Below, piece after piece: positions 1 through 64,000 of a DNA stretch of 64,000 nt. Numbering within the stretch: the first letter of the stretch is position 1; every line of letters begins with the position of its first letter. The position numbers and the translations under genes are program-made. A model generated the notes under the pieces. That model did no database searches. It was given only the letters and a program-made list of their open reading frames with translations, and was not told the origin of the DNA. The DNA comes from Fidelibacterota bacterium (lineage in GTDB: Bacteria > Fidelibacterota > UBA8477 > JABMPR01): positions 1-64,000 of the forward strand of contig JABIFX010000208.1 of NCBI GenBank assembly GCA_018650445.1, read 5' to 3'.

Positions 1-117
1 CGGCGCAAACGTCGCAACAAGCACGGTTTCCGCGCTCGCATGAAAACGAAGAATGGTCGTAAAGTACTGGCCCGCCGCCGCGCCAAGGGAAGAAAACGCC
101 TCACCGTTTCTGGTTAA
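1..117 (+). CDS. rpmH: 50S ribosomal protein L34 (C-terminal part)
   Basis: The frame starting at base 1 reads [20 protein letters not shown] and continues to VSG and a TAA stop at 115-117. This is the very basic C-terminal 38 residues of L34, a component of the large ribosomal subunit. The 5' end lies outside the window. The gene is the usual first member of the rpmH-rnpA-yidD-yidC cluster. Its last 65 bases also appear to encode the start of rnpA in another frame. Confidence 0.95.
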
Positions 118-415
118 ACAAATTAGCCGGACCAGTGTCGACGACTACCTTAAACGTGGTCAACGATACACCATACGGGGAATAACTTTGTACACAAAAC
201 CCACAGACATTTTGGAAGTGGGTTTTTTAATTCGTCGCAAGGCGGGGAATGCTGTTGAAAGAAACAAAACCAGGCGTCTCTTCCGGGGGCTCCTTTTGAA
301 TTCACTCCTGAACCTTTCTCCAGGTCGTGGATATCTGTTTCTTTTTCACAGGGCCTTCCGTTCAACCCCGTCAACTCTCGGCACCATTAATCAACTTTTG
401 GCTCGACATGAATAA
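53..415 (+). CDS. rnpA: Ribonuclease P protein component
   Basis: Protein subunit of RNase P, which helps the RNA subunit bind and process pre-tRNA 5' leaders. The diagnostic RNR region is present as [15 protein letters not shown] at about residues 65-79, after the VGFLIRRK strand. The frame has a stop at 41-43, and the only ATG before the conserved domain is at 53, inside rpmH. That gives 120 residues and a 65-base out-of-frame overlap with rpmH. Non-ATG alternatives are CTG at 110 and ATT at 122. A Bacillus-like alignment would place the domain start roughly 13-18 residues after the ATG, so the true start is uncertain. No strong Shine-Dalgarno sequence is visible. The gene overlaps yidD by 8 bases. 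Confidence 0.88.
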
Positions 416-644
416 GTGGATAAACATGCCCTTTGTCCTTTTGGTAAAATTTTATCAGGTGGCTATTAGCCCTCTTTTTCCGGACAGCTGCCGTTTTTAT
501 CCAACTTGTTCACACTATTCCATTGAAGCTTTTGAAAAATTACCCTTGTGGAAGGCATTGCCTAAATCCACCTGGAGGATCCTCCGCTGCAACCCCTACA
601 CCAAAGGCGGTTTTGATCCAGTATTAAAGAATAAGGATTTATAA
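408..644 (+). CDS. yidD: Membrane protein insertion efficiency factor YidD
   Basis: Small inner-membrane-associated protein that assists YidC-dependent insertion. It has the family signature [17 protein letters not shown] followed by [17 protein letters not shown] 408 overlaps the rnpA stop (ATGAATAA) and gives 78 residues, the normal size. A longer reading from 327 would add a segment with no family similarity. ATG 426 is an alternative start. The position between rnpA and yidC is canonical. Confidence 0.93.
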
Positions 645-650
645 ATTCCC

Positions 651-2414
651 ATGACTGAACAAAACAGAACGCTAGTTGCTATTGCCCTGATGGGGCTCAT
701 CCTCATGGTCTTTTTCTCTGATTGGTATCAAGAAAAGGTGGCTCCCGGTAGCACGACACCACAGAAACCACATATAGAGTCCTCTTTCTCAAGTGAGTCA
801 GATACGACTGAACCCGCCACAATTGTCAACACCCCTGTCGTTGTACCCAGTCCGAGTCCTCTAGATACCCCCGTGGCTACCAACCTTACTGAGACACGAG
901 TTGTGGTATCGACACCCCTTTATGAAATGCACTTTTCCAATCGTGGTGGTGGTACTCTCCAAAAGGTTTATTTGAATGATTATTTAATGAAGGATAGTTC
1001 TCGCGTCCAGTTGATTTCTGAAATGGCTGAAGGTGTTCTCGCCAACCAGTTTATAGGATATGATGTTGAAGATTTTGACACTCAAGACCTTTTGTCTGTT
1101 TGTTCGCTAGGTGAAGGTTACGATTTTGACTTCAGTGTTTACGATAATCCCGCTTCCTTTTCCTATGAAATACCTCTCGCTGCCGGTGCTAAGGTTATTC
1201 GCACCTTTACTTTCTATCCCGACAGTTTTCACTTCGATCTTTCACAGGAGTTGATCAATTTTGATCAGGTAAATGCCGGTCGCTATTTTGCAACAAGCTG
1301 GTCCGGAGGTGTTGCTCCTACTGAGAAGAACCGCAAAGATGATCTGTATTATTCTGAAATGTATGCTCTTCTTGGTGATGACAGCAGTCCTTCAGATTAT
1401 TCTGCTGATGAAGACCGCGAGTCCGAAGTGCAAACAGCTCTAACCACCTGGGTTGGCACCCGGTCCAAATATTTCACCGCTATTCTTATCCCAGAGAAAT
1501 CTGTTTCTGAGTTCAAAATGGTGCGCTACCAAACAGCTGGCGGGGATGATAATTCACAGAAGATTTTTGATTTTGATGTCCGTGATGCCTTTGATCGTCG
1601 TAGCGCGGTCAGCCAATCAAATTACCGTGTATATGTTGGACCCTTGGATTTTGATGTCCTCAAGGGTTACAATTTGAATTTTGAGGAAATGATGAACTGG
1701 GGCTGGTTTGGATTAATTGGCAAAGGCGCCCTCTGGGTATTCAAGTCTTTATATAGTATAATTCCTAATTACGGTATCGTGCTTATCATCTTCTCAATTC
1801 TGGTTAAGCTTTTATTGGCCCCGCTCACGAAGAAACAGTTTTCTTCAACCCAAAGCATGCAGCAGGCTCAACCACAGATCACAGCGCTCAAGGAAAAGTA
1901 TAAAGATGATCCAAAGCGTTTGAATGAGGAAACCATGAAGCTTTACAAAGAGCTTGGGGTTAATCCGCTTGGGGGTTGCTTACCTCTTATCATTCAAATG
2001 CCAATCCTTATAGCCATGTTCAACCTGTTTAGAACAACTATTGAGTTGAGAGGTGCGGCCTTTAAGGGTTTAGAGTTCTGGATCTCCGATCTTTCTCTGC
2101 CGGATACCGTCGGTAACATTGCCGGGATAGACATCAACTTACTACCCATTATTATGTCTGCCACCATGATGCTGCAACAGAAGCTGATGACGCCCACCGC
2201 CAATGCTAACCCACAGATGAAAAACATGCCTTATATAATGACGGCTGTTTTCTTCTTTATGTTCTACACCTTCCCATCAGGACTAAACCTTTACTACACC
2301 CTCTTTAATATTATGTCTATCCTTCAGCAGAAGTTGACCCCGAAGCAGGTTTTACCTGCCACCGTCACAGCTCCTGCTCCCGTAGCGCGTCCCAAAAAGA
2401 AGCGTAAGAAGTAA
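651..2414 (+). CDS. yidC: Membrane protein insertase YidC
   Basis: Inserts and folds inner-membrane proteins, alone or with SecYEG. The 587 residues show an N-terminal membrane anchor (about 7-24), a large periplasmic beta domain (about 80-350) as in Gram-negative YidC, then the conserved insertase core. The core begins near NYGIVLIIFSILVKLLLAPL and contains the cytoplasmic loop with QPQITALKEKYKDD and the motif GVNPLGGCLPLIIQMPI. The C-terminus is lysine/arginine rich (RPKKKRKK), consistent with ribosome contact. It starts 6 bases after yidD. The periplasmic domain supports a diderm envelope. Confidence 0.97.
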   Translation: MTEQNRTLVAIALMGLILMVFFSDWYQEKVAPGSTTPQKPHIESSFSSESDTTEPATIVNTPVVVPSPSPLDTPVATNLTETRVVVSTPLYEMHFSNRGGGTLQKVYLNDYLMKDSSRVQLISEMAEGVLANQFIGYDVEDFDTQDLLSVCSLGEGYDFDFSVYDNPASFSYEIPLAAGAKVIRTFTFYPDSFHFDLSQELINFDQVNAGRYFATSWSGGVAPTEKNRKDDLYYSEMYALLGDDSSPSDYSADEDRESEVQTALTTWVGTRSKYFTAILIPEKSVSEFKMVRYQTAGGDDNSQKIFDFDVRDAFDRRSAVSQSNYRVYVGPLDFDVLKGYNLNFEEMMNWGWFGLIGKGALWVFKSLYSIIPNYGIVLIIFSILVKLLLAPLTKKQFSSTQSMQQAQPQITALKEKYKDDPKRLNEETMKLYKELGVNPLGGCLPLIIQMPILIAMFNLFRTTIELRGAAFKGLEFWISDLSLPDTVGNIAGIDINLLPIIMSATMMLQQKLMTPTANANPQMKNMPYIMTAVFFFMFYTFPSGLNLYYTLFNIMSILQQKLTPKQVLPATVTAPAPVARPKKKRKK

Positions 2415-2429
2415 GTTGAAGGACCTTTT

Positions 2430-3770
2430 GTGCCCCCTTTTGTTGAGGATACCATTGTTGCAATCTCCACGCCGCCTGGCATAGGCGGCTTGGCTGTTGT
2501 CCGAATTTCTGGATCCCTCGCTCTAGAGACAATCAATCAGTACTTTGCCAGCGCTCAAAAACTAAAACCACGCTACGCCACCTTTGGAAAACTGAAACAC
2601 TCCTCCCTCAGCGAGGGCGAATTTGACGATTGTGTCGTCACGTATTTCAAAGGACCACACTCCGTTACGGGTGAGGATCTAGTTGAGATTTCCATTCATG
2701 GTGGTGCATATTTACAACAAAAACTGCTTGAGGTGCTTCTGCGTGCACCCGGTTTAAGGGCTGCAAGTGCCGGTGAGTTCACCTTTCGTTCCTTTTTAAG
2801 CGGTCGGATTGATCTTTCTCGAGCTGAAGCTGTGGCTGATCTCATCCATGCAAAGGATGAAGCCGCCCATAAAAACGCCAGAAATCAGCTGTTGGGAAAT
2901 CTTCGACTCCTGGTTGACGCGATGTCAGAGAGGCTAATACACAGCCTTACCATTCTTGAAGCAGAGTTGGATTTTTCTGATCAGGAGATAGAGTTCTCTC
3001 CGCCACAGGATCTTATTGGTCCTCTCTCGGAAATTCAGGAGACGACAAATTCTCTGTTAGAAACATATTTCTACGGACGTAGACTGGAAGAGGGAATTCG
3101 AATTCCCCTGGTCGGCGCACCCAACAGTGGTAAATCCTCCCTTTTTAACCTCCTTCTTGGAGAAGAGAGGGCTATTGTTACTGCCCAGGCTGGCACTACG
3201 CGAGATACTATAGAGAAATCCATTGTTATTGCCGGGCATTCTATTGTCCTGGTTGATACGGCAGGCCTTCGTGAGACCCATAGCGAGGCAGAGCTATCTG
3301 GGGTTGACCGTAGCCTGGATGAGATTGACAGCGCAGACCTGGTTATCCTGGTTCATGCTCCCGACACAGAGACCTCTGTTCCAGACGAACTGATTCACAC
3401 ACCCCAAATAACTGTTTATAATAAGATTGATCTTGTTTCTGCGCGACCTGAAAACATGGACATATACCTTTCTTGCACAACCGGAGAAGGCTTTGAACTA
3501 TTAAAAAAGAGGCTTTATTCACAAGTTGTCAACATGGTTAATGTCGGCGTGGGTGGTGTTGTGTTGAGTCGCGAGCGTCACAGGGATGTATTTATTCGGT
3601 TTAAGGATCAGATTACTGTTTGTATTACGTCTATTCAGAACCAGTTGGGTCCAGAGTATATCGCCTCTGATTTAAGGCAAGCTTTGGATATTCTGGGCGA
3701 AATCACCGGCAAGACAACACCAGACGACATCCTTAATCAAATCTTTAGCGGTTTTTGCGTGGGAAAATAG
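2430..3770 (+). CDS. mnmE: tRNA uridine-5-carboxymethylaminomethyl(34) synthesis GTPase MnmE
   Basis: Works with MnmG to modify U34 in the wobble position of certain tRNAs. The N-terminal formyl-THF-binding domain starts DTIVAISTPPGIGGLAVVRISG. The G domain has GAPNSGKSS (G1), GTTRDTIE (G2), DTAGLRE (G3) and NKIDL (G4). The C-terminus ends FCVGK, the conserved CxGK motif. The start is GTG 2430 preceded by GAAGGA at 2418-2423. The 446 residues are typical of the family. The gene lies directly upstream of its partner mnmG. Confidence 0.97.
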   Translation: MPPFVEDTIVAISTPPGIGGLAVVRISGSLALETINQYFASAQKLKPRYATFGKLKHSSLSEGEFDDCVVTYFKGPHSVTGEDLVEISIHGGAYLQQKLLEVLLRAPGLRAASAGEFTFRSFLSGRIDLSRAEAVADLIHAKDEAAHKNARNQLLGNLRLLVDAMSERLIHSLTILEAELDFSDQEIEFSPPQDLIGPLSEIQETTNSLLETYFYGRRLEEGIRIPLVGAPNSGKSSLFNLLLGEERAIVTAQAGTTRDTIEKSIVIAGHSIVLVDTAGLRETHSEAELSGVDRSLDEIDSADLVILVHAPDTETSVPDELIHTPQITVYNKIDLVSARPENMDIYLSCTTGEGFELLKKRLYSQVVNMVNVGVGGVVLSRERHRDVFIRFKDQITVCITSIQNQLGPEYIASDLRQALDILGEITGKTTPDDILNQIFSGFCVGK

Positions 3771-3772
3771 CT

Positions 3773-5656
3773 TTGACTGTTTCACGTGAATCATATGACG
3801 TCATCGTTATTGGTGGCGGTCACGCTGGTATAGAGGCCGCACTCGCTACCAGTAGGCTGGGTAAAAACACCCTACTTATAACCATGGAGACTGCCGCCCT
3901 GGGGCGAGCATCCTGCAATCCAGCCATCGGTGGGCTAGCCAAAGGCCACCTCGTTCGTGAAATCGATGCGCTTGGTGGTGAAATGGCCAAAGCCACGGAC
4001 CATACCGGTATTCAATTTAAGATGTTAAACAGATCTAAAGGTCGCGCCGTCTGGTCACCCCGCGCACAAATTGATAAAAAAGCTTATAGCGCCTACATGG
4101 TGAACACCTGCAAATCTCAGGCTGGCCTTGAGATCTTTGAAGATGAAGCGACTGCAGTCACCGCCAATGAGGCAGGTTCTGTAATTTCAGGCGTTCTAAC
4201 CCGTAGCGGTTCCTCCTTTAAATGTCAGTCGCTTATTTTAACCAATGGCACTTTTCTCAACGGCCTAATACATATCGGGAACAAAAGTTTCTCGGCTGGA
4301 CGAATTGGTGAGTCCGCCAGCGTGGGCATCACGGAGTCTCTTATAGAGCTCGGCTTTAAAACGGGCCGCCTAAAAACAGGCACCCCACCACGCATTAAGC
4401 GGGACAGTATAGATTTTTCTAAAACGACCATACAGGCTGGTGACAAAAACCCCGAGCCTTTTTCTTTTTCTACCAAGAACTTTGACCCACCTAATGAATA
4501 TTGCTACATCACCAACACCAACCAGGAAACTCATCGCATCATTAATGGCGGTTTAGAGTTCTCCCCTCTCTTCACCGGGGTTATTCAGGGCGTTGGTCCG
4601 CGCTACTGCCCATCCATTGAGGATAAAGTGGTTCGGTTTGCTGAAAAAACCTCCCACCAACTCTTTTTAGAGCCAGAGTGGAGCAACGCAGACCAGCTTT
4701 ATGTAAATGGATTCTCGTCTTCCTTGCCAGAAGAGGTTCAACTGAACAGTCTGCGTACCGTGTCGGGATTAGAAAACGTTGAGTTTATTCGTCCAGGGTA
4801 CGCTATTGAATATGATTTTTTCCCACCCTCCCAGCTCAAAGCCACCATGGAGACCAAGCGGGTTAAGGGCTTGTTTTTTGCTGGACAGATCAACGGAACC
4901 TCCGGATATGAAGAGGCTGCAGCGCAAGGGCTAATAGCGGGGATCAATGCTTCCCGCAGTATTGACGGGTCTGATGCTTTTGTATTGGAAAGATCCGAAG
5001 CTTATATCGGCGTACTCATCGATGATCTGATAACTAAAGATACAGACGAGCCTTATCGCATGTTCACATCCAGGGCCGAACACAGGCTCCTTTTGCGTTA
5101 TGACAACGCCCATTTTCGCCTCGCCGAAAAAGGTTTTAAATTGGGCCTTACCGGGCAAACCCTTTATGAGGACGTGGAGAACCAAAAAGCCCTGGCAGTA
5201 AAAACTGAAGCTTTTTTTAACTCAACCTATATCAAATCAGATGTCATTAATGCGATGGTTGAGACACAGGCCACTGTAAAAGAGAGCCAGACCCTGGCTA
5301 ATATTTTAAAACGCCCTGGGGTTTCGGTCGAAGACATACAAAGCCTGTTACCGGACTGGGTGAACGACCTGTCTCCCACCCTTTTAACACTCATAGCAAC
5401 CAACACCAAATACGCTGGCTATATAGAAAGAGAGCGCCTCCAGGTTGAGCGCCTTTCAAAACATCAACAAATGCGCATTCCTGATGCCGTGGATTATTTA
5501 TCCATGCAGGCCATCTCTTTTGAGGCCAGACAAAAGCTTGACAAGATTCGCCCCGAAACTATTGGACGGGCATCCAGAATCAGCGGCGTTACCCCAGCTG
5601 ATGTTTCTTTGTTAATTATTCTTATTAAAAAAAATGTTTCACGTGAAACACACTGA
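3773..5656 (+). CDS. mnmG: tRNA uridine-5-carboxymethylaminomethyl(34) synthesis enzyme MnmG (GidA)
   Basis: FAD-dependent partner of MnmE. The N-terminal dinucleotide-binding motif is IGGGHAGIEAALA, and the family signature follows as SCNPAIGGLAKGHLVREIDA. GTSGYEEAAAQGLIAG and TSRAEHRLLLRYDNA are also canonical. The start is probably TTG 3773, just after the mnmE stop and preceded by GGGAAAA; TTG 3755 is an alternative that would overlap mnmE. The gene ends with TGA and overlaps mfd by 23 bases. Both ends carry a parS-like palindrome that encodes VSRES and VSRET respectively. Confidence 0.97.
   Translation: MTVSRESYDVIVIGGGHAGIEAALATSRLGKNTLLITMETAALGRASCNPAIGGLAKGHLVREIDALGGEMAKATDHTGIQFKMLNRSKGRAVWSPRAQIDKKAYSAYMVNTCKSQAGLEIFEDEATAVTANEAGSVISGVLTRSGSSFKCQSLILTNGTFLNGLIHIGNKSFSAGRIGESASVGITESLIELGFKTGRLKTGTPPRIKRDSIDFSKTTIQAGDKNPEPFSFSTKNFDPPNEYCYITNTNQETHRIINGGLEFSPLFTGVIQGVGPRYCPSIEDKVVRFAEKTSHQLFLEPEWSNADQLYVNGFSSSLPEEVQLNSLRTVSGLENVEFIRPGYAIEYDFFPPSQLKATMETKRVKGLFFAGQINGTSGYEEAAAQGLIAGINASRSIDGSDAFVLERSEAYIGVLIDDLITKDTDEPYRMFTSRAEHRLLLRYDNAHFRLAEKGFKLGLTGQTLYEDVENQKALAVKTEAFFNSTYIKSDVINAMVETQATVKESQTLANILKRPGVSVEDIQSLLPDWVNDLSPTLLTLIATNTKYAGYIERERLQVERLSKHQQMRIPDAVDYLSMQAISFEARQKLDKIRPETIGRASRISGVTPADVSLLIILIKKNVSRETH
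3778..3793. promoter_or_regulatory. parS-like centromere site 1 (ParB binding)
   Basis: The sequence TGTTTCACGTGAATCA differs at one position from the palindrome TGTTTCACGTGAAACA found at the other end of mnmG. The known parS consensus is TGTTNCACGTGAAACA. ParB binds such sites near the origin for chromosome segregation. It lies within the first codons of mnmG. Confidence 0.75.
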
Positions 5657-8600
5657 TCTTTCATCACAAATAATCCGAACCTATAGGCTTTCTGGCCCCT
5701 CTATTTCTGGGGTGGAACCACCGCTTCTGGCTTTTCTTGTTCAGGCAAACCTGAGCAAACAGCCTGTGGTTTTAATTTTACCCGACAAGCCATCCGCCGA
5801 GCGAGCACTCAATGACATCGTGGCTCTGAACCTTGGCCAAGAGGTGCATTTTGTAGGAAGTGATCGAGTGGATGGGATTGACACGGGACAGTCTGGTCGA
5901 TCTCTGCGAGCGTTGCTTGGGGCAAATCCCGGTATATATGTTACTCAGGCTGCTGAACTTTCTGGAAGCATCTCAGAAGACACGCTTAAAAGTCTTATTC
6001 TACAGAAAGACCAAGAATATTCAGTGTCAGACCTCGAGAGAGATTTAACTGAGTATGGTTTTACCCGAGACTCATTCGTTGTAGAGCCGGGTTATTATGC
6101 TACCCGCGGTGGTGTTTTTGATGTGTTCCCTGGCGATCAAAACAAACCCCTTCGTCTTGATTTTTTTGGCAACACCCTTGAGTCTATCCGTGAGTTTGAT
6201 CCAGCTACCCAGCTGTCGGGAGTTGAGCACGATGAAATAATCATTTATCCAGAGAACCCTTTTGTTGAAACAGTAGTAGACCCGCTAATAGATTCAGTAC
6301 CGCCTGGGGTTTGCTTTCTTCAATATCGTCCCATCATTGAAGATTCAGACTCTCTTTCCATTGCCAGTATTCTTAAAAAGGATCGCTCGGGTGATGTGTC
6401 CTGGATCTTCCAGGCCAAGGTTGAATCAAAAACGGTGTATGATGTCGAGGTCCAACCTGACTTTCAGCGAAACCTTGAAGCTTTTCGGGCCCGCCTCAGT
6501 CATTTAAACGAAGAAAGCTATCGGGTTTATATCTGTGCTGATAGCAATATCCAGCTCGATCGGCTGCAAGTCTTGTTTGAAGATCTAGCTTTTGAGGGCG
6601 TGCGCCTTTCCTTGTCGTCAGGGTTTATCGATCACAAAAACAAGTTGGCCGTCCTCACTGATCATCAAATTTTTGGCAGAACTCGAAAACGAAGCGTTGT
6701 TCCCAGATCCTTTCCGGTAAAGCCCGCTACACGCATTGAGGCTTTTGAAGAGGGTGATTATGTTGTTCATCTCGATTATGGTGTCGGTAAGTATTTAGGT
6801 ATCGAGTTGATGCCATTTCAAAAGACGATTCGCGAGGTTCTGGCTCTTGAATATGAGGCTGGTGACCGCATTTATGTTCCCGTTGAAAAAATGCACCGTG
6901 TGCATCGTTACGAATCCCAGCTGGAGACTCCGCCAAAACTCACCCGTCTACGTACCACTGAATGGGACCAGGTAAGAATTAAAACCCGTAAGGCGGTTGA
7001 TAATTATGCGAAAGAGCTTATCGAGCTCTATGCCAACCGCTTTATCGTAGAGGGTTTTCGTTACAATCCGGATAACGACTTTCAAAAGCGCCTTGAAGCT
7101 TCATTTATGTATGATGAGACCAGCGACCAGCTAAAGGCCGTTGAGGATATCAAGAAAGATATGGAGTCGGCTTTTCCAATGGATCGCCTGTTATGTGGTG
7201 ATGTGGGCTTTGGAAAAACAGAAGTGGCCATGCGGGCTGTTTTTAAGGCTATAAATGACTCAAAACAGGTCGGGGTGTTGGTGCCAACAACCATTCTGGC
7301 CCAACAGCATTACGAAACCTTTCTGGAGCGCTTCGCAGATTACCCTGTAAGTGTGGGCGTGCTTTCCCGTTTTAGAACTCCAAAACAGATTAAAAAGACG
7401 CTGGCGGACCTCGAAAAAGGTTTGCTTGACGTGGTAATTGGAACCCACAGAGTCCTATCCAAAGATGTTGTTTTTAATAAACTTGGGCTGCTAATTGTTG
7501 ATGAAGAACATCGCTTTGGCGTTAAACATAAAGAACGGATTAAGGAAATAAAAATGTCCGTGGATTCTCTAGCCATGACAGCGACCCCTATCCCCCGTAC
7601 TCTACAGATGTCTCTTATGGGTGCCCGGGATCTCTCTATGTTAAAAACACCACCAAAAGAGCGCCAGCCGATTGAAACTGTGATTATGGATTTTGATGAA
7701 AGTCGCGTACGTGAGGCTGTTCTGAGGGAGGTTGATCGTGGGGGTCAGGTCTTTTTTGTCCATAACAGGGTTGAGTCGATCGGTATTATGTTAAGCCGGC
7801 TGCAAAAACTACTTCCTGAAGTAAAGTTTGGCCTGGGTCATGGTCAAATGAACCCCCGTGAGCTTGAACGCGTCATGTTGGGGTTTTTCCATAAAGAATT
7901 TGACGTACTGCTTTCCACCACTATTGTTGAATCTGGTTTGGATATACCAAACGCGAACACCATTATTGTTAATAGAGCCGACGCCATGGGTTTGTCGCAA
8001 CTTTATCAGCTTAGAGGACGCGTGGGTCGGTCTCACAGAAAGGCTTGGGCTTTCTTTATTTCGCCCGGTTTCAGGAAGCTTAGCGTAAACGCCATAAGGC
8101 GTCTCAACGCCCTGGAAAGACATGCCCATTATGGGGGTGGCTATGAGATTGCCATGCGTGATTTAGAAATTCGAGGTTCGGGAAATGTCTTCGGAACCGA
8201 GCAAAGTGGCCACATCAGCAATATAGGATATCACCTATACACACGGATTCTAAAAGACACCCTTGAAACCTTAAAAGAAATTGGCGGTGACCAGGCGGTC
8301 ACCTTTCCTCCCACAGAGATGACTCTCGACATGGAGATGCAAATCCCGCAGAGTTATGTAGAAAGTACGGCTGAGCGCATCGCCAGCTACCGTAGAATTG
8401 CTGAGGCTGATACGGTAAAAGATATTCACGGGATTCGCGACGAACTAAGGGATCGTTTTGGTCTTCTCCCACAAGAAACCATGAATCTCATCGAAGCGGC
8501 ATTAATAAAGAGCCTTGGACAATCTTTGGGGCTTCGAAGTGTCGTCGTGAAGGGGTCGCGCGCACAAAATGACTTTTTACCAGAACACGTGGAACATGAG

Positions 8601-8789
8601 GGGGGCGAGATCATTAAAGCTCTGTCCAAGTCGTTGGGAGAAACCGGTAAAGAGGTACAGATAATGAACAACAAATCACTGACTTTTATACTGACGCACA
8701 CAGGTGAAGATTCCCTTTTGACTTCGCTTAGAATATTCTTGGAAAGCCTTCAACGTCAGTCTAAATTTTCCGACTATAATGGTAATTGA
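5634..8789 (+). CDS. mfd: Transcription-repair coupling factor Mfd
   Basis: ATP-dependent translocase that removes stalled RNA polymerase and recruits UvrA. The 1051 residues include an N-terminal UvrB-like region, an RNA-polymerase-interacting CarD-like domain (EGDYVVHLDYGVGKYLGIE), and the translocase motor with Walker A GDVGFGKTEVA, DEEHRFG and TATPIPRTLQMSL. QLRGRVGRS (motif VI) and the TRCF C-terminal domain follow. The ATG at 5634 overlaps a parS site; the encoded N-terminus MFHVKH is the typical translation of parS at a gene start. mfd in place of rsmG after mnmG is less usual. Confidence 0.97.
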   Translation: MFHVKHTDLSSQIIRTYRLSGPSISGVEPPLLAFLVQANLSKQPVVLILPDKPSAERALNDIVALNLGQEVHFVGSDRVDGIDTGQSGRSLRALLGANPGIYVTQAAELSGSISEDTLKSLILQKDQEYSVSDLERDLTEYGFTRDSFVVEPGYYATRGGVFDVFPGDQNKPLRLDFFGNTLESIREFDPATQLSGVEHDEIIIYPENPFVETVVDPLIDSVPPGVCFLQYRPIIEDSDSLSIASILKKDRSGDVSWIFQAKVESKTVYDVEVQPDFQRNLEAFRARLSHLNEESYRVYICADSNIQLDRLQVLFEDLAFEGVRLSLSSGFIDHKNKLAVLTDHQIFGRTRKRSVVPRSFPVKPATRIEAFEEGDYVVHLDYGVGKYLGIELMPFQKTIREVLALEYEAGDRIYVPVEKMHRVHRYESQLETPPKLTRLRTTEWDQVRIKTRKAVDNYAKELIELYANRFIVEGFRYNPDNDFQKRLEASFMYDETSDQLKAVEDIKKDMESAFPMDRLLCGDVGFGKTEVAMRAVFKAINDSKQVGVLVPTTILAQQHYETFLERFADYPVSVGVLSRFRTPKQIKKTLADLEKGLLDVVIGTHRVLSKDVVFNKLGLLIVDEEHRFGVKHKERIKEIKMSVDSLAMTATPIPRTLQMSLMGARDLSMLKTPPKERQPIETVIMDFDESRVREAVLREVDRGGQVFFVHNRVESIGIMLSRLQKLLPEVKFGLGHGQMNPRELERVMLGFFHKEFDVLLSTTIVESGLDIPNANTIIVNRADAMGLSQLYQLRGRVGRSHRKAWAFFISPGFRKLSVNAIRRLNALERHAHYGGGYEIAMRDLEIRGSGNVFGTEQSGHISNIGYHLYTRILKDTLETLKEIGGDQAVTFPPTEMTLDMEMQIPQSYVESTAERIASYRRIAEADTVKDIHGIRDELRDRFGLLPQETMNLIEAALIKSLGQSLGLRSVVVKGSRAQNDFLPEHVEHEGGEIIKALSKSLGETGKEVQIMNNKSLTFILTHTGEDSLLTSLRIFLESLQRQSKFSDYNGN
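5635..5650. promoter_or_regulatory. parS centromere site 2 (ParB binding)
   Basis: TGTTTCACGTGAAACA is a perfect 16-base palindrome matching the parS consensus. It spans the mnmG C-terminal codons and the mfd start. The match is exact, so confidence is high. parA and parB themselves are not in the window. Confidence 0.9.
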
Positions 8790-8819
8790 TAACTCTAATA
8801 TAATTAAAAGGTTAATGAA

Positions 8820-10535
8820 ATGAACACTCGCTTTACTACGGCCCTCTTTTCTTTGGGTCTTCTTATGTTGGTCTTTGCATGCTCAAACATGGATAACGAT
8901 ACGCTCGCTACGATAGACGGAAAACCTATCTTACTGGAAGAATTCACCTCCAAAAACCCGGCCTCTCGATTTGCTGACAAGGATCATGACTTCTTTGATA
9001 CCAAGGTGGATGAATATGTAAGAACAGCTCTTTTTTCACACGCGGCTGTAGAACAGGGGTTGGGCGAGACCGATGATGTTCAAGACAAGAAAATAAAGGC
9101 TGAAAAAAGACAAATGCTTCAGCATGTCTATACCAAGGCGATTCTTGATGCTGTGGTTAGCGATGAGTATGTCCGCGAAATCTATGAGCGCTCAGGCACT
9201 GAATTGAATGCACGGCATATTTTGCTGCAGTTCCAGGGCACCTCTCGCTCTCGCTCAGATCGAACCAAGGTTGAAGCCTTGGCGCTTATGGGTCAGATCA
9301 ATAGTCGTCTTTTAAAAGGCGAGACCTTCGAGGAGTTGGCAAGCGAATTCACTGATGATCCCTCTGGTAAAGAGAATGGTGGAGATCTTGGTTGGTTTGG
9401 CTGGGGTAAAATGGTTGGCCCTTTTCAAGAAACTGCTTTTAATCTGAAACCAGGTGAAGTCTCTGAGGTGGTGGAAACAGATTTTGGTTTTCACATCATC
9501 AAGCTAGAAGCAAAGAGAGAGCTTGAACGCGGTGATTTCGAAACTGAAAAGAACGCTCTTAAGCAGCAGGCAAGTCGCGAAAAAAGCGCTGAGCTTGGAC
9601 AGACGGCAAATCGGTTTCTGGAAGCGCAAAAAAAGAGTGCTGGTTTCGAAATCCTCAACGAAAACGTTCGTGAATTTTTCGTAGCTTATGGTGTCTCCGA
9701 TGTAAAAAATGACGCGATGGATGAAGCGCTCATAAAAATCAATTTTGAAGCCCCGCTGTTTAAGTTAAGGGGTGAAGATTTAGGCAGTGATTGGTTGGTG
9801 GGAGAGGTCAAAATGCTCGATGATGGTCAAAAACCACGCTTTTCCACTGAAAATCAATTCCTTGGTCTTATTGATCAGTTAGTCACTCAAAACCTCATTG
9901 TCAGTTATGGGCATGAGCATAAGTTTGATCAGGACGAGGATTTTGCTGAAAAAATCAATGCGCTCGTTGAACGATATGCTTATGACGCTTTTATAGCAAA
10001 AGAAATCAATGCCAACCTTTCTCCCAGCGAAGAGGAGCTGCTTGCTTTTTATGATGCAAACAAAGCCGATAAGTATATGGATAAAAAGAAGGTTCTTGTA
10101 AGAGAGGTGTTTGCAAAAGACAGTCTCTTCGCTGTGACTTTGAAAAAACGTATTGATGCTGGCGAGCCTCTTGAAAAGCTGGCTCTGCGCTATACTGAAA
10201 GAAAGGCTACCAAAGAAGGTGGTGGATTATTACCCGCATTTCAAGAGGGTCGCTATGGCACCATGGGAAAAACAGCCTTCTCGATGGTGGTTGGAGATAT
10301 CGCAGGACCCATAAAGCTTGGAAATGGCTATTCAATCATTCAGCTAGAGGATATCGTTCCCGAGGGACCAAAACCTTATGGTAAGGTCAAGGGGCGCGTT
10401 AGAACGGAAATCCTGAGTGACTTGCGAGCCTCGCGTACCGAAAATGTCTACAAAGATCTTCAAAAGGATTATACCGTTAAGGTTAATTATTCAGCCGTCT
10501 ATGCCTTTTATGATAGTCAGGCAGACGAAAAATAG
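8820..10535 (+). CDS. Parvulin-type peptidyl-prolyl isomerase lipoprotein (two PPIase regions)
   Basis: Probable periplasmic folding factor. The N-terminus has a lipoprotein signal (LLMLVFAC, Cys near residue 21). A clear PpiC/rotamase domain spans about 130-235 (ELNARHILLQF, FTDDPSGKENGGDLGWF, TDFGFHIIKLE). A second, more divergent rotamase-like region lies at about 430-520 (VLVREVFAKDS, EGGGLLPAFQEGRYG, LGNGYSIIQLED). The two-domain layout resembles PrsA/SurA-type chaperones. It is first in a run of three such genes. Confidence 0.88.
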   Translation: MNTRFTTALFSLGLLMLVFACSNMDNDTLATIDGKPILLEEFTSKNPASRFADKDHDFFDTKVDEYVRTALFSHAAVEQGLGETDDVQDKKIKAEKRQMLQHVYTKAILDAVVSDEYVREIYERSGTELNARHILLQFQGTSRSRSDRTKVEALALMGQINSRLLKGETFEELASEFTDDPSGKENGGDLGWFGWGKMVGPFQETAFNLKPGEVSEVVETDFGFHIIKLEAKRELERGDFETEKNALKQQASREKSAELGQTANRFLEAQKKSAGFEILNENVREFFVAYGVSDVKNDAMDEALIKINFEAPLFKLRGEDLGSDWLVGEVKMLDDGQKPRFSTENQFLGLIDQLVTQNLIVSYGHEHKFDQDEDFAEKINALVERYAYDAFIAKEINANLSPSEEELLAFYDANKADKYMDKKKVLVREVFAKDSLFAVTLKKRIDAGEPLEKLALRYTERKATKEGGGLLPAFQEGRYGTMGKTAFSMVVGDIAGPIKLGNGYSIIQLEDIVPEGPKPYGKVKGRVRTEILSDLRASRTENVYKDLQKDYTVKVNYSAVYAFYDSQADEK

Positions 10536-10545
10536 TTCTTTATAG

Positions 10546-11358
10546 ATGAATAAACTTTATATCGTTCTGGTCATCTCCCTCTTGGCAGGGCTGGCTTCTT
10601 GCTCTGATGGCCAGGACGATAACCTTATTGCCAAGGTCAACCATGAGCAGCTCTCCCTGGATGAGCTGGTCTTGATGTATCCGGGCTTTATGTCTTTAGA
10701 TAGTCTTCAAAAATCCCTCTTGGTCGAAAACTGGATCAGGGAGACCCTTTTAGCGCAAGAGGCAGAGAAAAATCTGATTCATCGCGACCCCATGTTCAAC
10801 TATAGAGTGGAAACGTATCGTCGCAGATTGCTGGCTGATAAGCAACTTGATGTTGTTTTAAAAGATCGGGGTGATGTCGCTCGTGATGAAATTGAAGCCT
10901 ATTACCAAAAAAACCTTGAATCGTTTAAGCGCCAGAGTAATGAGTTTTTTGGTTTTCATGTCCTTTTACCCTCCCGAGATGATGCCCGTGAACTTGAAAA
11001 AGCCATAGAAAAGGGTGATCTCGAAAAGAAACAGTCTCTGGTAGCCATGCATCCCAAGGAAACCGGTTTATTTAAAGTGGAAAACCTCTTTCCTGAAGTC
11101 AAACAATATCTTCTTAAAAAGAAACGTCCCGGTATTTTTGGTCCAATTAAGACCAGTCTTGGATATCATCTTGTAGAGGTGAAAATCTGGCATGACCGCG
11201 GATCTATCAAGAGTCTTGATGAGGTCTGGGAGGAAATTGCTGCCAGACTCTCTATTAATCGTCAACGTCATATTGAAACACAGCTTGTAGACAGTCTCAG
11301 AAAGTCCGGGACCATCCTCTTTAACAAGAGTGTTCTTTATAATAGTTCTACAGAATAG
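10546..11358 (+). CDS. Parvulin/SurA-like lipoprotein with a degenerate isomerase domain
   Basis: A 270-residue lipoprotein (signal ending LLAGLASC). The SurA-like N-terminal region has IAKVNHEQLSLDEL. A reduced parvulin-like part covers about 120-220 (FFGFHVLLPSRDD, FGPIKTSLGYHLVEVK). The usual 'DPSG..GG.LG' strand is not recognisable (only ETGLFKVENLFPE at that place), so isomerase activity is doubtful and a holdase role is possible. It sits 10 bases after the first PPIase gene and 10 bases before the third, which suggests one operon. Confidence 0.75.
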   Translation: MNKLYIVLVISLLAGLASCSDGQDDNLIAKVNHEQLSLDELVLMYPGFMSLDSLQKSLLVENWIRETLLAQEAEKNLIHRDPMFNYRVETYRRRLLADKQLDVVLKDRGDVARDEIEAYYQKNLESFKRQSNEFFGFHVLLPSRDDARELEKAIEKGDLEKKQSLVAMHPKETGLFKVENLFPEVKQYLLKKKRPGIFGPIKTSLGYHLVEVKIWHDRGSIKSLDEVWEEIAARLSINRQRHIETQLVDSLRKSGTILFNKSVLYNSSTE

Positions 11359-11368
11359 GTAGTAATCA

Positions 11369-12640
11369 ATGCGTCTTTTTATTCTCGTTCTCACCACCCT
11401 CTTTGCTTTGAATGCCAGTGCCCAACAATTGATTGATGGCGTGGCGGCCATCGTGGGAGAAAAGGCCATTCTCTATTCTGAGGTAGACCAGGTGACTCAG
11501 CTCTTCGCCATGCAGGCGAAATTACCCTCTTACTCTTCTCCAGAAGTCATTCAACAACTCAGAGCACGTGCCCTTGATGAACTCCTCAATCAACAGGTCT
11601 TGTTGGAATATGCCCGCCAGGAAACTATCGAGGTAGAAGATAGAAGCGTGCAAATGCAACTGGATCAATCCTTGGAAAATATAGAAATGCAGTATGGAAG
11701 CCTGAGAAAGGCGGCCGAAGCATTTGGTGTAGACCACTATAAAATTAAATCCTATTACGAGGATCAGATACGTACAAACCTTCTGGTTGAACAGGTTAAA
11801 ATGGAACTTTTCAGCGGTATCAAGGTCAGTCGTCGTGAGGTCGAAGATTTTTATGAGACGTGGCAGGACAGTTTTCCAGCAAAAAACCCCCAGGTAGATT
11901 TTTCCATTCTCTCCATGACAGTTGAAATGAGCGCTGATAAAATGGAAAAACTCCGCTCTCAATTACTCTCCATTAAGGACGATATTACGTCTGGTCGTAT
12001 CAGTTTTGAAGATGCGGCAACCCAATATTCTAAGGATCCAGGATCTGCGGCCAATGGAGGTAGTCTGGGCCTTGTGGGTCGTGGTGTTTTTGTAAAACCT
12101 TTTGAAGATGCTGCGTTCTCGCTTGAGGTGGGTCAAATGAGTGGTGTCATTGAAACCCAGTTTGGCTTGCATCTCTTACGTCTTGATGATAAGCAGGGGG
12201 AGCAGGTCAATATCTCTCATGTATTGCTTATGCCTGTTGCAGATGAGACGGATAAGCAATTTACGTCTGATAAGCTCTCAATAATAAGAGACGATATTCT
12301 GGCTGAAAAGACGACTATCGCGGCACAGGTTGAAATATACGCTACCGATGAATATATGAAGTCACGTAAAGGCCAAATGGGCATGACAGATATTTCTCTA
12401 TTGCCTGAGGATATCCACGAGCTACTGCTCAATATCCCTCTTGAAAGCCTCTCAATGCCCCTTTATAGCTCTGATCAGTTTCATCTTATCATTGTACATC
12501 GACGTCTTGCTGGCGGGAAGGTGAACCTGACTGACCATTGGTTCGATGTTGAAAATATGTCCCTGGAGTATAAAAAACGCGATAGATATCAATCTTGGGT
12601 AGACGATCAGCGAAATCGCATGTATATCCAGATTAAGTAG
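11369..12640 (+). CDS. SurA-like periplasmic chaperone / peptidyl-prolyl isomerase
   Basis: 423 residues with a cleavable signal peptide (MRLFILVLTTLFALNASAQ) and not a lipoprotein. The SurA N-terminal domain begins IDGVAAIVGEKAILYSEVDQ, the classic start of SurA. A parvulin domain covers about 175-275 with YSKDPGSAANGGSLGLV and IETQFGLHLLRLDD. A second isomerase-like region follows (VNISHVLLMPV onward). SurA escorts outer-membrane proteins across the periplasm. It ends the three-gene chaperone run and is followed by a terminator. Confidence 0.88.
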   Translation: MRLFILVLTTLFALNASAQQLIDGVAAIVGEKAILYSEVDQVTQLFAMQAKLPSYSSPEVIQQLRARALDELLNQQVLLEYARQETIEVEDRSVQMQLDQSLENIEMQYGSLRKAAEAFGVDHYKIKSYYEDQIRTNLLVEQVKMELFSGIKVSRREVEDFYETWQDSFPAKNPQVDFSILSMTVEMSADKMEKLRSQLLSIKDDITSGRISFEDAATQYSKDPGSAANGGSLGLVGRGVFVKPFEDAAFSLEVGQMSGVIETQFGLHLLRLDDKQGEQVNISHVLLMPVADETDKQFTSDKLSIIRDDILAEKTTIAAQVEIYATDEYMKSRKGQMGMTDISLLPEDIHELLLNIPLESLSMPLYSSDQFHLIIVHRRLAGGKVNLTDHWFDVENMSLEYKKRDRYQSWVDDQRNRMYIQIK

Positions 12641-12670
12641 CTAATTCTACCCCCCTTATTTTCTTTAATG

Positions 12671-12701
12671 AAAGCCTTACTTTTTTAGTGAGGCTTTTTT
12701 T
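12671..12701 (+). terminator. Rho-independent terminator after the chaperone genes
   Basis: AAAGCCTTAC, a short T/A loop, then GTGAGGCTTTTTTT form a hairpin (one G-U type pair) followed by a T run. It lies 30 bases after the surA-like stop and separates the cluster from the putative origin. Confidence 0.75.
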
Positions 12702-12865
12702 GTCCTTAGCTGTGTACTGCCTCCGCTTTCAATAAAGCGGATGTGTTCATCGTTGATACTCGATAAGTTATAAACAGATAAGGTCTTGCTTTTACACGGG
12801 GGTTGAGTTGTTTTTTAATCACTTAGAGCATTTTATAAAAGTTATACTATCTATTAACAATACAG

Positions 12866-12874
12866 TTATCCACA
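12866..12874 (+). promoter_or_regulatory. DnaA box (perfect consensus)
   Basis: TTATCCACA, identical to the standard DnaA-binding consensus, in the non-coding region proposed as oriC. Confidence 0.75.
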
Positions 12875-13043
12875 TTGACCATGTTTGGATACTTTCTGTA
12901 AGTCATGTTAACAAGGACATGTCTACTACCAACAGATACACACCACTCCACATTCAGGCTGCGCATATCAACACTAAATGTTAGACATAATTGTATCTTT
13001 ATTTTGTTTATTTTATTGAGTTTACAGATAATTTGGCGGATAC

Positions 13044-13082
13044 TTATCAACATTTTTTAATCACTATACTACCACTACTATA
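13044..13082 (+). promoter_or_regulatory. DnaA near-box with adjacent DnaA-trio-like repeats
   Basis: TTATCAACA (13044-13052) is followed by a short T/A spacer and then ACTATACTACCACTACTA, a run of triplets with a central T (CTA type). This corresponds to the 3'-GAT-5' trios on the complementary strand to which DnaA attaches during opening. A second cluster, ATTACTACTA, lies at 13095-13104. An 11-base inverted copy pair (AAAAGTAGTAT 13133-13143 and ATACTACTTTT 13236-13246) follows. Confidence 0.6.
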
Positions 13083-13378
13083 TATATTAAAATATTACTA
13101 CTATAGTATAATACCGACCTTTTGGTCGCAGAAAAAGTAGTATTTTTACATAGACAAGTGTACAGTTGTGCATATAGGATCAGGGAAATAAGATCATCCT
13201 TTGAAAGAATGATTTAAATATCAGTAACAGTTGAGATACTACTTTTACATTATTTATGATCAATTATTTAGTTATTGAGGGTTTTTCTCACGTTTGGAAC
13301 CTCATTTTGGTGAATGGTCCAAATACTCAAGACCCTTGTAATTATAAATCGATTGATTTGAGTAGGAGGTAAATTACC

Positions 13379-13432
13379 TTGCCGATGATGGCAGTAGAAA
13401 ATATTGTCATTATCTTTGACTTGATCCATTAA
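13379..13432 (+). CDS. Possible 17-residue leader ORF upstream of the Na/Pi symporter
   Basis: A strong Shine-Dalgarno AGGAGGT at 13364-13370 precedes TTG 13379 (or ATG 13385/13388), and the frame runs 17 codons to TAA at 13430-13432. It ends 25 bases before the symporter start. The ribosome-binding site is better than that of most genes here, but so short a frame may be chance. Function unknown. Confidence 0.25.
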   Translation: MPMMAVENIVIIFDLIH

Positions 13433-13457
13433 GTATTCATATGTCACGAGGAATATT

Positions 13458-14555
13458 TTGAACCCGGAAACACGCCAAAAGATAATTAAGATATTAACTG
13501 TTATCATCACGATATATCTATTTCTTCTTACAATAAAGCTTCTTGGTCATAGTTTTAAACTATTTGGTAAAGAATTCGCTGAGGCTATGCTTCAAACGAC
13601 TTCAAACCCTTTTACGGGTCTTATCATTGGAATCGTCGCGACCTCTCTTATTCAGAGCTCCTCGACTACGACATCTATAGTTGTAGGTCTTGTGGCAGGG
13701 AGTGTAGTTAATTTAGAAAATGCCATTCCTATTATCATGGGCGCAAATATTGGAACGACCGTCACTAATACTTTGGTATCGCTTGGCCATGTGGGTAGAA
13801 AAGTGGAGTTTAAAAGAGCGTTTGCCGCCGGTGTTGTACATGACTTCTTTAATATTTGTGCAGTTATAGTTTTATTTCCTTTGGAATTAAAATTTCACAT
13901 TATTCAAAAAGTTGCGATTTATTTAAATACGAGTTTTGAAGGTATCGGCGGTATGAAAATGTTTAACCCCCTCAAAGCAATTTTAAATCCAGTTATACAT
14001 TTAGTAGATTCTCTTTTGGTTAATGTGCCTTACAATGAAATAGTGTTAATGATTTTGTCAATCATCGGAATGTTCGCAGCTCTAGCATTACTAATAAAAA
14101 CAATTAGATCTTTGGTTGTTGATAAAATTGAGATAATTATTAATAAGTATCTCTTTAAAAATGACCTTTTAGGAATGACCTGGGGTATGGGAATGACTTT
14201 TATTGTTCAGAGTAGTTCTGTAACAACATCCCTGATAGTACCTCTTGCTGGAGCAGGCATAGTCAGTCTAAGAAAAATGTTCCCCTACACGATGGGAGCT
14301 AATATAGGTACTACTGGTACAGCACTTCTGGCTGCATTGGCTACAGGTAATCCAGTTGCAGTGACTGCCGCTTTTGCACACCTGGCATTTAATATCTTTG
14401 GAATACTTATTTTTTATCCGCTTAAATTTATTCCAATCACTCTGGCAGAAAAAGTGAGCGCTTATGTATCGATATCGAAAAAGAATTTGATCACATTTCT
14501 TTTTCTATATTCAATGATTTACTTTGTACCAATCCTTTTTATAATATTATTTTAA
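13458..14555 (+). CDS. Na+/phosphate symporter family protein
   Basis: Sodium-coupled phosphate uptake is the known role of this family (NptA/PNaS). The 365 residues contain the two inverted-repeat signatures: LIQSSSTTTSIVVGL with MGANIGTTVTNTL, and FIVQSSSVTTSLIVPL with MGANIGTTGTALL. About eight or nine membrane segments are visible. The start is TTG 13458 preceded by CGAGGAAT. The next gene encodes a PhoU-like protein, a common pairing that supports phosphate as substrate. Confidence 0.92.
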   Translation: MNPETRQKIIKILTVIITIYLFLLTIKLLGHSFKLFGKEFAEAMLQTTSNPFTGLIIGIVATSLIQSSSTTTSIVVGLVAGSVVNLENAIPIIMGANIGTTVTNTLVSLGHVGRKVEFKRAFAAGVVHDFFNICAVIVLFPLELKFHIIQKVAIYLNTSFEGIGGMKMFNPLKAILNPVIHLVDSLLVNVPYNEIVLMILSIIGMFAALALLIKTIRSLVVDKIEIIINKYLFKNDLLGMTWGMGMTFIVQSSSVTTSLIVPLAGAGIVSLRKMFPYTMGANIGTTGTALLAALATGNPVAVTAAFAHLAFNIFGILIFYPLKFIPITLAEKVSAYVSISKKNLITFLFLYSMIYFVPILFIILF

Positions 14556-14577
14556 TTAAAACTAAAGGTTAAAGGTT

Positions 14578-15252
14578 ATGTGGAAAGAAATAAGAAATCT
14601 ATGGACTAGCGATAATCTTCTGAACGAAGCCTGGGATCTCACTTATGAAGCAATTAGCATTGATGCTGAAATGTTTGATGATGCGACGGATGCTTTATGG
14701 GGAGACAACCACAAGACAGTTCAGAGGTTAATATTTAAAAAGGATAAACTCATAAATAAATATGAGAGAGATATAAGGCGAAAGGTCATCACACACCTCA
14801 CAGTACAAGGAAACGATAGTCTGGCAGCAGGGTTAGTTTTATCAACTGTAATCGTAGATGTTGAGAGAATTGGTGATTATATAAAGAATATAGTTGATCT
14901 TACAGAAATGCATCCAGAGGAAATACACGGTAAAAACACAAAAGATAAACTTCACGATATTGAAAATTCCATCAAGAGAATGTTTAAAGATGCTCCAGAA
15001 TGTATTGAAACTGGTGACGAGGACCATGCTCTTCAAATCTATTCTGAAACAAAAGAGATAGGTAAGACCTGTGATAAATACATTAAAAAACTTATTACAA
15101 AAAATGAAGAAGATCTTGATCCTTCAGAAGTGGCCATTCTTGTTCTATATTTTAGATACCTCAAGCGTATAAATGCTCATCTCCGAAATATTATCTCGAG
15201 TGTGATAAATCCTTACGATCGTATAGGTTTCAAACCGAAGAAAAAGAAATAA
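14578..15252 (+). CDS. PhoU-like domain protein
   Basis: 224-residue, mostly helical, charged protein with the PhoU/DUF47-type pattern: EAWDLTYEAISIDAEMFDDA, then RRKVITHLTVQGNDSLAAGLVL and DVERIGDYIKNIVDL. VERIGDYxKNI is the recognisable PhoU metal-site helix. In other phyla such a domain is often fused to the C-terminus of Na/Pi symporters; here it is a separate gene 22 bases downstream. It probably modulates symport or senses phosphate. Its TAA overlaps the next ATG (TAATG). Confidence 0.85.
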   Translation: MWKEIRNLWTSDNLLNEAWDLTYEAISIDAEMFDDATDALWGDNHKTVQRLIFKKDKLINKYERDIRRKVITHLTVQGNDSLAAGLVLSTVIVDVERIGDYIKNIVDLTEMHPEEIHGKNTKDKLHDIENSIKRMFKDAPECIETGDEDHALQIYSETKEIGKTCDKYIKKLITKNEEDLDPSEVAILVLYFRYLKRINAHLRNIISSVINPYDRIGFKPKKKK

Positions 15253-15722
15253 TGTCTACTCCATTCATCCGCAGGGCCACCAGAGCTGATATTCTAACGA
15301 TAGTTGGTTTCAATCAGGCCATGGCCATGGAAACCGAAAATATTGCTCTTGATACATCAACATTAATCAAGGGAGTTGAATCGGTTTTTGAAAATCCACA
15401 GAATGGATTCTATATCGTATGTGAAATAGAAGGCTCTGTAAAAGCGTGTCTCATGATAACCTATGAGTGGAGTGATTGGCGTAACGGTTTCTTTTGGTGG
15501 ATTCAAAGCGTCTTTGTTGAAAAAGATTTTAGACAAAGAGGTTTATATAAACTTATGTACACATTTATTAAAACTCAAATAGAGAAAGACGAAGAAATTG
15601 TCGGCTTAAGACTATATGTTGATGATGATAATCTTAAAGCGCAAAGCGTCTATAATAAGACGGGCATGAAAAAAGCGAACTATCAGCTATTTGAGTATAC
15701 CAAGCCCAAAACTAACGAGTAA
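15252..15722 (+). CDS. GNAT family N-acetyltransferase
   Basis: 156 residues with GNAT fold signatures: FIRRATRADILTIVGFNQ at the N-terminus, WWIQSVFVEKDFRQRGLYKLM (acetyl-CoA pyrophosphate loop R-x-x-G) near 90-110, and the C-terminal LRLYVDDDNLKAQSVYNKTGM. The substrate cannot be deduced. It is translationally coupled to the PhoU-like gene by a one-base overlap, so it is likely in the same operon. Confidence 0.88.
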   Translation: MSTPFIRRATRADILTIVGFNQAMAMETENIALDTSTLIKGVESVFENPQNGFYIVCEIEGSVKACLMITYEWSDWRNGFFWWIQSVFVEKDFRQRGLYKLMYTFIKTQIEKDEEIVGLRLYVDDDNLKAQSVYNKTGMKKANYQLFEYTKPKTNE

Positions 15723-16179
15723 AAAAAAACAACATACAGCCACGCGATCCAGTATCTTTTTAAAAATTAAGGTCTAAAAAGCTGTGTTTAAAAATATTGG
15801 CCTGCAAGGCGTTATTATATTGTATTTTGCCATCAATGCAGGCAAAAGCAATTAAAAATCATTTAAAGAGGATGTAAGGGGATTGTTTGACAATGGTCAT
15901 TTCGGGTCTAAGATAGAACGGTATTTTAAACATGCAGATGGTTCACTTTGCAAAAAGAGAGACAGTAGTATGATAGACTACCATTAGAGAACGGATGAAA
16001 AAGATTAAACACTAAAATGAATATAAGCTCAAAGCTGAAAAAGGCTATACGGCCGTAGTGATAAATCAAACTAAATTAAAAATAGAAATACTGGACATGA
16101 ACATTAAAACTTAGATTTCCTTTTCGTAATAATCATTATGCCGTAAAAAGAACTCAACCCTAACAAGAAATCCTTGCTG
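15723..16179. other. 457-base stretch without a recognised gene
   Basis: No frame with coding character was found. The main structure is a hairpin at 15825-15847, TTTTGCC/GGCAAAA with a 9-base loop. A competing pairing between GCCTGC (15800-15805) and GCAGGC (15838-15843) would exclude it. The stretch may contain the 3' ends of both flanking convergent transcripts, or gene debris; nothing decides between these. Confidence 0.5.
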
Positions 16180-16413
16180 TCAAGAAAACCATAACTCAAC
16201 CGTTTTACGTGAAGGAACCCCACCACGATGCACAACAGTTTCTTCAATTACAACACCAGGTGTAGACATCACATCATAAGACATGATCTCTTGAATATCT
16301 TCAACCTTTTCAATCTCCACCTCTACACCCATCTCATGTACCACATCTTTAATGAGATTATATGTGACCATACAGTTGGAACATCCACCACCTAAAACCT
16401 TAACTTTTTGCAT
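16180..16413 (-). CDS. Small thioredoxin-family protein (redox-active disulfide type)
   Basis: 77 residues beginning MQKVKVLGGGCSNCM, with the redox motif CSNC at about residues 11-14 and the cis-proline region VMSTPGVVI. This is the compact Thioredoxin_3 type. It lies 12 bases downstream of a permease gene on the same strand, and such pairs are common. It may handle thiol or metal(loid) redox chemistry linked to the permease, but the substrate is unknown. Confidence 0.9.
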   Translation of the reverse strand: MQKVKVLGGGCSNCMVTYNLIKDVVHEMGVEVEIEKVEDIQEIMSYDVMSTPGVVIEETVVHRGGVPSRKTVELWFS

Positions 16414-16425
16414 TTCAAACCACTC

Positions 16426-17445
16426 CTATAAAACAAGATTAAAGAATAAACCAACGAACAGTATTCCAGATGCGACAATACCGATAAAAACAAAGATCAA
16501 CCTTATGGTCAAAACCTTGCGTAAAATGATCATCTCTGGTAGAGATAAAGCCACAACACTCATCATAAATGCGAGAGCGGTTCCAAGAGCCGCACCCTTA
16601 GCCAAAAGCGCCTGAACCACAGGAATTATACCGGCAGCGCTACTATACATGGGAATCCCAATAATCACCGCCAAAGGTACAGACCACCAGGCATCCTTAC
16701 CCATAAATGAAGCCATGAAACCCTCAGGGACATAACCATGAATAAATGCACCTACACCGATTCCCAATAAAATATAGCCCCATACTTTACCCACCACATC
16801 CTTTACTGCGCTAGAGCCAGCTTCAAGTCTCTGTAAGAAGGAACTGTTCGCCGACTCGAAGGAAATTTGCTTTGTAGGAATGTCCTGAACCCATTGCTCT
16901 AAATACTTTTCAAGCTTCATCCTCCCCAACACCAACCCGCCAATAATGGCAACCATCAGACCAAGACCGAGGTAAAGCAGCGCGATTTTCCATCCAAACA
17001 AACCAAAAAGTAATGTCAGGGCAATCTCATTTACCATGGGAGCTGCGATCAAAAACGAAAAGGTAACCCCAAGAGGTACGCCAGCCTGAACAAAGCCGAT
17101 AAACAACGGGACCGCCGAACAAGAACAGAAAGGGGTGACAACTCCGAGCGAGGCAGCCAGAATATTGGCGAGACCCAAAGAGCGCCCGGCTAAAAGAGCT
17201 CGCGTCCGCTCTGGAGTAAACCAGGTATTAATAATTCCCATCACAAAGACAACTGCAGAGAGCAGCAAAAGGACTTTAGGTGCATCATAAACAAAGAAAG
17301 CCAGAGCAGCACCCAGGTGACTTTCAGGCTCAACAGGAATCAGGGAAGTAACGAATCTGGCCAACGGATACAACTTTATAAACAGGCCAAACCACAAGGC
17401 AGACCCCAACGTAAGGTATAAGGAGGCTTTTTTTCCAGATGTCAT
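16426..17445 (-). CDS. Predicted permease (UPF0718/ArsP-like)
   Basis: 339-residue integral membrane protein with about eight to ten hydrophobic segments and the family motif TPFCSCSAVPLFIGF, followed by AGVPLGVTFSFLIAAPMVNE. Some ArsP family members export organoarsenicals, but many have unknown cargo. The paired cysteines in CSCS and the adjacent CxxC thioredoxin suggest thiol-dependent binding of a soft metal or metalloid; this is inference. It is in an operon with the downstream thioredoxin gene. Confidence 0.88.
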   Translation of the reverse strand: MTSGKKASLYLTLGSALWFGLFIKLYPLARFVTSLIPVEPESHLGAALAFFVYDAPKVLLLLSAVVFVMGIINTWFTPERTRALLAGRSLGLANILAASLGVVTPFCSCSAVPLFIGFVQAGVPLGVTFSFLIAAPMVNEIALTLLFGLFGWKIALLYLGLGLMVAIIGGLVLGRMKLEKYLEQWVQDIPTKQISFESANSSFLQRLEAGSSAVKDVVGKVWGYILLGIGVGAFIHGYVPEGFMASFMGKDAWWSVPLAVIIGIPMYSSAAGIIPVVQALLAKGAALGTALAFMMSVVALSLPEMIILRKVLTIRLIFVFIGIVASGILFVGLFFNLVL

Positions 17446-17481
17446 ACGCTATCAGCTCAACAGAAAGAGATAATTATAAGT

Positions 17482-19707
17482 CTATTTTCCCAGAATGGTA
17501 TTTAGTGTAGAGCTTGGGCGCATAGCTTGACTTGTCTTGTCATAATCAGGTAGATAATACCCGCCAAGATCTACGGCTTCACCCTGGGCAGAGAGTAATT
17601 CTTGTGCTATTACAGCCTCATTATCAGCTAGCTCTGCGGAGAGCTCGGCAAACCGGACTTTTAACTCAGCATCTTTGTCTTGAGCCGCCAGAGCTCTTGC
17701 CCAATATAGCGCCAGATAAAAAGTGCTGCCACGGTTGTCCAGTTCGTTCACCTTCCGAGAAGGTGACTTGGCATTTTCAAGATAGGTGCTGATGGCTTTA
17801 TCTAAAGTTTTAGCGAGAATCGCGGCCTTGGTGTTTCCGCTGGTTCTGGCTACCTGTTCAAAAGATGGAACAAGAGCACAGTATTCACCCAGGGAATCCC
17901 AACGCAAATGACCCTCTTGCAGGAACTGCTGGACATGTTTTGGTGCAGAACCACCGGCACCGGTTTCAAACAAACCGCCACCCTTCATCAAAGGAACAAT
18001 GGAAAGCATACGGGCGCTGGTTCCTAACTCAAGAATGGGAAATAAGTCGGTGAGATAATCTCGGAGCACATTGCCCGTTACAGAGATGGTGTCTTCTCCA
18101 CGACGTACTCGCTTGAGAGAGAATTTCATGGCATCAACAGGCTTTAAAATTTGGATATCAAGACCACCAAGATCGTGGTCCTGGAGATACAAATTGACCT
18201 TTTTAATAATTTGAGCATCATGACCACGATTTTCGTCCAGCCAGAAAATCGCAGGTGAACCACTTGCCCTGGCGCGAGTGACGGCCAGCTTCACCCAGTC
18301 CTGTATGGGAGCATCTTTAGCCTGACACATTCTAAAAATATCACCTGTTTCAACATCCTGCTCGAGAAGTGAGCTCCCAGCTGCATCAACCACCCGAATA
18401 ACACCACTACCGGGTGCTTCAAATGTTTTATCATGGGAACCATATTCTTCGGCCTTTTGGGCCATAAGCCCGACGTTTGAAACACTTCCCATTGTGGATG
18501 GATCAAGTTGTCCATTAACCTTACAGTCTTCAATTATTTCATAATACATCGTGGCATAACTGCGATCTGGAATCATGGCAACAGTATCCTGGAGAGCATC
18601 ATCATTATTCCACATTTTGCCACCATCGCGAACCACGTTGGGCATTGAGGCATCAATGATCACATTGTTGGGGACGTGCAGGTTGGTAATCCCCTTACGT
18701 GAATCCACCATAGCAAGAGCGGGTTGCTCTTTATAAACAGCAGCAATATCTGATTCAATCTCAGCCTTTTTATCAACAGGGAGCCGATCAAGCTTTTCTT
18801 CCACATCAGCGAGACCGTTATTAATGTTGGCTCCGATCTGCTTTAGTTCAGCGGTGTATTTATCCAGGGCGTTTCCGTAATAAACAGAGACAGCATGTCC
18901 GAACATGATGGGATCTGAAATCTTCATCATGGTAGCTTTTAAATGAAGCGAAAGTAGAGAACCCTCCTTTTTAGCTTCAGCAATAGTTTGAGCATAAAAA
19001 GCCTTCAAGGCTCTCACGTTCATGACAGCGGTATCGATGACCTCCCCCTTTTGCAGGGTTAAACCACTTTTTAAGGTCATTTTAGCGTCACTCGCATCAG
19101 TAAACTCAATTGAAACAATAGCACTATCATCCATCGTTTTGGATTTTTCTGTTCCGAAAAAATCTTTTTCAGTCATGTGAGCGACCCGAGCCTGGGATCC
19201 ACTCTCCGGCCAAGGTTTCATCATGCGGTGGGGATTGCTCTGGGCAAATCGCTTTACTGAAGCAGCAGCCCGACGGTCAGAGTTACCTTCACGAAGCACA
19301 GGATTTACAGCTGATCCCAACACCCTGGTAAAGCGTAACTGCAATGCTCTCTCGGTATCATTTTTGGGCTCCTCGGGGTAATCGGGAACATTATATCCCT
19401 TTTGCTGGAGTTCCTTGACAGCAGCCTGTAACTGAGGAATAGAAGCGCTGATATTGGGGAGTTTGACAATGTTGGCATCTTGAGATTGGGTGAGTTCACC
19501 CAGTACTGCAAGTGCATCAACCTGTTTTTGCGCTTCAGAAAGATTGTCAGGGAAGAGTGCGATGATGCGACCTGCTAATGAGATGTCGCTGATTTCGATA
19601 TTAATTCCGGTGTTTTTTGTGTAGGCCTGAACCACGGGTAATAGTGCATAGGTGGCCAGGGCTGGCGCTTCATCAATTTTGGTCCAGATAATCTTTGCTG
19701 AGGGCAT
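17482..19707 (-). CDS. icd: Isocitrate dehydrogenase, NADP-dependent, monomeric type
   Basis: Converts isocitrate to 2-oxoglutarate with NADP+ in the TCA cycle. The protein begins [20 protein letters not shown] and contains monomeric IDH landmarks: [51 protein letters not shown] and [12 protein letters not shown] 19707 is preceded by an AAAGGA-type site and gives 741 residues, the usual length. An upstream in-frame ATG at 19767 would add an unrelated 20-residue basic extension and is rejected. It is convergent with nothing and reads toward the permease gene. Confidence 0.96.
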
Positions 19708-19788
19708 GGTAATCCTTTGCTTGGAGCGTTTCCGCTTGAAACTGTTAAAAAACAAAAAGCTGTGCATGAAAATAAATGGTGAAGACCC

Positions 19789-19859
19789 AATGCAAAATTA
19801 TTTCATTGCATTAAATGATAAAAAGGAACGAAAATTTTTGACCTTTGTGTTTTGTCAAA
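19789..19859. promoter_or_regulatory. Two inverted repeats upstream of icd (divergent promoter region)
   Basis: AATGCAA/TTGCATT (19789-19795 and 19806-19812, 10-base loop) and TTTGAC/GTCAAA (19837-19842 and 19854-19859, 11-base spacer) lie between icd and the next plus-strand gene. Their placement suits operator sites, but no regulator family can be assigned. Confidence 0.3.
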
Positions 19860-19935
19860 GATCAACATGTCCTTAGGTTAAGACGCTCAACAGTATTAAA
19901 TAAATTTTAGTAAACGATGTTAAAAAGGAGAGTTA

Positions 19936-20103
19936 ATGGCCAAGCCAAATTACGCTTTTGCAAAACACCAGAGAGACCTTGCGAAAAAGAAGAAAAAAGA
20001 AGAGAAAAAGAAGCTGAAAGAAGAAGCAAAGCAGCAAAAACTTGACGCAGAAAATCCAGACGCACCTGAAGAAACATCTTCGGAAGAAGCACCAGAGAAC
20101 TAA
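19936..20103 (+). CDS. Small lysine/glutamate-rich protein (55 residues)
   Basis: A short gene with a strong ribosome-binding site (AAAAGGAGAG just upstream of ATG 19936). It encodes MAKPNYAFAKHQRDLAKKKK and then a K/E-rich helix ending in an acidic tail. A MAKPNY.F.K.QR.LAKKKKKEEK-type small protein is widespread in Proteobacteria and other phyla as an uncharacterised family. The charge pattern suggests a single soluble helix, possibly nucleic-acid or ribosome associated. No function is established. Confidence 0.75.
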   Translation: MAKPNYAFAKHQRDLAKKKKKEEKKKLKEEAKQQKLDAENPDAPEETSSEEAPEN

Positions 20104-20116
20104 TCAAAAACCTGTT

Positions 20117-20929
20117 GTGCAAGCACCACAAGTCCTTCCTCAAAAAAACAGTGTTCCGGAGCCACATCAAACCTTTCTTGACCAGTCGGTTCCCCTATTA
20201 AAACATGATCCACGTATCCTCGGCGTGGCCGTGGGTGGCTCATATTTGCTGGGTGAACTGGACGACTTTAGCGATCTTGATCTTGTGGTCTATGTTGACC
20301 CCCAGCACTACAACACTGTCCTGGCCGAACGAAACATTATTGTTGAGAAGTTGGGACCGCTTCTCGAAAGCTTTACGGGAGAGCATGTGGGGGAACCACG
20401 CTTGCTTATTTGTCTTTTTGGATCACCCCTGCTTCACGTCGATTTCAAATTTGTCTCCATGGATGAGATTGAAGATAAGGTTGAGAACCCGGTTGTCTTA
20501 TGGGAACGCGAGGAGGTGATTAGCGGTCAGATCAATTTGGTACCGGCAGAATTTCCCCAGCCAGATCTGGAATGGATCGAAAAGCGGTTTTGGACCTGGG
20601 TGCACTATACTGCCACAAAAATTGGTCGAGGTGAAATATTTGAGGCCATTGAAGCCATTGGTTTTTTACGGGTCAAGGTGCTGGGTCCAATAATATTGAA
20701 GAAAAACGGAGCACGACCGCAAGGTCTTCGAAAACTTGAAAGTCATTTGAATCAGGAAGAATTAACAACACTACGTGCTACCTTGCCCTCCTATGATGCC
20801 CGGGATTGCCTGCGTGCCCTCCGTAAGAGTGTAGCGCTTTATATCTCAATACGAGAATCCCCTGGAAAAAAGAATCTAGAAAAAGAGGTCCATGAATACC
20901 TCAACAAAATTGAAGCGCAATTATGTTGA
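20117..20929 (+). CDS. Nucleotidyltransferase-fold protein
   Basis: Contains the DNA polymerase beta-like nucleotidyltransferase motif GVAVGGSYLLGELDDFSDLDL: the GGS followed by D-x-D (SDLDLVV) coordinates Mg-NTP. A third acidic strand is likely at LLHVDFKFV. The family includes streptomycin/lincosamide-type transferases and many proteins of unknown substrate. The frame is open from 20042 (TTG), which overlaps the preceding small gene; GTG 20117 gives about 22 residues before the conserved QTFLD and is preferred, but it lacks a clear ribosome-binding site. Confidence 0.75.
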   Translation: MQAPQVLPQKNSVPEPHQTFLDQSVPLLKHDPRILGVAVGGSYLLGELDDFSDLDLVVYVDPQHYNTVLAERNIIVEKLGPLLESFTGEHVGEPRLLICLFGSPLLHVDFKFVSMDEIEDKVENPVVLWEREEVISGQINLVPAEFPQPDLEWIEKRFWTWVHYTATKIGRGEIFEAIEAIGFLRVKVLGPIILKKNGARPQGLRKLESHLNQEELTTLRATLPSYDARDCLRALRKSVALYISIRESPGKKNLEKEVHEYLNKIEAQLC

Positions 20930-20958
20930 TTCACCAAACATAAAAAAAGGAATCCATC

Positions 20959-21423
20959 ATGAGTAAAACATCTCGAAGCGTTCTTTTCACGATCACAGTT
21001 CTGTTAAGTGCTGGATTTATTCTGCCTCAATCAGCACAGGCCCATTGTCAGATTCCCTGTGGAATATATGATGATTACGCCAGGCTTCTGTCCATGCTGG
21101 AAGATACAGCCACCATAGAGAAGTCCGTCAATATGATGATTGAGCTAACCGGGAAAATGGATGTTCAATCACAAAACCAGATGGTCCGTTGGGTTATGAA
21201 CAAGGAAGATCACGCCCAGAGGGTCATCGATACAATTAGCGACTATTATTTGACGCAGCGAGTGAAGCCATCCCAAAAAGATTATGGGGAGCGACTGAAA
21301 CACCATCACGCCGTGATTTTGGCTGCCATGAAAGCCAAACAAAACGCTGATTTGGCAACTGTAAAAAAGCTAAAAAAGAGTATAGATCTGTTGGCCAAAT
21401 ATTATCCCGAGCATAAACACTAA
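20959..21423 (+). CDS. sodN: Nickel superoxide dismutase with a Sec-type signal peptide
   Basis: The nickel hook HCQIPCGIYDD is present, matching the NiSOD signature H-C-x-x-P-C-G-x-Y in which His1, Cys2 and Cys6 bind nickel. It dismutates superoxide. The rest is an all-helical domain with MVRWVMNKEDHAQ and ISDYYLTQRVKP, as in NiSOD. In the best-known NiSODs the hook follows a short propeptide; here it follows a 28-residue N-terminus with a basic start, the hydrophobic core VLFTITVLLSAGFIL and PQSAQA just before HC. Signal peptidase cleavage after AQA would expose His1 and place the enzyme outside the cytoplasm. Mature length is about 126. No SodX-like peptidase gene is nearby. Confidence 0.92.
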   Translation: MSKTSRSVLFTITVLLSAGFILPQSAQAHCQIPCGIYDDYARLLSMLEDTATIEKSVNMMIELTGKMDVQSQNQMVRWVMNKEDHAQRVIDTISDYYLTQRVKPSQKDYGERLKHHHAVILAAMKAKQNADLATVKKLKKSIDLLAKYYPEHKH

Positions 21424-21428
21424 GCCTC

Positions 21429-21920
21429 ATGCTGTCTGTCAGACGTATCAGGCAAGGAGAAGGCGAGCTTTATAAAAAACTACGCCTTAAATCACTCCAG
21501 GATTCGCCAGGTGCTTTTGGGTCTACCTATAAATCAGCATTAACACGTAGCCCGGAGAGCTGGACTGAACAGGCCGATGGAGGCAGTCGAGGGCAGAAGC
21601 AGGCAATATTTATTGCGTTTATGGATGATCAACCCGTAGGGTTGGCAGCTCTTTATCGACTTGATTCAGCTCAGGATGTTGGGGAATTAATGCAGGTGTG
21701 GGTATCACCAGAATTCAGAAGACGTGGCGTGGCAGTTGTGTTGACGGACAACATCTTTAGCTGGGCAGCGAATAACAAATTTCGAGCGGTTACCGCCGGA
21801 ATAATGGCTGGAAATACAGAGGCAATGACCTTTTATCAAAAATACGGCTTTATCCCGGAGTCCGATATAATTCTTAATTGTCCAGGGGACGCTGCCGTAT
21901 TTATTAAGGATGTGAGATGA
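21429..21920 (+). CDS. GNAT family N-acetyltransferase
   Basis: 163 residues with an N-terminal VRRIRQGEGELYKKLRLKSL and the FGSTYKSALTRS segment. The acetyl-CoA site is ELMQVWVSPEFRRRGVAVVL, followed by the C-terminal N.EAMTFYQKYGFI. The acceptor is unknown. It starts 5 bases after sodN and its TGA overlaps the next ATG (ATGA), so sodN, this gene and the DUF1456 gene are probably cotranscribed. Confidence 0.88.
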   Translation: MLSVRRIRQGEGELYKKLRLKSLQDSPGAFGSTYKSALTRSPESWTEQADGGSRGQKQAIFIAFMDDQPVGLAALYRLDSAQDVGELMQVWVSPEFRRRGVAVVLTDNIFSWAANNKFRAVTAGIMAGNTEAMTFYQKYGFIPESDIILNCPGDAAVFIKDVR

Positions 21921-22393
21921 CCAAAAATGATATACTGAGAAGAATCCGGTACACCTTTGATTTTAGTGATGATAAGATGATCACGATCTTTGCCCTGGCC
22001 AACCACAAGGTCACCCGTGCAGAAATCAGTGACTGGATGAAAAGAGAAGAAGCCCCCGCCTATAAAATCCTTTATGATGATGAACTGGCTGTCTTTTTGA
22101 ACGGTCTCATTATTGAAAAGCGAGGCAGAAAAGAAGGTCCTGTTCCAAAACCAGAAAAAAAACTCACCAATAATGTGATTTTGAAAAAACTGCAGATCGC
22201 CTTGAATTTGCGATCCGAGGAACTGCTGGATGTTCTGATGCTGGCTGACTTGAAGGTGAGCAAATACGAACTCAGCGCCTTTTTCCGCAAACCGGACCAC
22301 AAGCATTACCGACCACTACGAGATCAGATTCTACGTAATTTTCTCAATGGTGTGCAGATAAAATATCGAAAGACCGATCCGGACAAGGACTAA
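21917..22393 (+). CDS. DUF1456 family protein (YehS-like)
   Basis: 158 residues made of two related repeats of about 70: NDILRRIRYTFDFSDDKMITIF.. and NNVILKKLQIALNLRSEELLDVL... Each is followed by a VTRAEISDWMKRE / VSKYELSAFFRKP helix and an L..FLNG segment. This matches DUF1456 (E. coli YehS, similar length). Function unknown. Coupled by a 4-base overlap to the acetyltransferase gene. Confidence 0.9.
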   Translation: MTKNDILRRIRYTFDFSDDKMITIFALANHKVTRAEISDWMKREEAPAYKILYDDELAVFLNGLIIEKRGRKEGPVPKPEKKLTNNVILKKLQIALNLRSEELLDVLMLADLKVSKYELSAFFRKPDHKHYRPLRDQILRNFLNGVQIKYRKTDPDKD

Positions 22394-22588
22394 CCCCCAC
22401 TGTCATATCGATATATCTCTGTCTACAATTAAGCAGCGCAAGAGTTAGATTTAATACCAAAACACCCGCTACTTTAAGCAGAAACAAATATTTCCAGACG
22501 TAAATTTCTTGCTTGCAATGGATAGTGACCAAAATTATCATCAATGGTCTATGTAGTAAGTATGAGTTTTTTTTTGACTGGGGTGAAC

Positions 22589-23401
22589 ATGCTATTCAAA
22601 CACTTAATAATTATAAGCCTTATCCTGAGCACTTCTGTGTTCTCAGAAGAGATAGAAACACGACCTGAAATTGGTATCGATGATAGCTTTTTGGGGCAAA
22701 AAGTTGATCTGGAGTTGAGCTTTTTTGATGAGAGCGGTCAACCCATCACACTGGCTACGGCCAGCGAAGGTCGCCCCATTATTCTGGCGCTGGTTTATTA
22801 CAACTGCACCTCAATCTGTAATCCTTTTCTCAACGCCATTGTAGATGTGATAAATCAATCTCCCTCTGCATTTCTGCCTGGAGATAAATACAATGTGGTG
22901 GCTGTTAGTTTTGATCCCAACGAGGATCATGAGATCGCAGCTCTCAAAAAACAGTCCTATCTCAACCTGTTCGAGGGAAAAACCAATATACCTGAATCTT
23001 CCTTCAGATTTTTGACGGGGGACTCCACCACCATCCGAATATTAACAGAATCAGTTGGATTCAAATATGCTCCAGATGAAGCTGAGGGCTTTATGCATGC
23101 CTCATCGCTGATCATTTTGTCGCCAAGCGGCATTATCTCCCGCTATATCCGCGGGCTATACTTCCTTCCAGTGGAAGTCATGGTTTCAGTAACAAATGCC
23201 ATGGAGGGCAAGTGGGCACCCACGCTCCGCAAAATCGTAAACTTTTGTTTTGTTGAAGAGCCAGAAGGACGAGGTTACTATTTTAACTTCCTAAAAGTTA
23301 CCGGCGTCTTGATCCTTGCATCAATCATGATAACCATACTGGTTCTATCTGCAGCCTTCCACAAAAAACCAGTCATAGCAAACGAAAATGAGGACAGCTA
23401 A
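22589..23401 (+). CDS. SCO1/SenC family copper chaperone for cytochrome oxidase
   Basis: Thioredoxin-fold protein that delivers copper to the CuA site of oxidase subunit II. It has a signal peptide (MLFKHLIIISLILSTSVFS), the copper/redox motif YYNCTSICNPF (CxxxC), and the conserved downstream His in GFMHASSLII. A C-terminal membrane segment (VTGVLILASIMITILVL) is present, as in longer SCO variants. ATG 22589 fits the signal peptide; in-frame ATGs at 22544 and 22562 would only add residues. It leads the caa3 operon, ending 2 bases before ctaD. Confidence 0.9.
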   Translation: MLFKHLIIISLILSTSVFSEEIETRPEIGIDDSFLGQKVDLELSFFDESGQPITLATASEGRPIILALVYYNCTSICNPFLNAIVDVINQSPSAFLPGDKYNVVAVSFDPNEDHEIAALKKQSYLNLFEGKTNIPESSFRFLTGDSTTIRILTESVGFKYAPDEAEGFMHASSLIILSPSGIISRYIRGLYFLPVEVMVSVTNAMEGKWAPTLRKIVNFCFVEEPEGRGYYFNFLKVTGVLILASIMITILVLSAAFHKKPVIANENEDS

Positions 23402-23403
23402 TT

Positions 23404-25101
23404 ATGGAAACAGCTAACAGTACCAACTACTTGAACAGTCACACCGGTAGTCGGTGGACCAGTGGGTTTATGAGCTGGATAACATCGACGGACCATAAAA
23501 GAATTGGTGTTATGTACGGCCTCACAATGTTCTCTTTTTTCTTTTTGGCGGTATTGATTGGTTTCATAATTAAACTCCAGAAATTTTATCCAGCAGCCAG
23601 TGGTTGGGAGATAATACCAGTAGAGTGGTATGGCTCATTTTTCACACTTCACTCGGTTATTATGATCTTTCTTTTTATTGTTCCAGGTGCACCCGCAGTC
23701 CTCGGTAATTTCTTTCTGCCTCTACAGATCGGAGCCAAGGATGTTGCTTTTCCCCGTGTCAACCTACTCTCGTACTGGCTGTACTTATTTGGTGCAATTA
23801 TGGCAGTTGTGGGAATTCTTTTGGGTGGGGCTGACACGGGATGGACCTTTACACCGCCCTATTCTGTAACCACCAGAACCATTTCCATGTTTGGGACACA
23901 ATTTGATTCTGTTTCCTGGATGTTGACGGCAGCCTTTATTTTGGGCTGGGGAACCATCCTCACAGGAATAAACTTTATCATTACTATTCACAGGATGCGC
24001 ACAAAAGGCATGGGCTATTTTAAAATGCCTCTATTTTCCTGGTCAATCTATGCCGCCTCTTGGATACAGGTGCTGGCGACTCCTGTTGTAGGGATTTCTT
24101 TACTGATGATTGTTCTTGAAAGGATGATGCCTGTTGGGTTTTTTGACCCCAACAAAGGGGGTGACCCGATATTATTTCAACACCTCTTCTGGATATACTC
24201 ACACCCTGCTGTTTATGTGATGATATTGCCCTCAATGGGACTGGTCAGTGAAATTATTCCCACCAACAGCCAGAAACCAATTTTTGGATATAAGAGCATT
24301 GCCATCGCATCTTGCAGTATTGCTGGCGTCGGTTATTTAATTTGGGCTCATCACATGTTCGCCTCAGGAATGTCTGACGTGGCTTCTATTATCTTCTCTT
24401 TTTTGACTTTCTTTGTGGCTATCCCAACTGCTATTAAAGTCTTTAACTGGATAGCGACCCTTTATAAAGCGTCTATTGCTCTGACCCCACCCATGCTGTT
24501 TGCCCTGGGCTTTGTTTTCAATTTTAGTATTGGCGGTCTTACCGGTATGTTCCTGGGATCATTGTCCACGGATATCCATCTCCACGACACTGATTTTATT
24601 GTGGCTCATTTTCACTATACAATGTTTGGAGGAGCGGCTTTTGGAATCATTGGTGGCATCTTCCACTATTTCCCCAAAATGTTTGGTAAAATGTATTCTC
24701 ACAAACTAGCAAATGCGACTTTTGGGTTCATGTTTACTGGTTTCAACGCCCTTTTTATTCCCATGTTTATTCTAGGCTTTTATGGCATGCCCAGACGTTA
24801 TCATACCTATCCGGACATCCCCCTGTTTACCAATCTGCAGCAGGCATCAACCATTGGATCCTGGATCTTGGTTGTGGGTGTCATCCTGATGTTTATCACA
24901 TGGATTCACGGCCTGCTTAAAGGGAAGAAAAGCAGACAGGAAAACCCCTGGAATTCATCAACCCTGGAATGGCAGACGGCTTCACCCCCGACACTCTATA
25001 ATTTTGAAGAAGACCCTGTTGTCACCAGACACCCCTATGACTATGATGCTTTCAGGGCTGAGGTGAAAGCTGGAACGTCTAAAGGAGCAAGAGATGAGTG
25101 A
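23404..25101 (+). CDS. ctaD: Cytochrome c oxidase subunit I (caa3, A2-type)
   Basis: Catalytic heme-copper subunit; 565 residues with twelve expected helices. Ligands are visible: His83 (TLHSVIM), His267 with the crosslinked Tyr271 in YSHPAVY, His316/317 (WAHHMF), and His402/404 (AHFHYTMFGG). The YSHP motif in helix VI marks the A2 subclass of proton-pumping oxidases, which lacks the helix-VI glutamate. The subunit is not fused to subunit III. The end overlaps ctaE by 8 bases. Confidence 0.97.
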   Translation: METANSTNYLNSHTGSRWTSGFMSWITSTDHKRIGVMYGLTMFSFFFLAVLIGFIIKLQKFYPAASGWEIIPVEWYGSFFTLHSVIMIFLFIVPGAPAVLGNFFLPLQIGAKDVAFPRVNLLSYWLYLFGAIMAVVGILLGGADTGWTFTPPYSVTTRTISMFGTQFDSVSWMLTAAFILGWGTILTGINFIITIHRMRTKGMGYFKMPLFSWSIYAASWIQVLATPVVGISLLMIVLERMMPVGFFDPNKGGDPILFQHLFWIYSHPAVYVMILPSMGLVSEIIPTNSQKPIFGYKSIAIASCSIAGVGYLIWAHHMFASGMSDVASIIFSFLTFFVAIPTAIKVFNWIATLYKASIALTPPMLFALGFVFNFSIGGLTGMFLGSLSTDIHLHDTDFIVAHFHYTMFGGAAFGIIGGIFHYFPKMFGKMYSHKLANATFGFMFTGFNALFIPMFILGFYGMPRRYHTYPDIPLFTNLQQASTIGSWILVVGVILMFITWIHGLLKGKKSRQENPWNSSTLEWQTASPPTLYNFEEDPVVTRHPYDYDAFRAEVKAGTSKGARDE

Positions 25102-25759
25102 GCAAGCCGTGACAGTAGAAGCTTTTCACCATCACGATGAAGATGGAACCCGTTTAGGTTTCTGGTTATTTCTTTTTACGGAACTCCTTCTTTTTGGAGC
25201 ATTCTTTATCGTTTATGGTGTGTATAGGTCTGCTCATTTGAACGATTTCAAAATCGCAGCCGAAAGCTTGAACACGGGTATTGGTACTACAAATACGATT
25301 ATCCTCCTGGCCAGCAGCCTGACCATGGTATTATCTTTAAATGCCATCAAGGCTGGTCGGGTCAAACTGGCCAAATCCATGCTTCTAATTACCATGGCCC
25401 TGGGGACTACTTTTTTAATCATTAAGGGGTTTGAGTGGAATGCTAAATTTGCCCACCATCTGTTTTTGCAGACCAGCGCTGCAATTGCTGAAGGTAAGGG
25501 ATCACCACTTTTAACACCAGGACCGGAAATGTTGCCCGATGGACAAGTCCTCTTTTATGGTCTTTACTTTATAATGACAGGTACGCATGCATTGCACATC
25601 ATTATTGGTGCTGTCTGGATGGGAATTGTCTACTTCTGGATTGCCAAAGGTAGCATTAACCCTGACAATGCAGGTGTTCTCGAACGCTGTGGGCTTTATT
25701 GGCACCTGGTTGATGTGATCTGGATTTTCCTCTTTCCACTTTACTATCTGGTAGCATAA
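25094..25759 (+). CDS. ctaE: Cytochrome c oxidase subunit III
   Basis: 221 residues with about five to seven membrane segments. The start TRLGFWLFLFTELLLFGAFF is the typical helix I/II of subunit III. TGTHALHIIIGAVWMGIV and the C-terminal YWHLVDVIWIFLFPLYYL are the strongest family motifs. It stabilises subunit I. The start overlaps ctaD, and ctaF follows after 5 bases. Confidence 0.95.
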   Translation: MSEQAVTVEAFHHHDEDGTRLGFWLFLFTELLLFGAFFIVYGVYRSAHLNDFKIAAESLNTGIGTTNTIILLASSLTMVLSLNAIKAGRVKLAKSMLLITMALGTTFLIIKGFEWNAKFAHHLFLQTSAAIAEGKGSPLLTPGPEMLPDGQVLFYGLYFIMTGTHALHIIIGAVWMGIVYFWIAKGSINPDNAGVLERCGLYWHLVDVIWIFLFPLYYLVA

Positions 25760-25764
25760 GGGGT

Positions 25765-26064
25765 ATGAATATGAATACAAAAGAACAGTCTTTTAATCCT
25801 CGCGGACCCATCATCGTTTTTTCTGCACTCATCTTCCTGACAATTGCCACCGTGTTGTTGTCCGGTCTTGACATCGGTAATACTGGAGCCCTCTTGATCG
25901 CCATGTCAGTTGCAGCCATGAAAGCGGGACTGGTGCTCTATTTCTTTATGCACCTGAATCATGAGCCACTGATATTTAAACTCTTTGTCACTCTGGCTTT
26001 TGTCACCCTGGCAACCCTGTTTTTACTCACCTTTTCAGACTACGCATTCAGGGGGATAGCATGA
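25765..26064 (+). CDS. ctaF: Cytochrome c oxidase subunit IV (prokaryotic type)
   Basis: 99-residue membrane protein with three hydrophobic helices and the family motif AAMKAGLVLYFFMHLNHEP. It is a small accessory subunit of caa3/bo3-type oxidases. The TGA overlaps the ctaC ATG (ATGA). ATG 25765 or the second ATG at 25771 could be the start. Confidence 0.9.
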   Translation: MNMNTKEQSFNPRGPIIVFSALIFLTIATVLLSGLDIGNTGALLIAMSVAAMKAGLVLYFFMHLNHEPLIFKLFVTLAFVTLATLFLLTFSDYAFRGIA

Positions 26065-27008
26065 ATGTAAATTACAATCCAGCCTCCATTTTTGCTCAAG
26101 ATGTAGACTTTGCCTTTTGGTTTATACTGTGGGTTAGCCTGTTCTTCCTGGTCTTTATTACTGGCTTCATAATCTTCAGTATTATTAAGTATAATCGTAA
26201 GAACAATCCGGTTCCATCAAACTTGCACGGCAATACCGCTCTTGAGATTGTTTGGACGATTATCCCCACAATTCTAGTAATGCTGTTCTTTTATTTTGGC
26301 CTTCAGGGTTTTCTAAAGATGAGAAACGTACCTAAAGACGCCATGGAAATTAAGGTGGATGCCGGCATGTGGTGGTGGAAGTTCACCTACCCTAATGGTC
26401 TTGAACAAAATACAGCTCAAGGTCTTACGGTTCCAGCTGACACACCGATTTATCTACCCCTGCATTCAAATGATGTGATCCATTCTTTTTATGTCCCCGC
26501 TTTCCGTGTGAAAATGGATGTGGTCCCAAAGGCGGCTGGAGCAGAAGACAATTACACTTGGTTCGAAGCCAGTCAGATCGGTGATTTCGATCTCTTCTGT
26601 GCAGAATATTGCGGCTTAAATCACGCCCAAATGATTACCAAGGTTCACGTCCTGACCAAGCCGGATTACCAGGCCTGGCTGGATGAACAGTCTGCTGAAC
26701 ACCTGAAAAAACAGGCCGAGAATCCCGGTCAAGCCCTGATAACGTCAAAGGGTTGTTTTGCCTGTCATAGTAGCGATGGCACCAAGCTTATTGGACCATC
26801 ATTTAAGGGTCTTTTCGGTAAAACAGAAATGGTTGTTACCAATGGCGAAGAGCATGAGATCACCGTTGATGAAGCCTATCTAAAAACATCCATTATGGAA
26901 CCGGGTAAGGATATCGTCAAGGGTTACCAGCCCCTGATGCCCCCGTTACCACTGACGCCAGAAGAAGTCATGGCTATTATAGTGCACATAAAGGAGTTGT
27001 CGGAGTGA
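26061..27008 (+). CDS. ctaC: Cytochrome c oxidase subunit II with a fused cytochrome c domain (caa3)
   Basis: 315 residues: two N-terminal membrane helices, a cupredoxin CuA domain, and a C-terminal cytochrome c. CuA ligands are His141 (HSFYVP), Cys180, Cys184, His188 and Met191 (CAEYCGLNHAQM). The heme c site is CFACH at 232-236, with MPPLPLTPEE providing the likely distal Met region. It accepts electrons and passes them to subunit I. It is last in the operon, whereas subunit II usually comes first. Confidence 0.96.
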   Translation: MNVNYNPASIFAQDVDFAFWFILWVSLFFLVFITGFIIFSIIKYNRKNNPVPSNLHGNTALEIVWTIIPTILVMLFFYFGLQGFLKMRNVPKDAMEIKVDAGMWWWKFTYPNGLEQNTAQGLTVPADTPIYLPLHSNDVIHSFYVPAFRVKMDVVPKAAGAEDNYTWFEASQIGDFDLFCAEYCGLNHAQMITKVHVLTKPDYQAWLDEQSAEHLKKQAENPGQALITSKGCFACHSSDGTKLIGPSFKGLFGKTEMVVTNGEEHEITVDEAYLKTSIMEPGKDIVKGYQPLMPPLPLTPEEVMAIIVHIKELSE

Positions 27009-27038
27009 CAACCACAATTGATGCTCTGATCACACCGA

Positions 27039-27054
27039 CATGTTCTAGAACATG
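27039..27054. promoter_or_regulatory. 16-base perfect palindrome between ctaC and ctaB
   Basis: CATGTTCTAGAACATG is a perfect dyad, flanked by CCGAC (27035-27039) and GTCGG (27060-27064), which extend the symmetry with a bulge. No T run follows, so an operator for ctaB is more likely than a terminator. It lies about 65 bases before the first (truncated) ctaB start. Confidence 0.5.
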
Positions 27055-27116
27055 ATATGGTCGGCTTGTCACCCCCAGAGAGTCTCAGGGCGACGGAAAG
27101 AGATTAAACTATATCA

Positions 27117-27197
27117 ATGATTAAAGCCTATATCCAACTTTTTCGCCTGAAACCTATACCCATGATTATGCTCATGGTGGTTTTTGCGCATATCTAG
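27117..27197 (+). pseudogene. Truncated duplicate of the ctaB 5' end (26 codons)
   Basis: From ATG 27117 the first 75 bases are nearly identical to the start of ctaB at 27215 (one mismatch seen, T/A at the sixth base). The reading MIKAYIQLFRLKPIPMIMLM continues to FAHI and stops at TAG 27195-27197. The copies are 98 bases apart, so they are not in frame with each other. GGAAAGAG precedes this copy, whereas the second copy has no obvious ribosome-binding site. It could be a remnant of a tandem duplication, a leader peptide coupled to ctaB, or an assembly artefact. Confidence 0.8.
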
Positions 27198-27289
27198 CAA
27201 AAAGCTGACCGCATATGATAAAAGCCTATATCCAACTTTTTCGCCTGAAACCTATACCCATGATTATGCTCATGGTGGTTTTTGCGCAT
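27117..27289 (+). repeat. Direct repeat of about 75 bases (ctaB start region)
   Basis: Copies at 27117-27191 and 27215-27289, offset 98 bases, are separated by a 23-base unique spacer (27192-27214). Confidence 0.9.
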
Positions 27290-28075
27290 TTGTATGCCTT
27301 GAGTGAAACAGGGCTGTCCTTCGAATGGATTCCTTTAATCATTTTAGTTGTAACCACGGGACTGGCTACCGCGGCAACCTTCGCCTTGAATCAGTACTAT
27401 GAGCGTGAGGCAGATGCCAGAATGGAGCGTACTCAGTCCAGACCTATTCCAGCAGGAATGATATCGCCAAAAAATGCTCTTATTGCCGGACTTGGGGTTT
27501 TTGCTTTGGGTTTGACACTGCAATATTTGTTGATCAATGAAGCAACCGCTCTGGCAACATTTTTATGCGGTGGCCTATATGTCTGGAGTTATACCCCACT
27601 GAAATCACGATCAAGCATGAGCACTTTAATTGGTTCCTTACCAGGTGCATTGCTGCCTTTTATTGGTTGGTATTCTGTGACACAAGGCGTGAATTTGATG
27701 ATTTTATGGATGTCTCTTATGGTCTTTCTGTGGCAGATTCCACATACCTTTGTAATCTGTTATCGCTATAAAGACCAATATGTGGCAGCAGGCGGCAAGC
27801 AACTGCCCTTTGTTGCCGGTGAGGATGCATCTTTCCGCCAAAGCTTATGGTACACCCTAATCAATGTTCCCCTGATCTTTATGCCATATATTTTTAAGCT
27901 TTCAGGGGCGATCTATCTGGGAATTGCTATTCTGGTTACTCTGGGAGCCATTGTAATGGTCACCCGGTTTTATGGCCATCGTGAGTTGGCCACAGCCAGG
28001 CAGTTTTTCCGTTACATGTTGATTTATCTACCCGTGTTGTTTGTGAGCATGGCTCTTGACAGAGTAGCTCTTTAG
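27215..28075 (+). CDS. ctaB: Protoheme IX farnesyltransferase (heme O synthase)
   Basis: UbiA-type membrane prenyltransferase that makes heme O, the precursor of heme A for the caa3 oxidase. The first aspartate-rich-type motif appears as NQYYEREADARMERTQSRP, a variant of NDYxDxxxDxxMxRTxxRP. YTPLKSRSSMSTLIGSLPGALLPFIGW and FLWQIPHTFVICYRYKDQY are heme O synthase landmarks. 286 residues, about nine membrane helices. It follows the caa3 operon. The 5' end is duplicated just upstream. Confidence 0.92.
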   Translation: MIKAYIQLFRLKPIPMIMLMVVFAHLYALSETGLSFEWIPLIILVVTTGLATAATFALNQYYEREADARMERTQSRPIPAGMISPKNALIAGLGVFALGLTLQYLLINEATALATFLCGGLYVWSYTPLKSRSSMSTLIGSLPGALLPFIGWYSVTQGVNLMILWMSLMVFLWQIPHTFVICYRYKDQYVAAGGKQLPFVAGEDASFRQSLWYTLINVPLIFMPYIFKLSGAIYLGIAILVTLGAIVMVTRFYGHRELATARQFFRYMLIYLPVLFVSMALDRVAL

Positions 28076-28145
28076 AGGTGGTTTTTTCAGGTTGAGATCA
28101 GGCACTTTAAGCTCATCAATTGCCTGCTGACGATAGCGTTTCCCG

Positions 28146-28517
28146 CTACTTTTTATTTAAATAGCTTTCGACTTCCTCGAGAAAAGTATCGGGATTAATG
28201 GGCTTCTTTATATACCCAGAGCACCCCGCGCTTAAAGCCTTTTCTTGATCGCCTGGCATGGCATAAGAGGTGATAGCCACAATGGGAACAGTTTTGAGAG
28301 CATCATCTTTTCGAAGCTCCATTGCTACTTCATAACCATTCATTTTAGGTAGTTGGATATCCAATAAAATTAGATCGGGTTGCACTGATTTAGCGAGTTC
28401 CACACCGTCTTGCCCATTATAAGCCTGAGAAACATCATGACCATTATTCCGAAGTAGAAAGGAAGTCAAATACATGTTGTTTTCATTATCTTCAATAATA
28501 AGTGTTTTAATGTTCAC
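28146..28517 (-). CDS. Single-domain response regulator
   Basis: 123 residues, a CheY-like receiver with no output domain. Acidic pocket Glu9/Asp10 (IIEDNE), phosphoacceptor Asp53 (LILLDIQLP), Thr83 (VAITSYAM) and Lys104 (GYIKKP) are all in place. It starts 3 bases after the stop of the histidine kinase gene, so it is the probable partner. Output is presumably by protein-protein interaction or a phosphorelay. Confidence 0.95.
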   Translation of the reverse strand: MNIKTLIIEDNENNMYLTSFLLRNNGHDVSQAYNGQDGVELAKSVQPDLILLDIQLPKMNGYEVAMELRKDDALKTVPIVAITSYAMPGDQEKALSAGCSGYIKKPINPDTFLEEVESYLNKK

Positions 28518-28520
28518 GCT

Positions 28521-29984
28521 TTATTTCTCCGAGGTTACAGGCAAAACGACTGAAAAAGTACTTCCGACACCGGGTTCACTTACCACCTTTATGGTACCGC
28601 TTAATAGCTCAGCCAGTTTTTTACTGATTGCCAGCCCAAGTCCGGACCCCTCTTTAACACGATCCAGGCCAGTATCAATCTGACGAAAAGTTTCAAAGAT
28701 GGTTTCCAAATCTTTCTCACTAATTCCAATGCCAGTATCTATGACATCTATATAGAGAAAGTCCTCGTTCACATAGCAATTAACAATAATTTCACCCTCG
28801 TCAGTAAACTTGATGGCGTTGTTTATCAAGTTCAGTAGGATTTGCTCAAGCCGCCTTTTGTCGCTGTATAGTTTGGGCAGATCTGTCTCTATATTGTGTC
28901 TTAGGCGCAACCCTTTTTTCTCCGCAAAGGGCCTCAAAGAGCTCACAGCCATAACCAATAACAAGTCTATTTTAAAAGCTTCATCATAAACCTGGATGCG
29001 ACCGGACTCAATTTTAGAAATGTCGAGAATATCGTTTATCAACTCCAAAAGATGTGAGGCACTCCCTTTAACCATGCCGAGTTGTTTGGCTTGCTCTTCT
29101 GAAAGAGGTCCAGCCATACCCTGTAGCAGGATGCCGGTAAATCCAATGATAGAATTTAGGGGGGTTCGCAACTCGTGAGACATGGATGCCAAAAATGCTG
29201 ACTTGAGATGGTCAGACTCTTCTGCCTTTGTTTTGGCTGCCTCCAATTCAACGGTCCTCTCGACAACCAGTTGTTCAAGATGTTGTTCGTGATTGTGAAT
29301 TTTTTCAAGCATGTCGTTAAAACTGCTGACAAGCAGGCCAATCTCATCCCTGGAGTTTGATTTTACTCTGATTGTGTAATCACCGGAGTCTTCAATCTGT
29401 TTGGCAGTCTCAGCCAGCTTGCCAATGGAATCGGAAATGGGTTTTTGAGCACGAAGAGAAAGAAGTCCAGCTAGAATTAAACCCGCAACGAATAGCATAA
29501 AGGACTGCCGAACCGCTTCAAGTAGCTCTAACCGCCGAGTACTTGAATCCAGTCTTAAAGCTATCCAACCGACCTTTAAGTCATCGAAAACAATTTTTTT
29601 AGTAAGAATAAAATGGCCATCCCCGGCGGTTTTTGTCTCAGTATTCATAAGACCAAAACTGTAGCCAGTATAGCCTTTTCGGTCAAAACGGGCAAAAACT
29701 TCACTGTTGTGATCATAAACTACTGCATTGAGAACATCTGCCTGGGTGTCTAGAGATTCCAGCACATCATTTGCAGCATCATTGTCAAAAAACAACAAGG
29801 CTGAAATACTATTTGAACCTAAAATTTCTGTCAGAGTTGACATGCGGGTAAACGCCCGTCGTTCATACTGGTGATATTGGCTAAACAGATAGATACTCAC
29901 AAAGAAGACCAGAATAAACAGGGTCGTGAAAAGTTGAATTGAGATCAACTTTAGTTTAATAGACAGGTCTTGAAATTTAGTCAC
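28521..29984 (-). CDS. Membrane histidine kinase with a CHASE8-like sensor and HAMP
   Basis: Two membrane helices (about residues 15-35 and 160-178) flank a periplasmic CHASE8-like domain (YERRAFTRMSTLTEILGSNS, ALLFFDNDAANDVLESL). Then come HAMP (KPISDSIGKLAETAKQIEDSG), a coiled coil, and HisKA with the phosphoacceptor His in SMSHELRTPLNSIIGF (about 270). The HATPase has NLINNAIKFTDEGEI (N box), DTGIGI (G1) and GSGLGLAI (G2). GTG 29984 is preferred: GAGGAAA lies 9 bases upstream and the start overlaps the YfiR-like stop (GTGACTAA). ATG 30008 is the alternative. Confidence 0.93.
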   Translation of the reverse strand: MTKFQDLSIKLKLISIQLFTTLFILVFFVSIYLFSQYHQYERRAFTRMSTLTEILGSNSISALLFFDNDAANDVLESLDTQADVLNAVVYDHNSEVFARFDRKGYTGYSFGLMNTETKTAGDGHFILTKKIVFDDLKVGWIALRLDSSTRRLELLEAVRQSFMLFVAGLILAGLLSLRAQKPISDSIGKLAETAKQIEDSGDYTIRVKSNSRDEIGLLVSSFNDMLEKIHNHEQHLEQLVVERTVELEAAKTKAEESDHLKSAFLASMSHELRTPLNSIIGFTGILLQGMAGPLSEEQAKQLGMVKGSASHLLELINDILDISKIESGRIQVYDEAFKIDLLLVMAVSSLRPFAEKKGLRLRHNIETDLPKLYSDKRRLEQILLNLINNAIKFTDEGEIIVNCYVNEDFLYIDVIDTGIGISEKDLETIFETFRQIDTGLDRVKEGSGLGLAISKKLAELLSGTIKVVSEPGVGSTFSVVLPVTSEK

Positions 29985-30630
29985 GGAAAAGGGTTTCCTC
30001 TTCGCCAACCAAAACTGCCAGCTTTAACAAGTGAGAACTGGCTGTCAGATTTGCTGCCCGGAGCGCCTTGCGATTGATTTCCAGTTTTATTTTACCGTCA
30101 CGCTTTATGAAGTTGATGGCACCATCGCTTGTGGCAAAGCCAAGCGATTCACCAACCAATAGAATGTTTTGAGGTGGAATCTTGGGGCGTAGCTTGTGAA
30201 AAGCCTCGGTTTGATTAATGGGGACAAAAAGAATGTCACACACCTCAATTTCTTCAACTTTCTCAACGCGTTCAATCTCAATTTTTTGACCTTCTGAAGC
30301 TCGTTCTTTTGACATTTGCCTCAGGGGGAGCAGAATATCATCTAGTCCATAGACACCGATTGTGAAGTTTTTAACCGTATCCAGGGTTGTCCAGCTTATG
30401 TATTTGGTAAAATTAATTAGAAAGACAGCCTTCATCCGTGTATCGGGATTCACGCGAAATCGCTGAGCCTGAATTGAAAGCAACGGCACCAGGAGCAGCA
30501 AGACGCCACGTATCAACAGGGGGCGTAAAAGAAAAGATCGTTTAAATAGACGTGCCGAAACAAACTCCTTTGGTTTAGCCAATAAGTTAAGAGGAGAGCA
30601 AGTTGTTTCCAAAAAGGAAGCGAGGGTCAT
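29977..30630 (-). CDS. YfiR/DUF4154 family periplasmic protein
   Basis: 217 residues with a long N-terminal hydrophobic segment (LLIRGVLLLLVPLLSIQAQ), likely a signal peptide. The YfiR-type domain follows: MKAVFLINFTKYISW, FTIGVYGLDDIL, CDILFVPINQ, ILLVGESLGFATSDGAINF and IKLEINRKALRAANLTASSHLL. In Pseudomonas, YfiR binds and inhibits the periplasmic domain of the diguanylate cyclase YfiN. Here its neighbour is a kinase with a comparable periplasmic domain, so it may gate that kinase. It is first in the three-gene operon; the exact start is uncertain. Confidence 0.87.
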   Translation of the reverse strand: MTLASFLETTCSPLNLLAKPKEFVSARLFKRSFLLRPLLIRGVLLLLVPLLSIQAQRFRVNPDTRMKAVFLINFTKYISWTTLDTVKNFTIGVYGLDDILLPLRQMSKERASEGQKIEIERVEKVEEIEVCDILFVPINQTEAFHKLRPKIPPQNILLVGESLGFATSDGAINFIKRDGKIKLEINRKALRAANLTASSHLLKLAVLVGEEETLFRD

Positions 30631-30824
30631 AAACCTGGTGTGATAAAGTTAACATTGTGAAAAAAGACGAGATTCGTGGGGTGGCTTTAGCGTGAAAAAA
30701 CCAACAGGAAGGGGTCAATTCCAGCTTTATGTCAAGAATTGGATTCATAGAGATTGAAGGGGCTTGGAAACAGCATCAAACACACCCATTTTAATGTCAC
30801 GAAGCACATACGACAGGAGACTTC

Positions 30825-31277
30825 ATGGAGATCACGCGTCACTTTACAGCCACCACCTTTGTTGTTTATAGAGAAAAAACCTTATTACATCTCCACAGAA
30901 GCCTGAAAATGTGGCTGCCGCCTGGCGGCCACATCGATCGAGACGAGCTCCCCCATGTAGCAGCTGTACGTGAAGTTAAAGAAGAAACAGGTCTAAGAGT
31001 CGACCTTATTCATACACCACCTACAATTCATTCTGATAATGCCCAGGAAATACCGGGACCACGACACCTGCTCCTGGAAAACATTAACCCATTTCACCAA
31101 CATATTGATATGATCTATTTTGCCAGAGCCGCTTCTTTTGAGGTGACTCCAGATATTGGGGAATCCATTGAGTTGAGGTGGTTTAATGCAGAAGAACTGG
31201 AAGGTAAAGAGATTCAAAATGACATTCGGCTGCTAGGAAAAGAAGCCATTGGTGTAATATCAAAGACAGACGATTGA
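30825..31277 (+). CDS. NUDIX hydrolase
   Basis: 150 residues with a complete Nudix box: GGHIDRDE at the start and REVKEETGL at the end fit Gx5Ex7REUxEExGU. It hydrolyses a nucleoside diphosphate linked to another moiety; the substrate is unknown. The start ATG 30825 is preceded by CAGGAGA. Neighbours give no clue to the pathway. Confidence 0.93.
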   Translation: MEITRHFTATTFVVYREKTLLHLHRSLKMWLPPGGHIDRDELPHVAAVREVKEETGLRVDLIHTPPTIHSDNAQEIPGPRHLLLENINPFHQHIDMIYFARAASFEVTPDIGESIELRWFNAEELEGKEIQNDIRLLGKEAIGVISKTDD

Positions 31278-31344
31278 ATCCGTGATGCCCGTTGAGCTCA
31301 AGCCCAGGGGTGGGATTCGACCCTCTGCCTGGTAACTTACCGCC

Positions 31345-32580
31345 ATGAATCACGATAACTCCCAACACAATTTTAGAGCCTTTGCCTGGCATGCTTCCTG
31401 GCTTGGGTTTACCGTTACCTTTACCGAGATAAACACGATTTTACCGGGTTTGATTGTTGAGGTTGGAGGCAGTCAGATTCATGTGGGTATTTTAACTGCC
31501 ATCATGGTTGGCGCTCCCATGCTGACCCAATTACTCTTTGCCGGATTTCTGACCCCAAAACCCTTAAAAAAACCATTCTTGCTTCTCGGAATCTACCTCA
31601 GGGTCGTGGCTTTGGCCGGTGTGGCCTGGACCCTTTCCCGCTTAACCAGCATTAATCCTGCTTTCATGATCTTTCTGATATATGCCTGGATGTTGGTGTT
31701 TACTACAAGTGGATCTTTTGCCGGTGTGTCATATACGGACATTTTAGGCAAGAGCATTGTGGGGGACCAAAGAAAACGATTTTTTGTCTTGCGTCAGTTC
31801 CTCTCCAGTATCGGCGTATTGATATCTGCCTTGATCGCCAGAGAACTGCTCAAACGATTCGCCTACCCCATGAACTATGAGATCCTGTTTATTGCTGCAG
31901 CGGGTTGTTTATTTCTGGCATCTCTAGGCTTTGTCGTGTTGCGGGAGAAACCAGTGTCTAGTCGCTATGAAAGCAGCTCTGTTCTGGAAATATTCAAATT
32001 CATTCCTGGCTATCTGCGTGAAGACGCTAACCTGAGAAACTTTATTATCGTGAACAACCTGGCTGGTTTTGCCACCACCTTGACCCCCTTTTATGTGGTG
32101 TTAGCTAAGGACACGTACTCTTTGACCACTGACGATATTGGCAATTTTTTACTCATCGGAATTTCAGGCATGGTTCTTTCAAATTTTTTATGGTCACGTA
32201 TTGTAAAAAACCATTCTTTTAAAGGCGTTATGATGGTCTGGGTGTTCATCGGTGCCAGCCTGCCAGTTTTGGCATTAGCCTTATCCACCTGGGCGCCTTA
32301 CATGCTCTTTCAAACCATCTTCTTTCTTAGCGGCATGGCTATTTCTGCTCAAAAAATATCTTTGGGTGGTGTACTTATCGAAATCTCTGAAAATGATAAT
32401 CGAGCTCTGTATTCGGGCATCAATGGCGCCTTCAATCTTACCATAGCCATCTTCCCACTTATTTCTGGTTTTGTTATTGTCTGGCTGGGCTATGCCCCCG
32501 TCTTTATTTTGGGGTCAGTGGCTATGATTTCAGCCCTGTATTTTGTCCGCCGACTCAATTGTGAAATTTCAAACCCATGA
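31345..32580 (+). CDS. Major facilitator superfamily transporter
   Basis: 411 residues with about twelve membrane helices and a central cytoplasmic loop near REKPVSSRYESSS. The first half has LPGLIVEVGGSQIHVGILTA and a charged loop after helix 2, in the usual MFS position. The substrate cannot be inferred. The ATG at 31345 has no strong ribosome-binding site. Confidence 0.85.
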   Translation: MNHDNSQHNFRAFAWHASWLGFTVTFTEINTILPGLIVEVGGSQIHVGILTAIMVGAPMLTQLLFAGFLTPKPLKKPFLLLGIYLRVVALAGVAWTLSRLTSINPAFMIFLIYAWMLVFTTSGSFAGVSYTDILGKSIVGDQRKRFFVLRQFLSSIGVLISALIARELLKRFAYPMNYEILFIAAAGCLFLASLGFVVLREKPVSSRYESSSVLEIFKFIPGYLREDANLRNFIIVNNLAGFATTLTPFYVVLAKDTYSLTTDDIGNFLLIGISGMVLSNFLWSRIVKNHSFKGVMMVWVFIGASLPVLALALSTWAPYMLFQTIFFLSGMAISAQKISLGGVLIEISENDNRALYSGINGAFNLTIAIFPLISGFVIVWLGYAPVFILGSVAMISALYFVRRLNCEISNP

Positions 32581-32671
32581 AATCCTTGCAACGACCAAAC
32601 AAAAGCGTAAGAAGTTTAGAAAAGTCGTTACCTTCGCTTGATTCATTGTTAAAAAGAGAATGTACTAATTC

Positions 32672-33427
32672 ATGATCGAAAAAGCAGAAGCCATTGTTCT
32701 CAAAACGCTGAACCACGGCGACACCAGTAAGATAATCACACTGTACTCTCGTGAAGTCGGGCGCCTCAAACTTATCGCCAAAGGGGTGCGCTCCCCCAAA
32801 AGCAAGGCCATGGGTCTGTTTCAACCGACACGCCACATTCAGGTGATTTACTACGCCAAATCGACCTCTGATTTACAGTTGTTTAAATCTGGAGAGTTGA
32901 TAGATGGATTCTTTGGGCTGGAAGAGGATTTTGACCGCCTCACGCTGGCGCAGGTGATGGTAGAGTTGATGGATCGCTCTGTGGAGGACGAAGAGAGTCA
33001 TCCACACTTGTTTCAACTTCTTGTTGATAGTCTATCGCGACTCAGTAACCGGGAGGTTGCTTCGGCTGAGGCGTACTGGTATTATCACGCCCACCTCCTT
33101 CGCGAACTCGGCTTTCGACCACATGTTGGGCATTGCTCAATCTGTAGAGAAGCTCTAAACGAGGGAGCCTCTTTGGGTCCCGGAAGTCCACAATTAGAAT
33201 GTGTGAAATGCCATCAACCCAGCCATGATTCTGTTCATGTTAGTGGGGACGTTCTGCTCTCCATCCAAAATCTTCTGGAAACGAAATGGGTTGAACTTGA
33301 AAAAACCTCGCTGAATGCTCGGGAACGAAGATCCTTATGGGATTTTCTCTGGCAATTTACTTTCCACCATATCGAATCATCCCGAGGAATGAAATCCCTT
33401 AAAGTGTTGCGACAACTCTACGGCTAA
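32672..33427 (+). CDS. recO: DNA repair protein RecO
   Basis: 251 residues. The N-terminal OB fold starts MIEKAEAIVLKTLNHGDTSK and continues VGRLKLIAKGVRSPKSK, typical of RecO. The helical C-terminal domain contains a zinc-binding set CSICREAL ... CVKCHQ. RecO loads RecA on SSB-coated DNA with RecR in gap repair. It is a single gene between an MFS gene and a convergent membrane protein gene. Confidence 0.94.
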   Translation: MIEKAEAIVLKTLNHGDTSKIITLYSREVGRLKLIAKGVRSPKSKAMGLFQPTRHIQVIYYAKSTSDLQLFKSGELIDGFFGLEEDFDRLTLAQVMVELMDRSVEDEESHPHLFQLLVDSLSRLSNREVASAEAYWYYHAHLLRELGFRPHVGHCSICREALNEGASLGPGSPQLECVKCHQPSHDSVHVSGDVLLSIQNLLETKWVELEKTSLNARERRSLWDFLWQFTFHHIESSRGMKSLKVLRQLYG

Positions 33428-33461
33428 AGATTATCTACGGTTTAAAAAGAGGGAAAAGGGT

Positions 33462-34511
33462 CTAGCTTTTTTTTATGCTGGAGCCACCATCAAGAAGAGC
33501 AGAAAGCCACTGCGTTTCGTCAAAACTCGAGAGAGCAATTTTCATTGTCATGGTCAAAGGTACAGACAGAATCATGCCCACCGGACCAAGCACCCAACCC
33601 CAGAACAACAAGGACAGAAAAACCACCAGGGTAGAAAGGCCAAGTCCCCTGCCCATGAGTCGCGGTTCTAAAAAGCTGCCGATGGTCATATTGACTGCCA
33701 GATAGCCCAGCGCCACAGCCAGGGCTGTCCAGGGCCCCAGTGTAACCAACGCCAATAAAAAAGGTGGAACTGCAGCCATGATGGATCCAATATTGGGGAT
33801 ATAGTTAAATAGAAAAGTAAGTAAGCCCCACAGGAGTGCATAATCGACCCGCCAGATACTGAGCCAGATCGTGACAATGGTTCCCGTTCCAAGACTGGTC
33901 CAGGTTTTTATGACCATATAACGATTGATGTTTTGGAGAAAGCTGTTTAAGCGGTCCATTTCCGGTGAATCTGAAGGAATAGCTTTCTCAATTTTATGGC
34001 TGAAAGTGGCCGCCTCCAGCAACATAAAGACCACGACAAGAAGAATGAGAAAGGTATCACCCAGTAAATTCCCCATTCCGGTGAGAATTTTGGAGGTCAG
34101 GCGCATAGCTGCTCCAGGATCAATGAACTCCATGAAGGTTTGATCTACAATATTAAAGCCCTTTTCTGCAAAAAAAGTCAGGACGTCTGTAAGTTTATTC
34201 TGAAGACTGTTTTGGTAGCTTGGTAATGAGTTAGAAAAATCGGTGAGAGAAGAGCCAACCAGAACGGCTATAAGAAACCCAGCCACCAGGATAGTCAGAA
34301 TAATTATCAAGATAGCTGCCCAGGTCGGTATACCCTTGCTGCGTAGCCAGTTTAAAAGAGGCATGGTGATGATGGCAATAAAGAGAGAGAGAAGAAAAGG
34401 GATCAGGATATCCTGTGAGGCGCGCATTCCAGCCACAACCACGACAAAAGCGGCAATGGTTAACAGAAACCTTTGTACCCGGTTAAACCCGATGTTTACT
34501 TTTTCTGACAT
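33462..34511 (-). CDS. AI-2E family transporter (PerM/UPF0118)
   Basis: 349 residues with about eight membrane segments. Family landmarks are FLLSLFIAIITMPLLNWL, FNYIPNIGSIMAAVPPFLLA and the C-terminal GWVLGPVGMILSVPLTM. Members are described as autoinducer-2 exporters, sodium/proton antiporters or of unknown cargo, so the role here is open. It is convergent with recO. Confidence 0.92.
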   Translation of the reverse strand: MSEKVNIGFNRVQRFLLTIAAFVVVVAGMRASQDILIPFLLSLFIAIITMPLLNWLRSKGIPTWAAILIIILTILVAGFLIAVLVGSSLTDFSNSLPSYQNSLQNKLTDVLTFFAEKGFNIVDQTFMEFIDPGAAMRLTSKILTGMGNLLGDTFLILLVVVFMLLEAATFSHKIEKAIPSDSPEMDRLNSFLQNINRYMVIKTWTSLGTGTIVTIWLSIWRVDYALLWGLLTFLFNYIPNIGSIMAAVPPFLLALVTLGPWTALAVALGYLAVNMTIGSFLEPRLMGRGLGLSTLVVFLSLLFWGWVLGPVGMILSVPLTMTMKIALSSFDETQWLSALLDGGSSIKKS

Positions 34512-34615
34512 GCCTGGAATCTAGTAGATTATTTATGGTTTATTTACAACGAAATGAATGAGTGTCATAAATAGCGTGATGTATTGGGAGCTTGAAAAAG
34601 TTAAAACAGGGTGCC

Positions 34616-35422
34616 TTACTGGGTCAGACGACGTATCACGCGATAAGAAAAGGAGGCTGAGAAAATAGATACCCCCATCGAGATGAGTGTTCCAGCCAAC
34701 AAGCCAGTATTTTGATAGGCAAAGTGTGCCACGATGGCATAAACACCAACATTGATCATTCCGCTTAACATAAGTGTCTTCGCAACAGCTCGGGAAAATT
34801 CAGGTCCGCCAGTACGGTAGGTGATATATAGGGTTGACATAAAAATAACTGGGAAGGTTGAAAAGATGCCGCCAACAATGGGACCGGCGAGACGACTCAC
34901 CAGCACAGCCATGGAAATAATGAACCCGCTTACCATGCCGCGGATGAGCATTTGTTGCAGGGTATAGGGAACCCGAATGCCTCCCTTGGAAACAATTACC
35001 ATGACACGTTCAGTTATATAGTAACTGATACCGAGAATGATCAGCCACCCCGCGATTGAAATCCAGAGCCCCTCAATTCCACCCATCACAATAGATCCAT
35101 TTGCTATAAACCAGAAGAAGAGGGCGATGGCCAAAGCCTTGATTAAACCATGATGTACCGTGGCCAGGTAAATCATGATGAAAACTCCATTCACTCCCAT
35201 AACCAGAGGAATCATCAGCGCAGCCCGGGAGGCATCAGCAGTAGATTGAGTGAGGCCAATAAACAACAGAGCAATCACGATAGTAGATGGCAGACCGCCG
35301 ATAAAACCACCGATTTTACTGCCAAAGCGTTCAGCAATGACTGTTACCGTGGTAACCCAGATTGAGCCAACAAGAAAGCTTAGTGCAAGATTAACGAGAA
35401 AGGTTTGATCGATGTTTGCCAC
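34616..35422 (-). CDS. Integral membrane protein of unknown function with internal duplication
   Basis: 268 residues, about eight to nine hydrophobic helices, no recognised catalytic motif. Two halves look related: ERFGSKIGGFIGGLPSTIVI with SRAALMIPLVMGVNGVFI, versus SRLAGPIVGGIFSTFPVIFM with SRAVAKTLMLSGMINVGV. The pattern recalls small GlpM/DUF3147-like membrane proteins arranged as a tandem pair, but this is tentative. Divergent from the dppB-like gene. Confidence 0.75.
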   Translation of the reverse strand: MANIDQTFLVNLALSFLVGSIWVTTVTVIAERFGSKIGGFIGGLPSTIVIALLFIGLTQSTADASRAALMIPLVMGVNGVFIMIYLATVHHGLIKALAIALFFWFIANGSIVMGGIEGLWISIAGWLIILGISYYITERVMVIVSKGGIRVPYTLQQMLIRGMVSGFIISMAVLVSRLAGPIVGGIFSTFPVIFMSTLYITYRTGGPEFSRAVAKTLMLSGMINVGVYAIVAHFAYQNTGLLAGTLISMGVSIFSASFSYRVIRRLTQ

Positions 35423-35552
35423 GGAGACAGATTAATGAATAAGGGCGGGTTTCCCATAAGATTCAATTGTGTTAATTGTATCTGTGGTTACTGGGGATGG
35501 TTTGCACCCCCCTCCTCAAGTCAATATTTTCCCCTCCCGCAAAACACGCCCT

Positions 35553-35580
35553 TTGCAACCTCTAGACATTCGCTTATAAT
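35553..35580 (+). promoter_or_regulatory. Sigma70-like promoter directly abutting the dppB-like start
   Basis: TTGCAA (35553-35558), a 16-base spacer and a perfect TATAAT (35575-35580). The ATG at 35587 begins 7 bases after the -10 element, so transcription would start at or next to the A of the ATG. No Shine-Dalgarno sequence precedes it. Confidence 0.55.
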
Positions 35581-35586
35581 AGATCA

Positions 35587-36516
35587 ATGCTTCAATACAT
35601 TCTTAATCGTCTTGCCCAGCTTGTCCCTGTCATTTTGGGAATAATATTACTGACCTTTATACTTATGTATATTGTCCCTGGCGATCCCGTGCTTTCCATG
35701 GTGGGTGAGCGCTATGAGGAAGAAACGCTGGAACGATTACGTGAGCAGTTCCACTTGAATGACCCCCTCTGGAAACAATTTGGCCACTATCTCTGGGGCC
35801 TGGCTCATGGTGATCTGGGAGTCTCGTTTATTTCTCAAAAACCAGTCACTGAAATGATCATGGAGCGCTTCCCCGCCACCATGATTTTGGCTACGGGGGC
35901 CATGTTTGTTTCCATATTGCTGGGAATATCTGTGGGTGTGGTCTCAGCCATAAAACCGCATTCATGGTTGGATCGAACAACTATGGGTATTGCTCTATTG
36001 GGAGTATCGGCACCCGTCTTCTGGGTGGGGTTACTCATGGTAATTGGAGCCAGGGCTGTGGGGTGGCCCTACCTTACGGGCTATGGGTGTTTACCCTACC
36101 TTATTTTGCCAGCCATCACACTTGGAACCCGGAGCGCAGCCTTCCTGGCACGCGTTACCCGAGCAAATATGCTGGAAGTTCTTTCTCAGGATTATGTCAG
36201 GACAGCAAAAGCCAAAGGACTTTCAAGTTTTATCGTGGTTGTGAAACACGCTCTGAAGAACACCCTGATTCCAGTAATTACCATCATTGGTGTTGATTTT
36301 GGATCCTACCTCTCAGGAGCAGTTTTAACCGAATCAATTTTTAACTGGCCCGGCATTGGACGCCTGGCCTTGAATGCCATTTTGAAGCGTGACTTTCCTG
36401 TCATTCAGGGAGCAGTCCTGGTTACAGCCTTGATTTTTGTGACAGCCAATTTTATTGTAGACATTCTGTATGGCGTCATTGATCCGCGCATACGGCTGGG
36501 GAAGGCAAAAAGATGA
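35587..36516 (+). CDS. ABC transporter permease, DppB/OppB-like
   Basis: 309 residues starting MLQYILNRLAQLVPVILGII, with six membrane helices and the PGDPVLSMVGERY and LNDPLWKQFGHYLWGLAHGD segments of dipeptide/oligopeptide permeases. The EAA-like loop is DYVRTAKAKGLSSFIVVVKHALKN. It pairs with the following DppC-like gene. No substrate-binding protein or ATPase is encoded nearby, so the complex must use components from elsewhere. Confidence 0.93.
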   Translation: MLQYILNRLAQLVPVILGIILLTFILMYIVPGDPVLSMVGERYEEETLERLREQFHLNDPLWKQFGHYLWGLAHGDLGVSFISQKPVTEMIMERFPATMILATGAMFVSILLGISVGVVSAIKPHSWLDRTTMGIALLGVSAPVFWVGLLMVIGARAVGWPYLTGYGCLPYLILPAITLGTRSAAFLARVTRANMLEVLSQDYVRTAKAKGLSSFIVVVKHALKNTLIPVITIIGVDFGSYLSGAVLTESIFNWPGIGRLALNAILKRDFPVIQGAVLVTALIFVTANFIVDILYGVIDPRIRLGKAKR

Positions 36517-36585
36517 TGCCAAAAACCATAGAGCCGCTTTGCAAAAATGCCGTACTGGGATGGTGTAAACTAAGGGTTAGGATAT

Positions 36586-37446
36586 ATGCGCGGTAGCATC
36601 ACCACAGAAACCATTCGGCAGATTCGCAAGAACAAGGTTGCGCTGTTTGGTCTTTTTCTTGTGATTCTTCTGATTTTCGTTGGTGTCTTTGCTCATTGGG
36701 TTGCGCCCTATGATCCTTACGATGCAGATCTGGATATTAGCCTGCAACCCCCATCGGCCAAGCACTGGCTGGGGACAGATGAAGAAGGTCGTGATGTCCT
36801 TTCCCGTATTATATATGGTGCTCGCATCTCCCTGAAAGTAGGTATTATTGCCAGCTCCATATCTTTATTAATTGGGGCTATCCTGGGTTTGATTGCCGGA
36901 TTCTTTCGTGGATGGACAGAAACCATTATTATGCGCTTTACTGATGTGATGTTCGGGTTTCCAGCCCTGCTGTTTATGATCGGAATTACTGCTGCCGTTC
37001 CGCGACCCAGTATTGAAGTAGCCATGCTGGCTATTGGTCTGGTAAGTTGGCCAGGTATGGCCAGAATCATGCGCTCACAAGTATTGACCATCGTGGAACA
37101 GGAATATGTGACTGCAGCACGATCTCTGGGCTATTCACAATTACGTATCATCATGCGGCATGTATTGCCCAATAGTCTGGCGCCCGTGATTGTGGCTTTT
37201 ACCATGAGTATTGCCGGCGCTGTTATGGCAGAAGCCTCGCTTTCATTTATTGGACTGGGAGCCCAACCACCAGAACCCAGCTGGGGTTCCATGATAGCCT
37301 TTGGGCGCATGCATCTCCGCGGTGAATGGTGGATATCTGTTTTTCCCGGTCTGGCTGTGGCTGTTATGGTTATTGGTTTCAATCTTCTGGGAGAAGGACT
37401 TCGAGACGCTCTGGATCCCACCATGCGTGGGCGGGGAAAGTCATAA
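36586..37446 (+). CDS. ABC transporter permease, DppC/OppC-like
   Basis: 286 residues. The N-terminal OppC-type segment includes VALFGLFLVILLIFVGVFA and the motif HWLGTDEEGRDVLSRIIYGAR, diagnostic of DppC. The EAA loop is QEYVTAARSLGYSQLRIIMRHVLPN. The C-terminus has NLLGEGLRDALDPTMRG. It forms the second half of a peptide- or nickel-type permease with the preceding gene, 69 bases upstream. Confidence 0.94.
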   Translation: MRGSITTETIRQIRKNKVALFGLFLVILLIFVGVFAHWVAPYDPYDADLDISLQPPSAKHWLGTDEEGRDVLSRIIYGARISLKVGIIASSISLLIGAILGLIAGFFRGWTETIIMRFTDVMFGFPALLFMIGITAAVPRPSIEVAMLAIGLVSWPGMARIMRSQVLTIVEQEYVTAARSLGYSQLRIIMRHVLPNSLAPVIVAFTMSIAGAVMAEASLSFIGLGAQPPEPSWGSMIAFGRMHLRGEWWISVFPGLAVAVMVIGFNLLGEGLRDALDPTMRGRGKS

Positions 37447-37763
37447 AAACTAAGGATTGAGAATTCCGAGTTTACGGCATTCTATAAAAAGGTAAGGTCA
37501 GCCCAAGATTCTGCCACCCCCGCTGCTTTTAACCATTTCTAAACTGTTGTTTCCAGTAACTGACCTAGTCATTTTAGTGATATTATTTATCCTAATTTCT
37601 AATGTATTGAAAATGATAAACTACTTGTCATTATTTTGACTGGATTGTATCATGCTGGCCGTTAAAAAGGCGGGGAAAAAACAGAAAAAGATCGGCGTAA
37701 TACCGATGGATATTTTTACCCCCAAAAAACCCAAACTTTGGAAAAGAAATAAAGGGATAAATC
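37447..37763. other. 317-base upstream region of the alternative complex III operon
   Basis: No recognisable gene. It presumably contains the promoter of the act operon; TTGTCA at 37625 with a weak downstream -10 is possible but not convincing. AAAGGGA at 37751-37757 is the ribosome-binding site for actA. Confidence 0.5.
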
Positions 37764-38414
37764 TTGGCTCAGATATTCCCCAAATGGACGAATAAAGCCC
37801 CACTGTATGCCGCTGTTGGTGCTGGCTTGACCCTGGTAGTTGTTGTCGGTCTGGTTTGGTACTATGCCTCCCCCTGGTACACTGATGTTGGCTATCGTCC
37901 AGCGCAGCCCGTTCCCTATAGCCATAAAGTGCATGTTAGGGACCTTGGCTTGGATTGTCGATTCTGTCATACCGGCGTGGAAACCTCTCCAGTCGCTGGT
38001 TTGCCTCCAACAAAGACCTGTATGAATTGTCATAATATGGTCAAGGCTGATAGCGACAAGCTAACACTTGTCCGCGAAAGCTTCAAAAATGGTACACCCC
38101 TTGAATGGGTTCGTGTCCACAAGTCACCAGACTATGTCTACTTTGACCACTCCGCCCATATAACGGTGGGAGTGGGTTGTGTCAGTTGTCATGGCAATAT
38201 TGCTGAAATGGATGTGGTCGCCCAGCATAAACCCCTGAGTATGGGGTGGTGTTTAACATGTCATCGTAATCCCGATGATCATTTACGCCCTGCGAGCGAA
38301 ATCACCAACATGACTTGGACACCACCAGCAAACCAGGCTGAATTTGCCGCAAAACAGAAAGAGCTTTTGGATATCAAGGCTCCAATCACTGACTGTACAG
38401 GATGTCATAGATGA
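37764..38414 (+). CDS. actA: Alternative complex III subunit ActA (pentaheme cytochrome c)
   Basis: 216 residues with an N-terminal membrane anchor (APLYAAVGAGLTLVVVVGLVW) and five heme c motifs: CRFCH, CMNCH, CVSCH, CLTCH and CTGCH. Five hemes is the normal count for ActA of the quinol:electron-acceptor oxidoreductase ACIII. The start is TTG 37764 with AAAGGGA upstream. The TGA overlaps the actB ATG. Confidence 0.95.
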   Translation: MAQIFPKWTNKAPLYAAVGAGLTLVVVVGLVWYYASPWYTDVGYRPAQPVPYSHKVHVRDLGLDCRFCHTGVETSPVAGLPPTKTCMNCHNMVKADSDKLTLVRESFKNGTPLEWVRVHKSPDYVYFDHSAHITVGVGCVSCHGNIAEMDVVAQHKPLSMGWCLTCHRNPDDHLRPASEITNMTWTPPANQAEFAAKQKELLDIKAPITDCTGCHR

Positions 38415-41400
38415 GTAATGCAAATAATCCCAATGCACAGGGCAAGACATATTGGCGCAGCCTGGATCATCTCGCTGAAACTCCCGAATTCAAGGAGTTG
38501 GTTGAGAATGAATTTCCAGAAGGTGCAGAAGAGCTGAAAAACCCTGTTTCACGGAGAAAATTTTTAAGCTTGATGGGTGCATCTATGGCCTTGGCCGGCT
38601 TAACCAGCTGTCGCCGACCCGTTGAAAAGATCATCCCTTACGTGATCAAACCAGAAGAAATCATTCCTGGCAAGCCCCAGTATTATGCCACCAACATGCC
38701 CTTTGGAACAGAATCCTTTGGCTTGTTGGTTGAAAGCCACGAGGGTCGCCCCACCAAGATAGAGGGCAATAAAAACCATCCCGCTTCAGGTGGATCCTCC
38801 AATGTCTTTATGCAGGCTGAAATGCTTAACCTGTATGATCCAGACCGCTCACAGATGGTTCTGAATCAGGGCAAGAACTCCAACTGGAATGCCTACCGGG
38901 CAGCTTGGGAAAAACAGGCTGAAGAATATGCTAAAAATGGTGGCGAAGGGCTGGCGGTCCTCTCTGAAGGTTTCGCCTCGCCTACGATGATGCGTCTCAG
39001 TAAAGCCTTTATGAAGAAATTCCCACAGGCCCAGTGGATTACTTATGACAGTGTCAGCGATGAGAACATTTTTGCAGGTGTTCAAGCCGCAACGGGAAAA
39101 CGGGCTCAACCGAGATATAATTTTAAAGAGGCCAATGTCGTTCTGTCTCTGGACTCAGATTTCCTGCAAATGGACAGTAATGATATTCCCAATGCCCGTG
39201 ATTTTGCCTCCCGTCGCAAAGTGCGCTCTGAAAAAGACAGCATGAATCGTCTCTACGTCGTTGAGGGTACCTATACCATCACTGGTGGCATGGCAGATCA
39301 TCGTCTGAGAGTTCAAAATGGACAGATCGGTATGATTGCCGCAGCCCTGGCCCACGAACTTAGTGCTCAGGGTCTCGATATTAGTGCGCCACGTGTCAAT
39401 GCAGACTTTGACAAAAAGTGGATTACCGCTCTTGCCAAAGACCTGATACACAACAAGGGTAAATCCCTGGTACTAGGTGGACGTCGTCAACCTGCTGAAG
39501 TACACACGTTGATTGCTCTCATTAATGATGTATTAAGCAATACCACTAAAACCGTAAGCTATACTGCTAATCCAGACATGCAGGTTTCCAACTTGAAGTC
39601 ATTCATGGAGCTAAACAAGACCATGAACGAAGGCAAGATTAAGTCGCTGATTATTCTGGGTGGAAATCCAGTCTATCAAGCCCCTGCTGATATTGATTTT
39701 GCAGCCGCTCTTAATAAAGTCAAATACTCAGTTCATCTGTCTTCACATGTGGATGAAACCTCAACCAATACGACCTGGCATATTCCAGAAGCACATTTCC
39801 TGGAAAGCTGGGGAGATGTCTCTGGTTATGGTGGCGCTGGAATAGTTCAACCCTTGATTGCCCCGCTATTTGATGGCAAAAGCAATGTCGACGTTTTGGC
39901 TGACCTGGTCTCTGATGAAGAGGTCTGGGCATATGGTGTGGTTCAGGAAACCTGGACAGGTATTCTAGGGGCCGTGGGTTTTGAGAAAGCCTGGCGCAAG
40001 GTCGTCCATGATGGTTTTCTTGACTCTACCAGGGAAATGCCAGTATCCATGAACAAGTCTCGCGCTCAAGGTGTTGTTTCCATGAGTCGTTATTATTCAC
40101 CGACTGCTTCCGGAAACGATATGGAAGTCATTTTTACAGCCTCTTTCTCCAATTTTGATGGTCGTTATGCCAACAATGGCTGGATGCAGGAGCTGCCCGA
40201 TCCCGTAACCAAGGTTACCTGGGACAATGTGGCACTGATCTCAGCCAACACCGCCAAAAAACTTGGCGTGAAAAATGAAGATCGCCTGAAAGTCTCAACC
40301 AAAGATGTTGATGTGGTGCTGCCTGTTTGGGTACAACCCGGTATGGCCGATAACACAGTGGCTCTTGAGTTGGGTTATGGTCGAAAGACAGGTCGTGTTT
40401 CTGCTGGTGTTGGCGCCAATGTAAGTGTCTTACGCTATGCCTCCGGCATGAGTATAGCCTCTGGCTTTACTGCTGAAAAGGCTTTCGGAACCCACACCCT
40501 GGCCTGTGTTCAGGATCATCATGGTTTTGACGAAGAAAAATTAGCTGCCGATGCTATTCAGGAACGCCTGCCAATCATTGTCCGTGAAAGCACCCTGTCT
40601 GACTATCAGAAAGACCCAGAGTTCGCCATGGCTTTCGCCGAAAAGAATGAGCTCAAGGGCATGTGGAAAGAGCATGATTATAGTGAAGGAAACCAATGGG
40701 GTATGTCCATTGATCTCACCAGCTGTACTGGCTGTAGTGCCTGTACCATTGCCTGTCAGAGTGAAAACAACATTCCTATTGTTGGCAAAGATGAAGTCAG
40801 TAATGGTCGCGACATGAGTTGGATTCGCCTGGACCGCTATTATACCGGTGATGTTGAAGATCCAGAAATGGTTTTCCAACCCATCGCCTGTCAGCATTGT
40901 GAAATGGCTCCTTGCGAAGGAGTCTGTCCTGTGGCAGCCACCACGCATAGCGAAGAAGGTCTCAATGAAATGGCCTACAATCGTTGTATTGGTACGCGTT
41001 ACTGCGCCAACAACTGTCCCTATAAAGTGCGACGCTTCAACTTCTTCAACTATACCAAGGATACGCCTGAGATCGTAGAAATGGCCATGAATCCTGATGT
41101 ATCAATTCGTTTCCGTGGTGTTATGGAGAAATGTACATTTTGTGTTCAGCGTATTAGTGTTGCCAAGATCGAAGTCAAAAATGAAGGTCGCGATTTAGAA
41201 GACGGGGATGTGGTTGTTGCCTGTCAACAAGCCTGTCCTACGGATGCCATTGCCTTTGGAAATATTAATGATCCCAATAGTGAAGTATCCAAAATCAAGG
41301 CCCAGAATCGTGATTATGCCTTACTGGGTGAGCTGAATCTGCAACCTCGAACCAGTTATGGTGCCAAACTGCGTAATCCAAATCCAGATCTTGAATCTGG

Positions 41401-41428
41401 ACATCATGCAGCCGAGCACACGGCTTAG
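38411..41428 (+). CDS. actB: Alternative complex III subunit ActB (molybdopterin-oxidoreductase-like/iron-sulfur fusion)
   Basis: 1005 residues. A twin-arginine motif (SRRKFLSLMG, Arg48-Arg49) followed by a hydrophobic stretch and Cys67 suggests Tat export and possibly lipidation. The middle resembles the large molybdoenzyme subunit, which lacks the cofactor in studied ACIIIs. The C-terminal third is a DmsB/NrfC-like ferredoxin with four cysteine sets: CTGCSACTIAC, CQHCEMAPCEGVC, CIGTRYCANNC, and CTFC with CQQAC. It transfers electrons from quinol toward ActA. Confidence 0.96.
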   Translation: MSNANNPNAQGKTYWRSLDHLAETPEFKELVENEFPEGAEELKNPVSRRKFLSLMGASMALAGLTSCRRPVEKIIPYVIKPEEIIPGKPQYYATNMPFGTESFGLLVESHEGRPTKIEGNKNHPASGGSSNVFMQAEMLNLYDPDRSQMVLNQGKNSNWNAYRAAWEKQAEEYAKNGGEGLAVLSEGFASPTMMRLSKAFMKKFPQAQWITYDSVSDENIFAGVQAATGKRAQPRYNFKEANVVLSLDSDFLQMDSNDIPNARDFASRRKVRSEKDSMNRLYVVEGTYTITGGMADHRLRVQNGQIGMIAAALAHELSAQGLDISAPRVNADFDKKWITALAKDLIHNKGKSLVLGGRRQPAEVHTLIALINDVLSNTTKTVSYTANPDMQVSNLKSFMELNKTMNEGKIKSLIILGGNPVYQAPADIDFAAALNKVKYSVHLSSHVDETSTNTTWHIPEAHFLESWGDVSGYGGAGIVQPLIAPLFDGKSNVDVLADLVSDEEVWAYGVVQETWTGILGAVGFEKAWRKVVHDGFLDSTREMPVSMNKSRAQGVVSMSRYYSPTASGNDMEVIFTASFSNFDGRYANNGWMQELPDPVTKVTWDNVALISANTAKKLGVKNEDRLKVSTKDVDVVLPVWVQPGMADNTVALELGYGRKTGRVSAGVGANVSVLRYASGMSIASGFTAEKAFGTHTLACVQDHHGFDEEKLAADAIQERLPIIVRESTLSDYQKDPEFAMAFAEKNELKGMWKEHDYSEGNQWGMSIDLTSCTGCSACTIACQSENNIPIVGKDEVSNGRDMSWIRLDRYYTGDVEDPEMVFQPIACQHCEMAPCEGVCPVAATTHSEEGLNEMAYNRCIGTRYCANNCPYKVRRFNFFNYTKDTPEIVEMAMNPDVSIRFRGVMEKCTFCVQRISVAKIEVKNEGRDLEDGDVVVACQQACPTDAIAFGNINDPNSEVSKIKAQNRDYALLGELNLQPRTSYGAKLRNPNPDLESGHHAAEHTA

Positions 41429-41462
41429 GTATTGAACCAATGAAATTATATGGAACTCTAAA

Positions 41463-42890
41463 GTGAGTATATTAAACAAACATCCCCAAAGAGATTCCGC
41501 TGCTACTGAAGCAATGGGGGGCGAGGAACTACTGGTTACAGGCGGTCATTCCTTTAGCACCCTGACGGATAAAGTCAGTGGCATCGTCGAAACAAAAACT
41601 CCACCGAAGTGGTATCTGTTGTTTGCCATGGCCGTTTCCGGTATGATGGTTCTGTTGGGAGCCATTGGCTGGTTGGTCTGGGAAGGCACTGGTATTTGGG
41701 GTCTTAACAACCCTGTTGGATGGGGTTGGGCCATTGTAAATTTTGTGTTCTGGGTGGGTATTGGTCATGCTGGAACCTTGATTTCAGCCATTCTGTTTCT
41801 ACTGAGACAGCAATGGAGGACAGCCATTAACCGCTTTGCTGAGGCCATGACCATTTTTGCTGTAATTTCAGCCCTGGTTTTTCCCGGTATTCACGTTGGA
41901 AGAATCTGGTTGGCCTATTATATGTTTCCAATTCCCAATCAGATGTTGATCTGGCCCAACTTCAGAAGCCCACTACTCTGGGATATCTTTGCTGTTGGAA
42001 CCTACTTCACCGTTTCGACCCTCTTCTGGTATGTGGGTCTAATTCCAGATCTAGCAACCCTGAGAGATCGTGCCACGAAAGTGCGCAAAAAGGTTCTGGG
42101 TTTCTTTGCCATGGGATGGAGAGGCGGCAACCGTCAGTGGCAACATTATGAAAAAGCTTATCTCATGCTGGCCGGACTGGCAACACCCCTGGTATTATCG
42201 GTTCACTCAGTAGTGGCTACAGACTTTGCAACCAGTATGGTGCCGGGCTGGCATACCACCATCTTCCCACCCTACTTTGTCGCAGGAGCTGTGTTCTCCG
42301 GTTTTGGTATGGTGATGACCCTGGCCATTATTGCCAGAAAGATTTATGGACTGGAAGACATTATCACCGTTAACCATCTTGAGAAAATGAACAAGATTAT
42401 CCTGGTGACAGGCTCCATGGTGGGCTACGCCTATATGACGGAATTTTTTATTGCCTGGTACTCTGGAAATGAATTCGAAGTCTTTGCTTTTATCAATAGA
42501 GCCTTTGGTCCCTATGCCTGGGCCTATTGGATCATGTTTTTATGTAATGTGATCACCCCTCAAATATTCTGGTTTAAAAAACTGAGACGGAGTATTCCAG
42601 TCATGTTTGTGGCCTCCATCTTTGTGAATATTGGTATGTGGTTTGAGCGTTTTGTGATTACCGTAACCTCTTTGTCCCGTGATTATCTCCCCTCAAGCTG
42701 GGATTACTATTCACCATCAATCTGGGACATACTAACCTTTGTCGGAAGCTTTGGGCTTTTCTTCACGTTCTTCCTGCTCTTCCTGAGATTCCTGCCCATG
42801 GTAGCACTCTCTGAAGTAAAAGGCATCTTGCCGGAAGCTGACCCCCATCATTATCATCAAAAAGACGGAAAGAATGGAGGCGCCAAATGA
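41463..42890 (+). CDS. actC: Alternative complex III subunit ActC (NrfD-like quinol-binding membrane protein)
   Basis: 475 residues, about ten membrane helices of the NrfD/PsrC family: [50 protein letters not shown] and [18 protein letters not shown]. It contains the quinol site and a proposed proton path in this complex. The start is GTG 41463, 34 bases after actB. The TGA overlaps actD (ATGA). Confidence 0.95.
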
Positions 42891-43420
42891 ATCAAACGTT
42901 AGGAGCCCTCGCCCGTTTTGCAAATCCTGCTGAACTTATTGAGGCAGCTAAAAAAGTTCGCGATGCAGGCTATAAGAAGTTTGACTGTCATTCACCCTTT
43001 CCCATTCATGGAATGGATGATGCCATGGGACTGAAGCGCTCCCCCCTCGGATATATCGTGGGTGGAATGACCCTTACCGGCGCTACCGTCGGTATGGCAC
43101 TACAGTACTGGGTAGCAGCTATTGAATATCCCTTGGTGATATCGGGCAAGCCATTCTTCAGCTGGCAGGCCTTTATTATTGTTACCTTCGCACTCTTTGT
43201 GCTCTTCGGTGCTTTTGGTGCTGTCCTCGGCATGTTCCACCTGAATCGACTACCGCGATTGCACCACCCCGTCTTCTATTCTGATAAGTTTGCTAAAGTT
43301 ACTGACGATGCTTTTTATGTCAGCATCGAGGCGGATGACGAGCAATTCGATGAACAGAAAATTCAAAAATTCCTCAGCTCAATTGGCGGTACCGATGTCG
43401 AGCTGTTGGCAGGCGAGTAA
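42887..43420 (+). CDS. actD: Alternative complex III subunit ActD (DUF3341)
   Basis: 177 residues with a soluble N-terminus ([36 protein letters not shown]), two membrane helices and a cytoplasmic tail with [14 protein letters not shown]. This matches DUF3341, the ActD family. Position and order are conserved. Confidence 0.94.
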
Positions 43421-43430
43421 GGAGACTATG

Positions 43431-43994
43431 ATGAATAAGTTATTTACTCGTATGGTGCTCCTCACGGGAGTGGTCTTTTTGATTCTTGCCTGTGGACGTG
43501 GTAATTATTCAGAAAAACCACCGATTCATTTAAATCCGAATATGGACTCTCAGGGAAAATACAAAGCACAATCCGAAAGTAATTTCTTTGTGAATGGCGC
43601 CACCATGCGCACTCCTGTAGAAGGGACAGTTGCTCGCGGTGAATTGCGGGCCGATGATGCTTTCTACCATGGTAAAGATGCTACAGGGGAGTTCGTCACT
43701 TCAGCCCCCATGGCTTTTACAACAGAGATGGTAACACGTGGTGAAGAACGATATGATATTTACTGCTCCGCGTGTCATGGCAAGGATGCCGATGGCAATG
43801 GTAAAATTCTATTCTATAAATACCCCATTCCTCCAGCCAATTTTTATGATGAGCGCATCAAAAAGTTGAGCGATGGCCACATGTTCAATGCCATCACAGC
43901 TGGCTGGCTTAATATGCCATCTTTTAAAGCGCAAGTTTCAGTGGAAGATCGATGGGCTATCATCAGCTACATCCGATCACTTCAAAAGAATTAA
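43431..43994 (+). CDS. actE: Alternative complex III subunit ActE (monoheme cytochrome c lipoprotein)
   Basis: 187 residues with a lipoprotein signal (LLTGVVFLILAC) and one heme c site CSACHG, followed by the distal Met region WLNMPSF. ATG 43431 lies 6 bases after GGAG (43421-43424); ATG 43428 is adjacent. An upstream open frame from 43290 lies in another frame of actD and is not used. ActE probably passes electrons out of the complex. Confidence 0.94.
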   Translation: MNKLFTRMVLLTGVVFLILACGRGNYSEKPPIHLNPNMDSQGKYKAQSESNFFVNGATMRTPVEGTVARGELRADDAFYHGKDATGEFVTSAPMAFTTEMVTRGEERYDIYCSACHGKDADGNGKILFYKYPIPPANFYDERIKKLSDGHMFNAITAGWLNMPSFKAQVSVEDRWAIISYIRSLQKN

Positions 43995-44011
43995 AAGGTC
44001 TTGAGCGCACT

Positions 44012-45196
44012 ATGAAATTTGACAATAAAACATACATGTTATTAGAGACGGGGTCCTTCACACAGAAAGCCTTGATCGCAGGTGTTATTGGTTTACTGCT
44101 TTCGGTAGCAGGCGCTTTTATGGATCATGCACAATTCTTCCAGGCCTATCTCACCGCTTTCACCTTCTTTACGACAATTTCCCTGGGTGGACTTTTCTTT
44201 GTCCTCATTCACCATATCACTGGTGCATACTGGGGAGTGGTTATGCGGCGTGTGGCTGAGAATGTTGCCTGTACCCTGCCCATTATGGGTCTGCTGATGA
44301 TCCCCCTGTTCTTTGGGATGCATGACCTCTTCCATTGGTCACACGTAGATGATCCACATGTTATGCATGATAAAATACTCCAATGGAAAGCCCCCTATTT
44401 AAACACGACGTTCTTTTTCATCCGCAATATCGTCATCTTTGTTATCTGGTCATGGTTGGCGCACGGACTACGAACGCTCTCTCTGGCTCAAGATGCTGGG
44501 AATGCAGAGAGCCTGGGTAAAATGAGACGCAAAGCTGCTGGTGGTACCGTTCTCTTTGCCATTACTGTGACGATTTTTTCTTTTGATTGGCTCATGAGTC
44601 TCGACCCCCATTGGTATTCAACCATTTTTGGTGTCTATGTGTTTTCTGGTGGATTCCTGGCTGCAATTGCCCTGTTATCCATTCTGGCCAATATGTTGAG
44701 AAATAATGGTGCTGGCAAGATCGTAACCGCTGAGCACACGCATGACCTGGGAAAATTCCTTTTCGCCTTTACAGCATGGTGGGCCTATATCGGTGGCGCC
44801 CAGTATTTTCTGATCTGGTATGGTAATATTCCCGAGGAAACCATCTGGTTTCTCCATCGCTGGGAACATGGCTGGAAGAATGTCAGTCTTTTTCTGATCC
44901 TATTCCATTTTATTGTACCATTTATTCTTCTGGCTTTCAGAGCTGTCAAGCGAGTCCTTGTTCTTATTGTTTCTATTTCAGGGCTGACGTTGTTTATGCA
45001 TTATGTTGATCAATTCTGGATGATCAACCCCACCTTTAATAATCATCACTTCCAGGTTTCCTGGATGCATCTCACAACGCTCCTTGGTATAGGTGGAATA
45101 TTTATTTGGTGGGTGTTTATGAAATCTGGCAAGGATCCAATCATCGCTATGGGTGATCCCAAGCTACAGAAATCTATAGAACACACTGTTCACTAA
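44012..45196 (+). CDS. actF: Alternative complex III subunit ActF (NrfD-like membrane protein)
   Basis: 394 residues and about ten helices, related to ActC. Landmarks are FFVLIHHITGAYWGVVMRRVAEN, SFDWLMSLDPHWYSTIFGVYVF and WWAYIGGAQYFLIWYGNIPEE. ATG 44012 lies 17 bases after the actE stop; the open frame extends upstream into actE but without family similarity. It is the last gene of the act operon and is followed by two hairpins. Confidence 0.95.
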   Translation: MKFDNKTYMLLETGSFTQKALIAGVIGLLLSVAGAFMDHAQFFQAYLTAFTFFTTISLGGLFFVLIHHITGAYWGVVMRRVAENVACTLPIMGLLMIPLFFGMHDLFHWSHVDDPHVMHDKILQWKAPYLNTTFFFIRNIVIFVIWSWLAHGLRTLSLAQDAGNAESLGKMRRKAAGGTVLFAITVTIFSFDWLMSLDPHWYSTIFGVYVFSGGFLAAIALLSILANMLRNNGAGKIVTAEHTHDLGKFLFAFTAWWAYIGGAQYFLIWYGNIPEETIWFLHRWEHGWKNVSLFLILFHFIVPFILLAFRAVKRVLVLIVSISGLTLFMHYVDQFWMINPTFNNHHFQVSWMHLTTLLGIGGIFIWWVFMKSGKDPIIAMGDPKLQKSIEHTVH

Positions 45197-45216
45197 ACAT
45201 CACGATCTGTTTTTAT

Positions 45217-45240
45217 AACACCCGAACTAAGGCGGGTGTT
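45217..45240 (+). terminator. Hairpin after actF
   Basis: AACACCCG and CGGGTGTT form an 8-base-pair stem with an 8-base loop, 20 bases after the actF stop. No strong T run follows, so it may act with the next hairpin or as a 3'-end stabiliser. Confidence 0.5.
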
Positions 45241-45252
45241 AAAGTATCCTCA

Positions 45253-45282
45253 CAAAAAAAGCCACCCGAAGGTGGCTTTTTT
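45253..45282. terminator. Bidirectional Rho-independent terminator between actF and the TonB-dependent receptor
   Basis: AAAAAAGCCACC, a CGAA tetraloop and GGTGGCTTTTTT form a strong stem with A and T runs on both sides. It serves the convergent genes actF (plus) and the receptor (minus). Confidence 0.9.
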
Positions 45283-45317
45283 ATTTATCCAAGCATTAGA
45301 TGCTCGTGTCATCATCC

Positions 45318-48300
45318 CTAAAAGAGATAGTGTACACCAAACTGCATCTGCCATTTTGAAGCAATAGATGTATCATCCACATAGGAGTCTTCCAGCGCAG
45401 TATTAAAGCTGAAATAAGGTACTCCATTTGCATCCACACCGTTTACTGTAATGGGATTCCAGGTTGTTGAAAGCTGACGCACACCCCAAGCGGAATTGAT
45501 CATATTGCCAATATTCATGACATCCAGGGAGAGCTGAAGCGTGTGTAAACCGAAGCTAACATCCTGGACAGCCTTGAGATCAAGCTGGCTGAACCAGGGC
45601 AGCATGGCGCCATTACGTTCTGCATATTTACCACGACGAGTGCTCAAATACTCATCCTGTTCAATAAAGGCATCCAGAGCAGCCCACTGTACAGCAGCAT
45701 CGGCGGCTTCAATTAAGAGGCCATTTGCGTCAACGGAGGTACCAAAATGTATATCGTTGGCATCCTCAGGAACATAGAGCAGGTCATTATTTCCAATCGC
45801 ATCCCCGTTAAGGTCACCTGCATAGGTAAATGAATAACGGTTGCCAACACCTGTTTCGAAAAACATGGCCACACTGGAGCTCATTTTCCCATAAGTTTTC
45901 TTATACACAGCTGAAGAGATAACTCGGTGCTTTAAGCCATAGCGAGAGTAGGAATAGATCGCACTATTGGGACCGTCAACTGTGGGATTCCGCTGAAAAG
46001 CGTCTGCGGCAATTTCCGCCGGGATGGAAGTAAGATCCTTTGATACGACATTCGTGTAAGCCATGTTTGCAGTAACACCAAAATCAAAGGCCTTAGCTAT
46101 CTTGCCAGTAAGTGATTGCTGGAAACCCTCATCTGTATTATCCAGGATTATAGCACCTGCATCCAGGAAGGTATTCGAAACACCTGCGGCCGAGTAAATA
46201 TTGACCTCGTTAAAGCCGGCAAACATTGGTCTGGTATCACCTGTACCCGACAAGTTTGCTGATGGAGCCAACATGTTGTAGTTGCGATGAACCACGGCAT
46301 TGACATCTTTTGAAAAGATAGCCTCTAATGAAACTAGCCAGTCATCACCAAAGGTTTTGTCGATAGCAATATCGCTTTTCCATACCTGTGGATAATTGAA
46401 GTCATCAGCAGTATCGTTTATCTGGAAGGTGTAAAAAGGACTCATTTTTGCATTGGAGGCCTGGTTGCCTAACCAGACAAAAGGGATGCGTCCGGTAAAG
46501 ATTCCCGAGCCACCACGTAACTGCATTGTTTTGTCGCCGCGGACATCCCAGTTAAACCCAAAGCGTGGAGCAAAAAGGGGCTTTTTCTCTGGCCATGTTG
46601 ATGGATCCACATCAGCAGAGTTTCCATCTTCATCGACCCAGCCACCAAAACCTGTGATGCCGGTGTCTTCTTCCAGCTCGTTGAGGTATAAAGGATAATC
46701 CATACGAAGACCCAGGGTCAGTTTCAGATTATCAGCAGCACGAAATTGATCCTGTGCATATATACCTAGCTGGCCAACATCGACATAAGCCCAGGCAAAG
46801 TCGTTTGCATCTGAGGCAGCAGCTTGAGCATTAAAGTCAATTTCTGTATCATCGTTATTCAGGAATTCTTGGACAGAACCGAAGGTATTCCAGGGATAAT
46901 AGAACAGATTGAAAGAGTTGTCAAACTTCAGGATTTCAAGGTTTACACCAGCTGTAAGCGTGTGCTTATCCATATAGTAGGTCAGGTTGTCAGTGAACTG
47001 GAAAACATCCTGATAGAGTCTATTGTGGGTGGAAAACATCTCTGAACCCATAGAGATAGCCAGATTACCGCTACCATCAAAAATATCAACAACAGGCCAT
47101 CCAACAGACTTGGGCTCACGTTCATCACGGAACATGGTATATCCCACTAACAGTTTGTTAGCAAGCTTGTTTGAGAATCTTGAATTTAACTCAGCCACAT
47201 ATGAATTGATCTTGTTGAAGATCCGGTAGGATGAGTTTTCAAAAGGAAGCCTGAAGCTGGTTGGACCTCGTCCGATAATTGCTTCGGGGTGGGGCAAGAT
47301 ATCTTTCCAGGAATCCAGATAGTTATAACGAAAAGTCAAGTTATGTGCACTGCTGATATTCCAATCAATTTTTGCCAACAACTTGTTATTGAAGGTCTCA
47401 TGGTTATAGCCCTGGTATGCACCTGGCTCATAACCCCAGTAATCGCGTAAACGCGCCTGAACCAGGGCAATTGAATCTGCATTCACAGAGGTTACGTTTG
47501 CCCCGGTGCTTCCATCATCTGCAATAAAGTTGTGTGCCAATTGATCGCGACGCTCGGCTTCAACATTGACAAAAAAGAAGATTTTGTCTTTGATGATTGG
47601 ACCACCCAGGGAGATACCGCTCTGGGACGTTGAAAAATCAAGATTCTCGGTTTCCACATCGCCCACCTTGGTTCCAACCATAGCTTCACTTCTGAGATAA
47701 TGATAAACAGAAGCTTTAAAGGTATTGGTACCAGATTTGGTTACTGCATTTACACCAGCACCGGTAAAACCACCCTCGCGCACATCAAATGGAGCTAAAG
47801 AGACTTGTACCTGTTCAATGGCATCCAGAGAAACCGGCTGGGCTTCTGTTTGCCCGCCAGGAACAGCATAGTCGAGGCCAAAAGGATTGTTGAAAATCGA
47901 TCCATCAAGTGAAAAATTATTATAAAGATTGTTACGACCCCCAAAGGAATTCCCATCACTCTCGGGTGTCATACGAGTAAAATCTTTTTGTCCGCGTGAT
48001 ATGGTTGGGAGGCTCTCGAGCAGCTCAGCATTGATGCTTGTCTCGGCGCCTGTCCTGTTGGGGTTGATCTCACTGTGCTCTGCCGTCACCACAACTTCAC
48101 CCATTTCCATGGACTCAGATTGAAGTGAAAAATTGTAGCTTGCCTCGTTATTTAAGAAAAGTTGAACACCTTCGTTTTGTTGAGCCGTATAACCGATGTA
48201 AGACACTCGAATGACATAAGGCCCGCCAATTTTCATGTTGGGGATGTAATAATACCCATCTTTCATTGTAGAAGCACCATAGGTGGTTCCAGTTGGTGTG

Positions 48301-48449
48301 TGTTCTGCAATGACATTAGCACCAATTAAAACGGCCCCTTCTGCATCGGTAATTTTACCGTTTATGGCTGCCGTGGTTACTCCCTGACCATAGATCATAC
48401 CGGTCAGAAGTATCAATATCATAAACACTCTGCTTATGCATAACTTCAT
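45318..48449 (-). CDS. TonB-dependent receptor with carboxypeptidase-regulatory-like N-terminal domain (Oar-like)
   Basis: 1043 residues. A signal peptide (MKLCISRVFMILILLTGMIYG) is followed by a beta-sandwich domain (INGKITDAEGAVLIGANVIA, YYIPNMKIGGPYVIRVSYIGY). A plug segment follows (DFTRMTPESDGNSFGGRNN, SLDGSIFNNPFGLD, VDVREGGFTGAGVN-like pattern), then a 22-strand-type outer-membrane barrel ending in YLF. It resembles Oar/TonB receptors of myxobacteria and Bacteroidetes; cargo unknown. A SusD partner gene is absent. Confidence 0.92.
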   Translation of the reverse strand: MKLCISRVFMILILLTGMIYGQGVTTAAINGKITDAEGAVLIGANVIAEHTPTGTTYGASTMKDGYYYIPNMKIGGPYVIRVSYIGYTAQQNEGVQLFLNNEASYNFSLQSESMEMGEVVVTAEHSEINPNRTGAETSINAELLESLPTISRGQKDFTRMTPESDGNSFGGRNNLYNNFSLDGSIFNNPFGLDYAVPGGQTEAQPVSLDAIEQVQVSLAPFDVREGGFTGAGVNAVTKSGTNTFKASVYHYLRSEAMVGTKVGDVETENLDFSTSQSGISLGGPIIKDKIFFFVNVEAERRDQLAHNFIADDGSTGANVTSVNADSIALVQARLRDYWGYEPGAYQGYNHETFNNKLLAKIDWNISSAHNLTFRYNYLDSWKDILPHPEAIIGRGPTSFRLPFENSSYRIFNKINSYVAELNSRFSNKLANKLLVGYTMFRDEREPKSVGWPVVDIFDGSGNLAISMGSEMFSTHNRLYQDVFQFTDNLTYYMDKHTLTAGVNLEILKFDNSFNLFYYPWNTFGSVQEFLNNDDTEIDFNAQAAASDANDFAWAYVDVGQLGIYAQDQFRAADNLKLTLGLRMDYPLYLNELEEDTGITGFGGWVDEDGNSADVDPSTWPEKKPLFAPRFGFNWDVRGDKTMQLRGGSGIFTGRIPFVWLGNQASNAKMSPFYTFQINDTADDFNYPQVWKSDIAIDKTFGDDWLVSLEAIFSKDVNAVVHRNYNMLAPSANLSGTGDTRPMFAGFNEVNIYSAAGVSNTFLDAGAIILDNTDEGFQQSLTGKIAKAFDFGVTANMAYTNVVSKDLTSIPAEIAADAFQRNPTVDGPNSAIYSYSRYGLKHRVISSAVYKKTYGKMSSSVAMFFETGVGNRYSFTYAGDLNGDAIGNNDLLYVPEDANDIHFGTSVDANGLLIEAADAAVQWAALDAFIEQDEYLSTRRGKYAERNGAMLPWFSQLDLKAVQDVSFGLHTLQLSLDVMNIGNMINSAWGVRQLSTTWNPITVNGVDANGVPYFSFNTALEDSYVDDTSIASKWQMQFGVHYLF

Positions 48450-48653
48450 ACGCGTTCCTCCTCTATTGTTTATCGCAGCAGTTCAAACTAAAAAGTTTAA
48501 AGAATTAAAAAACACATATCTCAGAGACCGGCTTCCCTCAATTAGTAGTGTTTACGACAAAATAAAATCGTCCCGTAAAAAAGTCGATTGAGCAGATGAT
48601 CCACTAAATGGTTCTAAGCCCTGATGAATACCGGGGCTCGTTTGTAGGTGTTT

Positions 48654-49868
48654 TTAGGGCGCCTGGGCTAGCATTTCTTTCAGCCTGCCATTTTCATCAG
48701 CGAGATAAAACAGACCGTTTTTGATGAGGATTCCGTAGGCTTTCCAGGGAGGTGTTGCCACAATATGATCTGCCGGGGGAACCACATCTATGGCGCAAAC
48801 TCGACCACCATACCGGAATTCTGGCATGATCACATGCGTATGTCCCACAATAACGGTCTCTACCTGGTGTTGTGCCAGCATCTGATCAACATCTGATTGT
48901 GTTGCCTGGGGACCCCAACGCTTCTCGTCTATCTCAAAATATCCTCGATACCAATAAGGACCCTGTTTGCCCCATAACAGACTATCGGTGGCATTAAATT
49001 GAGCCTTCTCCTTTTCAAAAAGGGTTTTTGAAAAGAGATTAATTTTATCAAAAGATAAGCCTGTCCTGGCTAATTCAGGCGATAACCCAGCATGGACAAA
49101 GAGATAATCACCGATTTTTTCAATTACATTTTTTGATCTCAACCAGCGCCCTAATTCAGACTGGTCGCCATATAAATCAGAATAGTCTAGGCCGAACTGG
49201 GCTTCCACAAGCCGTGCAAACTCAGCATATTTAGGCTCTATATACCTGATATCTCCCCTCAAGTTCATGGCTTCGTGATTCCCAAGGAGGGTGTGGACAT
49301 GCCCGCCGGCCTGGTCAGCCTGTTGTTCCAGCCGATATAGAAGCCACAACATTTCTGTTACATGATTCCCGCGGTCAAAAACATCGCCAAGCACCACGAG
49401 GTGGCCATCACCAAAACGCCAGTTGAGCTGGTGGTCTATGATATGGTGCTGTTGCAAAAGATTTACCAGGGTATTGAAGTTTCCCTCAATGTCGGAAAGA
49501 GCAAAAATGGTTTTCACCCCAGGATACACACTGGCTTGTTGGGTATTACTGGAAAGCTGAACCGTAAATTCTCGCGGTAAGTAACCCCCTTTTCGGACAA
49601 CCAGACTATCAAGGTCCTGGCCTGTTGAACGCAGCGACTTTAGCACCATCTGGGCGTCCTCTTCCTCGGCCCAAAGAATCAACCCTCCAGCTTCTGTATA
49701 AATGATATGAGGCGCTTCAGAGTAGTGAGATGACCAGGCACCGGCCTGGGGGAATTCAGACTGCGTGGCTTCAGTTTCTTGGGTTGTGCACCCACTCAAA
49801 ACCAATAATGGTAATAAGATGATACTGGAGAAGAAACAGGAGTGTGTTTTATTACAGGCGTTCTTCAT
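48654..49868 (-). CDS. Shewanella-like metallophosphoesterase lipoprotein
   Basis: 404 residues with a lipoprotein signal (LLPLLVLSGC). The PPP-type phosphatase core has ALSDIEGNFNTLVNLL (D-x-E in place of GDxHG), LVVLGDVFDRGNHV (GDxxDRG) and LLGNHEAMNLRGD (GNHE), with VHAGLSPEL and VIVGHTHV downstream. This matches the Shewanella-like (Shelph) phosphatases, which dephosphorylate phospho-tyrosine or phospho-serine/threonine targets. Location would be periplasmic and membrane-attached. Confidence 0.9.
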   Translation of the reverse strand: MKNACNKTHSCFFSSIILLPLLVLSGCTTQETEATQSEFPQAGAWSSHYSEAPHIIYTEAGGLILWAEEEDAQMVLKSLRSTGQDLDSLVVRKGGYLPREFTVQLSSNTQQASVYPGVKTIFALSDIEGNFNTLVNLLQQHHIIDHQLNWRFGDGHLVVLGDVFDRGNHVTEMLWLLYRLEQQADQAGGHVHTLLGNHEAMNLRGDIRYIEPKYAEFARLVEAQFGLDYSDLYGDQSELGRWLRSKNVIEKIGDYLFVHAGLSPELARTGLSFDKINLFSKTLFEKEKAQFNATDSLLWGKQGPYWYRGYFEIDEKRWGPQATQSDVDQMLAQHQVETVIVGHTHVIMPEFRYGGRVCAIDVVPPADHIVATPPWKAYGILIKNGLFYLADENGRLKEMLAQAP

Positions 49869-50097
49869 GATTCAAATGACTCCTTTTGGGTCCCAGGTTG
49901 GCTACAAGTTCGTTTCGGTTAATTTATCTTCTCTAGAGATTAAGGTGATACTTTTTACAGTAATAACGATAATTCTTTGAAACATGAAATCACACCTGCT
50001 CAGCCTTATAACCTGCGAATGTGCCATTGCATTATCCTGCTACTGGCAATAGTTTCGCATGACTATAAATTTGATCTGATATGTTGAAAGGACAAAC

Positions 50098-51153
50098 ATG
50101 AAAACAAAGAATCTCTGGTTTGCTGCCATTGCTGGACTGATGATCCTAGCCTGTGCAGAAAAAGAGCCAATCTACCCCTGGTTAGCAGATGCCAGCATCC
50201 AGGTAGAAACCAATGGTAAAATTGTTGGCTATGAATTCTCAGCAAAATGGTGAGGCTCCTGTAATCGGCTGGACGCCGAAACATTTATTGACCCCACCCT
50301 CATAACCTACGCCTCTGAGAATTTTATTTCCTACCGTCTCGATGTGGATTCAACCGCCAACGATGACTTATCAGATCGCTATAATATCCATTCTATTCCC
50401 TCCTTCGTTTTTGTCGATGAAAACGGAGATGAAATTGACCGAATCGTTGGCTATATGCCCCCAGCCGAATATCTGGCTGAGATGACACGCATTCGCAATG
50501 GAATCAACACAGTTCCCGACCTGGTGAAACAGCTTCAAGAAGATCCTGACAATGCTGACCTTTTGGTTCGTCTTGCCGGGAAAGTGGAATCTATGAGTGG
50601 TCTAAAGGCAGCCATGACGTACTGGGAAATGCTTTTCGGTCTGGATGGTGTAGATGCTACCCTACACTCAACAGCAGCGTTAAAAATGGCGTTGTATCAC
50701 GCTCAAGAGAATGAAGATCCCGAAACGCTGGTTTCCTTTGTAAATAATGAAACCAATACAGAGGTGCTTCCCCAGGCATTCAGTGCGCTTCGGAATTTTT
50801 ATCGTGGGTCACAAGACAAGGTGGCAGAGGCCGAGACCTATCGTCGTTATGTTGACTTTATGTCTGGTATTCATAAAGAAAGTACCGGTCTATTGAATGG
50901 TTATGCCTGGCGCATGACTCAACTTGAGCTCAATCTTGCGAATGCACTGGAGCGCATAAGTCAGGGTATCGCCCTATTGGCTGAAGACGAGGGGGCTAGA
51001 GAAAAAGCCCAAATCATGGATACTAAAGGCGAAGTGCTTTGGAAGCTTGGGCGTATTGATGAAGCCGTCGCCGTGATGGATGAATGCATACTGCTTCAAC
51101 CAGAAGATAGCTACTATCAGGAACAGAAAGCGAAGTTCCAGACGCCCAGTTAA
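50098..51153 (+). CDS. Selenocysteine-containing thioredoxin-like lipoprotein with TPR-like C-terminus
   Basis: ATG 50098 (AAAGGA 6 bases upstream) opens a frame that meets one in-frame TGA at 50251-50253 and then runs without a stop to TAA 51151-51153. The TGA falls exactly on the first active-site position of a thioredoxin fold: FSAKW-U-GSCNRLDAETF, i.e. WUGSC in place of WCGPC. The thioredoxin features continue with YRLDVDS, the cis-Pro in HSIPSFVFVDENG, and GYMPPAEY. The N-terminus is a lipoprotein signal (GLMILAC, Cys19). The C-terminal 200 residues are helical and TPR-like (EVLWKLGRIDEAVAVMDECI). Total 351 residues with Sec52 and Cys55. The protein is likely a periplasmic oxidoreductase. 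The alternatives are a pseudogene or a sequencing error. Confidence 0.85.
50265..50279 (+). promoter_or_regulatory. Candidate bacterial SECIS hairpin
   Basis: TCGGC, loop TGGAC, GCCGA form a perfect 5-base-pair stem with a 5-base loop. The loop starts 16 bases after the UGA and has G at its second position. This fits general bacterial SECIS rules (short stem, G in the first two loop bases, loop about 16-37 bases from UGA). Folding was done by eye. Confidence 0.5.
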
Positions 51154-51174
51154 AACATTCTTAAACAGAAAAAG

Positions 51175-51203
51175 AAAAGGCCTCAGCAATTGAGGCCTTT
51201 TTT
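51175..51203. terminator. Bidirectional Rho-independent terminator
   Basis: AAAAGGCCTCA, loop GCAAT, TGAGGCCTTTTTT. It lies between the selenoprotein gene (plus) and the metallo-beta-lactamase-fold gene (minus), serving both. Confidence 0.9.
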
Positions 51204-51226
51204 ATACTGTGTATTACAGGGGAGTG

Positions 51227-52474
51227 CTATAAAGTGGCGAGTTTCTCCAGCATGTCGATGCCATTTTGGTTTTCAGGATTGATGCGGATAGACTTTTTAT
51301 AGTTTCGTTTTGCCCGCCAGAGATTACCCCTGTTCATATATCCCTCACCGAGACTATCGTAGACGTTGAAAGACCTGGGATATTCTTTGACATTTAGTTT
51401 GAATATGATGATGGCATCATCCAGGCGGTCTTTTCCAAGCAGGTAGTAGCCCAACACGTTGAGAACGTTTTCATTAAATCCAAATTCCTCAGGATTCGAC
51501 TTTTTGAGCTCTCTATAGGTTTTGACTGCATCGGTACCATTACCGTTCATCAGCGCGTGATAAATTGGAGCCGTTAAAGACTTTTTTACCCCATTATTCT
51601 TCATGGTCAATCCGCGATGGATGGTTTGGATCCAAAATCTTCGGTTTGGATAAGCGTGATCGTCATCAGCCAAAACCGACAGGATGTTTTCATCAATCAT
51701 TTCCTGGGGTGTCTTCCCAGAAGCCACGGCCTTTTTGATCAAGGGGATGCTCCTGTCCAGTCGTTTCACATACTCGCTGGCCTGGGTATAATCGAAATTA
51801 TCACCATGGGATTGAACAAAAGTGACATCTCTGGGAAAAATGGAAAGTGCTTTGTCAGCCAGCTCGGGAAACCCTCTAAAATCACCCCCTCGGGCAAAAT
51901 CAACCATGGGGTAGGAACCTGATTTTAGGACACCGCCGGTACAGGCTACTTTAGAATCGGGAAAATATACCAAGAGGTCATCTTTGCAATGTCCCCCGGT
52001 AACGGGAATCAATCTGATTTCCTCACCATTAAAGACAAAACTGGTATCGCTTTCAATAGACCATGAAGGGAAGGCTTTTTGGGGCCATTCAACCAAGACA
52101 TCAAGATCGCTCCGCATGAGATCTATACTGGCGGCGTGCCCGACAATTTCAGCAGTTTCACCAAAGTATTTATTCATACTGGTATGGTGATCATGTGAAT
52201 GGGTGTTGATTACTTTGGTTACCTTCAGATCACTCAGTTCAGCCAGGACCTTCATGAGTTCTGTGTTTGACTGTTCCATGCCAGGATCTACCAACAGAAT
52301 GCCATCAGGTCCAATGGAAGCAAGCGTGCTTACAGGATAAAAAGTCGTGACCTTAAAATGATACAGGGTTTCTGACATCTTCGTCGTTTCAATATTGGTC
52401 TCGGGCTGGGCCAGGAGCATTGTTGAAATCGTTAAAAATCCCACCAGGAGCATCATTGATTTGCTTGTCTTCAT
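51227..52474 (-). CDS. Exported metallo-beta-lactamase-fold hydrolase with TPR-like C-terminus
   Basis: 415 residues with a signal peptide (MKTSKSMMLLVGFLTISTML then LAQ). The metal motif is NTHSHDHH (HxHxDH), followed by VTGGHCKDDLLVYFPDSKVACTGG and a later QSHGDNFDY. The C-terminal part is TPR-like (LGYYLLGKDRLDDAIIIFKLN, YDSLGEGYMNRGNLWRAKRNY). ATG 52474 has a strong GGAGGAG site; an upstream in-frame start at 52501 is not needed. The substrate is unknown; the fold covers thiol esters, lactones, lactams and others. Confidence 0.9.
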   Translation of the reverse strand: MKTSKSMMLLVGFLTISTMLLAQPETNIETTKMSETLYHFKVTTFYPVSTLASIGPDGILLVDPGMEQSNTELMKVLAELSDLKVTKVINTHSHDHHTSMNKYFGETAEIVGHAASIDLMRSDLDVLVEWPQKAFPSWSIESDTSFVFNGEEIRLIPVTGGHCKDDLLVYFPDSKVACTGGVLKSGSYPMVDFARGGDFRGFPELADKALSIFPRDVTFVQSHGDNFDYTQASEYVKRLDRSIPLIKKAVASGKTPQEMIDENILSVLADDDHAYPNRRFWIQTIHRGLTMKNNGVKKSLTAPIYHALMNGNGTDAVKTYRELKKSNPEEFGFNENVLNVLGYYLLGKDRLDDAIIIFKLNVKEYPRSFNVYDSLGEGYMNRGNLWRAKRNYKKSIRINPENQNGIDMLEKLATL

Positions 52475-52588
52475 AAAAAACTCCTCCTTAAATGTTGTCA
52501 TGGAGGAAAGGTACTCCAGCGTTCAAGTGGACGTCATTCTTTTCGTTAAAGGGTCACAATCTTCGATGTTTGGTTCAAAAAGAGTGTC

Positions 52589-52622
52589 AAAAAAAACGCC
52601 CCGCAAAAGCAGGGCGTTTTGG
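52589..52622 (-). terminator. Rho-independent terminator of the FecR-domain gene
   Basis: On the minus strand AAAACGCCC, an apical loop, GGGCGTTTTTTTT. It begins 19 bases after the stop of the FecR-domain gene. Confidence 0.88.
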
Positions 52623-52640
52623 TCTAAATGTAAGCGGGGC

Positions 52641-54902
52641 CTAAAAGGAAAACCCCGTTTCGATACTTGTCTGGGCAATAACCTCTCCCGAACCGGCATC
52701 CGTATCAATTTCACCATTACCGTCCAGATCAATGTAGCTCTGACGGAAGTCCCAGGTTAGTGTGGCTCCACCACCCAAACCAATAGTCACCTTGTAGCCC
52801 AGCAAAGTTCCTTCGCTGACTATATCAAAGGGATCATCAACATTCATGCGTAGGATATAGGCATTGGCTGCTTCTACCTTTGGAATCAGGTTCGGTGCAA
52901 TACCAATCACGCCCTGAATACCCTTAACTTCAGATTCATCAGAAGTCATATGTTGGTAACCAGCCTGCAAATTAACCACACCAAGAATGTCAGCACCGAT
53001 GCTACCAAAAACACCCATCATGGAAGAATTGTCATAGAGCTTCTCATAGCGGGTACGAGGAGTTAATCCCATTCCAGCATAATCGACAAAACCGACGCGC
53101 TCCAGATCATAATTGCGATCGAACAGTCCGTATACAAAATTACCTGAAGGGGTGATTCTGAATTCGACACTGGCTGTGAGGAAGTTGAAAAGCTGTGCAC
53201 GGAGACCAGGAGCTGTTGCTCCCATACCATACTTGACTTCTTTCTGTCGAACGATACCGTTGTCATCATAATACATGGAGTCAGCGGTTCCAAAATATTG
53301 ACCAGCCTCTGCAAAGAGGACCAGCTTTACTTTGTCCATATTGAGGATGGGGTAGGCTATATCAATACTTACACCACCCACAGTGCTGGGATTCTCGCTC
53401 ACATCAAAGGGGTCTGGTTTGCGTGTGATAACATCATCCCAATCTCTATTATGGTCAGGAGTGTAGTTATCCGTTTTACCGTCACCGTCAATATCCCATT
53501 CATCGGGGGAATTATCGGGACGTCCATCACCATCAGAGTCTTTTGAGTAATCAGCGTCATTTGGAAAATCATCAACGAGATCTGGAATATAGTCACCATC
53601 CTCGTCTTTTAGACCAAGGTATTGGTTATTATCCATGATTACGGTGCTTCCAAAAGTGAGTTTTCCCATGGAAAAGGTTCCACGTAAACCCATGATTCCG
53701 AGACCAGTACTCTCCCCACTAAAGGAGAATTCCTTATAGTTGGCGACGACATTTTCGATTCCAAAATTACCGAATTTAACTCCTATATGATGTCCAGTCT
53801 TACGAACAGAGGGATATTCCATCATGTTTGAATAGCCGTTCATCAACAGTCCATATCCAAGAACCACATTATCAAGTGTTCCCACGCGGATATAGAGCGG
53901 ATCACCTTGTTCACCCCAGCGTACATACATGATCTTGTCAATAATATCCTTGGCTTCGTTCCATTCTTCTTTGCGGATATTACCATCCTGATCCATATAG
54001 ATGACCACATCAAGACCGACACCAAGTTTTCCGATGGAAATATCCGGGCGTAAAGCGATCTGATTGTAGAGTTGGCCATCAATAGTTACGGCACCAAAAC
54101 CAGCATCCATAGCCAGGGCGTCCCCGAAGAGTCCTTCACCATCTTCTTCGGCCTCTTCTTCAGGTTCTTCAGCTGGTGTGGTGGTATCTACTGTTGACGG
54201 AGGAACTGCCGGCATACCAGCATCAGCTTCAGCAGTCTCGGTGCTGTCTCCAGCGGTAGTTTCTGCTACTTCCTCTTCGGCCTCTTCTTCAGTGGCATCA
54301 CCGGTACCCTCGGCATCCGGATCTGCTGGAATCGTATTTTCGTCAGTATCGCCAGTCTCGATGTAACCATCAGTGCTGGAACTAACTGTTTGGCCAGGTC
54401 CACCAGTACTAATCATACCGGTGAGATTATTCATGACGTCTACCATACCTTCAAGTACGATAACCTGATCTCCAGTTTCGGGATCAGTAATCGTCCAGAA
54501 CTCAGTTCCTTTAATGGAAGCCACAGAGGTTGGCGTATGGAGTTGAAAGCCGAATTCAGCCCCCTTGGCATACTTGGTTAAAGCTTGACCATATTCGAGA
54601 CGAACATGGTAACCCGTTCCACCGATGTCTTCTACCATGGTGATGGCGATTTCAGTGTTTTCACGAAGCTTTACCTGGCTTTTATCATCAAGAAGCAACA
54701 TCACGGCAAAACCGTCATTTACTTTGATCTGATCATTATTGTCCAGGATCATGCCCATGGTTACAGGTGTGCTGTAATCGAAATCTTCTGCCTTTTGAAT
54801 CAAGACATCACCTTGAACCTTGGAGATCACAGCGACCTTCTCGGCGAATGCTCCACCGACCAGAATCAATGCAAAGATTAATAGGGAAACTAGATTTTTC
54901 AT
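52641..54902 (-). CDS. FecR-domain outer-membrane protein with acidic linker and calcium-type repeats
   Basis: 753 residues. The order is a signal peptide (MKNLVSLLIFALILVGGAFA) and then a FecR domain (about 25-170: VQGDVLIQKAEDFDYSTPV, SQVKLRENTEIAI, TPTSVASIKGTEFW). A glutamate/threonine-rich linker covers about 195-255. Beta-strand-rich sequence that looks like a porin/barrel follows and is interrupted by aspartate-rich repeats (DEDGDYIPDLVDDFPND, DSDGDGRPDN, DIDGDGKTDN), a thrombospondin type-3/EF-hand-like pattern. The last residues IETGFSF fit an outer-membrane barrel end. ATG 54902 follows GAGGAAG. Function unknown. Confidence 0.85.
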   Translation of the reverse strand: MKNLVSLLIFALILVGGAFAEKVAVISKVQGDVLIQKAEDFDYSTPVTMGMILDNNDQIKVNDGFAVMLLLDDKSQVKLRENTEIAITMVEDIGGTGYHVRLEYGQALTKYAKGAEFGFQLHTPTSVASIKGTEFWTITDPETGDQVIVLEGMVDVMNNLTGMISTGGPGQTVSSSTDGYIETGDTDENTIPADPDAEGTGDATEEEAEEEVAETTAGDSTETAEADAGMPAVPPSTVDTTTPAEEPEEEAEEDGEGLFGDALAMDAGFGAVTIDGQLYNQIALRPDISIGKLGVGLDVVIYMDQDGNIRKEEWNEAKDIIDKIMYVRWGEQGDPLYIRVGTLDNVVLGYGLLMNGYSNMMEYPSVRKTGHHIGVKFGNFGIENVVANYKEFSFSGESTGLGIMGLRGTFSMGKLTFGSTVIMDNNQYLGLKDEDGDYIPDLVDDFPNDADYSKDSDGDGRPDNSPDEWDIDGDGKTDNYTPDHNRDWDDVITRKPDPFDVSENPSTVGGVSIDIAYPILNMDKVKLVLFAEAGQYFGTADSMYYDDNGIVRQKEVKYGMGATAPGLRAQLFNFLTASVEFRITPSGNFVYGLFDRNYDLERVGFVDYAGMGLTPRTRYEKLYDNSSMMGVFGSIGADILGVVNLQAGYQHMTSDESEVKGIQGVIGIAPNLIPKVEAANAYILRMNVDDPFDIVSEGTLLGYKVTIGLGGGATLTWDFRQSYIDLDGNGEIDTDAGSGEVIAQTSIETGFSF

Positions 54903-55097
54903 GTGTACTTCCTCATTCTGTATAGATTTATATCCTTTTGATATCAGTGCCGAATTTAACAAACAGCCAAGGGCCACCAAGCATATTCGTTCAGCTTTAG
55001 GATCTGGAAATTCTGGACAGATATTGATTTTATCAACGGGTTTTGCAGCTTCACGACCAAAGAAAAAGAGCGTAGCTAGTTCGCTTTTATCTTGCCC

Positions 55098-55143
55098 AAG
55101 TTATTTAAACACAATAACTTTTGCTCATTACGAGTTAATGAGC
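55098..55143. promoter_or_regulatory. Two adjacent inverted repeats upstream of the SLC13-type permease
   Basis: AAGTTATT/AATAACTT (55098-55105 and 55113-55120, 7-base gap) is followed by GCTCATTA/TAATGAGC (55123-55130 and 55136-55143, 5-base gap). They lie in the 316-base divergent region between the FecR-domain gene and the permease gene, where nothing else is recognised. Operator sites or RNA hairpins are both possible. Confidence 0.45.
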
Positions 55144-55218
55144 CACTCCCGGGGTCAGGGTGGGTGCTTATTTGGTGAGCAGAGAAAAGCGTAGTAATGC
55201 CAACCAGAAAGGAGAATT

Positions 55219-57009
55219 ATGGGTTTTGAAATAGCGGGAATACTTGTCCTGATGATTCTCTTGCTGGTGCTGCTGGTTCTGGAAGTTATCCCCATAGACG
55301 TCCTGGGTCTCGGTCTCCTGCTGGTGCTTTGGTTTACTGGATATGTAGACAGCGATCAGGCTATCGCCGGGTTTAGCAACAAAGCGGTTCTCACCGTCGC
55401 TGTGATGTTTGTGTTGAGCCATGCCCTGGTCAAAACAGGCATCCTTGAAAATTTCGCCCAATATTTCATCGACATGGAAAAAAAGGTGAAGTGGCTGGGG
55501 CTGGGGCTTTTCTTTGTTACCGTCAGCCTTTTTTCCGGCTTTATTAATAATGTCGCTGCTGTAGCCATCTTTATTCCTGTTGCCATGCATATGGCCTCAA
55601 AGTTCAGGATTTCACCCTCAAAATTACTTTTGCCCCTCTCCTATGCCGCCATTTATGGAGGCACTATCACCCTCATCGGCACTTCAACCAACCTGCTTGT
55701 CAGTTCAGTTGGCGAAACCCATGGCCTTCAAGCCCTGGGTATGTTTGAGTTCCTACCCATGGGGATCATATTTCTGGTGGTGGGGACCACCTATAGCCTG
55801 GTTGTTTTGCCCAGACTCTTACCATCCCGGGCTCCAGTTAGCACCCTGGTGGGTAAATACCATATGTCGACCTATCTCACTGAATTCAGGATTGACAAGG
55901 ATTCACCCTTGATTGGCTCGAATTGTCGGGAAAGACAGGTGAATGAAAGTTACGACATCACCGTCCTGGCAATTATTCGAGATGGAGATCATCTACCAGG
56001 TAATGTAGGCGAGCTTACCCTGGCTGAAGGTGACACCCTGCTTACAAAGGGAGCCATAGAGAACTTTTTAAAATTTCACCAGCAGGAAAAAGTGTTGGCG
56101 CTTTCGGATGTCAAGCTGGGTGAAAACGAACTACAGGCAGGTGACAATGTTCTGGTGGAAGGCCTGGTTGGTCCAGAGTCAACACTCTACGATAAATCCC
56201 TGAGCGATCTGGATTTCCGTAAAAAGTATCATGCCTTTGTCCTGGCAATCGGTCGCCGTGGGGTCACAATAAAACAAAAGATAGCCCATATCCGTCTCCG
56301 TTTTGCAGACACACTGCTCATGCTTATGCCGGCGGAACAGATATCAGAAATGCGTAATAATCCGGATTTGATCATTCTTCAACATCATGAAGTAAACATG
56401 CGCAAAAAAAGAATTCGTTGGCTGGCAGTCATCATCATTCCCCTCATTATGCTATCAGCGGCTTCAGGTCTTATGGATATCCTGGCAGCAGCCCTGGCTG
56501 GCGCCTTCCTTCTCCTGGTAACAAAGCATATTTCAACGAGGGAAGCCTATAGTGCCATTAATTGGCCGGTCATCATCTTTATCGCGGCCTTTATTCCTTT
56601 TGGAACCGCCATGGAATCCAGCGGTGCCGCTCATCTGATTGGTGAAAGCGTGACCTCCATGGCCAACATATTTTCGGCAGACCTGGCGCCCTATGTACTG
56701 CTTTCCAGCCTCTATTTGATCACAGCCATCATCACGGCGGTCGTTTCAAATAATGCTGCAGCCATTGTGTTGACGCCCATTGCCATCGCTGCAGCAAACA
56801 ATATGGGTGTTGACTCTCGACCCCTGATATTCACAATCTGCTATGCTGCTTCGGCCAGTTTTATGACCCCTATTGGATATCAAACCAACCTCATGGTCTA
56901 TGGTCCTGGAAAATACAAGTTTATGGATTATGTAAAAGCGGGCGCGCCCTTGAATTTGATTTTTTGGGTTATTGCATCTGTCATGGCGCCAGTTTTCTGG
57001 CCCTTTTAA
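55219..57009 (+). CDS. SLC13-type (DASS/ArsB-NhaD superfamily) permease with RCK-C domains
   Basis: 596 residues. The N-terminal membrane half has VIPIDVLGLGLLLVLWFTGY, FSGFINNVAAVAIFIPVA and GGTITLIGTSTNLLVSSVGE (the SNxxT-like carrier motif). The central soluble part holds two TrkA-C/RCK-C domains (about 210-290 and 295-380; EFRIDKDSPLIGSNCRERQ, LADTLLMLMP-type strands). The C-terminal half repeats the fold with VVSNNAAAIVLTPIAIAAA and MTPIGYQTNLMVYGPGKYK. It transports an anion such as sulfate, dicarboxylate or phosphate. GAAAGGAG precedes the ATG. Confidence 0.93.
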   Translation: MGFEIAGILVLMILLLVLLVLEVIPIDVLGLGLLLVLWFTGYVDSDQAIAGFSNKAVLTVAVMFVLSHALVKTGILENFAQYFIDMEKKVKWLGLGLFFVTVSLFSGFINNVAAVAIFIPVAMHMASKFRISPSKLLLPLSYAAIYGGTITLIGTSTNLLVSSVGETHGLQALGMFEFLPMGIIFLVVGTTYSLVVLPRLLPSRAPVSTLVGKYHMSTYLTEFRIDKDSPLIGSNCRERQVNESYDITVLAIIRDGDHLPGNVGELTLAEGDTLLTKGAIENFLKFHQQEKVLALSDVKLGENELQAGDNVLVEGLVGPESTLYDKSLSDLDFRKKYHAFVLAIGRRGVTIKQKIAHIRLRFADTLLMLMPAEQISEMRNNPDLIILQHHEVNMRKKRIRWLAVIIIPLIMLSAASGLMDILAAALAGAFLLLVTKHISTREAYSAINWPVIIFIAAFIPFGTAMESSGAAHLIGESVTSMANIFSADLAPYVLLSSLYLITAIITAVVSNNAAAIVLTPIAIAAANNMGVDSRPLIFTICYAASASFMTPIGYQTNLMVYGPGKYKFMDYVKAGAPLNLIFWVIASVMAPVFWPF

Positions 57010-57029
57010 GCGAGCAAGGGAAGCAGAGA

Positions 57030-58370
57030 CTACTTCAACAGGGTCAGGCGTTTAATCTGTGTTTCAGAATCAGATTCTAATCGTAGCAAATAAACCCCAC
57101 TGGCTTGATTTTCAGCATTCCAGGCCAGTTGGTGATTTCCAGCAGGAAGATACCCACTGATTAACACAGCAATCTGTTTTCCAGTAAGATCATAAATACT
57201 CAACTTGATGTGAGCAGCAATAGAAAGTGAGAACCTCAGGTTGGTAGAGGGATTAAAGGGATTTGGAAAATTTTGGTGTAATACAAGTTGATCTGGGAGG
57301 GTGTTTCTGTCCATCTCATCCAGAGCAACAACACTTTCATCGGGAAAGAAGGTGTAACCCACACCACCCTTGGTAAACCAGGACTGGGAGATTGAAGTTT
57401 TGCTGTATTCATAACCTTCACCGTTTTGTCGGGCGGGGTCGTGAACCAGTGGATCCCCCTGATTATCAAATCCTGCCAACATCATGAGATGTCCAGAATA
57501 TAGTGGTGGCCCTACTGACATGACGACCCGACCACCAGCGGCCAGGGTATCATAAGCCTGACTCCAGGTGCGGTAGCGGGTGACGGCACCATCGAGCTGG
57601 TGTCCTGCCGCATTTTGAACCGCTCGTGGCCAGATGCCAAAGAGGTTCCAGTAATCATCAAAATTATCAACGGCAAATTCATATGGATCCACTTCGATAC
57701 CATACGACCGGATAGCCAATACGGTGGATGTAGGTGAGCAGATGCTCCCACCAATTTCTGGATCAACGTTGTACTGGCAGACAAAATTTGTAGGGATGTA
57801 TATTGCTGGTGGATCATCATTTACAATTGCAGCAAGGTCTACATTATCAGTTGTTCTCTGATCACTCACATAAAAACTAAGTTTGTCAATGGAGGGTGAA
57901 AGATGCCCGGCAAGCTGCCGCTTAAATTCAACACGCCATTGCCAGGCCGTGTGAAAGTCATCCAGGACAACATAATCATAGTCAATTTCGCCTGCTGCGT
58001 AAGAGGTCGCTCCATATGATGGCCAAATATAATTTTTCCAATAACCCACCGTTAACCAGGGAGACCAGGTTTCGTTATACTTAAAACGCATCGAAACCTT
58101 GAAGCCACAATCCCCATGAATGGCTTCTCCGTTCCATGAGGGTAGTCCCCTGTCAAAGGGAACCGGGAGTGTATCCGGGATTAAGGTGAAAAATCCTGAA
58201 ACCGAGCCATCAGCTAACTGTAAAGATTTTCCATCCTCACTAAGCACCACATTGCTAACAGTACTGATTTGAGCCCACATTTCTGCCGCCTCTGTCACTT
58301 TGGACTGGTCTGGATAGTCAGCCAGAATCGCCGAGACAAAAAAAAGTAAAATGATGAGAGGCTGTTTCAT
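57030..58370 (-). CDS. Secreted C39-like cysteine peptidase with C-terminal sorting domain
   Basis: 446 residues with a signal peptide (MKQPLIILLFFVSAILA). After a beta-rich domain (about 50-185) comes a papain-like C39 core: Cys in EIGGSICSPTSTVLAIRSYG, His in YSGHLMMLAGFD, Asp in PLVHDPARQN. The last 80 residues start NFPNPFNPSTNLRFSL and end GVYLLRLESDSETQIKRLTLLK-like sequence, the T9SS-type (Por) sorting and anchoring domain of FCB bacteria. It is probably exported to the cell surface or medium. No T9SS core genes are in the window. Confidence 0.9.
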   Translation of the reverse strand: MKQPLIILLFFVSAILADYPDQSKVTEAAEMWAQISTVSNVVLSEDGKSLQLADGSVSGFFTLIPDTLPVPFDRGLPSWNGEAIHGDCGFKVSMRFKYNETWSPWLTVGYWKNYIWPSYGATSYAAGEIDYDYVVLDDFHTAWQWRVEFKRQLAGHLSPSIDKLSFYVSDQRTTDNVDLAAIVNDDPPAIYIPTNFVCQYNVDPEIGGSICSPTSTVLAIRSYGIEVDPYEFAVDNFDDYWNLFGIWPRAVQNAAGHQLDGAVTRYRTWSQAYDTLAAGGRVVMSVGPPLYSGHLMMLAGFDNQGDPLVHDPARQNGEGYEYSKTSISQSWFTKGGVGYTFFPDESVVALDEMDRNTLPDQLVLHQNFPNPFNPSTNLRFSLSIAAHIKLSIYDLTGKQIAVLISGYLPAGNHQLAWNAENQASGVYLLRLESDSETQIKRLTLLK

Positions 58371-58471
58371 GTGTATAAATCCTATTAATTATATCTGACG
58401 AGGCTTATTTGAAATGGGCTACCATACTGGGAGAGAACATAGAATAGAACCAGAGCTTTCCCACCAGGATA

Positions 58472-59116
58472 TCATGTGTACTTGAATTCGAGATGGAGAA
58501 AGGTTTCATCCTCAAACTGTCTGCTATTCCGGATTTTTATCTGAGGTGGTGTTGCCAGGCGTTGCCCACCCAGCAAGGCGGGAGCCCTCTCGTTACCGAT
58601 CACTGTAGGCACCAGGGTTAGATAGAGTTCTTCCAGGACCTGGGCGGTTATAAATTTGTGAAGGATGTGCCCACCGCCTTCTATCAGCAAGGATTCAACA
58701 CCACATTGGGCGACATGCTTGAGGATAAGATCAATTTGGCCAGGCTGGTCCGGAATCGAAATAACCTCTACATGGTCAGGTGGGGGTTGCCCCGGAGTGA
58801 TATTTTCTGTTCCAGAAAAAATGGTGATGGGGATTTCAGGATATTGAAAAAGTTCAGCCTGAAAATCCAGATCGAGGCTACGACTCATGATAAAATGATG
58901 AGCATTCCGCTTTGGATTGTTCCCACGATGAACTTTTGGCCAGGTTCTGAAAGTGCTAGCCCCAAATAGTATTCCATCAGCCTCGTCTCGTAATGAGATT
59001 AGGTTTTCCATATCATATTTCGAACCAATGGCTACAAAATGGTCTACATTGGCGGGACCGATTTTACCATCCAGGGTGGTTGCCATACAGGCGAAAACTC
59101 TCATGTTTCTGGGCAC
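58472..59116 (-). CDS. RibD C-terminal/dihydrofolate-reductase-fold reductase
   Basis: 214 residues related to the reductase part of RibD: VFACMATTLDGKIGP at the start, DGILFGASTFRTWP, and the conserved VESLLIEGGGHILHKFI. It lacks the deaminase domain. Such stand-alone proteins reduce the riboflavin intermediate 5-amino-6-ribosylaminouracil phosphate or an unknown pterin-like substrate with NADPH. The start could be MPRNM or the second Met. No rib genes are nearby. Confidence 0.85.
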   Translation of the reverse strand: MPRNMRVFACMATTLDGKIGPANVDHFVAIGSKYDMENLISLRDEADGILFGASTFRTWPKVHRGNNPKRNAHHFIMSRSLDLDFQAELFQYPEIPITIFSGTENITPGQPPPDHVEVISIPDQPGQIDLILKHVAQCGVESLLIEGGGHILHKFITAQVLEELYLTLVPTVIGNERAPALLGGQRLATPPQIKIRNSRQFEDETFLHLEFKYT

Positions 59117-59198
59117 TCCATGTGGGAAAATAGCTCCAGAGACAAGAAAAGCACAACATGTGATTTGTTTTTAGGTCCACATCGTGTACTTTCAGCTA

Positions 59199-59789
59199 AT
59201 GAAATGGTTCGTATTTACATTGTCTGCACTGCTTTTTTTGGCGGGATGTGAGCTTTTCACTCCCCGTGATTCAGAGCCACCCATTGATGTTCTGGATCCC
59301 TATGCCTGGGGTCCTCCAACTTCGCCAGAAATTGTACTTCAAAATCTCGCGAACGCCTTCCCTGCACACAAACTGAATTATCACCTGGATGTTCTGGGAA
59401 ATTCTGACGAAACAGGAGCCTCCTTCACCTTTTTTCCTGATCAAGGTGTGGCCAGCTCTCAACCCGGTGTTTTTGACAATTGGGGCTATGTGGAAGAGGA
59501 AAATTTCATTACCAAACTTTTCGAGACACTCAGCCAGGACGGCTTGCAACGTCTAGAGTGGGAACGAACAGACTTTTTGCCGATAGATGATCACTTTGAG
59601 ATCGTCACAGACTACCATCTGACTTTAGCCTATGGAGAATCTGAAACCCCACTACCAGAGCAACTCAAAGGACAGGCCACACTAACCCTGGTTCAAAATG
59701 TTGATCTGTTATATGAAATTTCTATCTGGCAGGACCTTAAATCTGATTCGCTGCCCTGCTGGAGTGACCTTAAGACCCTGGTACAATAG
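59199..59789 (+). CDS. Lipoprotein of unknown function (paralogue A)
   Basis: 196 residues beginning MKWFVFTLSALLFLAGCELF, a clear lipoprotein signal (LAGC). The mature part contains SPEIVLQNLANAFPAHKLNY, WGYVEEENFITKLFETL and a C-terminal YEISIWQDL. The layout looks like an NTF2-type alpha+beta domain. It shares SPExVLQNxxxAx, a WG motif and a WQD ending with the following gene. GTG 59184 would add five residues. Confidence 0.8.
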   Translation: MKWFVFTLSALLFLAGCELFTPRDSEPPIDVLDPYAWGPPTSPEIVLQNLANAFPAHKLNYHLDVLGNSDETGASFTFFPDQGVASSQPGVFDNWGYVEEENFITKLFETLSQDGLQRLEWERTDFLPIDDHFEIVTDYHLTLAYGESETPLPEQLKGQATLTLVQNVDLLYEISIWQDLKSDSLPCWSDLKTLVQ

Positions 59790-59792
59790 ACT

Positions 59793-60308
59793 GTGAAAGT
59801 CTTTATACTGACACCTCTCATCGTCCTACTCAGCCTGGTTTGTCTACAGGGGTGCTGGAATCCCTTTGCGCCCACAGAAGGTATTTTGGAAGGCCAAGCG
59901 AGCCTGATCCTGACAGAACAGAAATCACCTGAGGAAGTGCTGCAGAATTTTCGCTATGCCTATATCTATCGCGACAGCCTGATTTACAGCGAGCTCTTTG
60001 ATACCAGCTTTGTGTTTCTCTATTTTGATCCCGATATAGGTGGTGCCGGTGGCTATGACTATTGGGGTAGAGATACTGAACTGCGCACTACAGGGCGGCT
60101 CTTCCGAGCCTTTGATCATTTCACCCTGGTCTGGAACGCCACCATAGCTACAGATACCTCTCAGACCGGAGAAATCAGCCTGACCAAGACCTTCGATCTA
60201 TCTATAGGCGGTGAATTTTTCCTGTCCGGAAATGCGGTATTTGATTTTGTTGGCGATCCAACTGGAATCTGGCGTATCTCCCGCTGGCAAGACGAATCCT
60301 TCTTTTAG
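59793..60308 (+). CDS. Lipoprotein of unknown function (paralogue B)
   Basis: 171 residues, GTG start at 59793 and lipoprotein signal MKVFILTPLIVLLSLVCLQGC. The mature part has SPEEVLQNFRYAYIYRDSLIY, GGYDYWGRDTELRTTGRLF and ends WRISRWQDESFF, an NTF2-like pattern. It begins 3 bases after paralogue A stops, so the two form an operon and probably act together. Function unknown. Confidence 0.82.
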   Translation: MKVFILTPLIVLLSLVCLQGCWNPFAPTEGILEGQASLILTEQKSPEEVLQNFRYAYIYRDSLIYSELFDTSFVFLYFDPDIGGAGGYDYWGRDTELRTTGRLFRAFDHFTLVWNATIATDTSQTGEISLTKTFDLSIGGEFFLSGNAVFDFVGDPTGIWRISRWQDESFF

Positions 60309-60438
60309 AAATGCTATCAAGTGAATTCTGCCAGGAACAGCAACACAGAAACCCATTGAACTCACAAGCACCCCTCTTCACAGCGTTTGACATTGGGACC
60401 ACCCACAATAAATTCAGAGCCATCATAAAGGAATCGAC

Positions 60439-60843
60439 ATGATCATTTTAAATAAAGTATTTCACTTCTGCGCCGCCCATCGTTATGGAAATCCAGATCT
60501 CAGCGAAACTGACAATCTGGCCGCTTTTGGCGAAGATCTCAATATCCACGGGCATAACTATGAGTTGACGGTTTCGATTACAGGTGCCGTAAATCCTGCG
60601 ACAGGATTTCTTGTGGATCTTGGGCATCTCAAAGAGGTGGTGAAGGAGCATATCCTCAAACAGGTCGATCATTCCCAGATAGAAATTGATATCCCCTGGT
60701 TTAAAGGTCGGCAACCCTCAACCGAAAACATGGTGGTCTGGATGTGGGAGCAGATAGCCAGCCATCTAAAAGATGGAAAGCTACATCGTATTCGGCTCCA
60801 GGAGACACCAACCATATATACGGACTATTACGGTCCTGAATAA
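60439..60843 (+). CDS. 6-pyruvoyl-tetrahydropterin synthase family protein (QueD-like)
   Basis: 134 residues with zinc ligands in FCAAHRYGN and LNIHGHNYELTV, then GFLVDLGHLKEVV, and a late E in RLQETPTIYTDYYG. The family makes 6-carboxytetrahydropterin for queuosine, or other pterins. Close relatives have a catalytic Cys in the FGxCNNPNxHGHNY loop; here that loop is FGEDLNIHGHNY, shorter and without Cys. The downstream queuosine transporter and folE suggest a role in the queuosine pathway. Confidence 0.85.
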   Translation: MIILNKVFHFCAAHRYGNPDLSETDNLAAFGEDLNIHGHNYELTVSITGAVNPATGFLVDLGHLKEVVKEHILKQVDHSQIEIDIPWFKGRQPSTENMVVWMWEQIASHLKDGKLHRIRLQETPTIYTDYYGPE

Positions 60844-60898
60844 CAAGTGACACACACTCCAGGCGGCGTGTATTTTAGTCCCCTCAAAAGGATGATAT

Positions 60899-61702
60899 AT
60901 GACGGTATACAAAACGAACCCCTCTCCTGAAATTATTCAAAGGAGAGAACGAGTCTTTCTCATTTTAGCCGGTCTCTTTCTAGGGACTTTGGCTATGCTC
61001 AACATTTTGGGGATCAGCCGCTTTATAAAGCTGTTTACAATGAGTTTTGATGGGTATGGAGAGGTTGTTTTTGCGGTGGCTGTCGGTGTTCTACCCTACC
61101 CTATTACTTTCTTAGCTACAGATCTCATCAGTGAACTCTATGGTCGCAAGCGGGCCACTTTTGTGGTTTTTGTAGGATTGATTCTCAATCTGTGGGTCAT
61201 GTTTATCATGTGGGTCGGTGGGGTAATGCCGGGCTTTGAAACTTTGTCTGCCACTGGAGAAATTGCTAGAGATGCAGCAGGTCGCCTGCCAATATTTTAT
61301 GAAATCCGAGCCCTTACCTTTGGCGCGGTTACAGCATCCATGATTGCCTATCTGGCGGCCCAGTTCGTGGATGTCTATATGTTCCATTTCTGGAAAACGC
61401 TCACCAAGGGAAAGCACCTCTGGTTGAGAAATAATGGGTCTACCCTGGTGAGTCAATTGGTAGATACGGTGGCAGTAATCCTGGTGACACACTATTATGC
61501 CAAGGCTTTACCTGTAGATGTGGCAAAACCCATCTTTACTCAGTTGCTCGTTTTTATCATTTCGGGCTATACCTTTAAATTGATTGCCGCTCTGGTGGAT
61601 ACCGGTCCTTTTTACGTCGGTGTACACTATCTTTCACGCTATCTGGAGATTGATACTCTAGCTGATTTTGAAACTGAAAAATTGTCCTCTGGACAGGAGT
61701 AA
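60899..61702 (+). CDS. yhhQ: Queuosine precursor transporter (YhhQ/VUT family)
   Basis: 267 residues with six to eight membrane helices. The signature is PYPITFLATDLISELYGRKRA near residue 65-85, followed by SMIAYLAAQFVDVYMFHFWK and GSTLVSQLVDTVAVILV. The family imports preQ0/preQ1 or queuine for tRNA modification. It lies between a pterin synthase gene and folE, 3 bases before folE, which links it to deazaguanine supply. Confidence 0.92.
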   Translation: MTVYKTNPSPEIIQRRERVFLILAGLFLGTLAMLNILGISRFIKLFTMSFDGYGEVVFAVAVGVLPYPITFLATDLISELYGRKRATFVVFVGLILNLWVMFIMWVGGVMPGFETLSATGEIARDAAGRLPIFYEIRALTFGAVTASMIAYLAAQFVDVYMFHFWKTLTKGKHLWLRNNGSTLVSQLVDTVAVILVTHYYAKALPVDVAKPIFTQLLVFIISGYTFKLIAALVDTGPFYVGVHYLSRYLEIDTLADFETEKLSSGQE

Positions 61703-61705
61703 TAC

Positions 61706-62275
61706 ATGGTAGACTTGCAAAAAATTGAAGATTTAACCCACAGTCTCTTATCTGAGATTGGGGAAGACCCGGAACGTGAGGGTTTGATTCGCACCCCCCA
61801 TCGGGTTGCCAAGGCCTGGAAATTTATTGCCAGGGGCTATGAGCAAAACCTCAATGATGTTTTGAATGATGCCATTTTTGAAGACGAGTGCTCTGAAATG
61901 GTGGTTGTTAGAGATATCGAGTTTTTCAGCATGTGTGAACACCATATGCTGCCATTTTTTGGCAAGGCCCATGTCGCCTATATTCCTCGCGGAAAGGTCA
62001 TTGGCTTATCAAAAATCCCCAGAATCATTGAGATGTACTCTCGCCGGCTTCAAATTCAGGAGCGTATCACTCACCAGGTGGCAGAAGCATTGAATAAATT
62101 ATTAGACCCTGCTGGTGTGGCGGTGGTCTTAGAAGGTCGTCACCTCTGCATGCAGATGCGAGGCGTGGAAAAGCAGAATTCTTTTGCCACTACTTCAGCC
62201 ATGTTAGGTGAATTTCACGATGAAGCTGAAACAAGAGCCGAATTTCTAAGTATTATAAGCCTGAGAAATCTTTAA
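61706..62275 (+). CDS. folE: GTP cyclohydrolase I (type FolE)
   Basis: 189 residues. Converts GTP to 7,8-dihydroneopterin triphosphate, the first step of folate and queuosine synthesis. Zinc ligands are Cys and His in [12 protein letters not shown] and Cys in [10 protein letters not shown]. Other landmarks are [19 protein letters not shown] and [12 protein letters not shown]. The [20 protein letters not shown]-terminus is standard. Confidence 0.97.
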
Positions 62276-62293
62276 TAACTCAAAGAGAAAGCT

Positions 62294-63712
62294 ATGCCTG
62301 GAAAACTAAAAAAGCTATTTGAAGATCACTTTAAGGAAGATGTCGTAAACCTGAGTCCACTGCCAGCCCATGGATCCAATCGCGAATACTTTCGCCTGAG
62401 TAATGACAAACGCTCTGTGATTGGTGCAAAAAATCTGGACCGACTTGAAAACGATGCATTTATTACCTTTTCCAGACACTTTCTCGCAAAAGATCTTACC
62501 GTACCAGAAATTTATGCCGAAGATCTGGACCAGGATATTTATCTCCAGGAGGATCTCGGTGATGTCACGCTTTTTGATTTTCTTCTGAAAGTACGCGATG
62601 GTCGTAAAGAGTTTCCGGAAAGCCTGTTTAAAACCTACGAACAGGTTGTAGAATTATTGCCTCAGTTTCAGATCAAAGGCGGTCAGGGTTTGGATTACAG
62701 TAAGTCCTATCCCCACCACAGTTTTGATCGTCAGTCCATGATGTGGGACCTGAATTATTTTAAATATTATTTTCTCAAATTAGCCCATATCCGCTTTAAT
62801 GAACAAAAGTTAGAGCAGGATTTTCAGACCTTCACCGACTTTCTGCTTGAGGCCGATGGAAACCACTTTCTATATCGTGATTTTCAATCCAGAAACATCA
62901 TGCTCAAGGATGATAAACCCTGGTTTATTGATTATCAGGGAGGTCGCAAGGGTGCCCTTCAATATGATATCGCCTCACTGCTTTTTGATGCCAAGGCCGA
63001 TTTACCTTTTGAAGTGAGAGAGCAACTGCTGGATCACTATTTGAATGCTGTGGCAGAGCTAATTCCCATAGACCGGGAAGCCTTCACCAAACATTACTAT
63101 GCTTTCGTATTTATCCGCATTATGCAGGCCATGGGAGCCTATGGCTATCGGGGATTTTATGAACGCAAAACCCACTTCCTTCAGAGCATTCCCTATGCTA
63201 TCAGAAATCTTGAATATCTGGTTCGTAAAGTAGACCTTCCTATTGAAATTCCAGTCATGATGGATGTCTTTCAACAGCTTATTCAATCCTCAGCCCTGAG
63301 AGAATTCGGTAAAGCAAACTTGCGGCTCAAAGTACGCATCTCCAGTTTTTCATACAAAAATGGGGTTCCTGTTGACGATCGTGGTCATGGGGGCGGCTTT
63401 GTTTTTGACTGTCGTTTTCTACCCAATCCAGGACGGGAAATAGCGTATAAAAAGTTGTCTGCCAATGACCAGGAAGTCGTTGAGTGGTTTTCAGATAAGC
63501 CCGACATGGATCGCTGGTTGAAACGCATGTTTACCATGGTGGATGCCGCCGTTACCAGCTATGAAGAGCAGAATTTTACAGACCTGATGATTTCATTTGG
63601 CTGTACAGGAGGACAACATAGATCCGTGCATTCAGCCAACAGACTGGCTGCCCACCTCAAAGAGACCCATGATATTGATGTGGTGCTCCATCACCGTGAA
63701 CTGGAAGGTTAA
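62294..63712 (+). CDS. Aminoglycoside-phosphotransferase-fold kinase fused to a RapZ C-terminal domain
   Basis: 472 residues. The N-terminal 330 have an APH kinase fold: HGSNREYFRLSNDKRSVIG (P-loop-like), catalytic HFLYRDFQSRNIML (variant HxDxxxxN) and the metal motif WFIDYQGGRKGALQYDIASL. This resembles the AmgK sugar kinases for MurNAc/GlcNAc. From about 345 it matches RapZ-C (LRVKVRISSFS-like start; GHGGGFVFDCR; SFGCTGGQHRSVHSA), a domain that senses glucosamine-6-phosphate. The next gene is a MurU-like nucleotidyltransferase, so a cell-wall sugar salvage role is likely. Confidence 0.88.
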   Translation: MPGKLKKLFEDHFKEDVVNLSPLPAHGSNREYFRLSNDKRSVIGAKNLDRLENDAFITFSRHFLAKDLTVPEIYAEDLDQDIYLQEDLGDVTLFDFLLKVRDGRKEFPESLFKTYEQVVELLPQFQIKGGQGLDYSKSYPHHSFDRQSMMWDLNYFKYYFLKLAHIRFNEQKLEQDFQTFTDFLLEADGNHFLYRDFQSRNIMLKDDKPWFIDYQGGRKGALQYDIASLLFDAKADLPFEVREQLLDHYLNAVAELIPIDREAFTKHYYAFVFIRIMQAMGAYGYRGFYERKTHFLQSIPYAIRNLEYLVRKVDLPIEIPVMMDVFQQLIQSSALREFGKANLRLKVRISSFSYKNGVPVDDRGHGGGFVFDCRFLPNPGREIAYKKLSANDQEVVEWFSDKPDMDRWLKRMFTMVDAAVTSYEEQNFTDLMISFGCTGGQHRSVHSANRLAAHLKETHDIDVVLHHRELEG

Positions 63713-63717
63713 CCCCT

Positions 63718-64000
63718 TTGAAGGCCATGCTTTTTGCTGCCGGCCAGGGCACCCGCCTGGCACCCCTCACCGATAGACACCCCAAATGTCTGGTTACCGC
63801 CGGCAACAAACCCCTTTTAGAGCATAACATCAACAAGCTCAAAGCAGCCGGTGTTGAAACACTGGTGATTAATGTTCATCATTTTGCTGAGCAGGTTATC
63901 GAATTTATCCAATCCAAGGACTTTGGTTTAACCATCCATATCTCTGAAGAACAAGACCTGCTGGGGCAGGGTGGAGGATTACTTTTTGCCAGTAAATACT
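63718..64000 (+). CDS. Nucleotidyltransferase, MurU-like (partial, cut by window end)
   Basis: The frame starts at TTG 63718 (or ATG 63727), just after the fusion kinase stop, and continues to the window edge. It reads KAMLFAAGQGTRLAPLTDRH, then PKCLVTAGNKPLLEHNI and VETLVINVHHFAEQVI, a Rossmann-like NTP_transferase with the GxGxR nucleotide-binding loop. MurU activates N-acetylmuramic acid 1-phosphate with UTP after AmgK. GlmU- or mannose-type specificity cannot be excluded from a third of the protein. Confidence 0.88.
   Translation, partial: MKAMLFAAGQGTRLAPLTDRHPKCLVTAGNKPLLEHNINKLKAAGVETLVINVHHFAEQVIEFIQSKDFGLTIHISEEQDLLGQGGGLLFASKY

Follow-up and report, generated by a model that had tools for sequence, protein, structure and literature searches.

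A likely chromosomal replication origin between surA and nptA, away from dnaA and dnaN, in a Neomarinimicrobiota genome

The intergenic gap between surA and nptA (positions 12641–13457, ∼820 bp, with a functional core at about 12768–13130) is very probably the chromosomal oriC of this Neomarinimicrobiota genome from an uncultured ocean bacterium, a reading of the sequence to which we assign a probability of roughly 0.93. The gap holds conserved DnaA boxes and DnaA-trios in order, and its position matches a surA-dnaN site that carries the skew minimum in a closed relative, both of which support the initial annotation's proposal of an origin here. The window, meaning the whole stretch of 64,000 nucleotides that was analysed, is the first 64 kb of the 205-kb contig C216, which belongs to a MAG of 3.9 Mb in 273 contigs with an estimated completeness of ∼87%. 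The surA genes of named relatives are 68–93% identical to that of the window, and nearly all of these relatives are 'Candidatus Neomarinimicrobiota' MAGs. Marinimicrobia/SAR406 is the phylum Fidelibacterota (PMC11652737).

Gene order in the window is [rpmH]-rnpA-yidD-like-yidC-mnmE-mnmG-mfd-two PPIases-surA-[gap]-nptA-phoU, with rpmH and the yidD-like gene assigned by eye. The gene calls bear out the presence of rnpA, yidC, mnmE and mnmG near the candidate, as noted in the initial annotation. The two parS sites noted at the same time are also real, one with a mismatch and one perfect; they lie at about −7.4 and −9.3 kb from the candidate oriC, at near-constant offsets that are similar across the genus and also in G036, a closed genome. 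An Rfam scan gave sub-threshold matches only and no RNA element. The neighbourhood comprises:

1..55, no strand assigned, overlap with the dnaA contig C80 (exact reverse complement of C80:1-55, inside rpmH)
3778..3793, no strand assigned, parS-like site at the mnmG start, 1 mismatch (similar offset in relatives)
5635..5650, no strand assigned, perfect parS site at the mnmG/mfd junction, the end of mnmG (similar offset in relatives)
11369..12640, + strand, surA-type peptidyl-prolyl isomerase (PF00639 and PF09312; synteny), conserved left neighbour of the candidate oriC
13458..14555, + strand, nptA, Na+/phosphate cotransporter (PF02690; synteny), right neighbour in the window's genus, replacing dnaN

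To define conserved elements we aligned the surA-nptA gaps of 11–12 congeners, all closely related MAGs, and called a box conserved when TTATNNACA was found in register with ≤1 mismatch in at least 10 of the 12. The gap is fast-evolving: 15% of its columns are conserved at a level of 11 or more of 12 genomes, and conservation is lowest in the 3′ half, on the nptA side (3% of columns). Conserved blocks within it are, in order, six boxes, CTATACTACCACTACTA, AT-rich DNA, TACTATAGTA, GACC-N4-GGTC and RTGYAY-N4-RTGCAY:

12768..12776, + strand, DnaA box 1, TTATAAACA (matches TTATNNACA in 12/12 congeners)
12851..12859, + strand, DnaA box 2, CTATTAACA, weak (≤1 mismatch in 11/12 congeners)
12866..12874, + strand, DnaA box 3, TTATCCACA, consensus, highest-affinity type (exact TTATNNACA in 11/12, ≤1 mismatch in 12/12)
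12906..12914, − strand, DnaA box 4, TTGTTAACA, reverse orientation (≤1 mismatch in 11/12 congeners)
12965..12973, + strand, DnaA box 5, ATATCAACA (≤1 mismatch in 10/12 congeners)
13044..13052, + strand, DnaA box 6, TTATCAACA, putative anchor of the unwinding module (exact TTATNNACA in 11/12, ≤1 mismatch in 12/12)
13053..13065, + strand, fixed-length spacer, with the ATA trio after 13 nt and the first in-phase CTA after 16 nt
13066..13080, + strand, DnaA-trio tract ATA-CTA-CCA-CTA-CTA, the trios themselves lying on the complementary strand (3′-GAT-5′ type; third unit 3′-GGT-5′)
13081..13098, no strand assigned, candidate AT-rich unwinding element (about half of columns conserved)
13099..13108, no strand assigned, palindrome TACTATAGTA, closing the AT tract (conserved within the clade of the window)
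13116..13127, no strand assigned, palindrome GACC-N4-GGTC, candidate factor site or hairpin (GAC-N5-GGTC in 12/12 congeners, inner bases vary)
13158..13173, no strand assigned, paired half-sites RTGYAY-N4-RTGCAY (every congener matches 9 to 12 of the 12 consensus letters)

The consensus box at 12866 and the near-box at 13044 on which the candidate was originally built are therefore both present, and they belong to a larger array. TTATNNACA has six conserved sites in the gap, as against zero or one for each of its 139 letter permutations (mean 0.09 over all 140), and the window's two contigs, 309 kb together, have their strongest and densest cluster of the motif in this intergenic gap. The clustering of the boxes and their conservation across species are not due to chance.

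The CTA-type triplets and AT-rich run that the initial annotation placed after the box are likewise there, as CTATACTACCACTACTA at 13064–13080 followed by TATATATTAAAATATTA. Within this 17-bp block the share of columns conserved at the same level (≥11 of 12 genomes) is 71%, versus 15% gap-wide. In 11 of 12 genomes the CTA tract lies 16 nt beyond the last box. Eleven columns of the spacer (13053–13063) were tested and none is conserved, so that the length of the spacer is kept while its letters vary. Positions 13064–13111 are 19% G+C, which places a candidate AT-rich unwinding element beside the boxes. One further proposal, that inverted ACTACT copies at 13133–13143 and 13236–13246 form a symmetrical structure, is not supported by the congener alignment; the copies are not conserved at these positions, and we rejected the symmetry.

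A composite box-plus-trio pattern, which admits CTACCACTACT, was searched in 19 genomes of the genus with the reversed pattern as a control. Ten of the 19 (G013 among them) contain exactly one match, always in the surA-nptA gap, while the reversed pattern matched once in all 19 genomes together. The remaining genomes comprise two with contigs that end inside the gap (G018 and G015), two with variant letters (G005 and G017), two with contigs that end near mnmG (G002 and G006) and three assemblies that contain neither dnaA nor mnmG (G003, G008 and G014). The contigs G018:C99 (L036) and G015:C75 (L040) stop at assembly breaks 310–350 bp past surA, within the candidate origin. We also note that in G016 (L052, G016:C55) the surA-nptA gap is 2.1 kb long and contains an additional ORF that resembles an EAL/HDOD protein, and that surA of this genome aligns in two pieces.

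The search rule for a basal unwinding system (BUS) asks for a box with ≤2 mismatches at 0–16 bp from at least three consecutive NAN trios (adenine in the middle, hence NTN on the strand given here), with 13 being the commonest box-trio spacer (PMC8287927). TTATCAACA lies within this distance, at 13 nt from ATA-CTA and 16 nt from CTA. The window's tract falls short of three consecutive trios at box 13044 by one base, because one trio has a central G where A is expected, as is the case in the window's clade. Uninterrupted CTA/CTT units are found in the tracts of G001, G005 and G016, and these congeners, together with the more distant G026, do contain three consecutive trios. As the window's tract departs from the rule by a single base, we regard the site as a variant of the DnaA-box/DnaA-trio origin and not as a textbook member.

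Downstream, GACC-N4-GGTC lies 36 bp past the trio tract and was not seen in the order-level relative G022. Regarding its possible reading as a hairpin, inspection by eye revealed no compensatory arm changes among congeners. Each half of RTGYAY-N4-RTGCAY is nearly self-palindromic, the halves are spaced 10 bp centre to centre, and the pair mostly begins 42–43 bp after the start of GACC-N4-GGTC.

The position of dnaN in relatives gives further context to the gap. The order surA, box-bearing gap, dnaN is found in G019 (the window's family, another genus), G020–G022 (the same order) and G026, G031 and G036 (another family of the phylum). In G026 the gap contains seven consecutive trios, ATA-TTA-TTA-TTA-GTA-ATT-TTT, located 12 nt from ATATTCACA. 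surA also adjoins dnaN in G023, G024, G025, G027 and G028, and the short gap extracted upstream of dnaN in G028 is without boxes. In the window's genus dnaN-recF is on another contig beside a priA-like gene (L115, G000:C130; priA-like and recF assigned by eye). Within 500 bp upstream of dnaN most genomes of the genus have no box-like site, with a single one in G011 and in G006, and we therefore rejected the current dnaN locus of the genus as the origin. The classic bacterial order is mnmG-rpmH-dnaA-oriC-dnaN. An inversion of the block from mnmG to dnaA could have converted this order to surA-oriC-dnaN, with dnaA moved off while oriC kept dnaN, and a later move of dnaN-recF in the window's genus would then have left oriC between surA and nptA, so that it lost both classic neighbours.

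Skew in closed relatives, computed on stretches of their sequence, points to or near the corresponding surA-dnaN site. In the closed genome G036 (2,788,509 bp, 46% G+C as sampled) the cumulative GC-skew minimum, taken in 250-bp steps, is at +0.15 kb from the trio tract, tied with +1.9 kb, and about 13–15 kb from dnaA, which itself lies about 13 kb off. Raw skew sampled along this genome is positive between 0.3 and 1.26 Mb and, beyond 1.38 Mb, mostly negative; one half of the chromosome is mostly positive and the other mostly negative. In the closed genome G069 surA-dnaN and dnaA are 91 kb apart, and the distance to the minimum within 300 kb is 20 kb for the former and 72 kb for the latter. The minima in G036 and G069 therefore argue that the origin stays with surA and not with dnaA. 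The origin region of this closed relative is rearranged in another respect as well: dnaA and yidC lie about 80 kb apart (G069:C1 433856-527269).

The window's own contigs show too weak a skew for the origin to be located by it. We fitted GC3 and AT3 skew breakpoints in these contigs and in G009, G012 and G017. GC3 is uninformative in the genus and raw skew minima are scattered. By strand-corrected AT3 the surA-nptA gap ranks 1st to 8th of 69–246 breakpoints, and in G012 the dnaA gap ranks 1st. We rejected these breakpoints as a locator in the genus, as they are too weak to separate sites 13 kb apart.

The 55-base match between the start of the window and contig C80 looks like an assembly overlap, in which case the contigs would join head-to-head, dnaA<- ->rpmH, with the two genes a few hundred bp apart; this junction is intact on single contigs in congeners. 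Such a join, by which the MAG could be extended, puts dnaA (L001 445-1794, contig C80) ∼13 kb from the candidate and makes the dnaA-rpmH intergenic region (C80 1-444) directly comparable. That this canonical region is the working origin, with the surA-nptA cluster secondary, is a proposition with some points in its favour: the head-to-head pair is the classic location, two boxes arranged in tandem just upstream of dnaA are conserved in 10 of 10 genomes, and GC3 fits slightly favour the site in three genomes. Against this, the dnaA-rpmH gap has two conserved boxes only, no more than permuted motifs give there, and in the congener alignment it shows no trio tract and a middle that is not conserved. 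The two boxes at the dnaA start fit autoregulation of dnaA, and the skew minimum of closed relatives is at or nearer surA-dnaN. The initial annotation had named a skew minimum and a DnaA-box cluster elsewhere, for instance beside dnaA, with none at the candidate, as what would overturn its proposal; the dnaA side has two conserved boxes and no trios, and the proposal survives this test. We judge an origin at the dnaA-rpmH gap to be highly improbable.

The surA-nptA array could alternatively titrate DnaA in the manner of datA or DARS, or control nptA, without being an origin. E. coli has box clusters outside oriC, and the gap also holds the upstream region of nptA. Against such roles stand trios at a fixed distance, an AT-rich element, a dnaN-side counterpart in other families and a skew minimum at that counterpart, as well as the weak conservation of the half of the gap nearest nptA, the lowest in the gap. 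We regard a titrating or regulatory cluster as an extremely remote prospect. The two 9-mers TTATCCACA and TTATCAACA taken alone are weak evidence and near chance: TTATCMACA occurs five times in the 64 kb versus 1.55 expected, and 4 of 100 shuffles reach five. We nevertheless give almost no credence to a chance resemblance in AT-rich DNA, which is refuted by the permutation test and by cross-species conservation.

If the surA-nptA gap is the origin, its mode of action can be predicted from the B. subtilis system (PMC8287927, PMC10721633). The array of about six boxes would be bound by DnaA, and a DnaA filament would grow from the box at 13044 over the fixed-length spacer onto the CTA-type trios of one strand. 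The filament would then open 13066–13110, with the adjacent AT-rich stretch, for helicase loading.

In B. subtilis DnaA, Asn187 and Arg202 contact and capture the trio bases, although these residues are stated not to be universal; strand opening in vitro is reduced when the central A of trio 1 is changed to G, and cells with G in trios 1–3 grow more slowly and initiate less than those with C (PMC10721633). The window's DnaA has Met187 and Ser202 at the equivalent positions and thus lacks this pair. Among the phylum members examined, position 187 is Leu, Met, Val or Arg and position 202 is Ser, Thr, Ala, Val or Gly, with Leu and Ser being commonest. The solved Thermotoga and Aquifex DnaA proteins have N/R and Q/R at 187/202. 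Six genomes combine Met187 with CCA; of those with Leu187, three have CTA and one has CAG. This association is complete where both sites are available and may reflect a single evolutionary event. A tentative and rather unlikely extension is that DnaA of this phylum reads trios by a different contact scheme and that Met187 allowed or accompanies the fixed G-centred trio. Under this scheme a hydrophobic residue 187 and a small residue 202 could not hydrogen-bond, as in B. subtilis, with the central adenine and the neighbouring guanine, relatives with Leu187 would keep CTA-CTA-CTA or a degenerate tract, and GACC-N4-GGTC and RTGYAY-N4-RTGCAY would bind lineage-specific origin factors. Bacteroidota DnaA also has hydrophobic residues at these positions, so the unusual residues may extend beyond the phylum.

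In the open-access (PMC) literature we found no described origin for this phylum, and subscription papers or DoriC predictions could list some. The present site would fix a likely origin for a large, mostly uncultured marine phylum. Origin finders keyed to dnaA or dnaN would search the wrong place in the window's genus, and the origin position is needed for coverage-slope estimates of growth rate. The natural variants of DnaA and trios can moreover be used to test the base-capture model.

With its DnaA boxes, trios and AT-rich DNA the site has a variant architecture of the familiar DnaA-box/DnaA-trio type, at a location away from dnaA and dnaN. It resembles the B. subtilis BUS, with its boxes 6/7 and DnaA-trios (PMC8287927, PMC10721633), in having an anchor box in TTATCCACA orientation, a 13–16 bp spacer, CTA-type repeats with the complement 3′-GAT-5′ followed by AT-rich DNA, and a dnaN-side site in sister families. 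Unlike that system, the window's site is beside neither dnaA nor, in this genus, dnaN; it includes a 3′-GGT-5′ trio and has one clear box only at the trio edge, and DnaA here carries Met/Leu and Ser in place of Asn187 and Arg202. E. coli oriC, located between mnmG and mioC, is similarly displaced from dnaA with mnmG nearby, whereas the displacement here is ∼13 kb with surA as the neighbour and the trio tract is recognisable; the E. coli BUS score is reported to be relatively weak (PMC8287927). Boxes at the dnaA start together with a separate unwinding site also recall the bipartite origins of B. subtilis and Helicobacter pylori, which have boxes on both sides of dnaA, but the two clusters here are 13 kb apart, we found nothing that supports looping between them, and the dnaA-side cluster is minimal.

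Follow-up and report, generated by a model that had tools for sequence, protein, structure and literature searches.

A putative selenoprotein family of lipid-anchored thioredoxin-TPR proteins in Neomarinimicrobiota

The locus considered here is a reading frame at 50098-51153 on the forward strand of the window, that is, of the whole 64-kb stretch of DNA that was analysed. Read directly, the frame has exactly one in-frame stop, TGA 50251-50253, at residue 52. The original prediction had described a single TGA in an otherwise intact frame, falling on the first position of a UxxC motif whose second cysteine, Cys55, is kept; all of this can be seen in the sequence. So can the lipoprotein signal that it had placed upstream, with lipobox ILAC and Cys19. 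The features of the locus are as follows.

50087-50092 (+): likely ribosome-binding site AAAGGA, 5 nt 5' of the ATG (from sequence)
50098-51153 (+): putative selenoprotein gene, ATG at 50098, 351 codons with UGA as Sec, then TAA (from sequence and homologues)
50098-50154 (+): signal peptide with lipobox ILAC; the lipidated Cys19 would be 50152-50154 (from sequence)
50206-50478 (+): Thioredoxin_2 / DsbD-gamma-like domain, residues 37-127 (from Pfam PF13098, and PDB and fold matches to DsbD-gamma)
50251-50253 (+): TGA, predicted to be read as selenocysteine 52, first position of WUGSC (UxxC) (62 TGA, 13 Cys, 0 other in homologues)
50260-50262 (+): codon TGT of the putative resolving Cys55 of the UGSC motif (invariant among homologues)
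50265-50279 (+): candidate bSECIS hairpin, 5-bp stem and 5-nt loop UGGAC at 50270-50274 (from folding z-score, covariation and published model)
50344-51153 (+): truncated ORF with GTG start, as a standard gene finder would give it (from a mechanical ORF finder)
50398-50400 (+): cis-Pro101 of the thioredoxin fold (alignment column invariant)
50512-51138 (+): helical TPR tail, about residues 139-347 (from Pfam TPR matches, AlphaFold2 model and fold matches)
51175-51203 (+): intrinsic terminator, 11-bp stem and T run (from sequence)

The gene appears to be monocistronic. Its N-terminal lipoprotein signal, MKTKNLWFAAIAGLMILAC, with the lipobox, suggests a periplasmic location for the product. The domain that follows matches PF13098 (Thioredoxin_2) at 51.6 bits (gathering cut-off 27; E 1.3e-13). 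Two further elements of the prediction were confirmed: the cis-proline is Pro101, invariant in the alignment, and the TPR-like helical tail is matched by TPR models in Pfam. As had also been foreseen, automatic calling gives the C-terminal part only, the ORF finder reporting just 50344-51153. No second frame in the 64-kb window resembles a TGA-interrupted gene.

One way to judge an in-frame TGA is to ask what relatives carry at the same codon, a comparison that the prediction itself had proposed. A profile search of 245 genomes from the phylum recovers the gene in 76, with protein identity to the window protein ranging from 86% down to 24%; in a search of 60 relatives, all full-length copies from the same genus have one TGA. 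Among named records of another collection, the closest homologues belong to Candidatus Neomarinimicrobiota, with one Candidatus Aminicenantes record beyond the phylum. When the loci from these 76 genomes and the Aminicenantes record are aligned, the 75 homologues that reach the site of residue 52 (two further ones end before it and are left out of the count) carry TGA in 62 cases and Cys (TGT or TGC) in 13; no other residue occurs there, and neither TAA nor TAG was seen at the site in aligned homologues. The partner Cys is kept in every homologue reaching the site. Other members spell the motif UGAC, USWC, UTWC or UGPC; its general form is UxxC. Nearly all family members have a lipobox-type signal: a strict pattern flags only part of them, and inspection by eye adds the rest. 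In the Aminicenantes copy the signal peptide is of the ordinary type. A sequencing error at 50251, which would have undone the prediction, is excluded, since relatives share UGA or Cys at that position.

A second line of evidence is the hairpin UCGGC-UGGAC-GCCGA at 50265-50279. The prediction had described a 5-bp stem with a G in its loop, 16 bases after the UGA: stem and loop G stand as described, and the distance holds for the loop, not for the base of the hairpin. The published bSECIS model allows a stem of 4-16 bp and a loop of 3-9 nt, with G in the first two loop positions and the loop 16-37 nt after the UGA (PMC13188914). The window hairpin, with G at loop position 2, falls within every one of these bounds. 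Throughout the main group of homologues its position is fixed, the loop lying 16 nt after the UGA. Among 42 distinct sequences, two-sided (compensatory) changes are found in all five stem pairs, and 92% of cells pair. The stem scores 0.383 for covariation; shuffles score 0.156, and none of 500 reaches the observed value. Sliding the stem partner by 1-3 columns destroys the pairing; of these two controls the slid versions preserve relatedness and the shuffles do not. Measured against synonymous recodings, the mean folding z is -1.57 for Sec copies, -0.05 for control windows of the same genes and -0.43 for Cys copies. Codon choice is skewed as well: the Arg codon of the stem is CGG in 38 of the 51 Sec copies with Arg there; in the remainder of these genes CGG makes up 146 of 790 Arg codons.

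One clade (families f9, f12 and f13; eight genomes) is without the main hairpin. Its members (loci L108, L111, L113, L114, L119, L123, L129 and L135) have instead GACC-AGUU-GGUC or AACC-AGUU-GGUU a few bases downstream; read from the sequences, the loop lies 22 nt after the UGA and again has G at position 2.

The prediction had also called for selA, selB, selD and a tRNA-Sec to be sought in the genome. All four are present in the source genome (3.9 Mb in 273 contigs, 87% complete): SelA (521 bits), SelB (348 bits), SelD (362 bits) and tRNA-Sec (72 bits) match their models above curated cut-offs, and ARAGORN gives the anticodon of the tRNA as tca. SelA and SelB are encoded close together on one contig. 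In that region (L171, source genome C265:9000-19567; 2654-8128, minus strand) selA and selB flank a gene whose 427-aa product resembles Nramp membrane proteins, and a gene for a TauE/SafE-like membrane protein lies upstream of selA; both were named by eye, and each is a candidate transporter, of selenium or of metal, tied to Sec synthesis. SelD is itself UGA-containing, with one in-frame TGA in AAGUAGK(IGPGDL) (L170, source genome C56:13500-17500; about 1335-2471, plus strand).

Across relatives, SelB exceeds its cut-off in 22 of 23 tested Sec-form genomes, and in the remaining one it is split into two adjacent pieces; it is present in 11 of 13 Cys-form genomes and in none of four tested genomes without the selenoprotein gene. 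Some TGA-form genomes, for example G030 (98% complete) and G054 (96%), yield no tRNA-Sec above the Rfam cut-off though SelB is present; in these genomes the tRNA may have diverged, may have escaped the initial screen of the search, or may have dropped out of the assembly. Several genomes of the same genus have tRNA-Sec and lack the selenoprotein gene, which is therefore dispensable.

Taken with the alignment, these comparisons make it very probable that 50098-51153 is a genuine selenoprotein gene with its UGA decoded as Sec. SelB and tRNA-Sec would decode UGA 50251-50253, guided by the hairpin 50265-50279. The UGA could alternatively be read as an ordinary residue (Trp, Gly or Cys), through a changed code or general read-through, and its place within a conserved frame agrees with such a reading; yet among the window's 48 large ORFs 12 end in TGA, which makes the genetic code standard, as the prediction had held, Cys is the sole other state in the alignment, and the covarying hairpin goes with a full Sec machinery, which together leave this reading very improbable. 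The fragmented draft assembly and the truncated ORF would be compatible with a broken gene, through nonsense mutation of the codon for the active-site Cys or decay to a pseudogene, or with an error of assembly there. The homologues refute this: 61 other genomes have TGA at this codon, at 24-86% identity and with frames intact, and a column pattern of TGA and Cys only excludes the chance nonsense mutation already thought unlikely in the prediction. The probability of this reading is next to nothing.

The family also records changes at the recoded site. An unrooted tree, built with the trait column left out, calls for at least 6-7 changes between Sec and Cys. Three Cys copies (L110, L128 and L156), each nested singly among Sec copies, keep four or five stem pairs; the other ten, in older Cys clades, have lost the hairpin. 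Such a pattern would arise if these three had recently gone from Sec to Cys and still carried a relict SECIS. On the unrooted tree the ancestral state of the family is likely, at most, to have been Sec. Compensatory changes in the stem, an alternative hairpin position in one clade and Cys copies with relict hairpins let the evolution of recoding be followed in a natural series.

What the protein does has to be approached through its structure. The AlphaFold2 model, with Cys standing for Sec, has a mean pLDDT of 90.4 and shows a helical array C-terminal to a thioredoxin fold. In a fold search the thioredoxin domain matches DsbD-gamma, with TM-scores to target of 0.62-0.73; by sequence profile the matches are DsbD-gamma, disulfide isomerases and TPR proteins. 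In NCBIfam, no model reaches its cut-off for the window protein or for four relatives. A redox role would follow from motif and fold. The source genome also encodes a full-length DsbD of 598 aa, identified from its own sequence and from the DsbD-like matches of relatives; it is a plausible electron donor of the selenoprotein.

These observations argue, with moderate confidence, for an envelope thiol-disulfide reductase or isomerase that is re-reduced by DsbD or a similar donor and uses its TPR tail for docking. The product would be held in the envelope by a lipid anchor and combine a DsbD-gamma-like thioredoxin domain (WUGSC) with the TPR tail. In envelope proteins, disulfides or cysteines that have become oxidised would be the targets of Sec52, and Cys55 would resolve the intermediate as an Se-S bond. 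The selenoprotein would be re-reduced by the DsbD of the same genome or by a donor of similar kind, and the TPR tail may dock clients or a folding partner. The direction of the redox reaction, the donor, the clients of the tail and the side of the envelope are all presumptive here.

Gene neighbourhoods in family f14 speak for the same reading. There a gene for an FKBP-type prolyl isomerase mostly lies 10-35 bp upstream on the same strand, or else downstream, of the selenoprotein gene, and one f15 genome has the same adjacency; in one f14 genome (L126:6965-7783, minus strand) the gene directly upstream encodes a two-domain FKBP-type prolyl isomerase. Genera g2, g3 and g9 have NAD(P) transhydrogenase-type genes downstream. 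Within the genus of the window the neighbourhood says nothing about function: the nearby genes (for a metallophosphoesterase, a metallo-beta-lactamase-fold protein with TPR and a FecR-domain protein) are not conserved beyond the genus and were set aside, as was an upstream order of AccA, YbgC-like thioesterase and glycosyltransferase in several families, judged to be housekeeping synteny. The FecR-domain protein (52641-54980, minus strand; 779 aa) has Asp-rich repeats of a calcium-binding-like kind and is conserved near the selenoprotein gene within the genus.

A second perspective on function supposes that the selenoprotein is mainly a lipid-anchored chaperedoxin, combining holdase activity with redox protection as CnoX does, and not a disulfide reductase or isomerase. 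The thioredoxin-plus-TPR architecture would fit, as would the FKBP neighbours in f14, and the top PDB match by E-value across both domains is E. coli YbbN/CnoX (3qou). Against it, the whole-chain TM-score to that structure is as low as 0.22, the thioredoxin domain is closer to DsbD-gamma, and the known partners of CnoX, GroEL and DnaK, are cytoplasmic (PMC6282202), which does not sit with the lipoprotein signal found here; this perspective is rather unlikely. Less likely still is an envelope peroxidase, in which the Sec would reduce peroxides or other small oxidants in place of disulfides. Selenocysteine is a good peroxidatic residue; here, however, it stands in a UxxC site with a cis-Pro, which is of the thioredoxin/DsbD type, and no peroxidase family was matched in Pfam or NCBIfam. 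The reductase or isomerase reading remains the preferred one. For marine bacteria the family suggests that a step in the folding or repair of envelope proteins may depend on selenium.

A more inclusive proposal can be offered tentatively: an undescribed, phylum-wide and ancestrally Sec family of Neomarinimicrobiota, in which a lipid-anchored Sec-thioredoxin with a TPR tail would work in the envelope, either as a chaperedoxin or as a disulfide isomerase; Sec would have given way to Cys repeatedly, and the SECIS would lie in one of two places according to lineage. Such a protein is easily overlooked or taken for a fragment, as gene callers miss or truncate its gene. Roughly one in three of the Neomarinimicrobiota genomes sampled carries the gene for this redox protein. 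Searches of open-access literature turned up no description of the lipoprotein-TPR architecture and no selenoprotein study in Neomarinimicrobiota/Marinimicrobia.

Several known systems invite comparison. The letters UGSC are all that is common with the UGSC-containing selenoprotein NF041046, and assignment to it was rejected: the window protein has no match to its model at E up to 1, and the motifs of relatives vary. The best NCBIfam match is the Rhodanese/DsbD fusion-like selenoprotein TsoB (NF045694), to its DsbD-gamma-like end only; the score is 60 bits against a cut-off of 805, and the rhodanese and membrane parts are absent here. The gamma domain of DsbD itself ranks high among the structures that match the thioredoxin domain; the window protein differs from DsbD in being without the membrane electron channel, in its lipid anchor, TPR tail and Sec, and in that the genome has a separate full-length DsbD. 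CnoX/YbbN shares an N-terminal thioredoxin domain and a C-terminal TPR domain with the window protein, which differs in its lipoprotein signal, its Sec (CnoX uses SxxC or CxxC; PMC6282202) and its domain arrangement; assignment to CnoX, a cytoplasmic system, was rejected on the lipoprotein signal of the window protein and nearly all its relatives.

Closest among published systems are UxxC selenoproteins of the same domain type. A 2026 inventory of 119 prokaryotic selenoprotein families includes a UxxC 'Thiol:disulfide interchange protein' under PF13098 (PMC13188914), and a 2008 survey of ocean reads has the same kind (Trx-like 2, cd02953), counting 22 sequences with Sec and 2,098 with Cys (PMC2398784). 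Common to these and to the window protein are a PF13098 domain above cut-off, a DsbD-gamma-like fold and the UxxC motif. Since UxxC selenoproteins of the DsbD-gamma/PF13098 type are already catalogued, the general kind is known, and what appears to be new here is the family and its lipoprotein-TPR architecture; compared by description, the listings mention neither the lipoprotein signal nor the TPR tail, both of which are present here. The family is unusual also in that Sec is the majority state (62 versus 13), unlike the published cd02953 counts.
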